Source: Aurantiochytrium sp. KH105 (lineage: Eukaryota; Sar; Bigyra; Thraustochytrida; Thraustochytriidae). From it: 64,000 bases of DNA. Under the pieces are notes generated by a model. The model ran no database searches and was not told where the DNA came from. It saw only the letters and a list, made by a program, of their open reading frames with translations. Below are positions 1 through 64,000 of this stretch, piece after piece. The DNA is taken from contig BGKB01000006.1 of the NCBI GenBank assembly GCA_003116975.1, forward strand, positions 248,001 to 312,000, written 5' to 3'. The stretch's first letter is position 1. Each line of letters opens with the position of its first letter. The position numbers and the translations under genes are program-made.

Positions 1-249
1 AGCGGCAACAACAGCTGCAGCAGCAGCGCTATCTGCAGCAGCAGCAGCAGGAACAAAAGCGTAAGCAACAACAGCAGCTTTTGAAGCAGAAACAGCTCGA
101 AGAGCAAAAGAAGAAGGAGCAAATCGAGAAACAGAAAAAATTGGAACTCGAGCGGCGCAAGGCGGAGGAGCAGCAGCGTAAATTAGCCGAGCAAAAGCGA
201 CTTGAAGCGCAACAGCGTCAGCAACAACTCCGGCAGCAGCAACAGCAGC

Positions 250-313
<64 letters not shown>

Positions 314-1104
314 GAAGTTGCAGCGACAGCAGCAATTGCAGCAGCAGCAACAGCAGCGAGCCATGGCGCGGCAGTCTTCGCAGTCTTCCACTGCGGCACC
401 TGCTCCATCTATGCGGAATGCCAGCGCTGCAACACCCCCACATGCCCATCCTCCTGTGGGTCCTGCTGGTGCACGAACTCCTATTCCATCCAAACCCGGA
501 TCAGGACCCAGCGTGCATCATCATCAACAACAACAACAACCGTCTCCATCGTCAAAGCGCCCCGCGCCCCAGCAGCAAGTGGCGCCTGCAAAGCGGCTCA
601 AAGTAGAACCCATGCCTAAGGGCAGTCCCGCGCCGTCTGTGCCTCCGAAGCAGCAAAAGCCGCCGCAGCAACAGCAACAACAAGACACGCCCAAGCCCAC
701 CAAACCTCCTTCATCGTCGACGCCAAAGCAGTCAGCGAACGTCAAAAAGGAGGGAGCTGGAGCAACCAAGGCAAAGGCCCCCAAGGAGCCGCCTGCTCCC
801 TCCATGTTTGGGCCTGGCGTCTCCTCGATTGTCAAGGGTCTGCCTTTTGCCAAGGCCGATCTCACTGCATGCAAAGATGCCTGCACGCGGCTCACTCGCG
901 CATTTACAGCGTGGGCTTGATTTTGCAATTTTTCTCTTTCCCTCTCTTTTTGTAAAGCTGTGTAGGATGAGTGGAACTGCGGGGCGTGTGGCCGTCAAGA
1001 AATCAGCCAGCAGCCCGTTCGTGGCCCAGGCGAACGAATCCACAGAGGCTTTTCCAACCGCTCGCAGACCTCCTTCACAATTGCTTCCCCCAAAGGAAAA
1101 GTAA
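1..1104 (+). CDS. Q-rich nuclear-type protein, 3' part of gene (5' end outside window)
   Basis: The reading frame is already open at base 3, so the start lies to the left. Visible first is a charged, Q/K/E-rich coiled-coil-like segment, then a pure polyQ run of about 27 residues coded mostly by CAA (about 234-314), then Ser/Pro/Gln-rich disordered sequence. A bipartite nuclear-localisation-like stretch (KRPAPQQQ...PAKRLKVEP, about 557-611) contains a sumoylation-type LKVE motif. Read straight through, the frame stops at 918-920. A T/C-rich tract ending in TAG at 963-965 suggests an intron of 911-965 (donor GTGGGC is weak). Splicing 910 to 966 keeps frame and adds 45 residues to a stop at 1102-1104. 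An AATAAA lies at 1337-1342. No enzymatic domain is visible. A transcription co-regulator is a guess from composition only. Confidence 0.6.
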
Positions 1105-1203
1105 CCGGCGGCATCGTTAAAAAAACAAGTTCTTCGTCTTCAAGGTAAGGAAGCACAGAGGGCCAAGCAAGTGACAGGATGGAAGTATCAATTACCAGGT
1201 CTA

Positions 1204-1207
<4 letters not shown>

Positions 1208-1243
<36 letters not shown>
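1208..1243. repeat. (TC)n dinucleotide microsatellite
   Basis: About 18 TC units lie in the short spacer between the Q-rich gene and the convergent 2-isopropylmalate synthase gene. Nothing else is recognisable in 1105-1367 apart from the AATAAA at 1337-1342. Confidence 0.9.
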
Positions 1244-1245
<2 letters not shown>

Positions 1246-1367
1246 GCCAAACTGCACAGCCTGTAAACGCATAGTGTGCACGCATGTTGAGTATGCACGC
1301 ATGTTCCTTGCATAGTAAAAAGTAATCGGGTAAAAGAATAAAATTTTGAATGCTTTCAGCTCAGCGC

Positions 1368-3158
1368 TTATTCGAGAGGTGGCGTCTGCTGCATGCTGAT
1401 CTGCTTCTTGTGGCTGATCATGCGGTTGAGCGCGCTGAGGTAAGACTTTGCGCTAGCGACAAGGATATCGGTGTCCGCGCCATGGCCTGTAAAGTTACGG
1501 TTCGTGACGGAGCCCGTCTGCGGGTTCTTGAACTCGCCGGCATCAATGCCCGAGTCCGTACGCTGCAGGCGGCGGCTCTTCTCGGGGCTCTCGTAATCCT
1601 CGACAAATTCGAGCTTGGTGACCACCTCGCCGATGGCATCAACGCCCTCAGTGACAGCGTTGATCTTGTACTGGACCAGGCGGTTCGGTACTCGGACCAC
1701 CTGCTGGATCGAGGTGAAGATGGCGTCGACGGGGCCGGCGCCTACTGCAGCTTCGGTGACCTCATGGCCGTCAATGTGGACGAGGGAAACAGTGGCAGTG
1801 GCCTTGACAAGGTTGCCGGCAGTCACGTGGATGGAGCGCAGCTCCCAGACGTGCTCGGGCTGGTAGATCTCGTCGGCGACGATGGCCTCCATGTCTGCGT
1901 CCGTCACGACCTTCTTCTCGTCGGCAAGGCGCTTGAACTTATCAACAAACTCGTCAATCTGCTGCGGGCTCAGGTCCGTGTAGCCGAGCTCCTCGAGACG
2001 CGCCTTGTAGGCGTGCTTGCCCGAGTGCTTGCCCAGAACCAGAGAGTTGGTGGAGAGACCGACCGACTCCGGGGTCATGATCTCGTACGTCTCGGCGTGC
2101 TTGAGGACACCGTCCTGGTGGATGCCAGCCTCGTGGGCAAAGGCGTTCTCGCCCACAATGGCCTTGTTGGGCTGCACGGCCATGCCAGTGAACGAGGTCA
2201 CCATGCGCGACGCGCGAGTGATCTGGGTCGCGTCCACACTCGTGTACACGTTGAACTGCTGCGGGCGCGTGCGCACAGCCATGATGATCTCCTCGATGGC
2301 CGTGTTACCAGCGCGCTCGCCGATGCCATTCACGGTGACTTCGACCTGGCGGGCGCCGCCGGCAATGCCGGCCAGCGAGTTGGCCGTGGCGAGACCGAGA
2401 TCGTTGTGGCAGTGGGTGGACCACACGACCTTGTCCGCGCCGGGCGTGTTTGCGATGAGGTACTCGAAGACCTGCTGGTACTCGATGGGCGTGGTGAAGC
2501 CGACCGTGTCAGGGATGTTGAGGGTGGTGGCGCCGGCGGCGATGACCTCCTTGAGGACCTCGACGAGGAACTTGGGGTCGCTGCGCATGGCATCCTCGGT
2601 GGAGAACTCGACGTCTTCGCTCAGGCTCGAGGCGAACTTGACCGCCTTGGCGGCGCGCTCGATGCACTCCTCGCGCGAGATGTTGAGCTTGTGCTTGAGG
2701 TGGATGTCGCTGGTGGCCAAAAAGGTGTGAATGCGGTGCAGGGGCGCGTGCTTGACGGCGTCGAAGCAGCGCTGGATATCCTTCTCCGAGGCGCGGCTCA
2801 GACCACAGATGCGCATGGGCTGGCCGGTGGCCTCGCGCCCGGTCATGAGGGGTCCGATCTCGGTGGCGATGGTCTTGACGGCCTCGAAGTCGCCGGGGGA
2901 CGCGATGGGGAAGCCAGCTTCGCAGATGTCGACGCCAAACCTGCTCAGCACACGCGCGATCTCGACCTTCTCCTTGAGGTTGAGGGTCGCGCCGGGCGAC
3001 TGCTCGCCGTCGCGCAGGGTCGTGTCGAACAGGATCAGCCTGTCCTTGCCCACCACCGCCGACGCCTCCGTGGACAGCGCGCGCGCGCCCTGCAGCCGCG
3101 CCGCCGCCGCCGCCGCGCGCGCGCCGCGCGCCGTCGCCGCCGCGCCCATCATCATCAT
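1368..3158 (-). CDS. 2-isopropylmalate synthase, mitochondrial-type presequence
   Basis: This enzyme condenses acetyl-CoA with 2-oxoisovalerate in the first committed step of leucine synthesis. The HMGL-like TIM barrel is intact: the DTTLRDGEQSPG motif supplies the metal-binding Asp and catalytic Arg, and THCHNDLGLA supplies metal-binding His residues. VNGIGERAGN and the HEAGIHQDG/GKHSGKHA segments of the linker follow, then the C-terminal LeuA regulatory domain (TAGNLVKATATVSL...HEVTEAAVGAGPVDA) that senses leucine in this family. I place the start at the first of four consecutive Met codons (3158). The longer frame to 3227 has no ATG and is only GC-rich arginine/alanine sequence. Residues about 5-30 are Ala/Arg-rich and end in RALSTE, a typical mitochondrial cleavage context. 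Predicted length is 596 aa, uninterrupted. It converges on the Q-rich gene. Confidence 0.95.
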   Translation of the reverse strand: MMMMGAAATARGARAAAAAARLQGARALSTEASAVVGKDRLILFDTTLRDGEQSPGATLNLKEKVEIARVLSRFGVDICEAGFPIASPGDFEAVKTIATEIGPLMTGREATGQPMRICGLSRASEKDIQRCFDAVKHAPLHRIHTFLATSDIHLKHKLNISREECIERAAKAVKFASSLSEDVEFSTEDAMRSDPKFLVEVLKEVIAAGATTLNIPDTVGFTTPIEYQQVFEYLIANTPGADKVVWSTHCHNDLGLATANSLAGIAGGARQVEVTVNGIGERAGNTAIEEIIMAVRTRPQQFNVYTSVDATQITRASRMVTSFTGMAVQPNKAIVGENAFAHEAGIHQDGVLKHAETYEIMTPESVGLSTNSLVLGKHSGKHAYKARLEELGYTDLSPQQIDEFVDKFKRLADEKKVVTDADMEAIVADEIYQPEHVWELRSIHVTAGNLVKATATVSLVHIDGHEVTEAAVGAGPVDAIFTSIQQVVRVPNRLVQYKINAVTEGVDAIGEVVTKLEFVEDYESPEKSRRLQRTDSGIDAGEFKNPQTGSVTNRNFTGHGADTDILVASAKSYLSALNRMISHKKQISMQQTPPLE

Positions 3159-3451
3159 CCTCCTCCTCCCCGCGCCGCCGCCCGCGAGTCGCTCGCGCGC
3201 GCACCCGCGCGCCGCGCCGCCGCGCACCTACGCCCCCGCGCCGCGGCCGCTGCCTCCGCCCTCCGCCGCGTCGCTGCCGCTCCCGCCCGCGCGCTCGTCC
3301 TCGCTCTGCTCGCCCCGCTCCGCCCCGCTCTGCGCGCTCTGCTCGCCATCCCGCCGGGCCTCTTTTAGGACCGCCACGGGCGCAAACCGCGCCCGGCTTT
3401 GCGACCGCTGCGGGCGCAAACGCGCCGCCGCGTTGCCGCAACGTCGCGCTC

Positions 3452-3533
<82 letters not shown>

Positions 3534-3546
3534 CTCTTTCTTATTT

Positions 3547-3589
<43 letters not shown>

Positions 3590-3599
3590 CTCTTTCTTA

Positions 3600-3633
<34 letters not shown>

Positions 3634-3638
3634 CTCTG
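3452..3638. repeat. (TTTC)n tetranucleotide array
   Basis: About 45 units of TTTC with a few CTCTTTC and TTATT interruptions, about 300 bp upstream of the IPMS start. It creates spurious open frames on both strands (Phe/Leu/Ser on one, Lys/Glu/Arg on the other). Confidence 0.95.
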
Positions 3639-4663
3639 CAGCTGTGCTGATCTTGCCTCGGCGGCGAGCGCGCAGCGCGTGTGTGGCTGCGGCGCCGCGC
3701 CGTGAAGACCCGCGAGGCGAGGCGAGGCGAGGCCAGCCCAGCCCAGCGCAGCCAGGCCAGCCAGGCCAGGCCAGGCCAGGCCGCAGAGCAGCGGAGCGGC
3801 AGGGTTTGTGGCGGCGCGGCCAGAATGGCCATGGCGGCAGGGACGCTCTGCACGCGCCCTGCCTGCTGGCGGCGGGAGGGAGGGAGGGAGGAAGGAGGAG
3901 AGAGAGGTCAGGCTGGACCGTGGTCGAGGGGGCGGAGGAAGGGATGGGTGGCGGCAGCGGCGAGGACGGCACAGGGGATAGATAGACGCAGCAGCTGCAG
4001 CTGCAGCTGGCTGTTGCTGCAGCAGCAGCGGTAGCTGCCAGCTGGCTGCAGAGAGAGCTGAAAGCTTCGAAGCGAGCACGAGCAGAGCGGAGCTGGCGTT
4101 GTTTGCAAGCGTTGTTTGTGATGATGGGATGATGCAGGTGATGAATGATGACGGTCCGAAGTGCAGCCGGCAAGGTCGGCGTTCTCTGGGCCGAGAGTAT
4201 AGATGCTGTTGACCATGAGCAGGCGAGGGTCGAGGGGAAGGAGGACGGAGGGATGGATGCATGCATGGATGATGGGCTGGATGGTGATGAGATCCGTTCT
4301 AATGTAAGTGGCTGCGTGGTCAGCTGTGGCGTTGGCATGCATGCATGCAATGCACGACATGGACTGTGTGTGCTTGTGTCCACAGCCACACCACTATTTG
4401 CTGTTGCGGCTCAGCTTGGCTTGGCTTTCTTTAAATTGGCTTGCCATGATTGCTCTGCAAGGCTTGGCGAGAGGCTGAGTATTCGAGCGCTTGACGTTGT
4501 GTGCACTTGGCTTGCTTCGCTGCACGGTGCTTGGCTTGGCCTACTTACTCTGCTTGATTGGCTTGTTTTCCTCACAGCCGCGTCCAAGCGGGCGGACGCA
4601 TCGTCTTCGTACCGCATGGCAAGTCTCTCACGAGGCGAACGCAGCGCGGACACTCTGCCGGCA

Positions 4664-4711
4664 CGGCGCGACGCGGCGCGGCTTCGGACGCCGCGGCGCG
4701 ACGCGGCGCGG
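4664..4711. repeat. Duplicated GC-rich unit
   Basis: The 18-mer CGGCGCGACGCGGCGCGG occurs at 4664-4681 and again at 4694-4711, a 30-bp offset. It lies in the spacer upstream of the tubby gene. No function is assigned. Confidence 0.8.
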
Positions 4712-5303
4712 GTTGGCGTCCTAGTCTCCAGCTAAGCTCAACTATAGCCCTCCACAGTGTGTACCATAGGTGTGCGCCGCGGAGGGATGCGCGCGCACCC
4801 CTCTGCTGGTTCGCTTTTGGGCGTCTCCTCGCCCCACACTCGTGGCCGCGCGCGCCGCGGAGGGCGTCGCGCAGCAGGGTCCGCGCGCAAGTCTCCGCCC
4901 GGCCCGGCCCGGCCCGGCCCGGCCCGCCCGCGCACCGAGGCCACGTGCAGCAGGTTTGGATTGCGCGAAACAGAGCGCTGTCACCGCCGTCGCGTCAGTC
5001 AGAAATCGCCGTGTCTCGCGTCGCGGCTGCACATTTTGGGGGGGAAGGGGGAAGGGGAGTGAAGTCGAGGAGCACCTGCGCGCTCGCTTCGATCCTTGGC
5101 TTTGCTTTGCTGGAGGTAGCAGCTGGCAAATAAAACCAGATACGCAAGCTTCCGTACGCTACGCGGCGCGGGCTTGTTGGCATAAGAAGTAAAAACCCGA
5201 GGCGGAAGCCAAGCCAAGCAGAGCAAAGCAGAGCAAAGCGCGAACTCGAGGCGCTTGCTTTCTCAACCACGCACGCAAGTGAGTCACTCGAAGCTTGCAA
5301 AGC

Positions 5304-6431
5304 ATGATGCTGACCACGGCGCCGCCGCCCCGCAGAGGGAGCGACCTCCAGGACCTCGAAATGCTTGAGCTTGGCGCATCGCGAGAGGTCCTTAGCACCA
5401 AGTGCGCAAGCCCCGCAAATCGAACGGGCAACTGGCAAGAGTGCTTTATTATGAGCGAAGATAAAAAGAAGTTCGCCATGTATGATGAAAGGTCAGGGGA
5501 AATCCTGCTCACAGCGAAACGCGTCGACAACGATTTTTTCATCTCACAATACGAAGACTTCCCAGAAACCTTTGCAGGCAACTCCAAAAAATGCGCAGCA
5601 GACCAGCATGGTCGTTTCTGCGGTATTCTTCGTCTCGACCCCTCTGGAAAGAGCTACACGCTGCGCAGTGCCTCGTGTGAGCTCTGTGATCAAGTCTTAC
5701 ACAAGTTTAGCTGTGGTCCGCTTACATCCTCGACAGACCGGCAAATCCTCGCCACGGTCAAGCACTCGACCCGGCTCATCGAAGGTACTGATATCGAAGC
5801 CCGCTTCTTGAGCGCGCGACTTCCAGCACTTCTTGGCGAAACGGAAAGGATCGTCTGGTGTGCGCGCACGATGACGGGCGACGTCATCAAAGCAAACCGA
5901 GTCCTGAGAACCACTTCGACTTTTGCGGCGGATTGGAACCACCGCATTGAGAACAGCTCTGGCCCCGAGCCCGAGTGCGAGGAAACCAAGACGCACTGCG
6001 GGGACGATGACAACATTGTTCGGGAAATTCAACACCTCGAGCGACTGCAAGCCAACGGATTGCACAAAAACAAAAACCCACCAAGCACATCCTCTTCGTC
6101 TGGAAACTGTGTGCCAAGCACCTTTGGCGCACCGTCGCCAGTGCGCATGGCGCTCGACAGTCTCAAAAGTGACCATGTGCAGCTGAACACCAAGCTTCCC
6201 GTATGGAGCGATGATATTGGCAGCCTCGTGCTCAAATTTCGGAACCGCCGTGTGCTCATGGCTTCCTCCAAAAATTTCATTCTCAACGACGCAAAGAATA
6301 GAATGATCTTCCAGCTCGGCAAGGCCGAGTCTGGCCGCTTCAATGTCGACTTTCAGCATCCCATGTCTGCGCTCCAGGCCTTTGGCATCGCGCTCAGCGC
6401 TTATGGATTCACGGCCAAGCCCAAAAAATGA
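5304..6431 (+). CDS. Tubby C-terminal-domain protein
   Basis: This 375-aa protein is recognised by the tubby fold. The C-terminal part carries the family signature: KLPVWSDDIGSLVLKF, then MASSKNFIL, then FQLGKAESGRFNVDFQHPM and SALQAFGIALSAYGF, matching the closing strands and buried helix of tubby/TULP domains. An early segment (KKFAMYDERSGEILLTAKR...RFCGILRLDPSGKSYTLRS) matches the first strands. Family members bind phosphoinositides and often deliver cargo to cilia or act at the plasma membrane. The middle (about 215-290) is a polar, Ser-rich insertion. I start at the first ATG (5304); a second ATG follows directly. The gene is intronless and ends only 190 bp from the stop of the convergent giant gene. 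An AATAAA lies at 6576-6581. Confidence 0.88.
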   Translation: MMLTTAPPPRRGSDLQDLEMLELGASREVLSTKCASPANRTGNWQECFIMSEDKKKFAMYDERSGEILLTAKRVDNDFFISQYEDFPETFAGNSKKCAADQHGRFCGILRLDPSGKSYTLRSASCELCDQVLHKFSCGPLTSSTDRQILATVKHSTRLIEGTDIEARFLSARLPALLGETERIVWCARTMTGDVIKANRVLRTTSTFAADWNHRIENSSGPEPECEETKTHCGDDDNIVREIQHLERLQANGLHKNKNPPSTSSSSGNCVPSTFGAPSPVRMALDSLKSDHVQLNTKLPVWSDDIGSLVLKFRNRRVLMASSKNFILNDAKNRMIFQLGKAESGRFNVDFQHPMSALQAFGIALSAYGFTAKPKK

Positions 6432-6621
6432 GTCATCGTCACGAGACAGAGATGATGCATGCGATGCGACTTTATAATTTGGCACGCTTGCCTTGTCGGC
6501 CAGTGTGGACACTCCGATTACAGATCCAAATGAAAAGAAGAGGCCCAAAAAAGTCGACGGCGCAGAGACGAATCAAATAAAGCAAATGTTGGTCTTTCAA
6601 AAATGTTCACTTTCAGAATTG

Positions 6622-9600
6622 CTACGTTGACTGATGCTCGTCCATGTAGAGCTCCAGATGCTTGTTCAGATAGTCTTCGCCTTCGGAAAGAACCCATGTG
6701 AGAGCGGCGTCCACGTTTACATTGCCGAATTCTTCGTCGCGCGACTCCGTCAGTGCATGTCGCAAAAGCCCACGCGGGAAAGTTGGGCACATGTCAATCA
6801 TTGACTGCAGCGCGTGCGCAAAGTCCAATTGCCCAGCGTCGAGCGCGCTCGCTCCGGCCTGGCCTGTTGCGCTATCGGCGCCGACACCGCCCCCAAGGTT
6901 TTCTTCGGCCAGAGCAGCCTCCGCGTTCAGTGTCGCCGAACTCCCCATCTCTCCAGATTTGGCATCGAGCTTGCTTGTCCAACCTGTCGCTGCGAGCGCT
7001 TCGCTCCCCACAGACGCGTTCCCAATAATCTTGCTGCTTGGCTCTCCACCCTGTGCATCTTCGAATGATGCACTATGGACGCCTGCGGCAGCGTCACCAG
7101 CAGTTCCCGCGTCTGTATCCTCGGCACTTAGAAGCTTCACATGCTCAAGCCGCTCCTGCTCCTTGGCGCGAAGTTCCTTCAGTCGCTCCTCTCTCTCGCT
7201 ATACAGAGCGTCGACCTCTTCACTTGGAAGCTTATCGAGCTCCTCGCGAAGATCCGAGGCAAACTTGGAGATTGACTTGAGGTGGCTCTTGGTGTCTGAA
7301 AGCTTCGCCTCCTCAACCCAGCGATCCACGGTCGCCAAAATGTGGTGCTTCTTGATACGAAAATGCTCTTGGATAAGAGTCTCAAAGCCTGGCGGCGGAT
7401 TGCGCAGCTGACTCAGCATCGCGTGTTGCAGCGTTGCCACACGCAGCCGTTCGTAGCCACCATTGGAATGAATTCGTTTTTGCAGCTCGCCTTGTTCCGT
7501 CCCCCATTGAGACTCCACGCCTGGCTCGTTGAAATACGGGAATTCTGACCCGAGAATGGCGCTTTGGATCGAGACCAGTACTTGCCACAATGACGAGTTC
7601 TTTGTCCAGTTCTCGCTTCCGGTCGCGCCGCCACGCCATGTACCAAGCAGAGACAAACACACCTTGCCATTGTTGTACAAGTTCGGGTTAAAGCGTACGG
7701 ACCCGCCTCCGGTGGTCATGAGATTCATCTTTGGCGGTTCCGAAGGGTACTCGGGAGGAAAGTAAATGTCGAACTGGAAACATCCGCTGTCGTACGGCGT
7801 GTTATCGGGCGCGAAGATGATACATTGCGCCACGAACGGTCGTTTCTGGTCCACACGCAGGGCTATAGACGAGTTGAAGTGAAGAGGAAGCGACTTGCGC
7901 AGCGCCTTGAGCTCGCGATTCAGTCTGCGCATACGCGTTTGGCTCACCTTGCCCTTGATGTCGTCCTCGATGTGCGTGCGGTAGTGGTGGTTGTATCGCC
8001 CATCTTCATCTGCCATTTCACGGCTGCCAAACAGCTCAGGGCGCAGGGCCGCCTCGTAGATCTGGTTCAGTTGACGCGTAAAGACCGCCTCGCTCTCGTC
8101 GAGGTCCAAAGTGTCCTTCTCAGTCGAGGCGCCATCCTTCGGGCCGTCCTTCGCGGCGTCGCTCACTATGCCCTGTTCCGCTTCTTCCGCATTAGTTGCA
8201 TCTTCTCCTGGGTTATTGCCGGCCTTGGCCGCCTTTTCCTGCTCGAGAGCCTGCTTCGCCTCCTCGGCGGCGCGCTCCCTCTCATGAAATGCGTCGACGC
8301 TTTTCTTCACAGCACCCGCAACGGTGTGCACCATATCTTTAAAGGGTAGATCACAGATATCTGCAAGGAGCGATCTTCCCTCGCTCTTCGCCTCATCACC
8401 CCCAGACTTTACGCGGCTAGCCCCTTGCAGTTCCTGAAAGGAGTGGGCCATATCCTGATGCGAGGTTTCGCTCTGCAGATTGGCGTCGCTCGTTTCGCCC
8501 GTCACGTCTTCATCGTCCTCGATCGCCAACAAACCTTCCTCCGTCTCATCCTCCTCGCTGAGGTCCTCGACAAGGTCCTCAAGTTCCTCCATGAGCTGCT
8601 GAACGGACCTGTACACCCCTTCCACAGGACACAGGATTCGCGCAAGTTGTGGGTGTTGAGCCAGCACGTAGACAAAACGCAGCAACGCACGATAAAGCAC
8701 CAAATTATCGAGGACCACCTTGATCGTGTTGCCAAAAAGAAATGACATGAGCACACGAAGCAAGCATGACGCTTCGAGCACCTCAGCGACTTCTGCCCAA
8801 ACGTCGTCATCAAGAGTATCGTCCGCGTCCTTGGAGGTGTTCAGGAAGCTCGTCAATACACTCATGGTCGCAAGTGTGCGATCCGTCTTCTCCTGTTGCT
8901 GCTTCTCGCGCATGCGGTCCGATACGGACGTGTCCGTAGATCCATAACCATATCCGGGCGCCCAGAGAGACTTATCTGACTCCTTCGATGACTTGAAGGG
9001 TTTCTCTTTCACAAAGTCCCGAATCTTGGAGGTGATCCTGGACGGCAACGCCCGCACCGTCGCGGACGCAGACGGCGAGGAGGACGACTCGGCGTCATTG
9101 TCCGCGCCAGCGTTGCCCGTACGTCCCGCGGTAGTCGATGCCTGCGTTGTGAACGGGTCTGCGAAGCGAGCTGCTCGCTCCGGATCCCGCGGCTCTTCCG
9201 CTTGAATTCGCCCAATGCGGAGAAGAATACTGTCAAGCACTCCGTGCTGAACAGCCCACTTCCGGGACTCGGCAGCTGCCTTCCCTCTTGCGCGCGCAAA
9301 GTGCTTGCTCAGAGCAACAAAGAGCGCGCCGTCCGGATCTTCGAGAGCTTGCTCGGATGGCTCGATGCGACCACGCTTATCATCTGAAAGATGCGCCGCA
9401 TCCACGCCCAACAGCGCAAACAAGAGACCCATGCAGTCTTTGTCGTTCACAAACGTGCGATCAAAGTTCACCATGCCAAAGTAAACTTGCAGCCGGTCAA
9501 GCCACGAGGCCCACGTTACAGCGCGAGTCTCAACTGGCCCTGTCGCGATCGTGTCAATCGGAACAGACTTGGCTGCCAGTGCCGCGCGCGACTCTTCTGT

Positions 9601-12600
9601 CAACTCCTCGCGCGCGGGCAGGTCGAGTCGTACACGAGAAAGCTTTGCTAGTTTCGCCAGCCCGCCCATGTCTGCGAGCTTGCGCAAAATTGACTGTGGG
9701 GCCATCGCTCGCTGCGCGTTGCTCTTTGCCAATTCGGTCAGCGCCGTTTCGTCGAGAATGGGAATCGACGAGGGAAGCTCGCTAGTGCGAATCAAATCCA
9801 CAAACTCTGCCTCTGCAACAAGACTGCACAGCGTGTAGCCCGTCAGCTTTTCCACCAGCATCACGCCTTGCGGCATCAGCACACCCCACTGTCCCACAAC
9901 GGGCGCAGTGCGCGCGATCTGCGGCTTGTTATCATCCCACGTTTCCACTTCGTCCGGCGAGCCTGACGACATGGGCGACCTCTGACTCTCCTGCACTCGT
10001 GGCAACGAGGATGATGAGGAAGGCGGGCTCTGCTCAGGCCCGTTGCGACGAACATTCTCCTCAGCGCCCTCTTCAATCGTGTCTGGGCCACCGAGAACGC
10101 CACCGAGCTGAAGCATTTCGTGCACGAGTAACTTGGCAGGAAGAGTGTAGACTGGCCCCGAACGGTGAAAGCGCAGTCGCGAGGTCAAATCCCCGCTCGC
10201 CTCCATGGCTCCGAGATCCGCGCCTGCGGCCCCGGAAAGCGCGACACGAGTGGCATCCAACAATCCAGACGAACCAAGGCTGAGTCCCTGCAGTGCCGAT
10301 GACATCGAGGCCTTCACCTTGGCCATAGAGCAACTCGTCACGGTAAAACAGTCGCCCTTTTGGTACAAGGCAAACGCTGGATACAATTGTTTGCCCTTGA
10401 GACCATCATCAAAGGCAATCCCGAGATCTTCGCCGTTCACTGCAAAGGAAAGAACGCCTTCATTCATGTCCATAATCACCGTGACAACATGTCCCGTGCG
10501 AAAGTCTCGACCATACGTCTTCACCTTGTGTTTGTTGTGCCATGCGCCCTTGTTGCCAATATATCCCCACCCATACTTGTCGTTGCCAAGGTACGAGCCT
10601 AAATTTGATGCTGCGGTCGCAACACCAACAAAAATGTGGCCCTTCGAGCTGATATCGATGGAAACGTCCCATCTGCTTACACCCGTCGACGGAATTTCCA
10701 TGTCAGCGCGGACCATGCCCCACTTTTCAAACGACACTTGCGTTGCGCTCATGCCGTCGTCGCTCACGCTTATGGTCGAGCCGCAATTATCAGGGTCTAG
10801 TCGGAAGCTCACCTCCTCCGTGTCCATGGAAGACCCACCTCCGAGATTCCCGCCACCGATGAGAGCGCCATTGACGATCTCTTCGACCACGCAGCGCGGC
10901 CGCCAGATGGATACAGCAACTTTGGGAACCAGTACAGCAACATCGGTCAGAATCTTGACAACAAAGTTGCTCATGCCGGCCTTGTCGTCGATCTGGCGAG
11001 CGAGCAAGTCTGCTACGCGGGACTGGTTTGCCGGATGCAGGTTGAGACACGACTTCACCAGATCCAACGCAGCCTCGTGGCACGCATCCCAAGGCTCACA
11101 CACGCGGACGACTGCCGCCTGCGAGGCGGCTGATAGTGACAACGACTCCCTGGGTCCCGTTTCGTGGGGACTTTCAAGAATCCCCGTTTTCAAGAGCTTC
11201 GAGTTGCTCTCCAAGGACGTTGTGCTTCCGGACTTGACCTCCTTTCCGGAATCGCCACTGTCTTCTCCACTTGACTTGCTCGGGTCAGCCGCGCCGCCGC
11301 CCGAAGCAAACGATGTAATTCCCTGTTGCGTTGACTTCGGCAAGCGTGATCCGCGGCTACTGGAGCTGCGAGATTGGCTCAGCGCCTCGTTCAGCTGCTT
11401 GAGCTCTGCCTGGGCTGCGGTTTTAGCACGATCAAACTCGATCAGTTGCTCAAGGACCGTTTCCAGGATCATACCTTCCCCAATGTAGGTCTTGATCGGC
11501 TCGGCGCAGCTCGCATCCGACAGAGCATAGAGGGTCTTTTGCAAGAGTAGGTGTAGTGTTTCACACACGCGCTTCCGCGAGTTAAAAGAGGCTCTTCCGC
11601 CCGCCCCGCGAAGTCCAAAGCTGCGTGAGCTTCGCGCTCCCTGCAAAGCGCGACTACGCGGAGTCAAAGGTGGAGTTGGCACGTTTGGCACGGATGACGG
11701 AGTGCTACCTGTACGCATGGCGCGTTCGAGTTCTGCAGAAACGCTAGGAACTCGCGTCGGCGCTGGCGCCGACATCGATGGAGGCGCTGCATCGCTTGCT
11801 GCGGGAGATAATGTCTGACGCGCCGCGCGCGGATGCGCCAAGGCGCTGGAGGAGGTTGCCTCATCAGTCTTGCTCATCGAAAGTGAGGAAATGATGATTT
11901 CCTCGTCGCTACGCTCTGCTGTGTGCACGGCTCGCATCGTTGGAACAACCTGAGTTGCGAGACTGTCGAGTAAATCGCGCGTCAAGCGCACCATCTCCGG
12001 GTGGCAGCTACAGATTGTGCCAAAAATCTTGAGCGCAGACTGCGCACGAACGATGTCGGCATTCTGCATTGGCTGCCGCCGACCAGCGTCCTGGCTGCTG
12101 CGGCTGCGGGCACTGCTGACGGACTCGATATCCTCTTCTTCACTGGCCTGACTGCCTTGACTTTGATGCCCCGCAGAAACTTGCGTTGCAGAAAGAAAGT
12201 CCGTGCCCTCCTCCGTCACACGAAGGACCTCGTTCACCATGAGCTCGAGATGCTCCACGGCAAGGCTACGAAGCTTCGTATCGCAGCGCAAAAGAGCACA
12301 AAGCAGGGTCAGAGCCGCTTGCTCTGCAGGAGCACTCGCCGTTGCGCTTCGTGCCTGCGCGATAAGAAGCTCCACCAGCTCGCCCAGCGCGCACGGCGCA
12401 TCTCCCATTGACGACGATGAAGACTCCGGCAAAACCAAAAAGTCTAGGCGACTTGATTGGGCAGCGTAGTCGCCTCCATTGGAAACGGAATACTGTTCCA
12501 CCGCAAGGGCCAGCGCCTGGAAAAATGGCAACAGCATTGGGCTCTGCTCGCCTTTGCGCAGATTCGATGTCACAAAGTCCCACAAAAGGCGAATTCGACC

Positions 12601-15600
12601 TTGCACACCCTGATTGTTCATGATGCACATCTCCGCAGCAAGTGCGGCGTGCGCCGGCGTCAGTGAGTGCACAGGCCCCAACATGCTTCGCAGAAGAGAG
12701 GAGGCCAGCTGACTGTTTTGCTTCGCCAACATGCCAATGATGGCGCGGGCGTGCCGACTGGTCTGAGGTCCGGGGATAAAGTCCGATAATGCGCTCGCAA
12801 GCTGCGAGGCCGTCTCACTGTGCGCAAGGTCCATCTGCACCGGCACAAAGTTGCGGCATGCGGTGGCGCACAGCTCGAGAAAGAGGGCCAAAGAGCGCTG
12901 ATTCGCGCACATGAGGCCCGAACGCGCCTGCGTAGGCTGCAGCGTCGTACAGTAAATACCGAGCTTGTCCAGGATCACGACGCGCTGTCGATTAGGTTCC
13001 TTCTTCGGCACGTGCATCAGATCGTACTTGGGCTCTCCGTGCTCCACGTAGCCCCAACGATAGGCATTGGTGGTACCAGAAGGCCACTTCACGCGAACCG
13101 CCTTGCCGGGCATTCCGCCCCACGAGGTCATCTCCAGCACCTTTCCACGCGTTCCGAGACCGCCATCTTGCATGGCCCACTTCCAATCGGGCCCCCGAAC
13201 GACCAAATCTCCAGGGAGCGGCCGCGTTTGAAAGGCTTGTTGAGCCTTTGACATCGTTCGCGCCGTTCGGGCTTCGTTCGAGCTACCGCGAGGATGTTTT
13301 CCTGCATACGGCAAGACTCCAGAGTAATGCCGCATCGAGGGGAATGTCGACCGCGTCGGCCCGGTGCTGCTCGTGTGACCGGTTGTTTCCGCCAAGGTTT
13401 TCGGGGCCAACGAAGGCACGAGATCTGTCTCGGGCGGAGCAAAAACAGCCACGCGCAGAAAACGAGCAGTCACCGGGGCAGCGAGGCAGATCGAAGCCGT
13501 GCCCACGGTACGCTCGGCCTGCATTTTGCTCGAGAAGCTCGAAGTGATACCCGCCGGCGACATGCGCGAGAGCGAGGTTCCTGTCTCGACCGCGACGCGG
13601 GACGGCAACTCGGAACGTCGGTTCAAAGTACTCGAGGAAGTGCTGAGCAGGACGTCGCTGTTGAAGTCAAATTCCACGGCGTGCACAATCGAATCGCACG
13701 GAAACTCGATAGTAATGAACCATTTTCCGTTGGCGGAACCCCGTCCGAAAACATAGCTCACGGGCGCGGGCGCGTTCGCGGCCGCGCGTGCACGATTTGC
13801 GTCCATGATACTTTTCATCTGGCTGAACGACATCTTCTTCTTGGACGAGTCACTCTTGCTGACGCTACCGGCAGCTGATCCGGCAGTGAGGCTGGCTTCA
13901 TACGCGGACTTGTAGTCCGATCCTGCATTTCCGGTCTTCACGTTGCCATGACCTAGTTTCGCGAGATTTGCACTGGGGGGCTTATAACCAGAAGAAACTT
14001 TCCTCTCGGCGGACGCCTCTCCTTCAGAGACGCAGATCAGCCGTTCCAGTCTCTGACGGACCTTTTCCGCGGACGCGGCAGGCATGCCATTCCCGCCACT
14101 TGGATGCCCTGATGTTCTTCGAATCGCACAACGACTCGAAATATCAAAAGGCGTGGAGCCACCATACGAACCATTCGCGCTGTGCTTGGCGAGGCACTCG
14201 GGAAGATTCGTTCGCCCCCCCTGGCTTGTCGACGCTGAAAGAGACGCGGATGATGACATCATTGACATGGGCAGCGAAGGAAACGAGGATCCACTTCCAT
14301 GGTACACTGGGAGAGAAGATCCTGTGGTCAATGCCTGACCGCCACGTGCCCCGGCCGCAATGTTGCTTCCACCGCGCCCATGTCTTGACATGGGCACTGG
14401 CACAGCAGTGCCTAGCGCTTGGCAAATAGACTGTGAAACAGTTGCCATGATTCGCGCCCTCGTTCGCGATGCCATAAAGCTGTCTTCCGCGACACTTTCT
14501 TTCAAGTCAGACTCCAAAAGCAGGCCGCTAGGCTGCACAGCCCCAGTGCTTTTCAAAGACTGGACACCAAGCTCAAGGCCTGCGCGAGACAACACCAAGT
14601 GTGTGGCCAAGGCTTCGCGACTAATAAGAGCGTATATCACCGCCGCCACGGGCTCCGGATGACCTGCGTGGGGATCGCGCAATGCTGACACGCAAATATC
14701 AAGCAAGGGTGCTGCTGCATCATCTTCGCGCCCAAGAATTTCGCTGAGCAAAAGTACAATCATCTCGCTCAGCCGTTGCCGCGCAGCCCGCGCTGGCTCC
14801 GAGCTCTTCGGAGGGTCAGAGAGCCATCCCAGAAAATTGTGCACGGGCGCGGGCGCCCCGTCTCGCGACGTGGTCAGCGCAGATAGCAGGGCTCGACGAA
14901 GTGTCGCGGCCGCGTCGCTCCGCTCGTAAGCTTTGCGCAGCGGCGAGCACACGAGCTCCAGCACCTCGCGAAGAAGATCAAGGTCTGGCTTCGCGAGGGC
15001 CTCTGAAGACATGTGAGCTTCGGTCCCGATCGCAGTCGAAACAGCTTCCATCAGAGAAATGAGAGGGCCCTCATCTAATCCCGCGGCCGCGTCCGCATCG
15101 CTCGTGAACGAGTCCGTCAACGCTAACACGATGCGCCGATACAGCCGCGGATTTACGGGACTTGCCACGAGAAACGCGTTCACTAACATATCGAGCAAAC
15201 CTTGCTGGAAAATCACGTGCACGTGGCCCCGACTCGAAGAGAGCAGCGACCGTACAAGCATGACCACGTCCGTCTCGAGAAGGGCGACCATTGCGCCCCC
15301 GGCAGCAAGAACAGACTGGATCGCGAGATCGAGCCGCGTCTTGCCTTCACCGAGGAGCATGGCTTCCGGCTCGCAGAACTTTCGAAGGATACGAAAGGCA
15401 AAGGCCCAGGCGCGCGCGCGCGGAGCTGACCGCAGCGGTGCGTTGCGAAATACACCCAAGACTCGCGCCACCGATCGCGCATCGAGCTTTTCAAAGCCTG
15501 CGGAAAGGTCTTCCCGCAAAAGACTCCCGGGCGAAACGTCTTCTAGAGGCGCCGCATCGTGGTCTACTGCTCGCACGGGCTCTCCGCTCATGTCGTTGGA

Positions 15601-18600
15601 TACGTCTGCGCGGCGAAGCCCGAGCGCGCCTCCTCCGCTACCAGGTGCCGACACGTTGCGTCGAAGCGGCAGTGACGAAGAAACGCCCTGGGATTCTGAC
15701 ACAGCCCGACTTAAACCCTCTGGCTCGGTACCAAAGGCGTCCACCTCGGGATCACAGGCCGCAGAGGAGCCAAGCGCAATGAGGAGGAGCTCGAGGACAA
15801 AGACGGGTGTCTGAGGCGGGGGGTCCAAGACCTTGATGATTTTCTCGCGGAGAAGAGCACGAACTGAGCTACTCCCAGACTTTGAGCACAACACCTCAAC
15901 GATGCGCAAAATGGACGAGTGCACAAAGGGTTCCGACAGATCGGCGATGCGACGTAGCAGCTCGTCAAAGAGCGGGTGTTCGAGAACTCCCTTTCGAACG
16001 CTTTCATTTGAAGCACGGCCCACCAGCTGCTCAAGCACCTTGGCCGTGATCAGGAACAACTCAAGTTGCAGTGGAGCTAGCAGCGCAGGCGACGTAATCA
16101 GACCGAGAATCACGCGCAGCGCATCCGTGTCTTCCGGACCATTGGTCAAGGCACCGCCCTCGCCGTCGTCAGTACGCTCGTCGTCGTCCTCCTCGGCAAC
16201 CTTGAGCAGCTCTGCGTCGTGTTTCCCTTCACCCGACCCCTGTAAGCCGGCAAAGAAGCGTGTTCCTCGAACTCGCCGCGAAGGAGGTGAGTCCAGAACG
16301 CTGGAATCGCTGGTGGAAAAGGCGGCGTGGAAGGGGTTGAGAACCGAAGGCTTTCCAAAGCGCCCAGAGGTGTTGAGAATATGGCTGCGACGCCGTGCCA
16401 GCTTAATCAAGCCGGGATCATCCCCGTCGAGGGAAAGCAAGACGGACTGCGCGACAGACTTTCCGCCAGTCCCGCTCGCACCCTCGGCTGATTCACCTGA
16501 TCCAAGGCCGACGCTTCCACTTCCGCTGCCCGTTGACCTCGAGATCGCGCCGCCTGCATCTCGCGCACCCAACATCACATCGAGTTCCTGTTCTGCACGG
16601 CGCACCCGATGATACACGGAGGGGTGTAGCAAGGTTGCTACCAGAGCCTGTTCGGGAATGAGCGCCTCAGAGTTCTTGTCGGATTCATCCGGAAGCGGAC
16701 TGCGCAGCTTGACGAAGACATGCAGGGCAAAGTGCGCACGCCTCGCTTGTTGCTCGGACTCGCACCTCGCACAAAGATCATACTCGTCACAATTGACGCA
16801 CTTGAAGCGAACGCCAACAATGGGTTTCATACCACATCCATCGCAAGCTGTGCCGTGGTGGACAACGCCAGTGTCGGAGCTCGTCCCTGCTGAGTCACCC
16901 TCTGCACCGGCCGCGACGCTCTCCTTTGGTTCCGTTTGCAACGATTCTTCCGAGTCGGAGTTGCCTCCAAGTTCCAGAACCGCACTCTTGCCTCCCAGAG
17001 GGGTTTTCTTAGCCGCGGACGACTGGCCCCACGTCGGATACGCCGCCGCTTCCGCCGCGGCAAGCTTGGCTTCGTTTGCCATGGCCATAGTCTCTGACGC
17101 CGTTGCTCGTGCTTGACGCTCGGCCGCCTGGGCGTCTGCCTCGGAGGGCAGCAAAGTGCGAAGACCGGGCAAAAGTGGGCCGACCGGAAGTCGACTCGGC
17201 TGATCTGAGGTGGGTGGAAGCGGCAAGGGCCGCGGAATCTTGAGAAAAATATGTGTTGGGTCCGGATACCGTTCTGCGCCTTCACACAACTCACAGAGGT
17301 CATAATCACTCAGCGTCACAGAATGATACCGAGCCCCGACAATTGGAGTTGCGCCGCAGGTCGCACACACAGTGTTAGGATGCACAGCTTTTGCGCCATC
17401 GGAAACCACTGAAGCCGGAAGTAGCGCACGCTCTGCCATCACACGAGCCTCAGACTCAAGCGCATGTGACAAAAGGACCAACGTCCAGCTCACCAACGGG
17501 AAATTGTCCAGCACGGAAGCAACATTTCCAGAGCCAATGGAGTCCAATAACCGGAGAAGATGCTCCACAGCGAGCGACGCATCCGGGCCCTCGACAATCG
17601 CCTTCAACAGGTTAAAAACGGGTCGCTCTGGAAAGGACTGCGATATCCCAAGAAAAACACTCGGCGTCGAAAAATGCTCACGAAGGACATCACATGTGAA
17701 ACGGGCCGAAGCACCTTCGTCATACAGGCTAAGAGCGCGTAAACCACGGCGTACGAGCTTGCCTGTAACACGGATCTGCTCCGCAGAACAGGTGTGATGC
17801 ACGCAAAAGTGCGAAAATACCTTGTGCAGGAGCGGAAGCGAGAGAAAGGGGCGACGCTCGGTTGCGATAGTGCGCAAAAGTATCGCTACGTCGTCCTCTG
17901 CCTCGTCAGGGAACTTCCTGACTAAAAGATTCGTCAAGAGCTCCACCATTCGAAACCATCGGCTGACACAAACGGAAGGCTGTCGAGTGGGGCGAAGAAG
18001 CTCCACGGACTCTAAAAAGGTCGGAGTATCGTCGCGGATTGCCACTTGTAGCGCAGTGGGATTGCCGTGATTTTCTGCGGTTCCCTTTGCTCGCTCCATC
18101 TCAGCAGCCATGCGTGCGCTGTACTCCTCGTCGGCAATCTGGGTGATCACAGCTTGGAGATAGTCCAAGCGCTCGCGCGCCTCTTCAGATTCGCCGAGGG
18201 CAGCTAGAACCCCGTCCACGAGCGCGGCGCGCACGGCGGCGACTGCATTATACAGAGGGTGCTGGTCGCCGAGCGCCTCAAGGGCCTCATCCCACGACAT
18301 ACGGCTCGTGTCGATCCCGTCCCAGACACCTCCTGTCGCAGTGCCAATGTTTCCACTAAAACGCTCAAGAGCAAGCTCTAGGCTACGGCGAGCGCGCTCG
18401 ACTTCGGCCAGCGAAGAAACAAAACGCGTTTCCGCAGTCGATTTGTGGTCGACCAAAAATGTGGAACGAAGCTTATCGGGAAGCGCGCGCACCATCGGAA
18501 CGGAGTCGCGAATACCCTCCACACTGAGCTTCACCATGACCTTGGCGTCAGGTTGAGTTTGACGAGACCGCCGCTTGCTCGATGATGAACCAGAAGCAAC

Positions 18601-21600
18601 CAAGCCTGCATGTTTAACGTGGCCGCTCGACGTCAGGTCAGCCTTCGCTTTGTACTGGCGAAGCTTCGAGGTGAGAGATCCTCCTCCAAGGTCGCCCTTT
18701 TGAAACTCGCTCGCCTTCGGGAAAGGCATGTTCTCTACAATCGACTCCAGAAAGTCCTTGACCTTAGAGATCGAAGGAAGATTATCCGAAGAATCTGAGC
18801 CTGACTTGGCAAGCATCTTCGCCGTTGAAGCTTCAAGCCATGACGCCGTTGCCGCCAGCGCCGAGGAACTCATGGGACTTGGCGAGCCAGACGCGCTTGC
18901 CTCCGATCCGTCTTCTTCCTTCTCGCTACTGTTCACGCCAGCTGGCGTCAGCCATTGAGCCGCAGGCGGACGAGCTGCAGAGTGATCTGCGCTTCCTGAT
19001 GCCCACGCCGCTCGCAACGCTTCCATTTCTGCGAAAGCGCCTTCAAGCTCTGCAGAGGTCAGGTCTTCGTCGACGCCTCCAAAGCAGGCGGAGGCAAACT
19101 TGCTGCTTGCGTCGACAACATCGTCACCTTGCACGCCCTCTGAATTGCTCTCACTGTCCATGACAGCCCCCATGCCGCTCGCGCTCGCTTTCAATGTACC
19201 AAGTCCAGCGGAGACGCCAACGCCAACGCCAACACCAGCCGCCGCCGCTGCCATTGTACCAAGGGAACCATGACCGTCTTGGTAGGCCTCGTTCGACTTG
19301 GTGAGGTAGTCGTGGTCATCTTCAGAGTCGGAGTCTTCGGCTTCTTCATCCTCCTCCTCGTCTTCCTCCGTGTCGTGACCCCACTTGTTCGGCAGGGTGT
19401 CAGACAAGTGGCCAGATGCCAAGAGGTCCTCGGCGATGAGAGACCCCGAGCTGGACAGAAGCTTGGCATTTTCCCGAAGCTGAGATGACTTGGACGCGTC
19501 TTTATCCTCAGACGAGGCTGCTGCTACATCTTTGAATGCCGGAAGTGGAGCGCGGCTGTACAGCACCATGGCTGGAATTGTGGGTGCGAGATTGTGCGGG
19601 GAAAAGATAATGCGGAGATACCGCGCCTCACACCGCCCCACAAAGCGCGTGTCTTTGAAATCCGTCTGTCGCGTCTGTCCACCGCGAACGCCGCACCGGA
19701 TCAGCGTGACACCCGTTCGTGCGCGCCATGACGATGAAGAAGGCCCGGTTGCTCCGCCATTACTAGTGCTGTTACTGCTGCTGCCGCCACCGCCGCTGCT
19801 ACTGCTAGAATGTCCGCCCATCAAGGAAGCAAAACTGCCTGGTGGCAATGATACGCCTGGTCCAGCACCAGGAAAGCGACTCACAGAGAGCAGTGGAGCG
19901 CTTTGCGCATGCGTGTAGATTTCGCTGGACAACGAACTCTGCGCGAGGCCCGTGAGATCAGATATAGGGCTCGCGCGCTGGCTCGCATACACCTCAGCTG
20001 TCGTCAGGGCCTTGCCCATCCCATTCGATTCAACAATATGTCTGTTTTGCTTGATCCAATCAAAGACCGGACGGTGGCCGTTTGGCGGGGCGTGCGCGAA
20101 TGGCTTCTGGCCGAGATTGATTTGACACTTGAAGTTACGCTCGCCCGTGATTGCGGGAAAGAGGCCTCCCGTAATCTTGATGTTTTTGAAAGCGGTGCCC
20201 ATGTTTCGCGACCACGATCCGTTGAGAGAAAAGCTGAGCACGCGACCGTCGATGTCTGCTGCGCAGCCCACAATGAAGCCGTCATGCCATTTGCTGCCCC
20301 AGTTAGTGCTGCCATTGTTCCACTTTTTCTGACGCTGGCCGTCATAAGCCCACGAGTGCTCGTCATCGCCAGTGCCCGTTGAATCGTCGTCACTGCCTTG
20401 GAAGGCGGCGTCGGCCCAGCCAATTTGCGCCACGCCTTCTCCTGTCTTTACCAAGAGCACCTCGTAATACCACTTGCCTGAATAAAGCATTACATTTCGC
20501 GGTACCACCGTCGGAAAGTGGCTCTTCACCCCAATGGTACCATCACGATCGTAGGAAAAGTTTCCGCTGAACGCGTACAGCTCCACCTCGACACCGTGCG
20601 CTTTGATGAGAGATCGATCGCCGGCCACGGGTGGGTGCGAACGCCAAGCCTCCACAGTAAGCATGCCGCTCATCCACGGCGAGAATCGTTCAACAAAGGG
20701 AACGGCCGACAAACTTGTGATCGTGCAATAGTCTCCAAGGTTAAGCACCATGATGGAGTCCTTTTGAGAAAGTAATACGTTACCAAAGGTGATCTGAACA
20801 GACGACTCGTCTCCCCCGCGATTGGATTGGGCGCCCCCCATCGCACTGGCTGCGTGCTTTGCATTTGGCGAGAACAAGCGCGCGGCGTTGCCGCTACCGC
20901 TGCCGCCATGGTCCAACGATCGGCTATCGCCAATCACCTGATGCGAGGCGTTCGAGGTTTTGGAATGAATTGACACGGAGCCGTCGATACCCTCGCTTGC
21001 ACTCGCATTTGCGGCATTGCTCACAGCCGCGGCAATGGCAGCACCCTGCAGGTTGCTTGTCCTGCTACCATCCTGCTTCTTCACCCTCGGTGTACGCGAC
21101 GAACGCGACGAACGCGACGACTTCCCGCCAGACCCACTGCTACTAGTATCGGAATTCTGACCGGGAAGCTCAGCGAAATCCCCGCGAAGAAGCGGCCCAC
21201 ACCCACGCCCATGTGGAACAAACGGTTCATTCAGAGGTCGAGTAAAGTTCGTAAAAAAGGTGCGAAGCATGTTGTGATGTGGTGAACGAAACTTGTCGAG
21301 CTGATCCCCCAATGTGCAGAGCTGCTCCATGACGCTCGTGAAAGCCATCTCGAAGAGCTTGGTGCCCTTGACGGGCCAGCAGCGCGCAATTAAAGCCACG
21401 AGCTGCTCGAGACCTTCAACAGTCTGGGCTTGGTTACTCGCATCTCCAAGCACTTGAAGCGCAAGATCCAAAATGGAACCACGCAACGCGAGCAACTCTT
21501 CAGGATCGCATGCGTTCAGCAAATGCAAGAGGAGAGCCCCGCTTTGCTCGGCAACTTCAGCTCCGAGCGCAGTGTTCGGCGCTTCTACAAAATTCTCGCG

Positions 21601-24600
21601 CATAAACTTTTCAAGCGTGGGTGCGTCCAGGCAGTCGACAAAGTGCGTGACACGGGCTTCCAGCTGATACTCGAGCAACCGCAGTGCTCCAAGCCGCACC
21701 TTTTCACTCGTATGCCTCGCTTCCTCTTCTTCTTCTTGCGCAGTGGAAAATGTAGGTGCAGCACCTAAATCCTCGGCCTCGGCGTTGGCCATTCCAGCCT
21801 TGACGGTCTGGTTGGAGTGAGCCGCCTCCATCTCGGACGCTGCAGCGGGTTGACTTGTGGCAAGGTCGACCAAACTGCGTGTGAAATCGGCACGCAGACA
21901 CAGGTTCCAGAACACGCTAAGAGACGACAGCGGAAGCCAGCTTGCATCACCACGGTCCACCGTAAGAAGATGCTCGCGATATCGCTCCGCCGTCGTGGCA
22001 AGGCGACCCTTGAGACTGAGCGAGACCCCCGTGACTGTGGCCAGCTGCTCATTTGGCGAAGGAAAGAGCTTGACGCAGACCCGCGTTCCCACGCGTGCGC
22101 CCAGATCAAAGGAAACCTCACAGCCTTCAAGTGGTTGCTGCGCCACAAGTAGTTGCTTCGTTCCACTGGCATCGAGAAGCGAAGCCGACAGCGTGAGCGA
22201 CGGTTTAAAGTCCACCAAAGGAACCTGAACGTCGACCCAAGATGCAACGAGTGCAGGATCAGAGAGAGTGGCCTCACTGGCCTCATCCACTGTGCCCTGA
22301 TGTACCGGGAGCGCGCCCCCCTCGCCAGGCTCAGTCAGTGGCCAGCAGCCGACCAAATTCGCACTTTCGCCAAGAGAGAGAATCGATTCTACTTTGCTTC
22401 GTGGCCCACAATCATCGTCATCGGCATCCACTTGAACGCGCAAGTCCTCGCGCGGGATTGGTCCAAGCCCGTTTCCACCCATTGCAGTCTGCGGAGCAAC
22501 ATGGCCTGTCGGAACACTTGGGCCGACGCTGTGATGCATCCAGTCGCGCACCTGTTCTTGAGTGCGTGCCATGGCCCAGAGTCTCACGTGTCGCAGATAG
22601 CCGCTAAAATTACGGCTGACACCGTCACCACCGATGCACAGCGCGCCATATCTATAGGCCGAAGCCTGCAGACGTCCTGGGCCTCCTTGCGGCAGTAAGG
22701 TTGGCGTGCTTGCTACGGGATTAGTGCTCACGGAGCCCGCCATGCCGGCCGGCGATTGATTGGCGTCCATGTCGGGACGGATCGACACGCGCGTGAGCTC
22801 ACTCGCGGCGTACAAGTCGCCGTCAATGTATAGTTCAAGGCCGCTACGACCAACAATTGCTGCCACGTGATGCCATTCATCCGGCCTCAACTCGGGCTGA
22901 GAAGTGCCCACGCCCTTCAGAACAGAAGTCGAAAAGACAATGTCATCGTCTTTCCACACGCGAAACTCTGCGCGGCCCGCTCGGTTCACTGAAACCTCAT
23001 ATTGCGGGAGAATCTCCCCGTTCGGACCCATCGTGCTCTTGTGCACAATCGGGACGAAATCGTTCACCCCAAACTTGTGGTGGACGTCATCGCTGGCGCC
23101 GCTCACCCACGCAGGTTTTACCCATGCTTCAATTGTGAGGAAGCGCCGGCCCCCATCTTCGGTGAGGTGTGGGCGTAAGCTTGCTCGTGCGCACCCACCA
23201 GGAATTCCAAGAAACTGGAGTGCCGGGCTTGCTGCAGTTGTTTGCCGCATTTGAAGATCGACATGAACGAAAAGTCGGCTCACCGCTGCAGGTTCCGGTA
23301 GTTCGAGTTCCCATTCCAGCGGCGCAGATACATCGATCCGGTTTCCGGCGGCAGTCTTTGTGCCCGGGGCTCCTCCTTCCGCACGGGCTGGACCGCCCAT
23401 CGTCGCGTCAATGAGGACATCTTCGTCATCATCGTCAGCCTCAGCATCGGTCTCCAGTCCATTTGCGCCTAAATGGCCCTGAATTCGCCAACGAAGCATT
23501 GACCCGGAGCGACCCAACGAGAAGACCCGCTGGCGCCCAGAAAGAGGAGGAAAAGCGCGAAAGGGCAGATGCTCCCATTGCAGCTGCTCCGTCACGGTGT
23601 CTAGATCATTGATGGTCTGTCCGAGCCATGTGAAAGCCTCATCGCTGGACGTGAACGCATTAATATTGCTACGACGAGATAATCGCGAGGCGATGATCTG
23701 ACCGTTCTCTGAGGCAGCACAGCAAAGGAGACCACTCGACGTGGTGGCGTGGGAAAGACGCACAAGACTTCTGGGGTTCTCCACGTTTGTTTGTTCTCGA
23801 TCCGACACGCCCGAGGTCCAGCCTTTGGAAACGTCAAATTTCCAACCCCCAGCGTCACCAAATGACATGCTGCTCAGGAACATGAGAAGGGTTCCGTCAG
23901 GGCACAAAGCTGCGAGCCAGTACGAGCTCGTACTGGGCATTTGTTTTGAGCGCGAGACACCGGATGTGCGATTCCTGCTGTCCGAGGTCTCGGCCTCGAA
24001 GCCCAAACCCGTTCCTCCCAACAGGAGCTCATCTTTCGATGTGCCCGTGGAAGGCAACATCGGCGGAACAGCGCTTGCCGGCAGGCTCGAAGTCGGTGTT
24101 GCGGTATCTGCATTTGCAGAGCTTTCGTCGTCATCGTCGTCTGCTTCTTCCTCTTCATTATCGTCGTCGTCGTCGTCGTCGTCTTCGTCTTCCTCGTCGT
24201 CGTCGTCGTCATCCTCCTCCTCTTCCTCCTCCTCGCTACTGCTGCTGCTGCTGTGCATTGCTAGCTTGGCGTCTGCTGTTTCTATCGTGGATGGCAGAGC
24301 CTGGACGCTGTCCACTCCGGCACCTCCCACCCCTTCACCAGCAGCTCCATCGTTGTCTACAGCTTGCAAAATACTGGCAGCGGGAGCTCCGTTCGATCCG
24401 ATGAGACCTTGTTCGCCTTCCCCGGCCCACGCCTCTTGCTCGCTATGACCCATTTGCTCCGATTCTGCGATAGCATCAGAAGACGAGCGATTAGAGAAGC
24501 CTTCCTGACCAGAGGCTGGACCCGAAGAGCGCCATGAGGAAAAGGGAACAAAGTCTTTGCTGAGCTCGCCGAATTTCGTTTCTGGAGCGTGAACAAGCGA

Positions 24601-27456
24601 TAAGTGCACGTTGCTACAGGGCACGCCAAGATCAACGTGGGACGCAGGCCGCGGGTCGAGGAAAAGCACATTCTCTGGATTGTAGCCGAGTCTGTATGTT
24701 GCCACTGTCGCGCCATGGGTAACGTGCACAAGCATGTTCTTGGGAACAGAGATGACCTGTTGTGCAGGTTTCTCCAGGGCCAGAATCTGCACGAGCTCGG
24801 TGAACCTATTGTGGCGGCGAAAGACCGCCAGAGCGCTTGACTGCGCATCTACGTCCGAGCCATGATTCAGCAAAACAACGAGCATGCACTCTCCAGCCAC
24901 ACCCTCGTTTCGCACTGCCAACTCTTGCTGCTCGAGACCAACCTCTGCAGCAGGTGAGAGCTTGAAGATCTTTTCCATGGCGCACTTGCGATTCGTCACC
25001 GCATTCTTGTCGACTTTGCTTCCTGAATCCATGAGGCGCTGCAAACTGAGAAGAGGGGCACGACCACGGCCGCCCGTAGACGTGTCCCTACGGCGAAGTT
25101 TGACGTACCCCTTGGCCTCGTCCGTAGAAACGAGCTTACCGACATCCTTGCGTCCTGACGAGCTTGAGAGCACCATGATCGCATCGCCAATCTTTGGCTT
25201 GGAGGGCTCAACTTCGCTGATGTTGATGACGTGCTTCGCATCATAGCCGTCGAGCCAGATTGACAGTGTCCCGGTCACACTCGCGGAGTCGATGCCCGAC
25301 CCTTCAATAATGTAGCCTGTTCCGCCCTTGTATGGCCCACTGATAATGTTTACGACAATACCCGGCTGCCACCATTGCAGCTGCTTTGAGGAAGATCCAA
25401 GTCTTGTTCCGAGGGCGCGTGACGACGGACGAGCCGATCCAGGTGCAGTATAATTGACAGAACTGTCTGCAGCCTCATCCTCGCCAGTGCCATGGGCGCC
25501 ACCCTTTGTTTTGTGTTTGCGATAGAAACGTTTCGCAATCCTCCGTGGCTTTGGCAATATGCAGATGTCCTTGACCATGGGGTTTCGCAGCTGCTCCCAC
25601 TTGGACACGAGCGACGCCTTCGCTTGGTCGCTGAACTCTGTAGGAGCGCAGACCCGGTTTGCCAGAGCGCGCGCCGCGGCCATCTCCTTTGCCATGGCTG
25701 CTTTTGCTGCTTCCAATTCCTTTCTCTCTTCATCTTCGCGCTTCTGCTTGGTCAAATACCGTCTATAGAGATCAGATGGGGTGAAGGGGTAGCGCGACGA
25801 CGTCGAAGATGTGTTCGAAGAAGAGGCAGAAGAGGAGGAGCTGCTAACGGGTCTGGCTTCAGAAGGAATTGCTTCTTCGTTGGGATTCGCGCCCAAAAAT
25901 GGAGTCGCGGACGACGACTTTGATGAAGAGGGACGCGAAGCCTCAACAGGTCCTGTTGCGTGAAAACTAAAGGACTTTTTCATGCCGTGCCACGAGGCAA
26001 TCCACACAAAAATGCTTCCCGAGGAGGTGGCAGTTGCGATGACAGGAGTTTTGGGGCAAGGACATGCCCGAATGAGCGTAATAGGGTCTTCAGGCTCTTT
26101 CGTGTTCCCGGTCTCCACGTCAGAAGCGTGGCCAGCACGAGAGCTTTCTTCGGCGCTTGCGCGACCTTCTTCTTCCTCTTCTGAGGCAGACTTATCGATG
26201 CCGGTATTCGAGATGTCTGCGTCTTTCGGGGCGTCAGTCTCGGCGCTGGCTCCACCTTGTCTCCAATCGACGGTATCCTCAATGCTGTCATCTTGAATGT
26301 TTTGGCCCGCAAAGAGCCCAACGCGGTCACTGCTCCCCTTGGACTCCGCAATGGGAACATTCGCGGTAATTTTGCGGAGCACGAAGCGAGAAGCAGGCGC
26401 CATGAGGGCATGCTCAATAGCAGGGCTGAGCACCAGTCGACGCGCAAGCGCTGACGTGACGGCAACCGTGACACCAGACTCAAAGTGGAAAAACTTGCCA
26501 CTTCGATCAGATGGACCCCGCTGGTAAAAGAAACCTGCGGCCGCCAAGCGCGCCATTCGGATGTCGGTGCCGTCCGTCCGGAGTCCGAGGAGTCGCGCAT
26601 CGTCCTCATGCATGGTACACAAACTGTAGAAGCGCTCTCGCTCCAGGTGCATTCCGAGCTGTGCCAACGCAGTGGAAGCGACGCCGGCGTCATCCTCGCC
26701 CGGTGTCGCAAAAAATGACGAAAGGTTGCTTGGAAGCACCATGAGGTCGTGCAGCTGCTCTATGATACTGATGACTGCAGGAAGCGCTGTTGAGCACGAA
26801 TCTTCGAGCACAGGTTGCAAGGTGCGACACACGTGCAGCATCGAGTACTGCGGCACCTCAAGTTGCACGACAGATCGCCATTGTCGCGATTTGGCACTCG
26901 AGCTTGGCGAAGCGCCTTCCTCTTCGCGCACACGCGTTAGCTCTGCTTGAAGCTGCTCAAGGAGACGACACTTGCGTACGCGCGCGCGGTATGGGACTGG
27001 TGTGCCAGCAGCGCGCATCTGCGCCAGTAAACACTCGTACAAGAACAACGCTGCCGTCGCCTCCAAGTAGACGGTTTGCTTGTCGTTCTTTGCAGATGGT
27101 TTGGCGAATTGATTGTCAACGTCGCGTAGCAAAGCCGGACCTGAGCCATCAAAAGCCTTGATGAGGCCCTGCATGGCAATAATGAAGCCCACAGGGGACT
27201 CTCCACTTCTTGGCACCGGGACGGGCAGGATCCTGTTGCCGTATCCAATGAAGCACTGACGTGTCGCTGGCAGCGAGACGCAGTGCACGTCAGCACTTTG
27301 CGCAGGTTCTGCATCTCCAACGGGCGGCAGCTCAAACGAGCGCAGTTGGTCTCCGGCGTGGGCGTCGACCACAGAGACGGTCCTTCGCCCACATACCAGG
27401 TACAGCTGCGGATCGGCATCGCCGTCTGCCTCGAGAAGCGGTTCACACGCGAACAT
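6622..27456 (-). CDS. Giant BIRC6-like ubiquitin-conjugating (E2) protein, 6944 aa, single exon
   Basis: An uninterrupted 20.8-kb frame. An in-frame TAG seven codons upstream fixes the ATG. Domains in order (approximate residues): beta-propeller-like blades (1-100, 455-500); KOW-like strands (690-800); acidic run (1075-1115); LamG/concanavalin-like domain with TIEAWVKP and DEWHHVA (1440-1640); SPRY-1 (2320-2460); discoidin-like segment (about 2600); two ZZ zinc fingers with CX2C pairs (3358-3405, 3530-3585); discoidin-like segment (4560-4680); MIB/HERC2 domain (4740-4815); SPRY-2 (5575-5710); UBC domain (6490-6660); UBA-like end. The UBC part closely resembles BIRC6: FNPNLYNNGKVCLSLLGTW places the catalytic cysteine at Cys6600, with NPN replacing the usual HPN, followed by PYFNEPG. 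I see no BIR domain. It is presumably a chimeric E2/E3 acting on ubiquitin substrates; targets are unknown. Confidence 0.9.
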   Translation of the reverse strand: MFACEPLLEADGDADPQLYLVCGRRTVSVVDAHAGDQLRSFELPPVGDAEPAQSADVHCVSLPATRQCFIGYGNRILPVPVPRSGESPVGFIIAMQGLIKAFDGSGPALLRDVDNQFAKPSAKNDKQTVYLEATAALFLYECLLAQMRAAGTPVPYRARVRKCRLLEQLQAELTRVREEEGASPSSSAKSRQWRSVVQLEVPQYSMLHVCRTLQPVLEDSCSTALPAVISIIEQLHDLMVLPSNLSSFFATPGEDDAGVASTALAQLGMHLERERFYSLCTMHEDDARLLGLRTDGTDIRMARLAAAGFFYQRGPSDRSGKFFHFESGVTVAVTSALARRLVLSPAIEHALMAPASRFVLRKITANVPIAESKGSSDRVGLFAGQNIQDDSIEDTVDWRQGGASAETDAPKDADISNTGIDKSASEEEEEGRASAEESSRAGHASDVETGNTKEPEDPITLIRACPCPKTPVIATATSSGSIFVWIASWHGMKKSFSFHATGPVEASRPSSSKSSSATPFLGANPNEEAIPSEARPVSSSSSSASSSNTSSTSSRYPFTPSDLYRRYLTKQKREDEERKELEAAKAAMAKEMAAARALANRVCAPTEFSDQAKASLVSKWEQLRNPMVKDICILPKPRRIAKRFYRKHKTKGGAHGTGEDEAADSSVNYTAPGSARPSSRALGTRLGSSSKQLQWWQPGIVVNIISGPYKGGTGYIIEGSGIDSASVTGTLSIWLDGYDAKHVINISEVEPSKPKIGDAIMVLSSSSGRKDVGKLVSTDEAKGYVKLRRRDTSTGGRGRAPLLSLQRLMDSGSKVDKNAVTNRKCAMEKIFKLSPAAEVGLEQQELAVRNEGVAGECMLVVLLNHGSDVDAQSSALAVFRRHNRFTELVQILALEKPAQQVISVPKNMLVHVTHGATVATYRLGYNPENVLFLDPRPASHVDLGVPCSNVHLSLVHAPETKFGELSKDFVPFSSWRSSGPASGQEGFSNRSSSDAIAESEQMGHSEQEAWAGEGEQGLIGSNGAPAASILQAVDNDGAAGEGVGGAGVDSVQALPSTIETADAKLAMHSSSSSSEEEEEEEDDDDDDEEDEDDDDDDDDNEEEEADDDDDESSANADTATPTSSLPASAVPPMLPSTGTSKDELLLGGTGLGFEAETSDSRNRTSGVSRSKQMPSTSSYWLAALCPDGTLLMFLSSMSFGDAGGWKFDVSKGWTSGVSDREQTNVENPRSLVRLSHATTSSGLLCCAASENGQIIASRLSRRSNINAFTSSDEAFTWLGQTINDLDTVTEQLQWEHLPFRAFPPLSGRQRVFSLGRSGSMLRWRIQGHLGANGLETDAEADDDDEDVLIDATMGGPARAEGGAPGTKTAAGNRIDVSAPLEWELELPEPAAVSRLFVHVDLQMRQTTAASPALQFLGIPGGCARASLRPHLTEDGGRRFLTIEAWVKPAWVSGASDDVHHKFGVNDFVPIVHKSTMGPNGEILPQYEVSVNRAGRAEFRVWKDDDIVFSTSVLKGVGTSQPELRPDEWHHVAAIVGRSGLELYIDGDLYAASELTRVSIRPDMDANQSPAGMAGSVSTNPVASTPTLLPQGGPGRLQASAYRYGALCIGGDGVSRNFSGYLRHVRLWAMARTQEQVRDWMHHSVGPSVPTGHVAPQTAMGGNGLGPIPREDLRVQVDADDDDCGPRSKVESILSLGESANLVGCWPLTEPGEGGALPVHQGTVDEASEATLSDPALVASWVDVQVPLVDFKPSLTLSASLLDASGTKQLLVAQQPLEGCEVSFDLGARVGTRVCVKLFPSPNEQLATVTGVSLSLKGRLATTAERYREHLLTVDRGDASWLPLSSLSVFWNLCLRADFTRSLVDLATSQPAAASEMEAAHSNQTVKAGMANAEAEDLGAAPTFSTAQEEEEEARHTSEKVRLGALRLLEYQLEARVTHFVDCLDAPTLEKFMRENFVEAPNTALGAEVAEQSGALLLHLLNACDPEELLALRGSILDLALQVLGDASNQAQTVEGLEQLVALIARCWPVKGTKLFEMAFTSVMEQLCTLGDQLDKFRSPHHNMLRTFFTNFTRPLNEPFVPHGRGCGPLLRGDFAELPGQNSDTSSSGSGGKSSRSSRSSRTPRVKKQDGSRTSNLQGAAIAAAVSNAANASASEGIDGSVSIHSKTSNASHQVIGDSRSLDHGGSGSGNAARLFSPNAKHAASAMGGAQSNRGGDESSVQITFGNVLLSQKDSIMVLNLGDYCTITSLSAVPFVERFSPWMSGMLTVEAWRSHPPVAGDRSLIKAHGVEVELYAFSGNFSYDRDGTIGVKSHFPTVVPRNVMLYSGKWYYEVLLVKTGEGVAQIGWADAAFQGSDDDSTGTGDDEHSWAYDGQRQKKWNNGSTNWGSKWHDGFIVGCAADIDGRVLSFSLNGSWSRNMGTAFKNIKITGGLFPAITGERNFKCQINLGQKPFAHAPPNGHRPVFDWIKQNRHIVESNGMGKALTTAEVYASQRASPISDLTGLAQSSLSSEIYTHAQSAPLLSVSRFPGAGPGVSLPPGSFASLMGGHSSSSSGGGGSSSNSTSNGGATGPSSSSWRARTGVTLIRCGVRGGQTRQTDFKDTRFVGRCEARYLRIIFSPHNLAPTIPAMVLYSRAPLPAFKDVAAASSEDKDASKSSQLRENAKLLSSSGSLIAEDLLASGHLSDTLPNKWGHDTEEDEEEDEEAEDSDSEDDHDYLTKSNEAYQDGHGSLGTMAAAAAGVGVGVGVSAGLGTLKASASGMGAVMDSESNSEGVQGDDVVDASSKFASACFGGVDEDLTSAELEGAFAEMEALRAAWASGSADHSAARPPAAQWLTPAGVNSSEKEEDGSEASASGSPSPMSSSALAATASWLEASTAKMLAKSGSDSSDNLPSISKVKDFLESIVENMPFPKASEFQKGDLGGGSLTSKLRQYKAKADLTSSGHVKHAGLVASGSSSSKRRSRQTQPDAKVMVKLSVEGIRDSVPMVRALPDKLRSTFLVDHKSTAETRFVSSLAEVERARRSLELALERFSGNIGTATGGVWDGIDTSRMSWDEALEALGDQHPLYNAVAAVRAALVDGVLAALGESEEARERLDYLQAVITQIADEEYSARMAAEMERAKGTAENHGNPTALQVAIRDDTPTFLESVELLRPTRQPSVCVSRWFRMVELLTNLLVRKFPDEAEDDVAILLRTIATERRPFLSLPLLHKVFSHFCVHHTCSAEQIRVTGKLVRRGLRALSLYDEGASARFTCDVLREHFSTPSVFLGISQSFPERPVFNLLKAIVEGPDASLAVEHLLRLLDSIGSGNVASVLDNFPLVSWTLVLLSHALESEARVMAERALLPASVVSDGAKAVHPNTVCATCGATPIVGARYHSVTLSDYDLCELCEGAERYPDPTHIFLKIPRPLPLPPTSDQPSRLPVGPLLPGLRTLLPSEADAQAAERQARATASETMAMANEAKLAAAEAAAYPTWGQSSAAKKTPLGGKSAVLELGGNSDSEESLQTEPKESVAAGAEGDSAGTSSDTGVVHHGTACDGCGMKPIVGVRFKCVNCDEYDLCARCESEQQARRAHFALHVFVKLRSPLPDESDKNSEALIPEQALVATLLHPSVYHRVRRAEQELDVMLGARDAGGAISRSTGSGSGSVGLGSGESAEGASGTGGKSVAQSVLLSLDGDDPGLIKLARRRSHILNTSGRFGKPSVLNPFHAAFSTSDSSVLDSPPSRRVRGTRFFAGLQGSGEGKHDAELLKVAEEDDDERTDDGEGGALTNGPEDTDALRVILGLITSPALLAPLQLELFLITAKVLEQLVGRASNESVRKGVLEHPLFDELLRRIADLSEPFVHSSILRIVEVLCSKSGSSSVRALLREKIIKVLDPPPQTPVFVLELLLIALGSSAACDPEVDAFGTEPEGLSRAVSESQGVSSSLPLRRNVSAPGSGGGALGLRRADVSNDMSGEPVRAVDHDAAPLEDVSPGSLLREDLSAGFEKLDARSVARVLGVFRNAPLRSAPRARAWAFAFRILRKFCEPEAMLLGEGKTRLDLAIQSVLAAGGAMVALLETDVVMLVRSLLSSSRGHVHVIFQQGLLDMLVNAFLVASPVNPRLYRRIVLALTDSFTSDADAAAGLDEGPLISLMEAVSTAIGTEAHMSSEALAKPDLDLLREVLELVCSPLRKAYERSDAAATLRRALLSALTTSRDGAPAPVHNFLGWLSDPPKSSEPARAARQRLSEMIVLLLSEILGREDDAAAPLLDICVSALRDPHAGHPEPVAAVIYALISREALATHLVLSRAGLELGVQSLKSTGAVQPSGLLLESDLKESVAEDSFMASRTRARIMATVSQSICQALGTAVPVPMSRHGRGGSNIAAGARGGQALTTGSSLPVYHGSGSSFPSLPMSMMSSSASLSASTSQGGRTNLPECLAKHSANGSYGGSTPFDISSRCAIRRTSGHPSGGNGMPAASAEKVRQRLERLICVSEGEASAERKVSSGYKPPSANLAKLGHGNVKTGNAGSDYKSAYEASLTAGSAAGSVSKSDSSKKKMSFSQMKSIMDANRARAAANAPAPVSYVFGRGSANGKWFITIEFPCDSIVHAVEFDFNSDVLLSTSSSTLNRRSELPSRVAVETGTSLSRMSPAGITSSFSSKMQAERTVGTASICLAAPVTARFLRVAVFAPPETDLVPSLAPKTLAETTGHTSSTGPTRSTFPSMRHYSGVLPYAGKHPRGSSNEARTARTMSKAQQAFQTRPLPGDLVVRGPDWKWAMQDGGLGTRGKVLEMTSWGGMPGKAVRVKWPSGTTNAYRWGYVEHGEPKYDLMHVPKKEPNRQRVVILDKLGIYCTTLQPTQARSGLMCANQRSLALFLELCATACRNFVPVQMDLAHSETASQLASALSDFIPGPQTSRHARAIIGMLAKQNSQLASSLLRSMLGPVHSLTPAHAALAAEMCIMNNQGVQGRIRLLWDFVTSNLRKGEQSPMLLPFFQALALAVEQYSVSNGGDYAAQSSRLDFLVLPESSSSSMGDAPCALGELVELLIAQARSATASAPAEQAALTLLCALLRCDTKLRSLAVEHLELMVNEVLRVTEEGTDFLSATQVSAGHQSQGSQASEEEDIESVSSARSRSSQDAGRRQPMQNADIVRAQSALKIFGTICSCHPEMVRLTRDLLDSLATQVVPTMRAVHTAERSDEEIIISSLSMSKTDEATSSSALAHPRAARQTLSPAASDAAPPSMSAPAPTRVPSVSAELERAMRTGSTPSSVPNVPTPPLTPRSRALQGARSSRSFGLRGAGGRASFNSRKRVCETLHLLLQKTLYALSDASCAEPIKTYIGEGMILETVLEQLIEFDRAKTAAQAELKQLNEALSQSRSSSSRGSRLPKSTQQGITSFASGGGAADPSKSSGEDSGDSGKEVKSGSTTSLESNSKLLKTGILESPHETGPRESLSLSAASQAAVVRVCEPWDACHEAALDLVKSCLNLHPANQSRVADLLARQIDDKAGMSNFVVKILTDVAVLVPKVAVSIWRPRCVVEEIVNGALIGGGNLGGGSSMDTEEVSFRLDPDNCGSTISVSDDGMSATQVSFEKWGMVRADMEIPSTGVSRWDVSIDISSKGHIFVGVATAASNLGSYLGNDKYGWGYIGNKGAWHNKHKVKTYGRDFRTGHVVTVIMDMNEGVLSFAVNGEDLGIAFDDGLKGKQLYPAFALYQKGDCFTVTSCSMAKVKASMSSALQGLSLGSSGLLDATRVALSGAAGADLGAMEASGDLTSRLRFHRSGPVYTLPAKLLVHEMLQLGGVLGGPDTIEEGAEENVRRNGPEQSPPSSSSSLPRVQESQRSPMSSGSPDEVETWDDNKPQIARTAPVVGQWGVLMPQGVMLVEKLTGYTLCSLVAEAEFVDLIRTSELPSSIPILDETALTELAKSNAQRAMAPQSILRKLADMGGLAKLAKLSRVRLDLPAREELTEESRAALAAKSVPIDTIATGPVETRAVTWASWLDRLQVYFGMVNFDRTFVNDKDCMGLLFALLGVDAAHLSDDKRGRIEPSEQALEDPDGALFVALSKHFARARGKAAAESRKWAVQHGVLDSILLRIGRIQAEEPRDPERAARFADPFTTQASTTAGRTGNAGADNDAESSSSPSASATVRALPSRITSKIRDFVKEKPFKSSKESDKSLWAPGYGYGSTDTSVSDRMREKQQQEKTDRTLATMSVLTSFLNTSKDADDTLDDDVWAEVAEVLEASCLLRVLMSFLFGNTIKVVLDNLVLYRALLRFVYVLAQHPQLARILCPVEGVYRSVQQLMEELEDLVEDLSEEDETEEGLLAIEDDEDVTGETSDANLQSETSHQDMAHSFQELQGASRVKSGGDEAKSEGRSLLADICDLPFKDMVHTVAGAVKKSVDAFHERERAAEEAKQALEQEKAAKAGNNPGEDATNAEEAEQGIVSDAAKDGPKDGASTEKDTLDLDESEAVFTRQLNQIYEAALRPELFGSREMADEDGRYNHHYRTHIEDDIKGKVSQTRMRRLNRELKALRKSLPLHFNSSIALRVDQKRPFVAQCIIFAPDNTPYDSGCFQFDIYFPPEYPSEPPKMNLMTTGGGSVRFNPNLYNNGKVCLSLLGTWRGGATGSENWTKNSSLWQVLVSIQSAILGSEFPYFNEPGVESQWGTEQGELQKRIHSNGGYERLRVATLQHAMLSQLRNPPPGFETLIQEHFRIKKHHILATVDRWVEEAKLSDTKSHLKSISKFASDLREELDKLPSEEVDALYSEREERLKELRAKEQERLEHVKLLSAEDTDAGTAGDAAAGVHSASFEDAQGGEPSSKIIGNASVGSEALAATGWTSKLDAKSGEMGSSATLNAEAALAEENLGGGVGADSATGQAGASALDAGQLDFAHALQSMIDMCPTFPRGLLRHALTESRDEEFGNVNVDAALTWVLSEGEDYLNKHLELYMDEHQST
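24112..24246. repeat. GAT/GAG-type trinucleotide tract coding a long acidic run in the giant E2
   Basis: Plus-strand GTC/TCC/TCG repeats encode an Asp/Glu run of about 40 residues (near residues 1070-1115) preceded by serines. The opposite strand gives a false serine-rich open frame. Confidence 0.8.
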
Positions 27457-28164
27457 GATGCCTCTGCCGGTGGTCTAGATCTCCTGTCTGCTTGTGGAAA
27501 TGCCCCACGGCTGTCTTTCCCCTTTTTCTTCGCCCTCCGCGACCTTTTTGCCCCCGGGGTCTCCGCGTCGGTGCCGCAGAGAATTCCGTGCTCTCTCTCC
27601 TGCTGGTCTCCCTGCTCGCCCTCGCCCCGTCCTCGTCGTCGCCGCGCTCGCGCGGGCTGTCTGTTTCCCTGGTCTCGACGTTGGGCCCAGCCTCGCTCGG
27701 ATCGCGCCCAGTCGCTCAATGAATCTCAATCTATCCACCCGCCGAGCCTCGCGCGGNNNNNNNNNNNNNNNNNNNNNNNNNNNNNNNNNNNNNNNNNNNN
27801 NNNNNNNNNNNNNNNNNNNNNNNNNNNNNNNNNNNNNNNNNNNNNNNNNNNNNNNNNNNNNNNNNNNNNNNNNNNNNNNNNNNNNNNNNNNNNNNNNNNN
27901 NNNNGGGGGCCGCGATCCGGTCCCGTATCGCGCGCCACCCCGGCCGCCGCCGCCTGCTTGCGAAGGCGCGGACCCGCCGCCGCGGGGGCGGGATACGGGA
28001 CCGCGCGCGCGACAGGATACGCCGCGGGAGAACGACGAGCAGACGGGCAACGACCGCGCGGACGGAGCGCGGCGAAGGCACGGCGGCGGGCGGGCGGGCG
28101 GGCGAGGAGGGGCAGGGGCAGGGGCAGCAGCAGCAGCAGCAGCAGCAGCTGCAGCGCAGCGCGG
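27457..28164. other. Divergent spacer of giant E2 and CNOT9 genes, holding an assembly gap
   Basis: The spacer is GC-rich and includes (GGCG)n-like sequence near 28081-28105 and a CAG run near 28124-28150 in the CNOT9 leader. Both promoters must lie here, but the gap hides part of it. No gene is seen. Confidence 0.7.
27757..27904. other. Assembly gap (148 N)
   Basis: A run of N from 27757 to 27904, flanked by very GC-rich sequence on both sides. Any frame crossing it is not interpretable. Confidence 1.
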
Positions 28165-29226
28165 ATGTCGCCGACGCCGCCGCCGCCGCCGCAGGCGCCG
28201 CCGGGGACCTCGGGCGGCGGCGTGGGGCTCGATGGCGCGGGCGACAACAAGTTTCAACTCGTGGAGCAGCTGATCAACCCGGAGCAGCGCGAGAGCGCGC
28301 TGCTGGAGCTCAGCAAAAAGCGCGAGACCTTTACGGACCTGGCGCCTATCCTCTGGCACTCGTCCGGGACCATCTCCGCGCTTCTGCAGGAGATCGTCGC
28401 CATCTATCCCTCGTTGTCGCCTCCGCAGCTCACGGCCCACGCGAGCAACCGTGTCTGCAACGCGCTTGCGCTGCTGCAGTGTGTGGCCTCGCACCCCGAG
28501 ACGCGCACGCTTTTTCTCAATGGTACGTCTTCTGTCTTCTGAGCGAGAGAGCATCACCTGACCGACATATCTCTTGAGGCTTGTAATCAAGAAGGAGGGC
28601 GTAGAATGGAGGGAAGGAAAGGAAAAGGAAAGAAACAAGTCGAAAGGCAAGAAAATGAAACAGAATCACTGACCTCATTGCTGAGCGCAGCCCAAATTCC
28701 TCTATACCTGTATCCCTTTCTCAATACGGTGAGCAAAAATCGCCCCTTTGAATATTTGCGTCTTACGAGTCTGGGCGTCATCGGCGCTCTTGTCAAGATC
28801 GACGACCCGGACGTGATCAGCTTCTTGCTGTCGACGGAAATTATTCCCCTCTGTCTGCGTATTATGGAGACCGGCAGCGAGCTGTCCAAGACCGTGGCGA
28901 CCTTTATTGTGCAAAAGATTCTGCTGGATGACATGGGTCTCAACTACATTTGTGCTACTGCAGAGCGATTCTACGCGGTGAGCACCGTTTTGAGCAACAT
29001 GGTTGCCGCCCTCGTCGAGACACCCTCGGCGCGCTTGCTCAAGCACATTATCAAGTGCTACCAGCGACTTGCAGAGAATGCCCGGGCCAGGGACGCCTTG
29101 CGCTCTTGCTTGCCAACAGCTCTGCGCGACAATACGTTTACCAACACGCTCAAAGACGACGCGCTCATGCAGCTCGAGCAGGCCATGAATGAACCTAACG
29201 CCTCCGACGCTTCGCTCCAGCACCAT

Positions 29227-29273
<47 letters not shown>

Positions 29274-29316
29274 ACATCAACAACATCAACAGCAACAGCA
29301 TTTTCAACCACGCTAA
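28165..29316 (+). CDS. CNOT9 / RCD1 (Caf40), CCR4-NOT complex subunit
   Basis: Two exons, 28165-28522 and 28691-29316. The 168-bp intron has donor GTACGT and acceptor GCAG, and joining restores [17 protein letters not shown], the conserved CNOT9 junction. The predicted protein has 327 aa. The armadillo-repeat core is highly conserved ([68 protein letters not shown]). CNOT9 bridges the NOT1 scaffold to GW-repeat and other recruiters in mRNA deadenylation. The N-terminus is Pro-rich; the chosen ATG is the first in frame before the [10 protein letters not shown] start of the fold. The C-terminus ends in an unusual Q/H-rich tail of about 35 residues. Confidence 0.95.
29225..29308. repeat. CAG/CAA repeat coding the CNOT9 polyQ tail
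   Basis: About 18 consecutive Gln codons, then CAACAT units, end just before the stop codon. It also yields a spurious Leu-rich antisense frame. Confidence 0.9.
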
Positions 29317-30059
29317 TTTGCCAGCTAGCTTGCTTGCTAGCCATAGCTGGCCACTTTACGAACCAGAGTATCATTTCAATGGCTTCCAGCGTGCGAAAAT
29401 GAAGTCGGTGAGCGGAAAGGAACCTAAGCCCAGGGCCTAGACCCTCCTACAGCTGGTATTTAATGTGGCTAGCTCGCATTGCTCGAGCCTTCAAGACAAG
29501 CAACCGGACGCCCTCCGGACGGGGCCACGCCGTTGCTTTCGAGATAGCTCGCCTTTTCGTTGCCCGAAAAGGACATCAATTGTGGTTTTGTAGAAATGTT
29601 GCTGTTGTTATTCTTGTTGATGGCGATAATGATGATGATGATGATGATGATGATGGTAAGTCATACATTGCACTGCACATGATTGACGGCTTTCAATCAG
29701 GAGCCCCCAAGTATCTATCTTAGGCTGACCCTTTAAAAAATGCGCAGCTTTTGTCTCCTTTGGCATACCGATGCACACCTGAGAAAATGAGCCAAGATTA
29801 CGCGCATACAAATGCCTGCAAAGATCTTACGATAAATGGGCGATCCGGCTATTTCTTTCTTTTTCTCAACCATTTCTTTCATTCTTACTTTTTCTCAAAA
29901 GTCAGAGACAGTGCGGGTCAATACCTTAAAATTGGAAAGTATTTCTTCTAGGCTACTACGAATTCGATTTCACTGTCCGTTGAGGCAATCATGCTCTTTT
30001 ATAAGGAAATGCTTGGGAAGTTCATCGTTATGCGAATGCGATCAACGACTTTCCTTCCC
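29317..30059. other. Spacer between convergent CNOT9 and CCDC61 genes, with (ATG)n run
   Basis: 743 bp with both 3' UTRs. It holds an (ATG)n trinucleotide run at about 29629-29655. No domain-bearing frame or RNA gene was recognised. Confidence 0.7.
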
Positions 30060-32516
30060 TCAATCTTCCTCGTCTGTCGCAGCGAAGCTTGCCTTGGCCT
30101 TTTCCTGCTTTAAGAAAGTCTGCAGCTGGGCAAGGCGCTTGTCAATGTCATCCATCTCCACAGACGTGTCGACCGTGTGTGTGTTGGTCAGCGCCGACTC
30201 ATTGACTGTGCCATTCCCCAGACCCTGGGCGCCAGAACCAGCAGTCGCGTCAGCGCCATTGGCGTGCATCATAAAGCCCGACTTTTGGGCGCCTGCAGAA
30301 CGAGGGCGCGAGCCCGAGGACGCCCCAGAGGTCTGCGATCGCGCAGATGTCGGACGTTGTCCAGCAATGGGAGGACGCGCCTTTGCGCCGTTCGCGGGCG
30401 ACGCGGACTTGGCAGAGCGCGGTGTGGCGCGCTGTTTCCCCACTAGTGGCTTTCGTTTGGCAGAGGCTGAGGACGTGCGGCTCGAACGCGATGCCTTCGA
30501 CATACGGGACGCGCGCGAACCCTGCGACCCTCGCGATCCAGATGAAATTCTCGACGTATTCGAGTCCCCCGACATGTATCCTGACGTGTTGAGCTTGAGA
30601 CGGCGCGCGACCCCCGCGCGCTTGCTCCTCGTCGCACCTGCTCCTGAGCCTTGAGATGGCGTTCCCGGTCGCGGAGCACGTGATCTCGGTGAAGGACTTT
30701 GACGTCGCAACGCCCCTGCGTTGCGATTTCTTGGTGTTGTGGGCCTCGATCCACGTTTGCGAGCTTGCTCAATCCGTTTCTGTCTCGCCTCTTTGTCCCG
30801 CTGATATGCAGTCGGGTCAAAGCGAGGACTTTTAGAACGTGTGCGGCGGGGCGAACTTGCCCCTGCTACCCCTGCCGCTGACCTTGCGCCAACGCGGCGA
30901 GACGTCGTGCCCATGGTTGTCCTCGAAGTTGGTGCTTTGGTTCGTGTTCGGGCGTCTCCACTGCCCCGGGATCCTCCGCTGCTAAGCGAGCGGGCGCCGC
31001 GGGATCTCGCGCCAGCAGAGCGAGACCGCGCGCGACCTCTTGCACCCAGGTTCGTTTTGCTCGATGCTGCCGCGGTCCTTGTGCGTGCACGTGCTGCAGC
31101 AGTTGAGCGTGTCACCCCCCGGGTGCCCGAAGTCGAGACACCACTCTGGTTGTCTTTGACCCGCGAGCGGAGCTGACGGTTGCTGGTGCGAAGCCTGTTG
31201 AGCTCTTGCAGCGCATTTTCCAGTTCGCGCTTGCGGCGATCTTGGACGCGTTTGTGCGACTCACGCTCCTTCTCGAGCGCTTGTTCGAGCGAGGCGACCT
31301 TCTCGCGTAACACTCTGTTTTCTTTGTTTACGGCCAGAGTTTGTTGATCCAGGGACCGCGAAGTCTGGCGTTCTTCAGCCATGACGGCGTCAAGTTCGCC
31401 GCGCAAGCCTTCTATCTCTTCTTCAAGAACCTCTCTCTCGGCAAGCCACTGCTCGCGTTCCTCCTCCAGCTGGTGTTGGACCTCCTCGCTCATTGCTGTT
31501 ACGGCCTTGGACTTTCGCTTCAGGGCCTTGTTCTTGCGCAGCAACTCCCGAAGCCGTTCATTTTCTTCTTGTAGCTCTGCGATGCGCTCGTCCGTGTCTG
31601 CACCGGCTGCTGCCATGACTGACTCTACGCGCATATCCTCGTCTTGAGGGCCCCCGCGTGGAGAAGCATGAAGCCTCCGAATGGTTCGCAGTAGCATCTC
31701 CGGTGTCGGCGCCGTGCAAGGCGCGAGCGGCAACGGGTAGTGCACGCGATCAAATTGTGTTACAAAGGTCACGATCAGGTATCGCTTGCCGGGCCCGCCG
31801 GTGCCAGGACGACCCGCTGGATGCTGAAGACTCTGGCTCTGGTGCGAAGGGCTTGCCCCCCCGCCGCGCAGTTGCCGAGCCTTGAGCATTTCCAGATCCT
31901 GAAGCGTTAGAATGTCAGCGTACAAAGAGTCTGAAGGGTCCGTCATGGCAGCGAGAAGCATCTTGCAAAATACCGTGAATCGCTTGAAGTTTCCGGTCTT
32001 GCGGGTGATACCCTCGACATCTGCGAGAGTAGAGCAGGCAAATTGATTGTTTGTTTCCCGAGCGTGTTAGTGCTGTCATTCACTTCATGTCATGTCTATT
32101 CATGTCGCAATCAATCCTCGCATGCGGAAAAAGATCAAACTCACATTTGGTGTCAAGTTCACTGTACCAGCGTTGGTCTGCGGTATGCATGTCCTCGAGG
32201 TCCATGACGAGCTTCCCATCGCGATCGGCCCACGAAAGCACGTAATCAACGCTGCCAAAGAACTACTTGTCAGTTTTCTATCCTGTTCTTCCACCCATCG
32301 ACCCGATCATCCCTACACACCGAAACAAATGCACAAATGCTGGGTGGCTGGCTGCGTGGCTGGCTGCGTGGCTGGCCAGGTCGAGGTCTACGTGCCGTCT
32401 GTCGTGCGTCCCAGTTTGCTACTTCTCGCAGTTGTTTCTTCACCGTCTTCGTCTTCTCTTCTGCCGCTCGCTTCTCGCACGTACCCATGAAAACTCGTGG
32501 CCACAGAGTGATCCAT
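30060..32516 (-). CDS. CCDC61 / VFL3-like centriole and basal-body protein
   Basis: I assemble three exons on the minus strand: 32516-32485 (32 bp), 32251-32145 and 32020-30060. Introns of 233 and 124 bp have donors GTACGT and GTGAGT and acceptors GCAG. The spliced frame is continuous for 699 aa and starts MDHSVATSFHGVDYVLSW. It reproduces the XRCC4-like head of CCDC61: the MTADQ-like HTADQRW, KTGNFKRFTVFCKML, then LTLQDLEMLKAR and KRYLIVTFVTQFDRVHYPLPL. A long coiled coil follows (about residues 195-345), then a basic, Arg/Ser/Thr-rich microtubule-binding-like tail. CCDC61 (VFL3 in Chlamydomonas) is needed for basal-body orientation and assembly. The long exon alone lacks the head start, so the two small exons are essential. 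It is divergent from the CREG gene. Confidence 0.9.
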
Positions 32517-33440
32517 CGCAAGCGCTTCGCGGGCGCCTCCAGGACTACTTTGCTCGCCAGCTCGCTCGCCTCTCCCCGCGCGAGCGCGCGCTCCCTCGCG
32601 TGCGCGTCCCCCTCGAGGCGGTTTTTCCCTCGGCCCTGCTCTTGAAAAGCTTCGGCCCCTCTCCCCGCGACGGGCGCGCAGGCCAGGCCGGGCGACGGCG
32701 ATCCGGGCGCGCGCACGGGCTCGCGCGCGGGAGGAGGACCGCGCCCGCGGCCACGCCGCGCGAGCGGCTCTCGCTTCGCGCTTCGCGCGTGCGTGCGGCG
32801 CGGGGGCGTGGGCTCGGGCTCGGGCTCTGCCTGCTCCGCTCGAGGCCCGAGCGGTTGCGCCGCCCTCGAGCGCGCGCAGCCGGCTCGCTCGCGCGCCGCC
32901 GCGCGCTCAAGGCCCGCTCGCGCGCCGCGCGCGACGCCCCAGCCGCGTCCCCTTTCCTCCCCGCTCCGCTCCGCCTCTCTCCGCGCCGCCGCGTTGCAGC
33001 GCGCTGCTCCCGCTGCGGCCGCTGCGCGCGGCGGGGCGACGGCCCCGGGGACCTGCGATGCGCGGCCGTTGGCCGCGCAGCGACGCCTTCCTGCTGGGAA
33101 CAGGTCGGGGTCCTGACTGCTGTAACTTCGTCCCGCCGAATACAATCGTCTTTAAGGTATAAGTAGTTAGGTACTAAGTAGTAGTTAGGTTAGGATGCGC
33201 AAAAGCGGAGGCGAAGAACTGTCTCCGGCCTCGACTCGGGTCGCGACGCAAACCGCAAACGCGAGCGAGCGCAGCAGGGACGCAGAGCAAGCGCCTCCTC
33301 GTGCGCGCGCGCGCTCGCTGGTCGGAGAACGAGCCTGCGGCCGAGGGAGAGGTCGAGGCGAGGCGAGGCCGGGGAGCAAGATATCATCTATCTTTGCGAC
33401 GTTAACGACGACGACGACGACGAAGCAGCTGAGAAAGACG
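32517..33440. other. Divergent promoter region of CCDC61 and CREG genes
   Basis: 924 bp, extremely GC-rich in the middle (about 32540-33110), with short TTAGGT/TAAGTAG repeats near 33155-33195. Arginine-rich frames here are compositional. No gene is seen. Confidence 0.65.
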
Positions 33441-34206
33441 ATGAAGATGGGCGGAAGCGCGCTGGCCCTCCTCGTGGGAATCCTCGCCGTCGTTGCCCCA
33501 TGCGCGGAGGCGTCTCCGCAACCGCCGTCGCAACCGAGCCGCAAAGACTACGCTGCGGCGGCGCGGTGGCTCCTCTGCGCGAGCGACCACGGCATCATGG
33601 CTACGGACGGCGGAGTGGTGAACGCCGACCTGCGCAAGGACTCAAGCACGTCCGCATCCATCCCGTTCGGCAATGTTGTTGCTTTCGCAGACGGAAATGT
33701 GGAGCACAATCGTATCGTGAACTGCACGGGCGAACCTTATTTCTACCTCACCAAGCTTGATGCCACGCAACAGGATCTTGAAGGAAATTCCTGGGCGACG
33801 CTCGCTATGTCCATGGCGGACCTGCGCTATTCTTCCCATGCGCCGTGCTCTCTCGTTAATGCCGAATCCCCGTTGTGTTGGCGTCTTAACCTCGTCGGCA
33901 AGGTCTCGCACGTCGGAGAGAATGAAAAGGAGCGCGCTCGACACTCCCTCTTCTCGCGCCATCCGGAGATGAAGTTCTGGCCCAGCGATCACGAATTCCA
34001 GATCTTCAAGATGCAGGTCAGCAAGGTCTTTCTCATTGTAAGTTTGTCAATCGACGCCTCCGGCTCCGTTCACGCGATTCTAACTGACGTTCGTGTTACT
34101 CGTTGCTTGATAGGATTTCTTTGGCGGAGCTCCCAACATCCCAATCGAGGACTACATGAACGTGGTGCTGGACGACAAGTCCGCGACGACGCTCGCCCCG
34201 CAATAG
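33441..34206 (+). CDS. CREG-family secreted glycoprotein
   Basis: Two exons, 33441-34037 and 34114-34206. The 76-bp intron has donor GTAAGT and acceptor ATAG, and splicing gives 229 aa. The start is the ATG opening a clear signal peptide (MKMGGSALALLVGILAVVAP, cleavage near CAEA-SP). The upstream in-frame extension is Arg-rich leader, not protein-like. Family landmarks of the flavin-reductase-like beta barrel are present: IPFGNVVAFADG, PYFYLTKLDATQQDL, SPLCWRLNLVGKV, LFSRHPEMKFWPSDH, and DFFGGAPNIPIEDY in exon 2. CREG proteins are secreted or lysosomal glycoproteins without demonstrated catalysis. An N-linked site (NCT) lies in the middle. Without splicing the frame runs on into nonsense to 34409. 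Confidence 0.92.
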
Positions 34207-34372
34207 GCCCGGGCCCAGGCTCAGGCCCAGGCCCAGCTTTCTCAAGTAGAGGCTTGCAATGTTTATACGTACAACGCTCACTATCAACTTCAAATTTTCA
34301 ATCTAAAACCTCATGTTCTACCTTGGTGTACGCGCGCAATTTCCCTGTTGACGCCGTCCAAGTATTGGACTT

Positions 34373-37300
34373 TCATCCCCTTGCACCAAGCTTGCGTGTA
34401 TCGCGTTGATCGTGGTCGCGGTTCCAGAATGAGTAAACAATGTATGAGAAAAGTCCGAGCACGAGCAGGACCACCGCCGTCACAGCAATAGTCATGGACT
34501 CCTCGCGTGGAGTGAGAGGAGGTTCCTCTACGTACACGTGAATGTACGTCTTCAGATCACAGAAGCTAATTGGATCCTGAATGGTCACTTCGAAATGATA
34601 CAATCCCTCCCCAACGAATAAAATTGCATCGTACTCGAACGGATTGAAGCCAAACGTCTCGATTGTTGATGTTACACCGCACTCCGTGGTGTCGTAGGCA
34701 CTGGCATTCGTGCAAAAATCTTGCCGCCCATTGACATCGCGTATCTGATACGTGGAGTTGAGCGCGCGCGTCTCTTCAGACCCTAATACAAACGACGGAA
34801 CAAAGTATTCCGAGTACAGCATTCTTTGGACCTTTACAATGCAATCTGAGACCTCGGGCCCGCGCTTCGCATCATCAAGATCGTCAAATCTAGCGCAGTC
34901 ACAGTCAGAGTGGTCACTCGCATTCGCACACAACCCAAACTGCGCCGAATCCCGGGAAACTTGGTACCAGTTCATGTACAGAGGCTGCGAGGGGTCAGCG
35001 TTATACACATTTGGAGAGAGTGGGATACCCTTGCCACGCTCGGAAGGTGGTCGGTAATTCACGGGAAGGTCTATGTACTCGGCGTCTTCACCCGGCACGT
35101 AGAGGAAATCCTTTGTCAACGGACATGCAATAAAGAGCCGTGCTACAGACTCAAAATTGTTGGGATCGCATGCCAGATTGACATTTGTGCCACTCATGAG
35201 TACCGTCGTGACACTTGAGGTAATCACCCCACTCGGTTCAACGAGCACCAAAAAGGAGTGCGTGCCGCTGGTAAAGTCCGTTGTAAAGTCCTCACTCGGG
35301 TGCACGCTCTCGTACGTCGCAAATGTTGCAGAGGTGATTTTCGTGGACCACGCTGTCGGCGAAAATCCTGGATCAATAAAGTGATGAACATGCGCAGTCG
35401 TGAGCGATGGTCTCACGCGCAAGATTCGAATCAGATCCTCATCCCCTGAAGCCATCCAAAACGAGTTGTCACCTTGGACCGACTCCACCGCTCGATTCTT
35501 CTCTGCATGCTGGTCCGCGATAAGTCCACCCCAGTAAAAGATATCATACTTGTCAAGCGTCCGCACCGATGGACTTGAGATGGACGGGTAGATCTGCAAA
35601 GCAGGCAAAGGGCACGAGGGAAAACGTAGCCGTAAATTGGCAGAGGCGAGCGTTGTCCACTGCGAGCTTCCAATCAGAACTTGCGTGCTGGCGTCCGCGG
35701 TCGGAGGAAACTCTCCAAACGCGCAATATGCAATACCGGCGGTGTCATTCGTGACGCCAGAGAGAAGCGCCAGCGTCACACTGCCTTGTCTCGCAGAGAG
35801 AAAGATCGTTCTGCCGGCTGTAAGCGATGCTAAACAAGAGTTCTCCTCGCTGCTTCCGGGCTCTGTTGCGCTCAGCGCAACACTCAGCGGCGGTCTTGTT
35901 TCCCCCTTGTTGCAAACCGACGACAGCGCTTGCGAAGCAGTTATCTGAAGTGCACACGGCTGCTCGTCGATGCTCAACGTCTCTCCAACCTCTGCGGCCG
36001 TTTTGGCAAAGGCTATGCCCGTGCTCAGGTCGACGTCGTAAATGTTCGCTTGCAATGGTTGCACGATCATTCCTTCATGCTGCGTCCGAAAACACTGATC
36101 CATCAACTGACCGCTTGCTGTATCAATGCAGCCGACAGCGATTCTCGACCCGTGCAAAGAAGAGATGACCCATTGAAAATCATCTGCGCGCTCCGAGAAC
36201 ACCTCGAACTGAAGTTTGATGGGGACATCAAAGCGCTCAACTTGGCCCAAGGCGGATCGCCGGACCCAGTACGGTACGTTATCAGCGCTCAGCTGCACCA
36301 GCTTGTCAGTGCCGAGGCTATTGTAGAGTGGAATGAGACCCTTGACGTGAATTTTGCCAAAGAATACACGCCCGCGTGTTGTTTGCACCAAAAAGGCGCC
36401 TTTACTTGCTGAGCTAATTGGACAACCCACGATTTCCTCGTCGTCATCAAGCTGAAGAACAGGATCAAAGTGATGAGCGCCATCGAAGCTGATCCAGAGG
36501 CTGTGGCCGTAGGCAAAGACTCCCAGACCAGTATTGTGTGCGCACATACCACGAAGCTCCGCACCGTCGGGAAATACGTAACCCATGTTTGGCTTCAAAA
36601 CGGTGCTACCATCGTCAAGCTCTTCGTAACACATTGGCTTCTCCATTGGAGTTGCCTCGCCATCGCACATCGTGCCCACGAAGTTAATGTGGGGCTCCGA
36701 ATTGGATCGATAGAGCATGAGCACCATACGTGGTTCGACGGTGCAATACATGGCAGAGAGAAGCTCGTGCCCATCACGAGACACAAAAGGTTCGACCAAA
36801 TACTGGAGATTCTTGAATGTAAATGCCTTTCCGCCCGTCAACTCGTCTGTCGTGACCTCAAGCAGCTCAGCCACGCTATCCTGTTTCAAGAAAACACGTC
36901 GATGCAAGCTGTGCGATTCAACTGAGGTCGATGATGGGGAGAGCTCTCCATGGCAGTGAGTACCCGCGGTAATTCGCCATGACCCTGTTCGAGGTAGGAT
37001 GTGAGCTTGGGCGCCGAACGCTCCAAACTCGACGGCCACAAGTCCCTCCGTTGTGGTCAGTAGAACAGTGTCGTCGGCGAGAAATGCAAGATCCATCACG
37101 GCAAGGTTTCCACACTCGAGCACCTGGCAAAGCTGCTGGCTTGTATAAACACCTTCAGTCCATGCCGGTATCGATCCCACATCAAATGCACGAAAGTTGC
37201 GCATTGCGTCATACGAAATGGTGATTGTCCCTGGCACATTTGCATCGTTGTCGATTGTTGCCATTACGTTTGGCATGCATGGCAGGCTCGCGGTCAAGTG

Positions 37301-38305
37301 CATCACAGCTCTTGATGCAGGAAGCGAAAGAGCCATTGGAGCATACGATGTATTGCGCGTCACACCTATGAAAGTTTTCGCGAGTGGACTCACGATGACT
37401 GGAACTTTTGTGGCAAGGACACCGCACTCCCCGTTCAGCGCAATGTGCGACGAAGATTCAACGCTCAACCAAGCTGATCCCGTCCACTCCTTTGCCTGAA
37501 GCTCAATCAGCCACCCCCCTTCAACAGGTTGCGCTCTCGTGCACTGCTCATTGACTTCGTCGTCTTCATTCCAACACTCGAACGTTTCGTTGTACAAGAA
37601 GCCTGCGACAGTAAGGGCTTCTTCAGAACGTATCCGGACGATTGGCGCTTCCCCAATGCTGAGAAGCTCGCGGGTTATCTCGTCGTCTTCGATTCCCATC
37701 ATTACTGTCTCGCCCGCACTTCGCAGGAACCGGGCTGCGAGGCGCAAGGTGCCCGTCGAACTCGGAACCAGTGTGTCGCCCTCCACTGGGTAAAATTCGA
37801 TGCAGTTTTGTGCTTTTTCCTCCACGTGAACCTCTGAAATAAATTCGTCTTCAAGCGTCCCATTGATGCTGTACAGCTGTGCTGTCACCTCAAATGTTCC
37901 AGCTTGAGTGAAGGTCGAGGTCAAAGTGCCATCATTTTCAGAGTTAATGGCAGTCGCATTGCCAACAAGCGTTTCGCCAATGAAGAGCGAGACGAAAAGC
38001 AACTCATCTACGTCTACACTGCTACTTGCGGTATCAACCACCCAATGGACGAGTTCATCGACGTGCAAGCTAGACCTCTGACTTGATTTGTGTGCTGTCG
38101 CATATATTCCCGAGATCTGCGCTGCGATTGCCATTTGCATGTGCAGACCAAAGACCATCACAAGAGCCCCAAGCGCTGCTGTAGTCCATGGCCTCGTCGC
38201 TTTCTCATGAATCCTCGCATTCTTGCCTTCCCCGCGCCGCTGCTCGCACCTCGAGCAAGTTTTCTCTGGAGTCCTCCCCGGGGCTCCTCGTCGCGATGCT
38301 CCCAT
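34373..38305 (-). CDS. CatSper auxiliary subunit, delta/epsilon type
   Basis: A 1310-aa membrane protein. The C-terminal third matches CATSPERD/CATSPERE: LPVNYRPPSERGKGIPL, NVYNADPSQPLY, a Cys-rich SDCDCARF segment, SFCDLKTYIHVYVEE, then one transmembrane helix (about 1270-1292) and a short basic tail. The N-terminal two thirds are beta-strand-rich, consistent with the extracellular propeller and Ig-like domains of the family. I start at the first ATG in frame (38305); a hydrophobic stretch at about residues 42-62 would be the signal sequence. CatSper subunits sit over the sperm-flagellar calcium channel in animals, and homologues occur in flagellated protists. The frame is uninterrupted. It is convergent with CREG (166 bp between stops) and divergent from the FERM-Sfi1 gene. 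Confidence 0.85.
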   Translation of the reverse strand: MGASRRGAPGRTPEKTCSRCEQRRGEGKNARIHEKATRPWTTAALGALVMVFGLHMQMAIAAQISGIYATAHKSSQRSSLHVDELVHWVVDTASSSVDVDELLFVSLFIGETLVGNATAINSENDGTLTSTFTQAGTFEVTAQLYSINGTLEDEFISEVHVEEKAQNCIEFYPVEGDTLVPSSTGTLRLAARFLRSAGETVMMGIEDDEITRELLSIGEAPIVRIRSEEALTVAGFLYNETFECWNEDDEVNEQCTRAQPVEGGWLIELQAKEWTGSAWLSVESSSHIALNGECGVLATKVPVIVSPLAKTFIGVTRNTSYAPMALSLPASRAVMHLTASLPCMPNVMATIDNDANVPGTITISYDAMRNFRAFDVGSIPAWTEGVYTSQQLCQVLECGNLAVMDLAFLADDTVLLTTTEGLVAVEFGAFGAQAHILPRTGSWRITAGTHCHGELSPSSTSVESHSLHRRVFLKQDSVAELLEVTTDELTGGKAFTFKNLQYLVEPFVSRDGHELLSAMYCTVEPRMVLMLYRSNSEPHINFVGTMCDGEATPMEKPMCYEELDDGSTVLKPNMGYVFPDGAELRGMCAHNTGLGVFAYGHSLWISFDGAHHFDPVLQLDDDEEIVGCPISSASKGAFLVQTTRGRVFFGKIHVKGLIPLYNSLGTDKLVQLSADNVPYWVRRSALGQVERFDVPIKLQFEVFSERADDFQWVISSLHGSRIAVGCIDTASGQLMDQCFRTQHEGMIVQPLQANIYDVDLSTGIAFAKTAAEVGETLSIDEQPCALQITASQALSSVCNKGETRPPLSVALSATEPGSSEENSCLASLTAGRTIFLSARQGSVTLALLSGVTNDTAGIAYCAFGEFPPTADASTQVLIGSSQWTTLASANLRLRFPSCPLPALQIYPSISSPSVRTLDKYDIFYWGGLIADQHAEKNRAVESVQGDNSFWMASGDEDLIRILRVRPSLTTAHVHHFIDPGFSPTAWSTKITSATFATYESVHPSEDFTTDFTSGTHSFLVLVEPSGVITSSVTTVLMSGTNVNLACDPNNFESVARLFIACPLTKDFLYVPGEDAEYIDLPVNYRPPSERGKGIPLSPNVYNADPSQPLYMNWYQVSRDSAQFGLCANASDHSDCDCARFDDLDDAKRGPEVSDCIVKVQRMLYSEYFVPSFVLGSEETRALNSTYQIRDVNGRQDFCTNASAYDTTECGVTSTIETFGFNPFEYDAILFVGEGLYHFEVTIQDPISFCDLKTYIHVYVEEPPLTPREESMTIAVTAVVLLVLGLFSYIVYSFWNRDHDQRDTRKLGARG

Positions 38306-38839
38306 CTCGCTGCGAGCGTCCGTTTCTGCCCCCGCGAACACAGCGCGGACTTGTCACCGCCCCTGCGGGCTTTGCTCTTCGCCCGCCGCTGCAGTAGCTG
38401 CAGCGAAAGCGCGCCAGCGTGAAAACTCTGCGCTTCCGCGCCTCGCGCGCCTGCTCGCGCGCTCGCTGGCTTGATGTTTGCCACGGGCGCTTCCGTTAGA
38501 GGCCGTTGGGCTGGCAGCCTTAGCTGGCCTTATCATAAATAACAGTGTGCCTGATCGATGCGAGAACACCAAGTTGGGACACACGGGTCATCCATCGGCG
38601 ATCGTCCATCGGCATCATTCACAGAGCGAGAGAAACGAAAACGCTTGTCTGCATGCTGCTGGCTGCATGCTTGCCTGTGGCGAGACCAGGCAGGGCCAAG
38701 AGAAAGAGCAAGGTGGACGGGGACGGGCAGCGAGAAACCAGGGCTCTCGGTTGCACAGAGAGAAGACAACCTGTCTTGGCCAACGCGAGGCAAGACAAGG
38801 TGAGGCGCGGCGGAGCTTGTGTTCAAGGCAGTCGCAGCC
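38306..38839. promoter_or_regulatory. 534-bp shared divergent promoter region, CatSper subunit and FERM-Sfi1 gene
   Basis: Two start codons face away from each other across this spacer. It is GC-rich near the CatSper start and more mixed toward 38540-38800. No TATA box or X-box-like palindrome was recognised. Confidence 0.45.
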
Positions 38840-41800
38840 ATGGACGAGGCACGCGTGCTGTTGGGCCCGTGCGGCTGGAGACCTGCGCCGCGCCGCGCGC
38901 CGTCCCAGCTGCAGCGAACGGCGTCAGGTCTTCGAGTGAAAAGGCGGACGAGAAACACCGAGGAGACCGCGGCGACGCGCTGGGCCTACGTTGCGGACGT
39001 GCAGGTGGACCTAGGCTGGGAGGCCTGCGCTCGTCGGCATCGAGATGATGATGGGGATGGAAACATGGATTCGAGAATGTTCGAAATGCAGTACGATATG
39101 GCGTGGATGAGTCACGAGGACGAAAGCAAGATGATGTGCGTCCAGGACGTGCTTGAGGCGGTGTGCGCATTTGTCTATGGACCAGACTACGATAGCGAAG
39201 CGCTTGTGCGCGCAGGGCTCTACCGGGAGAGAGACGGTGTGATGCATCTTTTGCCCCTTGATCTTCGGTTCGTTGATTGCATGCGAGCCTTTTCTGTGGG
39301 CGCAAGGCTCGTCTTTCGCGAGCACGGCTTTGCACAATTGGTGCGGCCCTACATGCAGGCGAGTCCCGACGCCGCACGAGCCGAATTGCAGTTTCGGGAA
39401 GCGCTCTTTCGTCTGCAGCAGGGTCACTTCCGAGCATCAAGCATAATTCATGCTGGTGAACTGCTCGCCTTGGCATATTTAGGCATGACCTGCGAAACAG
39501 ACCTCGTATCCCCGGAAGAGGCTGCCGGTACGCTCTGTGCATTTGCGGCAGACTTCAAGCCGGAGGCCCTTTGCGGTCGCGCGGGTCTTCCCGCGGTTAT
39601 TTCGCAAGCTCTTGGATCCTACGGAGAGCTGACGCAGCGATGGCAAAACGTGGACAGTCGAAAAGCAGCCTTTGTGAGAACGGTCCGGAAACTCTTTGCG
39701 TCACTTTGGGAAGCAGACTTTTTCTGCGCCGATCGAGTACATACAAGTGCGCCACCATTATCTTCGCCAAAACACTCAAAGCAACGTCCAAGGCGAAGAG
39801 CAAGCTCACAGGCAGCGCACGAGCCAGTAGCAGATTGCAATGTTACATTTTCGAGTGCTCCCTTTGTGTCAGCTGAGACGAGCAACCATATCTACAATGG
39901 GGAATCCGACATTAATGCTGCAGGTGCAAGGAGGGAGAAATTCGGGCCCTTGCCGGCTCATGTAGAATGGTTTGCAGTGAACTTTTCAGGGATCCACGTG
40001 TGCATGACACAGGATCGAGGGCATACGTATCCCCTCAAGTCTGTGCAGTCCTGGTCTTCGTCTGCAGATGGAACTGTGCTCGCGCTTGCTATGGCTGACG
40101 GGCGAGTGATTCATCTTGCCGGAATCCCCGACCGTGGTGCCGAGACTGCAGCAACGCTCATTGGCCTCTATGTTGACGCTTCGAACGCTGCTTGGATCTC
40201 TGCAAATGGCATTCGTCGAATCTTGACAACATTGCGCGGCGTGCCTCTTTCCACTGTCTGTCGCACTGATGTCTGTGTTTACTGGCCCGAGATTAACCCC
40301 GCACCGACACAGGAGATGCCACAACACATTAAATCATGCGATGCGCGAGGTCAAAAGGAGAAGACAGAGACAGACAAAAGGAGCTTTGAAACTCTTGCGC
40401 AAGCGCCGGAGGATCCAGCTCTTGCTGCTCAGACTTCAAGCGCAGTTAATTTGCGTCACGCCGAGCCATGTTCACATTCCCCTGGAGTGGCTTCCTCGAG
40501 TGCTGCATCATCGTTTGAGTTAATGGCAGACTGCGAGGCGGAAGAGCTCGTCTTGAGCTCCGTCAGCTCTTCTTCCCTTGCAGAGTCACGTTGGAGTGCG
40601 TTGAGGCAATCAATGCTGAGATCTTTGTTGCGCAAGACGAGACGACAATACCTTGCTCGCTCATTGCGTCTGTGGAGAGCGGCAGCGCAACAGAATGTTC
40701 CGGTGGCTCAGGTTCAGGCAGGGTTTGAGCTACGAGATGCGCGCAGAACAGGCGGTGCAGCACGTCTTTGGATTCTTTGGTGCAGACACATGCAGCGAGG
40801 ACTTACTGCAGCGTGGCGAACATGGACGCAGCAAGCTAGACAGCGCTCTACTCGCACTCACCACACACGGCCAGCCTCACAAGAGCAAATGGATCTGCCT
40901 GCGCCATGTGCAGATGACCAATCTACAACGCCGTCGCCGCACGGTCGAGCGGACATTGCGTTTCGACGCTGGAAGCTGCATACAATGATTTGCAAAAAAG
41001 AGTGGCGAGTGCTTTTCATTGCTTGGGATCGCTGGACAATGAATGCGCAATTGCGACGTCAGCTCCGCCGTTTGAGCCAGGGTTGGTCAACGTGCCGCTT
41101 GAGTACTGCCTTTGCAACATGGAAGACGCAAATCGAGGTCCGAGAGGCTGCGCATTCGTTGCAGGACGTTCTTTCGCGCGCGTTGAATCAAGTGCGCAAG
41201 CAGCGAGGTATGAAGTGCTGGAAGCAGTTTGTCATGGTGCAAATGATGAAGCAAGGTGTTGCGCTGGAGGCGCTGAGTCGTTTTGAGTCGCAGTACGCAC
41301 TGCGTCAGGCCTGGGACCGCTTCTTATGCGCCTACGCATCGAGCAATGCATCCATATTTACCCGCCTCGTACACCAGGCCATGCGGCGCCAGCGTTTGTT
41401 GGCGCGGTTTTCTCAGTGGAAGCGCTTTGTCATGTTTCGCGCCGCAGAGGAGTCATATGCAATCAGCACAATTTCTGACATCTTCTCGCGGTACCTTGCG
41501 CAGTACACAAGCGCCTCTTTACGCGAGCATTTCCATCGCTGGCGACGCTGGACAGCGCTGGTGTCCTTGCAGCATGCGCTTGCATCGGGACTTCGACGCA
41601 CGACACTTCTTCGCGGCTTGAGTGCGTGGAAACGTTTTGTGATGGCCCGGACGATCGAGACCTCATACGGCGCGAGCTTGATCGCTGAGGCGCTCGAGTC
41701 TTGCATGCTTCGCACCAGAACTATGGCGCTGACACGATGTCTCGCAAGATGGCGCGAGTGGGCGCGAGCTAGCACGATGGACGTGACGCTCTCGACTGTA

Positions 41801-42319
41801 ATGGATAGATTGCTAAAGCGCAGAGGTTTTGCAGCGTGGAAACGTTTCGACATGCTTCGCACAATGGAGTGCACGTGGGCGCTCGATCGCATGGCAGAAT
41901 TCTATCTCAAGCACTGTCATAATGATCAAGTACGTTACGCATTTTCAGCCTGGCGGCAATATGCTGCTGCTGCTGCTGCTGCTTCTCACGGAAGCGCAGG
42001 AATCTCGATGACAAAGTATGATCGTTGTGGTCCAGCACCGACCGCCGAGCATGGATTCCGCGAGAATAAGACGCCTGAACGGGCCACGATTACTGTTGAG
42101 GAGCAGGACGGTGTCGAGCTTGAAGTCAAGCAGGCCGATGTTTCCTCGCCTTCGCTTCTGGTCGTGTCCGCCTCTACTTCGGCAACGTCCACAGCCGAGC
42201 GCGACAAGCAGATGTGGGAAATGCGTTTGCGCCTTGCTCGCTGTCAGCAGTCCATCTCGCGACTCGAGCATGCGTGTCGCCACGATCTTCGTCTTGCGCG
42301 CGAGGCGATGCAGCGATAG
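38840..42319 (+). CDS. FERM-like head fused to Sfi1-type centrin-binding repeats
   Basis: 1159 aa from the first ATG (38840; the frame upstream has only GTG). Residues about 100-280 look like FERM N and M lobes (FREALFRLQQGHF...GELLALAYLGM, then TQRWQNVDSRKAAFVRTVRKLF). Residues about 375-450 look like the PH-like FERM C lobe (EWFAVNFSGIHV...YPLKSVQSW). A polar linker follows. Residues about 590-1045 hold at least ten helical units with the Sfi1 pattern LLxxFxxWK/R, such as LLARFSQWKRF, LLRGLSAWKRF, REHFHRWRRW, RRGFAAWKRF and YAFSAWRQY. The C-terminus has a short coiled coil. Sfi1 repeats bind centrin at spindle poles and basal bodies; FERM lobes bind membranes or membrane-protein tails. A basal-body/membrane linker is my inference. 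No intron. Confidence 0.75.
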   Translation: MDEARVLLGPCGWRPAPRRAPSQLQRTASGLRVKRRTRNTEETAATRWAYVADVQVDLGWEACARRHRDDDGDGNMDSRMFEMQYDMAWMSHEDESKMMCVQDVLEAVCAFVYGPDYDSEALVRAGLYRERDGVMHLLPLDLRFVDCMRAFSVGARLVFREHGFAQLVRPYMQASPDAARAELQFREALFRLQQGHFRASSIIHAGELLALAYLGMTCETDLVSPEEAAGTLCAFAADFKPEALCGRAGLPAVISQALGSYGELTQRWQNVDSRKAAFVRTVRKLFASLWEADFFCADRVHTSAPPLSSPKHSKQRPRRRASSQAAHEPVADCNVTFSSAPFVSAETSNHIYNGESDINAAGARREKFGPLPAHVEWFAVNFSGIHVCMTQDRGHTYPLKSVQSWSSSADGTVLALAMADGRVIHLAGIPDRGAETAATLIGLYVDASNAAWISANGIRRILTTLRGVPLSTVCRTDVCVYWPEINPAPTQEMPQHIKSCDARGQKEKTETDKRSFETLAQAPEDPALAAQTSSAVNLRHAEPCSHSPGVASSSAASSFELMADCEAEELVLSSVSSSSLAESRWSALRQSMLRSLLRKTRRQYLARSLRLWRAAAQQNVPVAQVQAGFELRDARRTGGAARLWILWCRHMQRGLTAAWRTWTQQARQRSTRTHHTRPASQEQMDLPAPCADDQSTTPSPHGRADIAFRRWKLHTMICKKEWRVLFIAWDRWTMNAQLRRQLRRLSQGWSTCRLSTAFATWKTQIEVREAAHSLQDVLSRALNQVRKQRGMKCWKQFVMVQMMKQGVALEALSRFESQYALRQAWDRFLCAYASSNASIFTRLVHQAMRRQRLLARFSQWKRFVMFRAAEESYAISTISDIFSRYLAQYTSASLREHFHRWRRWTALVSLQHALASGLRRTTLLRGLSAWKRFVMARTIETSYGASLIAEALESCMLRTRTMALTRCLARWREWARASTMDVTLSTVMDRLLKRRGFAAWKRFDMLRTMECTWALDRMAEFYLKHCHNDQVRYAFSAWRQYAAAAAAASHGSAGISMTKYDRCGPAPTAEHGFRENKTPERATITVEEQDGVELEVKQADVSSPSLLVVSASTSATSTAERDKQMWEMRLRLARCQQSISRLEHACRHDLRLAREAMQR

Positions 42320-42578
42320 CTACTAACACAGTAATAACTAATCCTGACCTCAACTTGAGCGCCGCCAGACCCGCTATACTCCCCGCAATGCCACTGCTTG
42401 CAAGTTGACGATGCCAATCGTTTTACATTCACAATGATCGCATGACCCACTCGCTCACACACTCGCAGGAGATGACTTTTCCAAGTCGATCGATGGCTGA
42501 TCATGGGAAAGAAACACTTGCGCAAACCGTGATCGAGCATCGAAAGGGCTGCGGCATGGCCGTCGTGGAGACAGCAGC

Positions 42579-44705
42579 ATGACAGGGCGGCGGCGCGTAC
42601 GGCGCGAGATCCGCACATTGTCCGAGACGCAGCGGCAGGCGTACTTTGCGGCGCTGCGAACCATGCGAACAACGTCCATGGCCGCCGGGCAGCGACGCTT
42701 TGGGGCAGCTTATCGCTCGCACGCGTACATGCTGCTCAAACACGCCACCTCGGCGCTGCACCCATGTGTGGACCAAGGTCACGACATTGAAAATCAAATG
42801 ACCTTTCACCGGGCTCTGCTGCTTGAAGTTGAGGCGTCGGTGCTGGCGATCGTGTCAACGCTGGAGCCCAATGTCACGCTTGGGGCGCTGCCATACTGGG
42901 ACTTTGCGACAGATATTGCTCAGACAGGAAACTGGTGGTCAGGCTCGCTATGGAAGTACTGGGGTTCGCCTTTTGGAGATCCGGACAACGACTATTGCAT
43001 CGAAGATCCCGTCTTTGAGAGCAAAGTGGAGCGCGGCATGGTGCCGGAACTTCAACCGCTCATGAACGAGATCTTTGGCATGGACGCAGAGAGCGATGGC
43101 GACTTCGTGATGGGGAATGGGCATGGGTGGTGGCGTAGTCCGTGGAACCAAGCGCAGTGTCCGGGGCTTGCTCGAAATCCTGGCTGGGTTCTAGGAGCAC
43201 CGACGGCGATCGGTTCGACATTTAGAGACTGTCAGGGTGCCAGTAATTATACCGTTTTCATGATGTGCGTTCAAGGTCGCGGGTTTACGCGTCAGGGACC
43301 AGACATTGGTCCTCACAATGCGCCGCACGTAAGCATGGGTACCTTTTACGACGAAGGGGTGGGCGATGCGGTGTTCGTGACAATGCTGGCTTTCCTTTCA
43401 CTGGGAACCTTCGCTTCCGCTTGCATGTCAGTTCTCTGCTTTGGCAAGCTCCGCGCCGAGGCGAAAGGGACTGAAATGCATTGGCCCTCGCGGTGGTCGT
43501 GGATGCTGTCCGTTCTTTTGTCGCTGAGCATTATCGGATGCTTTGCAGCACCGGCGGTGCACGAGGCTGTTGTCGGTGTTTCTGGCGCATCGCTGCACGT
43601 GCGTTGGCTCCGCGAGACATTTAAGCGGCAAAGTATTGATTTCAAGGGTACAGAATGGCGCAGTGGGGCTCTTCAGTGTCCGGCTTCTGGAACGTGTGTC
43701 GAAGGGGAACGCTGTGCGTGTTCGTTGAATCGATACGAGTGCGGCTTTGTGGGCGCAGACTTTTGGGATGGAGCCTTTTCGTTGAACGAGAACTACTTTT
43801 ACAGCATTCATGCCTTTACAGACCTGCTGCATCTCAGGTGGGCTGCTCAACGTAGCGAAGCGCCAATCCTTGCGAACAATTTTGGTGGATTTCCTCTCGT
43901 TGGCAGGTGCCCTGGGATGGCTCTTGAGGATGACATCTCTGAAGAGTTTTGCTTTTCCAGCAACGATATCGGAGTCTCAAATCTGACAGGCAGCGGGGAC
44001 GCGAGCACGCCAGCACATTCTGCCAACCCAAAGGAGCCTTGTCTCACACATGCCGATATTCTCGCCCTCAACAGTCCTTCACTACATGACGACCGGGCTT
44101 TGCTTCCTTATACCTATGATGTTCTCGTTGCTGACGCCGTGTGGCGGCCAATCGAGCCTACGCTCGAGTGCACCAAAGAAATTGCCTGCGACCGCTCGGG
44201 AAATGAACGAAATGCGTCATTGCTTCGAGACGTGCGCGCCCACGGAGACTTTGTCTGCATGCCAAGTGCGGAAATCTTTTCGACCAACAGCAGCGAAGAT
44301 CTTCGCCATCGGTCTCCTGCTGACTGCAATGTCCCCAAACCTCATGATCCACCTTTGCGTGTGTGTAGTTGCAAAGCAGAGATCTTTCGAGCCCGCACGC
44401 TGGAGCTGCGAGAGAAGTTGAGGGAGCAAAAACCCAAGAGGGTCTCGCTGGCGCAGGATGTTGGGAGCGGGGCATTATTTCTCGCTCTTTTCATAATGTT
44501 CGCCACGCTTGCGCATCGCTGCTGGAAGCGCCGGCAGATCCAATATGTACTTTTAGATGATGGAGCTGCTGCGGTGATTGAGCTTGGGGAAAGAGAAAAT
44601 CATCAAGTCATGACCGCGTGTGTGGAAAAAGAAAACGAGCAAGGCAAGGCTACGTATGTGTTGACGGCCAGCGATGACAGAAAAGAAAATCTCGCCGAGT
44701 CCTGA
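42579..44705 (+). CDS. Tyrosinase/hemocyanin-type copper protein with internal membrane hairpin
   Basis: 708 aa. The N-terminus begins directly with the tyrosinase core (VRREIRTLSETQRQAYFAAL). Copper A: His68 and His77 (GHDIENQMTFHRALLLEVE), with His55 or His61 as third ligand, then LPYWDF. Copper B: His246 and His250 (PHNAPHV) and His411 (ENYFYSIHAFTDLLHLRW). His250 and His411 are 161 residues apart, against roughly 20-25 in ordinary tyrosinases. The extra about 140 residues hold two hydrophobic helices (about 263-287 and 307-330) and a Cys-rich loop. A third helix (about 635-655) is near the C-terminus. Type-3 copper enzymes oxidise phenols to quinones; activity here is unproven. No signal peptide follows this ATG, so a short upstream exon may be missing. 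Confidence 0.8.
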   Translation: MTGRRRVRREIRTLSETQRQAYFAALRTMRTTSMAAGQRRFGAAYRSHAYMLLKHATSALHPCVDQGHDIENQMTFHRALLLEVEASVLAIVSTLEPNVTLGALPYWDFATDIAQTGNWWSGSLWKYWGSPFGDPDNDYCIEDPVFESKVERGMVPELQPLMNEIFGMDAESDGDFVMGNGHGWWRSPWNQAQCPGLARNPGWVLGAPTAIGSTFRDCQGASNYTVFMMCVQGRGFTRQGPDIGPHNAPHVSMGTFYDEGVGDAVFVTMLAFLSLGTFASACMSVLCFGKLRAEAKGTEMHWPSRWSWMLSVLLSLSIIGCFAAPAVHEAVVGVSGASLHVRWLRETFKRQSIDFKGTEWRSGALQCPASGTCVEGERCACSLNRYECGFVGADFWDGAFSLNENYFYSIHAFTDLLHLRWAAQRSEAPILANNFGGFPLVGRCPGMALEDDISEEFCFSSNDIGVSNLTGSGDASTPAHSANPKEPCLTHADILALNSPSLHDDRALLPYTYDVLVADAVWRPIEPTLECTKEIACDRSGNERNASLLRDVRAHGDFVCMPSAEIFSTNSSEDLRHRSPADCNVPKPHDPPLRVCSCKAEIFRARTLELREKLREQKPKRVSLAQDVGSGALFLALFIMFATLAHRCWKRRQIQYVLLDDGAAAVIELGERENHQVMTACVEKENEQGKATYVLTASDDRKENLAES

Positions 44706-45122
44706 TTAACTTGACATGAAACCAAAATGACACCAGTGATTTTACTTTTGGTTGAAACGTTTGAATATCTTTTTTACAATATCATGGTTCCGATGGATCG
44801 ATCCCATGTAATCATGGTGCTTAATTTGCGACGACAACTTGCGATGACGACGGCGGCGACGACGTGAAGGACGCTGCGGATACAAACCAGCACAGCTTTG
44901 TATATATTTGCGGAATCTGTACGACTCTTCATGCGTGGAGAAAAGACATCTCTCGGCGCGTGCATGTCAATCTGAGCCCCCCCCCCCCCCACCCCCCCCA
45001 CACACACACAAAAAGAAGAGACAAGCACACTGCGCTGAGTTTCTCAACGCGATTGCGAGTTGAGCTCGATTGTGACTTGAGCTCGACTGGATGCCTCTCG
45101 AGGTTCATTGGGCGCCACGAGC
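44706..45122. other. Spacer between convergent tyrosinase and TauE/SafE genes, with C-run
   Basis: 417 bp of 3' UTR sequence. A poly-C tract with one A and an (AC)n tail lies at about 44978-45009. No gene is seen. Confidence 0.7.
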
Positions 45123-46322
45123 CTAATTTACAAGAAATCGAATGAAGCTGAGCATGGACGCAAGGAACATGAGTGTCCCCGTCGCGAGAATGACGAGTGA
45201 TGGGTGGTGACCAATCCGAGTCTGGGCGAGCGCATTGCCCGTAAAGCCACCAGCAACGCCAATGAGAATCATGACAACGACAAGCTGGCCTGGCATGACT
45301 CCATACAAGTAGTTTTGCGTCACAGTGGACCCAGTTGTGAGAAGAATCATAAACGCTGAAGTCATGCGCACGACGAGGGGATGAAGACCCAAGAGCTCGT
45401 ACAAAATGGGAGCCTTGATCATGCCGCCTCCAATTCCGATAAAACTTGACATGAATCCTGCGCAAGCGCTCCAAAAGGGCAAGAGTAGGAAAAATTTGGA
45501 CTGGGTCCAGGACTCGTTTTGGCTCTGTCGGAGCGCCAAACCCACAGCGAGAGTCCCCAAGACCGCTGTGATGCACACGACGACACCGGTCCAATGAAAC
45601 AGATGATGTCTCTCCAAGGTCGTGAGAACACCAACGAGCAAGACACACACGAGTGTGGGGGCGAGCAGAACTGTGTCGCGCAGACCGCAGCAGAGTGGAA
45701 GTTTCTGGTGCCTTATAGACTCGTCAAAGACCGGTCTCGAGTTGACAAAGACCGGTCTCGAGTTGACACTGGCTGTCTTTTCTGAGTGTAATGGCACTTC
45801 GCCTGGGCCCAGCAGATTCTCATTGGCGTCAAATTCATCGACGGGATGTGAGTTCCCGTATCGCAAGTCTCGTCTTTTTGCATCTGCTTGTGTCTCGCGG
45901 CTCTCGCTGCAGAATCGTGAGTAGCCCTTGTAGATTGTGCGGATAGAAAGTAGGAGGAGAAAGCCACCAGCAACGAGTGAGAGCGAGGCCTCAGACATGC
46001 CGGCACTAACGTGCAAGCCAACGACAGTGCCTGCGACAGTAAAGGGCTCGAGATATGCGACTGCAGCAAAGTTGATGACGCGCTTAGAGGGTTGCAAGGG
46101 CGCCTGAACGCGCCAATTGAGCACGCACAGCGTGAGACATGATCCAAAGGCGACCGCTGTTGAGAGCCCTACGCTCTCTTTGGTCGACGTGTGCAGGAGC
46201 GAGCTCGAAATAGGCACGAAGAGCCCGCCGCCCCCAATCCCCGCTGTTGACGCGAGGCAGCTTGCCACGAACAGCACCACGTAGCCCAAAGCCGCGCGGA
46301 GACCGTGCGCCTCGGTCGCCAT
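45123..46322 (-). CDS. TauE/SafE-family anion transporter
   Basis: 399 aa with the two-half architecture of the TauE/SafE family. Each half opens with the glycine signature: STAGIGGGGLFVPI at about residues 25-38 and SSFIGIGGGMIKAPI at about 291-305. About eight or nine hydrophobic helices are split by a hydrophilic loop (about 135-215). Members export sulfite, sulfoacetate or related organosulfur anions, or act as unassigned permeases; the substrate cannot be read here. The loop contains a seven-residue exact duplication (NSRPVFV/NSRPVFD) from a 21-bp tandem repeat. The ATG at 46322 begins the first hydrophobic helix. The gene is intronless. Confidence 0.88.
   Translation of the reverse strand: MATEAHGLRAALGYVVLFVASCLASTAGIGGGGLFVPISSSLLHTSTKESVGLSTAVAFGSCLTLCVLNWRVQAPLQPSKRVINFAAVAYLEPFTVAGTVVGLHVSAGMSEASLSLVAGGFLLLLSIRTIYKGYSRFCSESRETQADAKRRDLRYGNSHPVDEFDANENLLGPGEVPLHSEKTASVNSRPVFVNSRPVFDESIRHQKLPLCCGLRDTVLLAPTLVCVLLVGVLTTLERHHLFHWTGVVVCITAVLGTLAVGLALRQSQNESWTQSKFFLLLPFWSACAGFMSSFIGIGGGMIKAPILYELLGLHPLVVRMTSAFMILLTTGSTVTQNYLYGVMPGQLVVVMILIGVAGGFTGNALAQTRIGHHPSLVILATGTLMFLASMLSFIRFLVN
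45724..45767. repeat. 21-bp in-frame tandem duplication in the transporter loop
   Basis: The unit CAAAGACCGGTCTCGAGTTGA occurs twice in direct succession, giving a seven-codon duplication without a frameshift. Confidence 0.9.
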
Positions 46323-46661
46323 CGTCTATGACCTCGCAAGAACCTCGTGACCACTGCCAAGGTCTGTCTGCACGACCCTTCGAGTTTGGCAGCAGCGTGC
46401 CGCACTCACTCACTGTCAAGCTTGCTTGCTTTCCTCGATTCGACACAGACAATCACAGACAACCGATGGCAGACAACAACGACACACACAACAAAGAAGA
46501 AACAGCAGCCAAGCGGCACAGCCTTATCGCTGCGCTGGGCGCGTAGCGCAGCGGCCCTGGGGAGAGCAAGGCAGCCAGGCTTCGACGAGAGCTCGGGCCG
46601 GAGGATCAGCAGCGGCACGAAGTGAGAGGAAGAGAGCGCACAGATACTGATAAGTTGGCCA
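46323..46661. other. Divergent spacer of TauE/SafE and small coiled-coil genes
   Basis: 339 bp, with an (AC)-rich stretch near 46480-46495. No gene or clear promoter motif was recognised. Confidence 0.6.
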
Positions 46662-47179
46662 ATGGCTCAAGCAGACGATGGCGTCGACCTGTACGCTGAC
46701 CTCGGCGCAGGTGACGCCGACGTCGAGAACCTCGAGGTAGGTAAAGACTGGGAAGATTTCGCGTAACACGTTTGTGCCGACAACAAAGAAGAAGAAAGGA
46801 TCTCACGTCTCGTGTCGCGCGTGCATTACAGTACAAGGACAAATATGAGACCCTGGTGCAAGAACATGCAGACTTGCAAAAAGCACTCAAGGCAGAACAG
46901 GAAAAGGTGCGTTTTCAACATAAAGGTATTGTCTTTACGTTCGGTACAGATGGAACCGACAAAGAACAAACGAAAAACGAGCATTTTTTTTTCTGACATT
47001 TCGCGTTTTCGTCTGTGCCATTACCTTGCAAGACAACACGACTAGAAAAGGAGAATGCTGTGCTTGAACGGAATCTGTGCTGCATATACGACACGGCGAA
47101 GCTAGAGCTCGAACGAAAGAACCAGATCATCAAGGACACACGCGAACAGCTCATGGAAGCGCGAAGGTCTAGTGGATGA
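46662..47179 (+). CDS. Small 98-aa coiled-coil protein, three exons, weak FLASH-like pattern
   Basis: Exons 46662-46736, 46832-46906 and 47033-47179, with introns of 95 and 126 bp. Donors are GTAGGT and GTGCGT; acceptors are ACAG and CAAG. All junctions are phase 0 and the product is 98 aa. Exon 1 codes an acidic start (MAQADDGVDLYADLGAGD); exons 2 and 3 code one long charged coiled coil (YKDKYETLVQEHADLQKALK..., LEKENAVLERNLCCIYDTAK, LELERKNQIIKDTREQL). The acidic DLYADL start followed by N-x-L...LYxTAxxEIxRK resembles the N-terminus of CASP8AP2/FLASH, a histone pre-mRNA processing factor, but only as a motif. No single frame covers it, so it is easily missed. Function unassigned. Confidence 0.6.
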
Positions 47180-47390
47180 CGATCGTTGCAGTCATGTTTT
47201 GGCCCATGTATCATGAAATGAATTAGGCCTCATCTTTACACAAAAGAAAACATCAAATCACTTTATATTATTGTCATCGTCATCATCATCATCATCAAGA
47301 TTACACGGTACTTGAGCGCATGGGGAGCACTTTTGCTCCACAAGCCTCAAGACGAAAACTTGTCTACCGATGTGCATGTACTTCTAACGA

Positions 47391-48101
47391 TCACGCAAAC
47401 TTCTTCATGGCCTCCTTGCCGCCTGGAATTACTGGAAGCTGCGAAATGTTGGTGACTTGGCGATCCAAAAAGGCGCGCTCTTTTCGGGATTCAGTCTCGG
47501 CTCGTGTTGTACGAATCGCAAACAAAATCATTTCGACGAAAAGCATGGCCGAGCCGCCAAAGAGACCCCACTGGAGTCCAACCTGAGGTGGCAGTCCTCT
47601 TGCGTCGGCGGTCATCTTCAGAGCCAAAAAGACGGCCACACAAACGAGAATCATCATGATACCTACCGAGACCTCTTTCATGGCGCGACGCACCTCTGAC
47701 ATACTTTCCTGCGCCTTTTCGTAAGGGCGCTTGTGCCTGATGTTGGCAACACTTGCCTCGTACTCGCGGCGTTGCTGCCGTGCAATGAGCCAAGCGCGAC
47801 GTTTTTCGAGATCGGGATTTGTCTTGGGTTTTGGTGGTTCGGGAAGAACAACACCACCTTTGCCCTTGTCGGCACGCAGAAGATCTATCAGGCTCTGTTG
47901 CGCACCGCCTTTGTCGGCTTCGCGCGCTCGAATAAGCGTCTGCAATTCTTGGCTAGTCAAGCCTCCCTTGTCGAGGGCGCTCTGCAGGGCTTCCTGGTCT
48001 TTCTTGCTCGCTAATTTCATCACTCGCTCGATTTCCCGCACGACTGCGGGCGCGCAGCGCAGCCGTACGCGCTTGTCGTGTTCATCTTGCTCCTGCGTCA
48101 T
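47391..48101 (-). CDS. TMEM199/Vma12-like V-ATPase assembly factor
   Basis: 236 aa. A polar N-terminal half ends in the family-type segment NPDLEKRRAWLIARQQRREYEASVANI. Two transmembrane helices follow (about 143-163 and 172-195) and a short charged tail. The layout and motif match Vma12/TMEM199, an ER protein that helps assemble the V-ATPase Vo sector. The sequence match is moderate, so the call rests on architecture plus the motif before the first helix. The ATG at 48101 is the first in frame. A (TCA)n run lies just past the 3' end at about 47277-47299. The gene is divergent from the AlkB-like gene. Confidence 0.72.
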   Translation of the reverse strand: MTQEQDEHDKRVRLRCAPAVVREIERVMKLASKKDQEALQSALDKGGLTSQELQTLIRAREADKGGAQQSLIDLLRADKGKGGVVLPEPPKPKTNPDLEKRRAWLIARQQRREYEASVANIRHKRPYEKAQESMSEVRRAMKEVSVGIMMILVCVAVFLALKMTADARGLPPQVGLQWGLFGGSAMLFVEMILFAIRTTRAETESRKERAFLDRQVTNISQLPVIPGGKEAMKKFA

Positions 48102-48707
48102 GATTTCTTGAAGTGGAGGCAGGTCACCCGGCCTACGTACCAGCGGGTGTGCTCCAAGAAAAGGCTCGAGGATGCAACTTTCCGCCGATCTGCGCCACGC
48201 GCTGCCGGTCTCTGTGCCTCGGCGCGCGCAGTCCCGCGCACGCGATGTCTATGCTTCTCCAGGGTATTTGTCTGCCTTCACTGCTTGCCTGCCCGTCTGC
48301 CTCCGCCTAAAAATAATACAAACCAAAATCGACCAAAATTGAGAAAAAATCGCAAGGAAAGTTGAAGGAAAATCGAAAGAACCTCGAAGGTTGTAAACCT
48401 CGAAGGTTGTGAACCTCGAAGGTTGTAAATCTTCAAGGAGAAATCACCGAGTCCGCGTGGTACGTTTTCGAGCAATTCGAGCACTGGCACGTAGGATGGA
48501 CGTCGCAGGCCACACAGCCGCTCCCGACTGACGATCTGCGAGGACTCTCGGTCGCTGTGAAGATCTCGCTTTTTATGTTTGAGGGAGGGCGAGCGCGCGA
48601 GCGGGCGAGCGACGGACGACGCGGTGGCGAGGAAGAAGAGTAACACTGGCGGTGGGTAAGCCTGACACACCAGCGGGCAGGTGGGCGGTGTCCTCGAGAT
48701 TCTTGAC
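48102..48707. other. Divergent spacer of TMEM199-like and AlkB-like genes
   Basis: 606 bp. It holds the triple inverted-repeat element at 48380-48424 and A-rich sequence just before it. No gene is seen. Confidence 0.65.
48380..48424. promoter_or_regulatory. Three identical 13-bp inverted repeats at 16-bp spacing (possible binding-site array)
   Basis: AACCTCGAAGGTT occurs at 48380-48392, 48396-48408 and 48412-48424. Each has 5-bp arms (AACCT/AGGTT) around CGA. A decayed fourth copy (AATCTTCAAGG) follows near 48428. The array sits between two divergent start codons, 279 bp from the TMEM199-like ATG and 284 bp from the AlkB-like ATG. A transcription-factor array is inference; a simple minisatellite is the alternative. 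Confidence 0.45.
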
Positions 48708-49415
48708 ATGGCGTCATCCTGCGAAGCAGACGCGTCCAAAGACGATTGTTCCGTGAAGCAAGATGCCGTGGTCGAGGTCGAGGCCACGGTCGCATCCATA
48801 CAAATCATCGACGAGGAGAGCTTTCTCATTCGTGGCCTGCTCACACTAGGTGAGCAAGCTGCGCTCTTCGAATACATCAAGCAGCTTGATAAGACGCCGG
48901 GCAATCAGCCGCGCGCAATGGTTCCGGCGCCAAAAACGTTGTTGCTCGGTGACGATGGCAATCCGAGCGTGCGGTACAGCTCGAGTGCCGCTTGCGTCGT
49001 TAATGACTTCGTAGCCAAGGCTGTGGCGATTCTTAAAAAACATCATCTCCATGTCATTGGCGGCCACGATTCCTGCGCCTACAAATCGCTGTCCATGGCG
49101 ACCATTCAGTACGAGGCCCCAAACGGGTGCTTCCCCGCGCACGTAGACCATTGCAGCGACAGCTGCGTGTTCCTGGCCAGCCTGGGCTGCAGCGCGAACT
49201 TCATGGTCAAGGGGCCGACGATGGTAGAGAAGCTGCAATTCAAGCTGCACAGCGGGGACGCGCTCGTGTTCAATGCAAGTGGCGAGGCAGGCGTCCTACA
49301 CTCGGTTGTAAGTATTGACGAGGGCGGTCCGCGTGGCATCGCAAAGACACTGGAGCAGAGATTTCCCACTTGGCATCAGCATCGCTACGGTGTGCAGTGC
49401 AGAATGTTTTTTTGA
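48708..49415 (+). CDS. AlkB-like 2-oxoglutarate/Fe(II) dioxygenase
   Basis: 235 aa from the ATG at 48708 (the upstream frame extension has no ATG). The iron triad is visible as His145-x-Asp147 (PAHVDHCSD) and His198 (GVLHSV). The 2-oxoglutarate-binding arginines match the AlkB RxxxxxR end motif: Arg226 and Arg232 (HRYGVQCRMFF). The double-stranded beta-helix order is normal, with GDALVFNAS before the last His. AlkB homologues oxidatively demethylate alkylated nucleic acids or methylated proteins; which one applies here cannot be read, since the nucleotide-recognition lid is short and not clearly like ALKBH1-3 or ALKBH8. The gene is intronless and divergent from TMEM199. Confidence 0.82.
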   Translation: MASSCEADASKDDCSVKQDAVVEVEATVASIQIIDEESFLIRGLLTLGEQAALFEYIKQLDKTPGNQPRAMVPAPKTLLLGDDGNPSVRYSSSAACVVNDFVAKAVAILKKHHLHVIGGHDSCAYKSLSMATIQYEAPNGCFPAHVDHCSDSCVFLASLGCSANFMVKGPTMVEKLQFKLHSGDALVFNASGEAGVLHSVVSIDEGGPRGIAKTLEQRFPTWHQHRYGVQCRMFF

Positions 49416-50051
49416 GATTTAATTTAATGCGAGGCTCGTTTCTTTGCCAAGGTGGCGAGTGTGCATGAGATGTTGGGTGACTGCGCAGCCTTCGTGTGGC
49501 CACGCCGCAGTCGCCAAAACAATGCTCGCTATACCCCACGACCTCTCTGAGCTCAATGCCATGCTGCAGTACGCGTACAAGAAGAGGCTTTACTTGAAGA
49601 CGCTTGGCTCCACTGCATTCCATCTCAGCGTCCCACTTTAAACTTTACTCGCTTGCCCATCCTTCTTCACCTTGTCCCCCAGATTCACCATGTCCAACAG
49701 GACCTGATCCAGGTCTCCCGAATGAAATTTAGAAAAAGAGTAGGACGGCTTGGTGGGAATGCTGCGATAGCCGCGTTTGTATGCGTGCGTCCGTGTCAAT
49801 ACTCCGCCGTCCGAGACATAAGATGCTCTCACCGTGACACTTCTCAGGCTGAAAATGTGTCTTTCTGTTTTTGTTTTTCTATAAATTTGCGCAACGCAAT
49901 TTGAACCTAACTGTCACGCTGCCTGTGCCAACATGAGTCGAGCAAGAACATTGACGGGGAGGACGTCAAGCCTGAAGCAGAACCAGCAGCACCGAGGTAC
50001 GCTATCCGCAGGGCTGGTGGCAGACCACACGAACATACGTGCGGACGCGTG
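49416..50051. other. Spacer between AlkB-like and Ctf8 genes with unresolved open frames
   Basis: On the minus strand, 49916-49638 stays open for about 90 codons but has no ATG near its start. On the plus strand a short frame ends at 49641. The two stop codons overlap in a TTTAAA at 49637-49642. A 39-codon upstream frame (49933-50052) ends across the Ctf8 ATG. None shows a known domain. Confidence 0.4.
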
Positions 50052-50675
50052 ATGGCCGCCGTAGCGCCGCCGTTGGCGCGTGCTGTGTGCCTTTGGCCGC
50101 CCGAGGACGAGGTGGCCTCGCATGGTGGCGCACAACCACTTGCCGACAACGGGAAAACCCTTGCTCCTGGGGCTGCTCGCGAATGGGCCATGATCGAGCT
50201 GCAGGGAACACTTGCCGTGGCGCATCGAAAAAATGCTGACGGCGAAGACTGTGCCTCTGAAGAGGAAGAAGAAGATGACAATAACAGTGAAAATGATGGC
50301 AACAAGGACGATGAATACATGGAGGTAAACGACAACAACAACGAAAAATCGACTTCGGCAAAGCGGAAAAAGGCCACAGCCATTACACTTGAGCACCAAG
50401 GTCTTGGTGGCCAGACTCTCGGGGAGCTCACGTTCGACAATGGGGTTCCCATTCTTGAAATTGGTGTTCATCGTCTTGAGGGCAAAATTGTCAAGATTCC
50501 TAAACCTTTTGCAGTCATTGAGCGAATCGAGGATCATAATAGTGCTGCAAACAACATTGAGGATAGTGACCAGCTTCCCGTCACTAAATTTGCGGTACGT
50601 GGCATCATTCGGCAGAAAATACTCTTCAAGACGCGTCCAAAGCCTCTTGTCGGAAAGCGCGCCCGACTCGTGTAA
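50052..50675 (+). CDS. Ctf8 (CHTF8), subunit of the Ctf18-RFC clamp loader
   Basis: 207 aa. The Ctf8 core is clear: EWAMIELQGTL near residue 45, then LGGQTLGELTF, GVPILEIGVHRLEGKIVKIPKPFAVIE, and the closing IIRQKILFKTRPKPL. These correspond to the signature blocks of human CHTF8 and yeast Ctf8. Ctf8 and Dcc1 join Ctf18-RFC, which loads PCNA and supports sister-chromatid cohesion. An acidic, Asn-rich insertion of about 70 residues (about 65-115) splits the core after the first block, longer than in animals. The ATG at 50052 overlaps the TGA of an upstream frame as TGATG. Confidence 0.88.
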   Translation: MAAVAPPLARAVCLWPPEDEVASHGGAQPLADNGKTLAPGAAREWAMIELQGTLAVAHRKNADGEDCASEEEEEDDNNSENDGNKDDEYMEVNDNNNEKSTSAKRKKATAITLEHQGLGGQTLGELTFDNGVPILEIGVHRLEGKIVKIPKPFAVIERIEDHNSAANNIEDSDQLPVTKFAVRGIIRQKILFKTRPKPLVGKRARLV

Positions 50676-50955
50676 TGATTTCTTTTCTTTCTTTTTTCTT
50701 TTCTTGTTTGGGAGGGTTTGGAAAACCTACTACAGTGTATGGGCATTCTCATTGCCTTGAAGATCTTGAGTGTTGGGAAACGCAAAGACCTTCGACTCTT
50801 ACCTTCTCTTTTCGTAAAGGAAGTGAGTCGACCCACTATGACCTCTTCTTGCGAACCCAAGATCATGAAGGGTATAATATGCATGCAAATATTTTTTCTT
50901 GTTTCTTCTCTTTGTCAAATTGACGGGCGAGCCTTTTTTGCCGCGTCTAGGATGC

Positions 50956-52224
50956 CTACTCGATCTTGGAGATCTGGGAGAGCTCACGGACCATGTTCTT
51001 CTGGTGAGACTCGAGGGTGCCGCCACCAATCTCAAGAAGCTTCGCATCACGCCAGAGACGCTCGACCTGGTAATCGCCAATGTAGCCAGCACCACCAAGA
51101 ACTTGGATAGCGTTGTCAGCGACAGCCTTGCCCATGGCGGTGGTAAAGAGCTTGACGCCATCGGTCTCAAGACGATGGCCCGACTCGTCGAGGTCGATGC
51201 GCTGCGCAACGTCATACGTGTAGGCGCGGCCGGCCATATACTGGGCGTAGCTCTCGCCAATGTAGCGCTGAATCTGACCAAACTGTGTGAGGGGCTGGCC
51301 AAAGGCGACACGATCCTTGGCGTATTGGTTCATGACCTCAAAGCTGCGACGCGCAATACCACAGCTCATGGCTCCGAGGGCAATGCGCTCAACCTCGAGG
51401 TTGCGCATCATGCACACGACGGCGCCACCCTCTTCGCCGACGAGGTTCTCGGCAGGAAGACGCACGTCGTCAAAAACGAGTTCCGCCGTGGCGCTGGCGC
51501 GCATGCCACACTTGTCCTTGATGCGCTGGCCAAGGCTAAAGCCGGGCATGCCCTTTTCGACGAGGAAAAGGGAGATGGCACGGGGACCAGTGCGCGCGTA
51601 CACGAGAAAGATGTCACCGAGCGTCTCGTCGTCGATGCAGCCATTCGTGATCCACATCTTGGACCCCTTTAGAACCCACTCGTCCCCGTCCTTGGTGGCG
51701 GAGGTCTGCAAACCGAGAACGTCGGTGCCATGGTTGGGCTCGGACATGCCCATGCCACCAATGATCTTGCCCGAGCATGAGTCCGGGAGCCACTTTTGCT
51801 TTTGCTCCTCGCTGCCATTGCGCGTTAGATTATTGACAAAGAGCAGCGAGTGCGCCAGGTAGCTGAGGCAAAAGGCAGGGTCGGCGGCGGCCAGCTCCTC
51901 GTGAACAGAGCATACGGCCGAGCAGTCCATCTCGGAGCCGCCGTACTTTGTCGGCACAGTGAGACCCAAGAGTCCGAGATCTCCAAGCTTGCGGTAGAGG
52001 TCAATATTGAATTTCTCCTCGCGGTTGTATTCGAGGGCCTGCGGATCAACTTCTTCCTCGGCGAACTTGCGGACCATTTGCCGCAGCGCGCGGTGCTCGT
52101 CGGTGGGGTTGTAAATGTCCACGCCCACCGAGCTCATTGCGCGAGCCCCATGGGCCAGCAAAGCCGCGCTTTTCGCGCGTGCTCCGGCCTGCAGGAGAAA
52201 CGTCTTGGGCGATCGTGCCAGCAT
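50956..52224 (-). CDS. Isovaleryl-CoA dehydrogenase-type acyl-CoA dehydrogenase, mitochondrial
   Basis: 422 aa with the full acyl-CoA dehydrogenase fold: GGMGMSEPNHGTDV and KMWITNG (FAD and substrate region), then AFGQPLTQFGQIQ and VLGGAGYIGDYQVERLWRDAK. The usual C-terminal catalytic Glu position is Gly401 (LEIGGGTLES), whereas Glu279 lies in LEVERIAL. That swap is the known signature of isovaleryl-CoA dehydrogenase, in which the base sits on helix G. The enzyme oxidises isovaleryl-CoA to 3-methylcrotonyl-CoA in leucine breakdown. The first 30 residues are Arg/Ala-rich and lack acidic residues, a mitochondrial presequence. The ATG at 52224 is first in frame. It converges on Ctf8 with 280 bp between. 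Confidence 0.87.
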   Translation of the reverse strand: MLARSPKTFLLQAGARAKSAALLAHGARAMSSVGVDIYNPTDEHRALRQMVRKFAEEEVDPQALEYNREEKFNIDLYRKLGDLGLLGLTVPTKYGGSEMDCSAVCSVHEELAAADPAFCLSYLAHSLLFVNNLTRNGSEEQKQKWLPDSCSGKIIGGMGMSEPNHGTDVLGLQTSATKDGDEWVLKGSKMWITNGCIDDETLGDIFLVYARTGPRAISLFLVEKGMPGFSLGQRIKDKCGMRASATAELVFDDVRLPAENLVGEEGGAVVCMMRNLEVERIALGAMSCGIARRSFEVMNQYAKDRVAFGQPLTQFGQIQRYIGESYAQYMAGRAYTYDVAQRIDLDESGHRLETDGVKLFTTAMGKAVADNAIQVLGGAGYIGDYQVERLWRDAKLLEIGGGTLESHQKNMVRELSQISKIE

Positions 52225-52675
52225 CTTCTTGTCTCGTCGCGAGCTCTTCTTCTCTAACGCGTTCGTGCGTTGCTGGCGTTGGGAGACTGTTTCGAGCGCT
52301 GTGCAGTGCAGTACGGTACAGTGCTATGCCGCGCTGCCTTTCCTTCGCGCCTGGACGCCGTCAACGCGCTGCCTCGCAGGAGCTGAGCTCGGCTTCCCGG
52401 TCGAATTCACGACCGACTCTGCTCTGCTGCTCTTCAAGTCCACGTGCAGGAGCTCGTCTCGCCGCCGATCGTGCGCGGGCCGATAGGGTATCCTCGCTGC
52501 GCTTTGCAGCTCGTGCTCAAGCTCGAAGGCTCCGCGTGTGCCTGCGCGCGCAACCAAGTCTTCTCTCGTTCGTTTCGGGGTTTGTTGGTGGCTTTTGCGC
52601 AAGGCCGGAAATGGCAACGTAGTATCCAAGAATCATGAGAGGATGGATGGATTTTCTTCTTTGAACCCGGTCCTT

Positions 52676-52720
52676 TCTGCTGTGCTGTGATCTGCTGTGC
52701 TGTGATCTGCTGTGCTGTAT
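52676..52720. repeat. 15-bp tandem repeat, three copies
   Basis: TCTGCTGTGCTGTGA occurs at 52676-52690 and 52691-52705, with a third copy differing at its last bases at 52706-52720. It is about 450 bp upstream of the isovaleryl-CoA dehydrogenase start. Confidence 0.9.
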
Positions 52721-53543
52721 TGTGCTCTGCTCTGCGCTGGAGGCATGCGACCTGCAGCTGAGCGAGACGCTGTGCTCTAGCTCCTGGCAGAGACCTAGCA
52801 GCGAGAAAATGCAAGAACGAGACTTGGGGAATAAAAAGCAAGCCATGCATGTCCTATCCACCGACCCAATTTGTGAGTGCACAAAAGACAAGGCAAAGGA
52901 AGGCCGTTCTTTTGGTCACAAGCACCAATAAAATTTGGGAGATCACGGCCCGTCGCGACAGCTTGCCCACCATTCTGCTGGTGCTGCGATCAGTTGGCCA
53001 GCAAACCTTGAACAAACCCGGCCGGCCGGACGCATGCAAAGACTGAACTACTAGGTTTTGAGGCCTAGTCTTGACGGAATCACCAGCAGTCTACAGACAA
53101 AATGTAGGAATTTCCACAAACGATCAATAAGCAGCGAGACAGCATGTATTTGCGACGCAAGGGCATCATCTGTGCATATATATACTGATTTTCATCATGA
53201 TGCTACTGTGCCCCAATGGGCAAACAAGCGTACCCAGGAATAACTTACTTCTATACCTCTTTCGCCCCCCCCCCCCCCCCCCAAAAAAAAATCCATTCAG
53301 ACCCTCCTCCAAATCCCAAATCTCGCTCTTCTTCTCTGCTCCACTTTCCTGCTCTCTACCCTCTCCTCTGCTCTGCTCTCCTCGCCTCTCCATCCTCGAC
53401 CTCCACGTTCTCCGCACCTCGCACCCGCGCATCACGCCTTGTCTCGCCTCAAGACTGCCCAGCCATTCAGGGTCTCTCCGGGCCCCCAAATGACGCACAC
53501 CTTCTTCCCTTCAAGGATACTGTATTTGTACGCAAGTATGCAG

Positions 53544-53572
53544 GCAAGCAAGCAAGCAAGCAAGCAAGCAAG
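53544..53572. repeat. (GCAA)n tetranucleotide array
   Basis: About seven GCAA units. It is complementary in sequence to the (GCTT)n array 475 bp downstream, so the two could pair as arms of an inverted repeat. Confidence 0.9.
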
Positions 53573-54046
53573 TCGAGGAAAAGGCAGACTCCGATCCCGC
53601 CTCTGCGCACGCTCGCTCGCCCGCCCGCTCGCTCGCACTCCCGCCCGTGCGCGCCTGCCCGCGCGTCCGCGCGCCCGCGGCCCGAGGCCCCGGCCCGTCG
53701 GTCGCAGCAGCGGCGGCGAGCCCCGCACGCCTGCCCTCGCGAGGACGAGCAGGAAGGAGGCGGAGGAGAGCACGCGCTGACGAGGCCGAGGCGCCAGACC
53801 AGGTCTGCTCGACTCGACGCGACTCGGGTCAGCTCCGCTCGCGCGCGGCGCAAGCTAGGCAGGCGGGCAGCCTAGCGCCACTTCGTGCTCCCTGCTTGCC
53901 CGCGTCCCCGCATCCCATCTCACGCGCCGCGTCGCGTCGAAGAAGAAGCAAGAAGAAGCCACGGGGGCACGAGGCAGCGCCAGCCTGCCTGGCCGCCGAC
54001 GTCGACGTCGCCGCGTATCCTAACCTTCGCGGAGGCCAGAGAGCCT

Positions 54047-54073
54047 GCTTGCTTGCTTGCTTGCTTGCTTGAC

Positions 54074-54113
<40 letters not shown>
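54047..54113. repeat. (GCTT)n followed by (TTGA)n arrays in the PP2C leader
   Basis: GCTT units at 54047-54070 pass into TTGA units at about 54074-54113. The last unit ends six bases before the PP2C ATG, so the array lies in the 5' UTR. Confidence 0.9.
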
Positions 54114-54119
54114 GCCAGA

Positions 54120-55370
54120 ATGAGCGACGGCATGCCGCCCAAACCCCCGGCCCTGACGAGGCAGCTCACGTCGCACTTTGACCAGTTCGCCGACGACTTG
54201 GCCGCGCTCGACGGCGTGGCCCCGGGACAAAGTCTGAAGAGCGACGAGAATAACGACAATGGGGGCGGGCTGCGACTCTTGGTGTCGGCAGCCACGGATA
54301 TTGGCGGGGGCGCCGTGAACCAGGACAAATTCGACTTCTTCATGGTGGAGCAAAATCTCGTCATGGCCGTCTTTGACGGCCACGGGCGAGAGCTGGGCGA
54401 GCTTGCCGCGGAAGTTGCGCGAGACACCTTTCACGAGTACCTGAGCAAAACAGAAACTATGGAAAAGGTTTCCGAAGACCCCGAGACAACGTTGACGGAG
54501 ATTTTTCAGGCAGCTCACGACGCCATCCGCAACCGATTCCGTGAAAAATACGTTCATGCCGGATGGCAAGTGCAGGAAACGGACGAAGGGTTTCTCATTA
54601 AACGCAGGACAAGCGCCAACTCATGGTCCTGTACGCATGGCGGCACCACTGCCACTGTCGTCATTGTCTTTGGCGGCAGCAACCGCATGATCGTGGCCAA
54701 CGTGGGCGACTCAACGGCGCTTTGGGGAAGCATTGACGCGGACGGGACTGCTCTCTACGAGGAGCTTTCGGCGGAACACTCGCCAGAGAGCGTGTCAGAG
54801 TTCAAAAGAATTCGCGAGTTCCGACCCGACGAGTCTGGCCGCATGCCGCAGCTTCGATTCGTCTACGATGCATCGTCCATGAGCAAGGCCACGTGCCCTC
54901 CCATCTTTGACGTGGATCCAGACGATCCAGACAACATCAAGCGCACCAATAGTGGATCGTACTTTAAGAACGTGCGCAGTGAGTTTGCGACGCTCGTTAC
55001 GACCCCGCCGAGCCCGCAGGCTCGTTTCCAAGATGCTCTCGCGTTCACTCGTTCTTTGGCCGACTATCACCTCAACAGCTTTGGCGTCAGCTGCGTTCCA
55101 GAAGTCCGCGACCTGAACCTCGCCGATTTGCACAAATCCGGGACGGGTCCATCGTGCTTGCTCGTTTGCACCGATGGAGTCTGGGACAACTTCAAGTACC
55201 CGGACGTTGTGGTCGAGGCTCTTCGCGAGGAGGTTGTCGGCCAGGTTGTTCGCTCTGGCGACTGCAAGCCTGCAGCGCAGGCACTCATGTCTGTCAATAT
55301 GCGCCTCGCGCACGCCCACTTTGGAAATCAGGCCGACAACATGACTGCCATCGTGTGTTACGTTGTTTGA
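54120..55370 (+). CDS. PP2C-family (PPM) serine/threonine phosphatase
   Basis: 416 aa. The PPM motifs occur in order: an N-terminal GGGAVNQDKFDFF acidic pair, VFDGHGRELG with metal-binding Asp86, GGTTATVVIVF, ANVGDSTALWG, LLVCTDGVWD (near residue 353) and the closing QADNMTAIV. These supply the binuclear metal site that hydrolyses phospho-Ser/Thr. A region of about 100 residues between GDSTALWG and TDGVWD contains extra polar sequence (YDASSMSKATCPPIF...KRTNSGSYFKNVRSEF), somewhat longer than in compact PP2Cs. No membrane or targeting segment is visible. The ATG at 54120 follows directly after the TTGA repeat array. No intron. Confidence 0.92.
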   Translation: MSDGMPPKPPALTRQLTSHFDQFADDLAALDGVAPGQSLKSDENNDNGGGLRLLVSAATDIGGGAVNQDKFDFFMVEQNLVMAVFDGHGRELGELAAEVARDTFHEYLSKTETMEKVSEDPETTLTEIFQAAHDAIRNRFREKYVHAGWQVQETDEGFLIKRRTSANSWSCTHGGTTATVVIVFGGSNRMIVANVGDSTALWGSIDADGTALYEELSAEHSPESVSEFKRIREFRPDESGRMPQLRFVYDASSMSKATCPPIFDVDPDDPDNIKRTNSGSYFKNVRSEFATLVTTPPSPQARFQDALAFTRSLADYHLNSFGVSCVPEVRDLNLADLHKSGTGPSCLLVCTDGVWDNFKYPDVVVEALREEVVGQVVRSGDCKPAAQALMSVNMRLAHAHFGNQADNMTAIVCYVV

Positions 55371-56220
55371 AAATGAGAAGAGGAACAAAAGAAAAAGAGG
55401 AAAAGACAGGAAGCCCAAGACGTGCGAGCAGGTTCGATTTTGATCAGCAAAAGCAATCCGGATATCCAACAACAGAGGGGAGTAGGAAAAGAAAATTATC
55501 AATAGCCAAAGATGGAGACCGAGAGAAAGAAATGCCGGGAAGTAAAAGACGCGTTGTCCGTACACGCCCGCGTGTGTAGATCACACTATGCTCAATTTAT
55601 TGTTTTTCACATGGGTTTGTTATTTGCCGTGCATGTCCTTGAATGAGATGCGTGAAACTATTTTACGAGCGGAATCCTGCTTTTTTTCGCGGGTATGCGC
55701 TACTAATGATGGCATGCTCAGAAAAGGGCACTCCACAGTCTGCAGATACCGATTTCCTTTGCTCACTTTGGCTCTTCTACGCGGAAGCCCGCTTCCCGTC
55801 TCTTTCTTATGTGTGTGTGTGTGTGAAAGAGAGAGAGAGAGAGACTTTGTATCTTGTCAAGCTTTTTGCGCTTGATTTGGAAAGACACTCGTTTGTTCGA
55901 CTCCGCCTTTGTTTGAAGGGCTCAAGCCCATCGAAAAAAAAGAACGATAACGGAGAAAAGCTCTTCCCGATCATTACATTTGTCGGCCGCGACCTTTGTG
56001 CGCAAAGAACGACTTCTCGTCAACATTCAGGCAAAGCGAGGCAGCGACACGAGCTTCATTCAGTCAGATCCGACATCCTCCGCAAGACGTCTCACTCTTC
56101 AAGCCGACACAGTAAAATGGCCTGGAGACCTAAGCCCGGACCCTTTTTTACGGGATCAGGTTTGACGCATCATCCCAAACGCTGGCAGCACAGAAAGAGA
56201 AAAGGAGGACCGGTCCCTTG
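55371..56220. other. Spacer between convergent PP2C and cyclophilin genes
   Basis: 850 bp. It contains a (GT)n(GA)n run at about 55810-55843. One plus-strand frame (55643-56224) is open through the repeat but has no recognisable domain and unremarkable composition, so I do not call it a gene. Confidence 0.6.
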
Positions 56221-56769
56221 TTAAAGTTCACCGCATTCCGTGACGACGCAATCAAGCAAAGGGCTCTGCGCCTTGGTTTTCACGTTCTCTAGCTTGCGAA
56301 GAAGAAGCATGGCCTCCTCGTCAGGAAGCAGCTTACCAAAGACCACGTGCTTTCCGTCAAGCCATTCGCACTTTGCGCACGTAATAAAGAACTGACAACC
56401 ATTGGTGTTGGGACCTGAGTTGGCCATACACAGCAAGCCCGGTCCCTCGTGTTTGAGCGTAAAGTTCTCGTCCTCAAAACGTGTGCCATAGATTGAGGTA
56501 CTCCCGGTCCCGTCTCCATTGATGAAGTCACCACCCTGGACCATAAAGTCCTTGATGATGCGGTGAAACTTGCTTCCTTTGTAGCCTTCCGGAAAACCGT
56601 CTTTGCGCAGCTCGCCTGTGCACAGCTGTCGAAAGTTTTCCGCCGTACGCGGGACCACGTCCTTGCGCAGCTCAAAGCGCAGCCGCCCCTGCGGTTGGCC
56701 TCCAATGGACACGTCCATAAACACGACCGGGTTGCCGCGCTTCACGGCCGCGCTCAAGAGCCCGTCCAT
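56221..56769 (-). CDS. Cyclophilin H-type peptidyl-prolyl isomerase
   Basis: 182 aa. The sequence closely follows human PPIH (USA-CyP): [45 protein letters not shown] with the catalytic Arg, [31 protein letters not shown] and [11 protein letters not shown]. The extra two residues in [16 protein letters not shown] are the insertion typical of PPIH. PPIH acts in the spliceosomal U4/U6-U5 tri-snRNP by binding PRPF4 and catalyses proline cis-trans isomerisation. I start at the ATG opening [14 protein letters not shown] (56769); the frame further upstream has no ATG and is Arg-rich leader. One small insertion ([11 protein letters not shown]) replaces the usual IIDGLLVM. Confidence 0.92.
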
Positions 56770-57247
56770 CGTAGACCACCGACTTCCCCTTCTTCGTGGC
56801 AGCCGGGCCAGCTCTTTGGGGCGCCGCGAAAGCACCCGCGCAAGGAGGCTGCGAAAGTGGGCGGGCGGGTTTACGTGGGTGCGCAACTGGCTCTGCGCGC
56901 ACGCGCAGAAAGTTTCTGCTGCTGCTGCTGCTCTTGCCCGAAGTCAAGCTGGTTGCCGGACTCGTGCGCGCTGCAGCTGATGATGCCACGCTAGACAGAA
57001 AAACATCCGCGCTGCGCTCGCTCGCGCGCCAGCCGGCCTTGAGGAGGTTCGTCTCTGACCGCCTCTGCCCGACCGCGAGAGCAAAACTCTAGCGCGCAGG
57101 AGCCCGAGCTCGGCTGCGCGCGCGCAGACGAGGCGCGGCGAGACAGGGGCTTCAGGCAGCGAGCGCCGCCGCTTTCCAGAGGCGTACTCTCTGCCTCGGG
57201 CGTGGGAGACGAGGAAAGCGAGGCGCTGTTCGGGTAGATTGATAACG
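56770..57247. other. Divergent promoter region of cyclophilin and BSD-like genes
   Basis: 478 bp, GC-rich, with a short CTG run near 56917-56935. No gene or specific motif was recognised. Confidence 0.6.
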
Positions 57248-58366
57248 ATGGGCACCAGCTCCTCGACACCGGCTAGCGCGGGCGAGGTCCCAGAGCTCGA
57301 TGCGTCAGAGGCCGAGCTGCTCGCGAGCGTGATTGGGTTCCGTGGGGACTGGGAAGAAGTGCCGTCCCGCGAGTGGATTGTGAAAATGTGCAAAAAGGAT
57401 CCGGCCAGGACCAGGATCTTCCGCAGCAAACTCCTCGAGCTGACGACGCCTGAAGAGGGCAAGGTGATGCGTTTTGCGCCATTCAAGCAGCCAGACCCTG
57501 GAGTTCTTCACGCCACCGCGGCCACAGGCTTCTTATTCGAGCTGAGTCACGTCCGAGACCGTGAGGCAGTCCTCGCAGCATGTGCTCTTGATCCGCGTGT
57601 CTCCAAGGTCAAGCCGCAGCTCGTCCGAACCACACAGCTCACGGAGGAGAAATTCTTTAAGAATTTCTTTACTCATGTGGCACGCATTCGGCGCTGGCTT
57701 TTTACCGGTCTCGGAGACGAGACCGGTGAGCTCTCGCTCACATCGCAACGTTCCATCTCGGGTACCGTGGACCAAGGCGAATTTCAAGTTGCTGGCAAAA
57801 GCTTTGTCTCGCATGCTGACCAACTCTCTGGGCTCTCTTTCACATCGTACACTGAGCTCGCACGCTTCGTAGGCCGCGCGAAACCTGCGAATCCCCCACG
57901 TCCACCAAAAGTGCATGCCGTCAACGGCGATCGCGAGGCCGGTGACATTGACAAGAAGGCTGTCATGAAGGTTTTGCGCTTTGCTGCGCCTACCTTTCTC
58001 AGTGTCATGCTCGAGGATGTTGCTGCGCGCAAGGTTTCGGGCCTGTCGGATAGATTCTGGACCGAGCTCAAGGCCCGCATTTTGGTCTTGTCGACGCAAG
58101 TCGAAACTTTTACTGACATGGAGCTCTTGCGCCCAGACACCGATTCGCAGGAGGCCTTTGAGTCGCTGTATCGCTTTGCGAATGAGTTTCAGTTTGACAT
58201 GGCGCGCGACAGAGAGGCTGTGCAGGCTGCCTGGGATCTGGACCCAGCGCTCGCCACTCCCTTTCGCAAGCTCATTCCGCAGCATTTGAGCAAGGGCCGC
58301 TTTTGGAATCGATATTTCCATAAGGTTATGGGAATCACGATCGACCAGCTTGCATTTCACATGTAG
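57248..58366 (+). CDS. Tandem BSD-like domain protein with N-myristoylation signal
   Basis: 372 aa from the ATG at 57248. The N-terminus MGTSSSTPAS fits an N-myristoylation site (Gly2, Ser6). Two BSD-like helical domains are seen. The first is at about 94-145 (FLFELSHVRDREAVLAACAL...LTEEKFFKNFFTHV). The second is at about 307-362 (FEFDMARDREAVQ-type helix, then LIPQHLSKGRFWNRYFHKV), with the FW pair that names the fold; the first copy has FF. The shared DREAV and F-x-N-x-F/YF spacing suggests an internal duplication. BSD proteins include TFIIH p62 and synapse-associated SYAP1-type proteins; a membrane-anchored member is closer to the latter, but this is inference. No intron. Confidence 0.7.
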   Translation: MGTSSSTPASAGEVPELDASEAELLASVIGFRGDWEEVPSREWIVKMCKKDPARTRIFRSKLLELTTPEEGKVMRFAPFKQPDPGVLHATAATGFLFELSHVRDREAVLAACALDPRVSKVKPQLVRTTQLTEEKFFKNFFTHVARIRRWLFTGLGDETGELSLTSQRSISGTVDQGEFQVAGKSFVSHADQLSGLSFTSYTELARFVGRAKPANPPRPPKVHAVNGDREAGDIDKKAVMKVLRFAAPTFLSVMLEDVAARKVSGLSDRFWTELKARILVLSTQVETFTDMELLRPDTDSQEAFESLYRFANEFQFDMARDREAVQAAWDLDPALATPFRKLIPQHLSKGRFWNRYFHKVMGITIDQLAFHM

Positions 58367-59117
58367 AAGCGTACCGACCAAGTGCGTGTGTGTTTTCTGT
58401 GCGTTCACGAGGGGCTTGAAGAGGCAGAGTCAGCAACGTGTTTGTGCGCTGCGATACATTTACAGTTGCTTTGCACATTCGTTCGTTCGTTCGTTTGTTC
58501 GTTCGTTCGTTCGTTTGTTCGTTCGTTCGTTCGTTTGTTCGTTCGTTCGTTCGTTCGTTCGTTCGTTCGTTCGTTCGTTCGTTCGTTCGTTCGTTCGTTC
58601 GTTCGTTCGTTCGTTCGTTCGTTCGTTCGTTCGTTCGTTCGCTCGAACCCAACCCATTCAGAACAAGGCTATGAATCGTATCGTATCAACGTAGGCCTAT
58701 ATGCTTTTTTTTTTTTAACCTCTTACGTGCAAGCCGCCTCTGTGTGTGTCAACGTCTTTCGTGCGCTTATGGGCAAAGTTGGCAGTATGATTGTCAAGTC
58801 CTCCTGACCAATGCGCTTTCTATCAACGACTGAGTTCCTTGTGCTCACTGTCGAGTGCGCTCCACGCGCTACACATAATGGTTTCTTTTTTGGGGTGGGG
58901 TGAGGAAGGTGAAACCGCACTTTCGTTGTATCAATCTCCCACCAAAACATACACTAAAACCAGGTCAGATCTTTCTCTCTCTCCCTCTCTCTTTCTCTCT
59001 CGCACGCACGGGCATACACACATAGAATGATACATGGTCTATCTGATTACTATGCCATGGATGGTAGACAAACCGAAGTCAATGTTCCGAAATACGCAAA
59101 AGAAAGCTTTCCGCGAG
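58367..59117. other. Spacer between convergent BSD-like and permease genes
   Basis: 751 bp dominated by the (TTCG)n array, with a T-run near 58706-58716 and a (CT)n run at about 58973-59000. No gene is seen. Confidence 0.7.
58478..58640. repeat. (TTCG)n tetranucleotide array with TTTG variants
   Basis: About 40 units; the first 60 bp contain three TTTG substitutions and the rest is pure. It is open in several frames on both strands (FVRS or NERT repeats), which are artefacts. Confidence 0.95.
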
Positions 59118-61052
59118 CTAGGTCAGACGGATAGGCGCGAGGTTGTCGTCATCTACGTAGTCGACATCGTCATCATCATCATCATCATCATCATTGTCGT
59201 GGTCGAACTTGTTTCTGCTTGCCGCGCCCAGATTAAGGTCGGTCATTTGCACGGCTCCGGCATTGTTCGTGGTGAATTTCGTGTCAATGTAATCATCATC
59301 ATCATCACCAAGTTCCCCATTGTCTTGGTCGTCTACCTTGACGGCTCGGAAGGAATAACACCGACAGCACAGGTAACAAACGCGTCGCAAACACTTGGGT
59401 ACATAGATAGTCTTGCCGCTGGATCGATAGTACGGAATGAGCATGACAGCTCCAAAGAGGAGAATGCATCCGCAAATCGCCCACGTTCGCGGCTCGGAAA
59501 GAAGCATGAGCGCCACACAGCAACCGAGCGGCATGGAACACATGAGCCAGAGTGACCAGTAGCCAAGCGGGATGCGGTACGGGCGCTCGAGCTCGGGTTC
59601 TTGCGAGCGCAAGAGCATGAGTGCAAAAAACTCAAAGGCGAGCGTCAACGCGTACAGCCACATGGAAAGCTGCGCGATGGCCTCAAAGTCAAGTCCGGTA
59701 GCAATCATGCCAATAATTGACACCGAGTTAATCATGATCGCGACAATCGGTGTACCGTACTTGGGGTGAATGCGCGCAAGCGACTTGGGCGCGTAGCCAA
59801 AGCCAGCAATGCAAGCCAGCGCGCGGGATGAGGTACACATTGTAGAGTTAAGCAGACCGAGCGACGAGACACAGCCTGCCACGAGAACAAAGATTTTGAG
59901 GAACTTGCCTCCGATGAGCTCTCCAATCGTGACAAAGTGGCCGTCCTCCCAGGCAGAGTAGTCAGTGGCAAAGGAGACGCCAGCCATGATGGGCAGGACG
60001 TAAAGGAGTGTGGTGAGGATGATGGTGAGCAACATTGCCCGTGGGTAAATTTTCCCCGGGTTCTCCACCTCGGCGGCACAGGTTCCTGCGGAATCGTAGC
60101 CGCAGGTATTCCAAAGCAGCATGGACACGTAGAGGCCAAAGTCTAAATTTGCATTGGACTCTCCCCAGTCGCTCGGATCGACCTCGCCAGAGGCAAAGCC
60201 GATCAGCACCAAAAAGAGAAAGGGCAGAATGACGAAGATGCCAAAAACGCCAGCGCCATCGCCAACCACGTCAACGCCGATCACATTGACGAAGCCGAGA
60301 AACACCACCATGATGGCGCCAATTAAGAAGCGTGTCATAAAGGAGAACTCAAAGGTCGGGCCCATCATTTCCTCAATGTAGTCCACGAACATGACAGGGT
60401 ACAGGGCGTTGTCGAGAGTGTTGCTAAAGATGTTCCAGATGCCGTTCTGAAAGGCCCAAAAGTCGCCCATTGTGCGCTGCACCCAAGAAATGTAGCCGCC
60501 CATTTCCGGAATGGCAGAGGCTAGTTCGGCCGTCATGAGCGCGCATGGCATGCCCCAGACCCATGGCACAACGAGGAGACCAATGATGCTATAAAAGGGC
60601 CCGACCGTCTTGACGAGGGGCTCAAGGCCATAGGGTCCGCCGGAAACAGTAAAAAACGTGAGCGCCGCAAGACGCCACATGTTGAGTCCCTGTTTGGTCT
60701 CGTTTGTGTCGATGGCGTGTAGATGGTCGTCGACGCCAGCGTCGTCGTCGTGCAGACTCACCTCGGTGAATCCGCTGCCCGGCAGACCCGTGCCCACAGA
60801 ATGCAGCTCAACCTCGCCGCCACCGCTGTTGCGACACGAGTGAGATGGCCCCGAGGCCGCGTCGACTGGATGCAGCATGGCTGCTTCTCCGTCGCGGTTC
60901 CCGCTGTTGAGCCGGCGACGGATCTGGCCCGAACCGGTATCGCTGAAGCCGAGCAGGCCCCCGAGGCCGTCGCCCGGGCCTTCGGACTGCGAAGCGGTCG
61001 CCGCGGAGTGTAGAACAGCCTGTTGAACGCGGGCACTGGAGGAGGTAAGCAT
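59118..61052 (-). CDS. APC-superfamily amino-acid/polyamine permease (PUT/LAT-like)
   Basis: 644 aa. After a polar, Ser/Gly-rich N-terminal tail of about 120 residues come about 12 transmembrane helices (about 122-550). The first helices carry the plant/heterokont PUT-type motif VSGGPYGLEPLVKTVGP and VTAELA-like LMTAELASAIPEMGGYISWV, then NALYPVMFVDYIE. The unwound segment GYDSAGTCAAEVENPGKIYPRA in the middle is also typical. Plant PUT proteins carry polyamines; other relatives carry amino acids, so the substrate is uncertain. The C-terminal tail is cytosolic, Cys-rich then strongly acidic, with a run of about nine Asp coded by a GAT repeat. The ATG at 61052 is the first in frame. No intron. 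Confidence 0.88.
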   Translation of the reverse strand: MLTSSSARVQQAVLHSAATASQSEGPGDGLGGLLGFSDTGSGQIRRRLNSGNRDGEAAMLHPVDAASGPSHSCRNSGGGEVELHSVGTGLPGSGFTEVSLHDDDAGVDDHLHAIDTNETKQGLNMWRLAALTFFTVSGGPYGLEPLVKTVGPFYSIIGLLVVPWVWGMPCALMTAELASAIPEMGGYISWVQRTMGDFWAFQNGIWNIFSNTLDNALYPVMFVDYIEEMMGPTFEFSFMTRFLIGAIMVVFLGFVNVIGVDVVGDGAGVFGIFVILPFLFLVLIGFASGEVDPSDWGESNANLDFGLYVSMLLWNTCGYDSAGTCAAEVENPGKIYPRAMLLTIILTTLLYVLPIMAGVSFATDYSAWEDGHFVTIGELIGGKFLKIFVLVAGCVSSLGLLNSTMCTSSRALACIAGFGYAPKSLARIHPKYGTPIVAIMINSVSIIGMIATGLDFEAIAQLSMWLYALTLAFEFFALMLLRSQEPELERPYRIPLGYWSLWLMCSMPLGCCVALMLLSEPRTWAICGCILLFGAVMLIPYYRSSGKTIYVPKCLRRVCYLCCRCYSFRAVKVDDQDNGELGDDDDDYIDTKFTTNNAGAVQMTDLNLGAASRNKFDHDNDDDDDDDDDVDYVDDDNLAPIRLT

Positions 61053-62557
61053 AGCGCGCCCGCGCGGAGGTGTTATCGAGGTTCAAGGTCCAAATCGAGT
61101 CCTCGCAAGCACATGTGCTGTGGTGATGCGTCCAGCGTTCCACTGCACCTTCGTCACGTCCGCGTGCTCCTCCGCGCCAGCGTGCGACTCCCCCGCTCGC
61201 CTCCGCGCGTCCCCTTTCCCCGTCCACGCGCTGCGCTGCTCCTCGAGGGCGAGAACGGGATAGATATCTGATCCTCGTCTGCGCGGGCGGCCGGCTCCTG
61301 CTCGCGCTCGAGGACCGGCTGAGCCAGCCTCCGGGGGCCGCCTCTCGCGCTTCCCGCGCAGCGGCGCCGGCGCTTCCCGCGCGCGCGCCCTCCCGCGCGC
61401 TCCGCGCTCCCGCCCGCGCCCGCTGCGCGCCCGCGTCGGCCGAGCTCTTGCGCGTCTGGGTCTCTCCTCTCGCCCGGCGTCTCCGAGTCCACTCCGCTTT
61501 TTGCGCGTCTGCTTCTCTGCGAGTATACTATACTACTCGTACCACGAGGGCGGGCTCGCCGCGGTCGCACAAGTATAGTGTAGACGAGACAAGCTGGACT
61601 GGACTCTGGCGAGATAAAATGTGGTGCAGGCCTCTCGGGTTCGATCAGCCGGATCAGCGAGCTCGTCGTCGGCACCTCGTACGAAGCTGGAGAGGAAGGC
61701 CGAGGTAGCTCCGGGTCGTTCTGCGAGAGGCTTTTGTCAACGCGGGTCCGACCAGCCAGCCCTGCCGAGTTTTCTGCGCTCGATCGACCGATCATTTGCA
61801 ACATTAGCACCTGCCAAGCGCTCTTCGTTGGAGCCGATGGGCCCGTTAGGCCTTTTTTTTTTTTTTTCTCCATCGATCAAAATTTATATTTCTTTTCTTC
61901 GAGTTCCTCTTTTCTTATTCATTCCATCGTATTCCGTTCCATCGTATTCCATTCCCTTGAATCCCATTCCACTCCGTTCCATTCCATTCCACTCCGTTCC
62001 ATTCCATTCCATGCGTCTGGTTTCTCCCCCGCTGCGCTCGGCTCCGCGCGCCAAACCTGACCGCGGCGCGCGAACCTAACCAGAACGAAAGATTGCTTGC
62101 CCAGTATCCTGCGACTCTGGCTGTCGGGCTCTTTCGACGGGCCCTCACTCGTCAGTACTACTAGGCCTATACGTAACTTGACTACAGCAGCGCGAAGAAA
62201 GAAAGCGAGCAAAGCGAGATCGAGCGAGAGGGCGGCGCGAGAGACCGCTCGCGCGAGGCCGCTCGACGCGCGACGCCGATCGCGGCGCAGCCCGGCCCGG
62301 CGGCGCCTGCGCGTCTGCGCGCCTGCCCGCGAGCCCGCGCCGCGCCCGCCTCCCCGCGCGGAGGCAGACCCGCCGGCCGGCCAGCCTGTCCGTCGAGCGG
62401 ACGTCGGCGGCGACGCGACGCAGCGCGAGGCGCTGCGCTGCACCTCGACGCGACGCGACGCGACGCGACTCGCGGCGAGGTCGCGCGCGGGACGACCGGG
62501 CGGGGAGCTCGGGGGACGTGCGAGGACACCGGGAGGACCAGCGGTTGATCCGGCACC
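61053..62557. other. 1.5-kb divergent spacer of permease and FAIM-like genes
   Basis: GC-rich near both genes (61140-61460, 62220-62510). It holds a T-run at about 61853-61868, the ATTCC array and short GACGC repeats near 62448-62468. No gene is supported; Arg-rich frames here are compositional. Confidence 0.65.
61915..62012. repeat. Degenerate (ATTCC)n pentanucleotide array
   Basis: About 19 units of ATTCC with CGTTCC, ACTCC and ATCGT variants. The motif is the same as the core of human satellite II/III, here in a short array about 550 bp upstream of the FAIM-like start. Confidence 0.9.
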
Positions 62558-64000
62558 ATGGAGCGCGGCAGCGATGTCTTTGGGTTCTACGTGGAGAAGG
62601 AGTACGTGGGCAAGCGCGTCAAGGGGTCGAAGGTCAAGGTGACGTGGAAGTTCGCTTGTCTGCCGGACCTCAAGACCAACGAGGTCGAACTCAAACACTC
62701 GCTGGTGCGCGGCAAGCGCGAGATCAAGTTGAACGGGAGCCTCATCTTTCACAAGAAGAAAATGTTTACCGGCGATTTTCAGCACAAATTCCAAGCCGGT
62801 GGCCACCTCTTGGAAATCTTCATTCGCGACCACTTCGAGGGCTACATTTACGATCTCAATGTAGACGGGATCCCATTCCACCGCCTCACGCGCATCACCA
62901 CCGAGCAGCTCGAGGAGATGCGTCGCGGCAAGCGGGCTGCTGAATCAGCCGCCGACACGAGCGATGTGAAAAAGATGAGCTACAACGACTTTGTGGGCAG
63001 CAGCAGCGCTGCAAAGGCAACCGTGGACGTGCCCACTGGCGATGACTCGAGTGATGACGACGAGGACGAAGAGGAAGAGGACCTCTGGAAGGACTTTCAG
63101 GCCCAGCGCAAACTGTCCGGGGCGCCCAACGCCAAGGCCATCGCCTCCGCGGCGGCGCCTGTCGCAGCAACGTACTCGGCATGGAGCGAAGACCCCTTTG
63201 CAAGCGCGTCTCACGACTCCTTTAGTCCTTCGGTGGCCACTACGGCCACAGCCACCACGCTCGCGCCAACGGTGTCTACGAACGGCGACTTTGATTGGGC
63301 CGCTGGCGTGTCCACGCGCACATCGGCTGCAGACTCGTACTATGCCTCGGGGCCGCAGCCGCACGCATCTCAACACTCGTCCTACACGGATGTGGGTCAG
63401 CTCTCCTCAAACATGGGCGCCATGAGCATGACAGGGCCGTCGCCGTCTGGGCCCGGCGTTGCGGCGTCCAGCATGTATGGTGCGTCATCGTCGACCTCTT
63501 CTGCAGCAGCACCATCATTATCATCATCTGCAGCATCAACAGCAGCAGCATCGAACCCTTTTGACTTTTACGGTTCTTCGCCAGCGCCGTCCTCTTCGGC
63601 GGCGTACGCGCCTAGCGCGCCTTCTACCTCTTCTGCTGCCTCTGGTTTTGACCCGAGCTCCATCACTTCGCTGTATGGCAATATGTCAACGCCAAGCGCC
63701 GCCCCGAGCACCTCTTCGGGTCCTCCCGGCATCAGCAAGCCACAGCCCGCTAGTTATTCTTCCTATGGAGCACAATACTCTTCGCAGCCTGCGTCCTCTG
63801 CGACCTCGATGGCAACGCAGCCCATGTATTCTTCGTCGCAATATCCGTCGCAGCAGCAGCAGCACCAGCAGCAGCAACCTTCAGCTTCGTCGTACACGGC
63901 TGCCGATTCGTACGTTTCCAACCCGTATGGTCAGCCCCAGCAGCCTCAGCAGCAGCCCCACCTTTCGTACCAGCAAGCCTCGCAGTATCCTTCTTCGTCG
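62558..64000 (+). CDS. FAIM-like domain protein with NPF/DPF and Q-rich tail (3' end outside window)
   Basis: The frame from ATG 62558 is open for 481 codons to the last base of the window. Residues about 25-110 resemble one FAIM1-type beta domain: VTWKFACLPDLKTNEVELKH, a short GKREIKLNGSLIF hairpin, FTGDFQHKFQAGGHLLEIFI, then GYIYDLNVDGIPF. FAIM was described as an inhibitor of Fas-induced death and is now tied to protein aggregation control. After a basic segment and an acidic run (DDSSDDDEDEEEEDLW) comes a long Ser/Ala/Pro/Gln-rich tail with EDPFASAS, SNPFDFYG, SNPYGQ and several Tyr-rich repeats. NPF and DPF motifs normally bind EH domains and adaptor ears, so an endocytic adaptor role is possible. 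The end of the protein is not seen. Confidence 0.6.
   Translation, partial: MERGSDVFGFYVEKEYVGKRVKGSKVKVTWKFACLPDLKTNEVELKHSLVRGKREIKLNGSLIFHKKKMFTGDFQHKFQAGGHLLEIFIRDHFEGYIYDLNVDGIPFHRLTRITTEQLEEMRRGKRAAESAADTSDVKKMSYNDFVGSSSAAKATVDVPTGDDSSDDDEDEEEEDLWKDFQAQRKLSGAPNAKAIASAAAPVAATYSAWSEDPFASASHDSFSPSVATTATATTLAPTVSTNGDFDWAAGVSTRTSAADSYYASGPQPHASQHSSYTDVGQLSSNMGAMSMTGPSPSGPGVAASSMYGASSSTSSAAAPSLSSSAASTAAASNPFDFYGSSPAPSSSAAYAPSAPSTSSAASGFDPSSITSLYGNMSTPSAAPSTSSGPPGISKPQPASYSSYGAQYSSQPASSATSMATQPMYSSSQYPSQQQQHQQQQPSASSYTAADSYVSNPYGQPQQPQQQPHLSYQQASQYPSSS

Follow-up and report, generated by a model that had tools for sequence, protein, structure and literature searches.

A tyrosinase-family gene of Aurantiochytrium sp. 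KH105 with a predicted membrane hairpin between its copper-B ligands

In a 64,000-nucleotide stretch of the Aurantiochytrium sp. KH105 genome (contig BGKB01000006.1, positions 248,001 to 312,000; here called the window), a single open frame at 42579 to 44705 on the forward strand (708 codons plus a stop, no intron needed) encodes a protein of the tyrosinase family for which three membrane helices are predicted. Two of these helices, followed by a cysteine-rich loop, lie between the second and third histidine ligands of the copper-B (CuB) site, giving a spacing that departs from all 110 tyrosinases with which the protein was compared. We regard it as probable that the gene product is a type-3 copper oxidase embedded in a membrane, in which the two parts of the CuB site come together across the hairpin.

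Family membership and haplotypes

A domain search of the entire assembly (76 Mb, 367 contigs) returned six tyrosinase-family matches, representing three genes with two copies each. The product of the gene at 42579 to 44705 matches PF00264 over residues 54 to 260 with a score of 34.3 bits (E = 4e-8), above the curated cutoff of 22.6, and the match probably stops at residue 260 because of the insert described below. The best NCBIfam match is NF047834 (TyrosinaseMelC2, E = 5.3e-5), but it scores 22.6 bits against an equivalog cutoff of 450, and no Pfam family, tyrosinase included, exceeds its cutoff within residues 396 to 708. Judged by its histidines, its H411 motif, and its domain score, the protein is a member of the tyrosinase family.

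The other copy of the gene, which the initial annotation had overlooked, lies on contig C15, where 9,975 bases share 95% identity with the window. It also has 708 codons and encodes a protein that is 96% identical and has the same layout, that of the insert included, and the two copies are taken as two haplotypes. Between them, residues 1 to 250 are under clear purifying selection (pN 0.007, pS 0.113).

Copper ligands on both sides of the insert

Ligand positions were assigned by alignment with 34 tyrosinases, 21 from Streptomyces and 13 from viral contigs, in which we take the aligned histidine columns to be the copper ligands of known structures. The copper-A (CuA) region (42720 to 42809) contains H48 (42720 to 42722), H68 (42780 to 42782), and H77 (42807 to 42809). 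The first part of CuB (43314 to 43343) contains H246 (43314 to 43316), N247, and H250 (43326 to 43328), followed by VSMGT at residues 251 to 255, and the second part, residues 392 to 425 (43752 to 43853), contains H411 (43809 to 43811). All six histidines therefore occur in family order by alignment, with H411 placed by a profile as well. The invariant columns include H68, H77, H246, N247, H250, F407, H411, and D415, and H48 is common to at least 90% of the rows. The glycine found four residues after the second CuB histidine in 109 of 110 tyrosinases is present as G254. Departures from the usual residues also occur: S252 stands two residues after that histidine, where 102 of 110 have tryptophan, and in the alignment the usual DP of CuB is EN and the first histidine of the HH pair at the third CuB ligand is isoleucine.

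Placement of H411 was examined with a profile of 26 columns for the motif of the third CuB ligand (CuB-3), built from the 110 other tyrosinases. The H411 site scored 19.0 bits, compared to −0.2 for the next site in the protein; none of 2,000 shuffled sequences reached this score, and the maximum over 108,688 residues of a six-frame control was 1.3. A profile made from the 88 bacterial rows raised the score to 23.2, while one made from the 22 viral rows only gave −8.6, yet still ranked H411 as the top site of the protein. A whole-domain HMM built without this protein gave a weak but colinear match of residues 392 to 428 to its positions 207 to 242 (independent E = 0.91); the segment from 396 to 450 alone reached 0.034, and the best of 576 decoys had a sequence E of 0.37. 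Alignment against the genome's own paralogues alone misplaced the CuB-3 motif and was discarded. By profile and alignment, the H411 motif is a clear family match.

For spacing, 113 loci were examined and 110 were used, with three (L019, L020, and L102) dropped where the motif pattern found no match; 79 of the 110 came from the genome-contig scan and are nearly all from Streptomyces. The distance between CuB ligands 2 and 3 in this set ranges from 22 to 45 residues: 22 in 83 tyrosinases, 23 in 2, 26, 27, and 28 in 1 each, 29 in 17, 39 and 44 in 1 each, and 45 in 3. In the translations of the genome's two other tyrosinase genes, a count by eye gives a spacing of 23. From H250 to H411 the distance is 161 residues, outside a range that is the custom of the compared set rather than a chemical requirement. 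The set includes tyrosinase-like stretches on 22 IMG/VR viral contigs (L110 to L131), of which 17 have a spacing of 29 together with a motif like HNDGHDWVG.

The family pattern continues to G254-T255 and resumes at about residue 392, so the insert is placed at about residues 256 to 391 (43344 to 43751), some 136 extra residues that face a gap in the other alignment rows apart from a few residues. Kyte-Doolittle hydropathy, scored over 19-residue windows, identified a first hydrophobic helix at residues 270 to 288 (43386 to 43442; mean, 1.93), where two structure models predict a helix at 247 to 294 or 260 to 295, and a second at residues 309 to 327 (43503 to 43559; mean, 2.15), with a predicted helix at 304 to 334 or 304 to 322 and an A-P-A sequence near its end (324 to 326). 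The loop between the helices has four K/R against two D/E, and a later loop at residues 367 to 388 (43677 to 43742) has five cysteines (367, 373, 379, 381, and 388). The initial annotation, made from the sequence alone, had described a 161-residue gap between His246/His250 and His411, filled by about 140 residues with a pair of hydrophobic helices plus a loop rich in cysteine, and flanked by recognizable tyrosinase motifs. Codon positions confirm the distance for H250 to H411, the quoted motifs are present in the frame, and both helices and the loop are borne out; the observation is confirmed, but the extent given for the insert, 43330 to 43810, is replaced by the narrower limits above.

The insert itself resembles little else. 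Residues 251 to 410 have no Pfam match, and the insert found no match in the PDB up to an E of 1. In its own genome it matched only the copies of the two haplotypes (100% and 98%), with the next match at an E of 0.2, and own-genome relatives beyond these haplotypes were limited to matches with E values of 0.1 or worse.

Coding status of the insert

An intron was treated as the main danger to a hairpin, because a possible donor lies right after H250, and splicing from there to an acceptor at 43739 would bring the spacing back to 24. In such a case the insert would be an intron that keeps the frame and is removed either wholly or only in some transcripts, and the mature enzyme would be an ordinary tyrosinase. 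The best donor, CAC/GTAAGC at 43329, pairs with the acceptor at 43739 or with one at 43676 (spacing, 45). It shares five of six bases with the GTAAGT of the genome's known introns and falls exactly after the second CuB histidine, in-frame acceptors are available, and the joined CuB region would have a length known from other tyrosinases. Only three introns serve as the standard for comparison, a pair from a proteasome gene and a single one from a tubulin-like gene, with donors GTAAGT or GTACGT and CTRAC branch motifs 82 to 115 bases before ACAG acceptors. Against this standard, the branch motif CT[AG]A[CT], present in three of three introns read, is absent from 43329 to 43808. Among 14 AG sites between 43560 and 43810, the pyrimidine fraction of the preceding 60 bases is at most 0.58 (0.40 and 0.48 at the two best acceptors), compared to 0.60 to 0.85 in the three introns, the lower end of which is close. 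Splicing would also remove the near-invariant G254. Introns are uncommon in this genome, where one frame covers nearly the whole domain in 25 of 32 proteasome and 18 of 23 tubulin matches. On the missing branch motif, the poor pyrimidine tracts, and the loss of G254, an intron was judged less likely, and we consider it improbable.

Comparison of the haplotypes is a weaker point against splicing. Residues 251 to 365 differ at 1.7% of bases with no indels, while the two proteasome introns differ by 7.2% with one indel and by 2.3% with two indels, the latter divergence being close to that of the insert. Exon parts of the proteasome gene differ by 0.9 to 2.3% with no indels, and intergenic DNA differs by 7.3% with six indels. 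Over residues 251 to 387 there are eight base differences and no indels; six of the eight are at third codon positions and five are synonymous, a third-position bias to which our arithmetic gives a chance of about 2% under random placement. Of the six frames, that of the insert is the one preferred by codon statistics. By one measure, 189 of 1,581 stop-free wrong-frame or noncoding windows score as high as the insert, and by a second, 81 of 127 stop-free wrong-frame windows and 12 of 82 noncoding windows do so; the statistics favor a coding insert but are not decisive.

Membrane topology and structure models

Downstream of H411, residues 426 to 627 (43854 to 44459) form a Cys-rich region, with N-X-S/T sequons at 468, 545, and 570; a search of residues 425 to 622 against the PDB gave only chance-level matches (best E = 0.37). 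A third hydrophobic helix follows at residues 628 to 646 (44460 to 44516; Kyte-Doolittle mean, 1.89), modeled as a helix from 628 to 650, and adds a predicted anchor. The stretch after it (646 to 664) has four K/R against two D/E. The whole protein has 5 sequons and 24 cysteines, with the sequons and most of the cysteines in hydrophilic parts. No signal peptide is recognizable: no 19-residue window that begins within the first 60 residues has a hydropathy above 0.17, and the first strongly hydrophobic helix begins only at residue 270. Neither the third helix nor the lack of a signal peptide had been remarked upon in the initial annotation. By eye, none of the three frames of 42201 to 42640, or of the second haplotype, contains an upstream open frame or exon that could supply a signal peptide, leaving room for an exon that was not seen.

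Hydropathy and charge are the basis for topology here. Given the hairpin, residues 1 to 269 and 328 to 627 would be on one side of the membrane whichever way the chain inserts. The charges, the sequons, and the 24 cysteines suggest that this is the outer or lumenal side, while the absent signal peptide points to the cytosol, or else to the N-terminal half being translocated in an unusual way. The opposite topology, in which the N-terminal half and the copper site would be cytosolic and the hairpin loop outside, gains from the late first helix and from the genome's other tyrosinases, which by eye also have no signal peptide. It conflicts with the net positive charge of the inter-helix loop and of the stretch after helix 3, and with sequons and cysteines that would suit an outer domain, and we rate it as rather unlikely, though the strongest of the competing readings. 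Less likely still is a coded insert in a type-3 copper relative whose catalysis is lost or changed and which might, for example, serve in binding or in structure. The loss of the DP and of the first HH histidine at CuB-3, the modest Pfam score, the long insert within the metal site, and the large extra C-terminal region would all fit such a protein. Opposed to this are the six ligand histidines and N247, all kept and identical in the second haplotype, and the purifying selection on residues 1 to 250.

Structure prediction bears on the earlier proposal that the copper site could still form with the hairpin in place. Model confidence is low (mean pLDDT, 50.8; pTM, 0.48). The chain of the model runs through a tyrosinase fold with the hairpin looped out, and its best structural matches are bacterial tyrosinases of the MelC2 type; Foldseek with the first model returned nothing at an E of 0.001 or better, the best being a Streptomyces tyrosinase at 9.4e-3. 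The position of H411 in the model rests on the alignment, since a control fold without the CuB-3 rows failed to place it. Overall, the interpretation offered in the initial annotation is supported in part.

Comparison with other tyrosinases

The initial annotation had proposed a search for homologues with the same insertion, and none was found beyond the gene's own second haplotype in viral, plasmid, and genome contigs, collections without eukaryotic genomes. In viral contigs no stretch matched the insert patterns, and in plasmids there was no match up to an E of 1. When the genome's three tyrosinase domains were the query, 69 genome-contig and 34 viral-contig stretches matched the pattern and none was confirmed. 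When bacterial rows were the query, at least 580 of 594 genome-contig stretches were relatives, of which the best 80 were kept, as were 22 of 42 viral-contig stretches. By CuB spacing the insert is absent from 110 of 110 tyrosinases, which in collections of this composition says little about relatives. A membrane hairpin inside a tyrosinase CuB site was likewise absent from the titles and abstract openings listed for the open PMC literature, outside which most subscription papers fall.

Bacterial tyrosinases (MelC2; Streptomyces, Bacillus/Priestia megaterium) are soluble. They share with the protein the six ligand histidines, the asparagine beside the first CuB ligand, and the glycine at +4, but the bacterial rows have about 285 residues, a CuB spacing of 22 to 23, and no hairpin. 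The genome's other two tyrosinase genes (L001/L002, on contigs C128 and C134, and L003/L004, on C5 and C21) share a domain that exceeds the Pfam cutoff. They differ in their short CuB spacing, in having no hairpin, and in being fused to PG_binding_1 and matrixin domains, with a C2 domain in addition in L003. The L001 tyrosinase domain best matches mollusc hemocyanins, and that of L003 is 47% identical to it. In human TYRP1 the bacterial profile matched in one stretch, so its CuB is unsplit, whereas here the hairpin is inside CuB.

As described in excerpts of Aguilera et al. 2013 (PMC3658974), type-3 copper proteins fall into three proposed subclasses, secreted, cytosolic, and membrane bound, the last (gamma) having an N-terminal signal peptide, a Cys-rich region, and a transmembrane helix and being found only in animals. 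An excerpt of PMC8517187 places the transmembrane helix of the mammalian membrane-bound tyrosinase at the C terminus. The protein encoded at 42579 to 44705 shares with animal tyrosinase and TYRP a Cys-rich region and a predicted transmembrane helix (PMC3658974). By hydropathy only, helix 3 would serve as the transmembrane domain of the gamma subclass besides the hairpin, and the signal peptide of that subclass is not found. The protein fits none of the three subclasses as they are described there: a signal peptide and an occurrence only in animals mark the membrane-bound one (PMC3658974).

Neighboring genes

Several other features of the window and genome were noted. A single open frame of 6,950 codons at 6625 to 27474 on the reverse strand has a ubiquitin-conjugating domain (E = 2e-22) within its C-terminal 1,200 codons, and its product may resemble BIRC6-type giant proteins; long intronless genes are present in this genome. 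A run of N occupies 27757 to 27904. At 34376 to 38353, also on the reverse strand, is a protein with a CatSper beta C-terminal domain (CATSPERB_C, E = 1.8e-41); CatSper beta is a sperm-channel subunit. The upstream neighbor at 38819 to 42319 on the forward strand (1,166 amino acids) has recurring W-K-R-F-like motifs by eye, which may be Sfi1-like, and no Pfam match at an E of 0.001. In the approximately 180 bases before the start codon of the tyrosinase-family gene (42400 to 42582), a single substitution and a single 2-base indel separate the haplotypes by eye. The TGA that closes a short upstream open frame shares bases with the ATG at 42579 (ATGA), an arrangement that could couple translation. 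Elsewhere in the genome, a match to a PfaA-type PUFA synthase (E = 1.4e-278) falls below the curated cutoff, and 11 of 14 control genomes also match. Taken with the long intronless genes, it would suggest a protist resembling the thraustochytrids.

Proposed mechanism and significance

In a membrane-embedded oxidase of this kind, a single hydrophilic piece would carry the CuA ligands (H48, H68, and H77) together with H246 and H250 of CuB. The chain would then enter the membrane, perhaps as one long helix, turn, and return, after which the Cys-rich loop could form and H411, the third CuB ligand, would be delivered on the side from which the chain left. A hairpin of two helices brings the chain back to its starting side, so the four-helix copper bundle could close, with its mouth beside the membrane and the helix near the C terminus as a further anchor. 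The enzyme would probably oxidize phenols or catechols at the surface of a membrane, on the outside of the cell or within the lumen of a vesicle. More tentatively, and with a chance we put slightly below even, ligands flanking the two membrane helices would meet outside the bilayer, so that the site would assemble and the enzyme would work only once inserted in the membrane. A more daring version of this proposal would add a putative signal peptidase cut at the A-P-A end of helix 2, yielding an enzyme of two chains that the copper bundle would keep in contact.

If the hairpin is real and the enzyme active, the protein would have a metal site with halves connected by way of the membrane. Such a case would illustrate the freedom with which membrane segments can enter a soluble enzyme fold, and would offer a simple system that couples membrane insertion with metal-site assembly. 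It would also represent a membrane form beyond the three type-3 copper subclasses proposed in the excerpted text of PMC3658974. The predicted membrane hairpin inside the copper site would be an unusual way of tethering a tyrosinase-family enzyme to the membrane.
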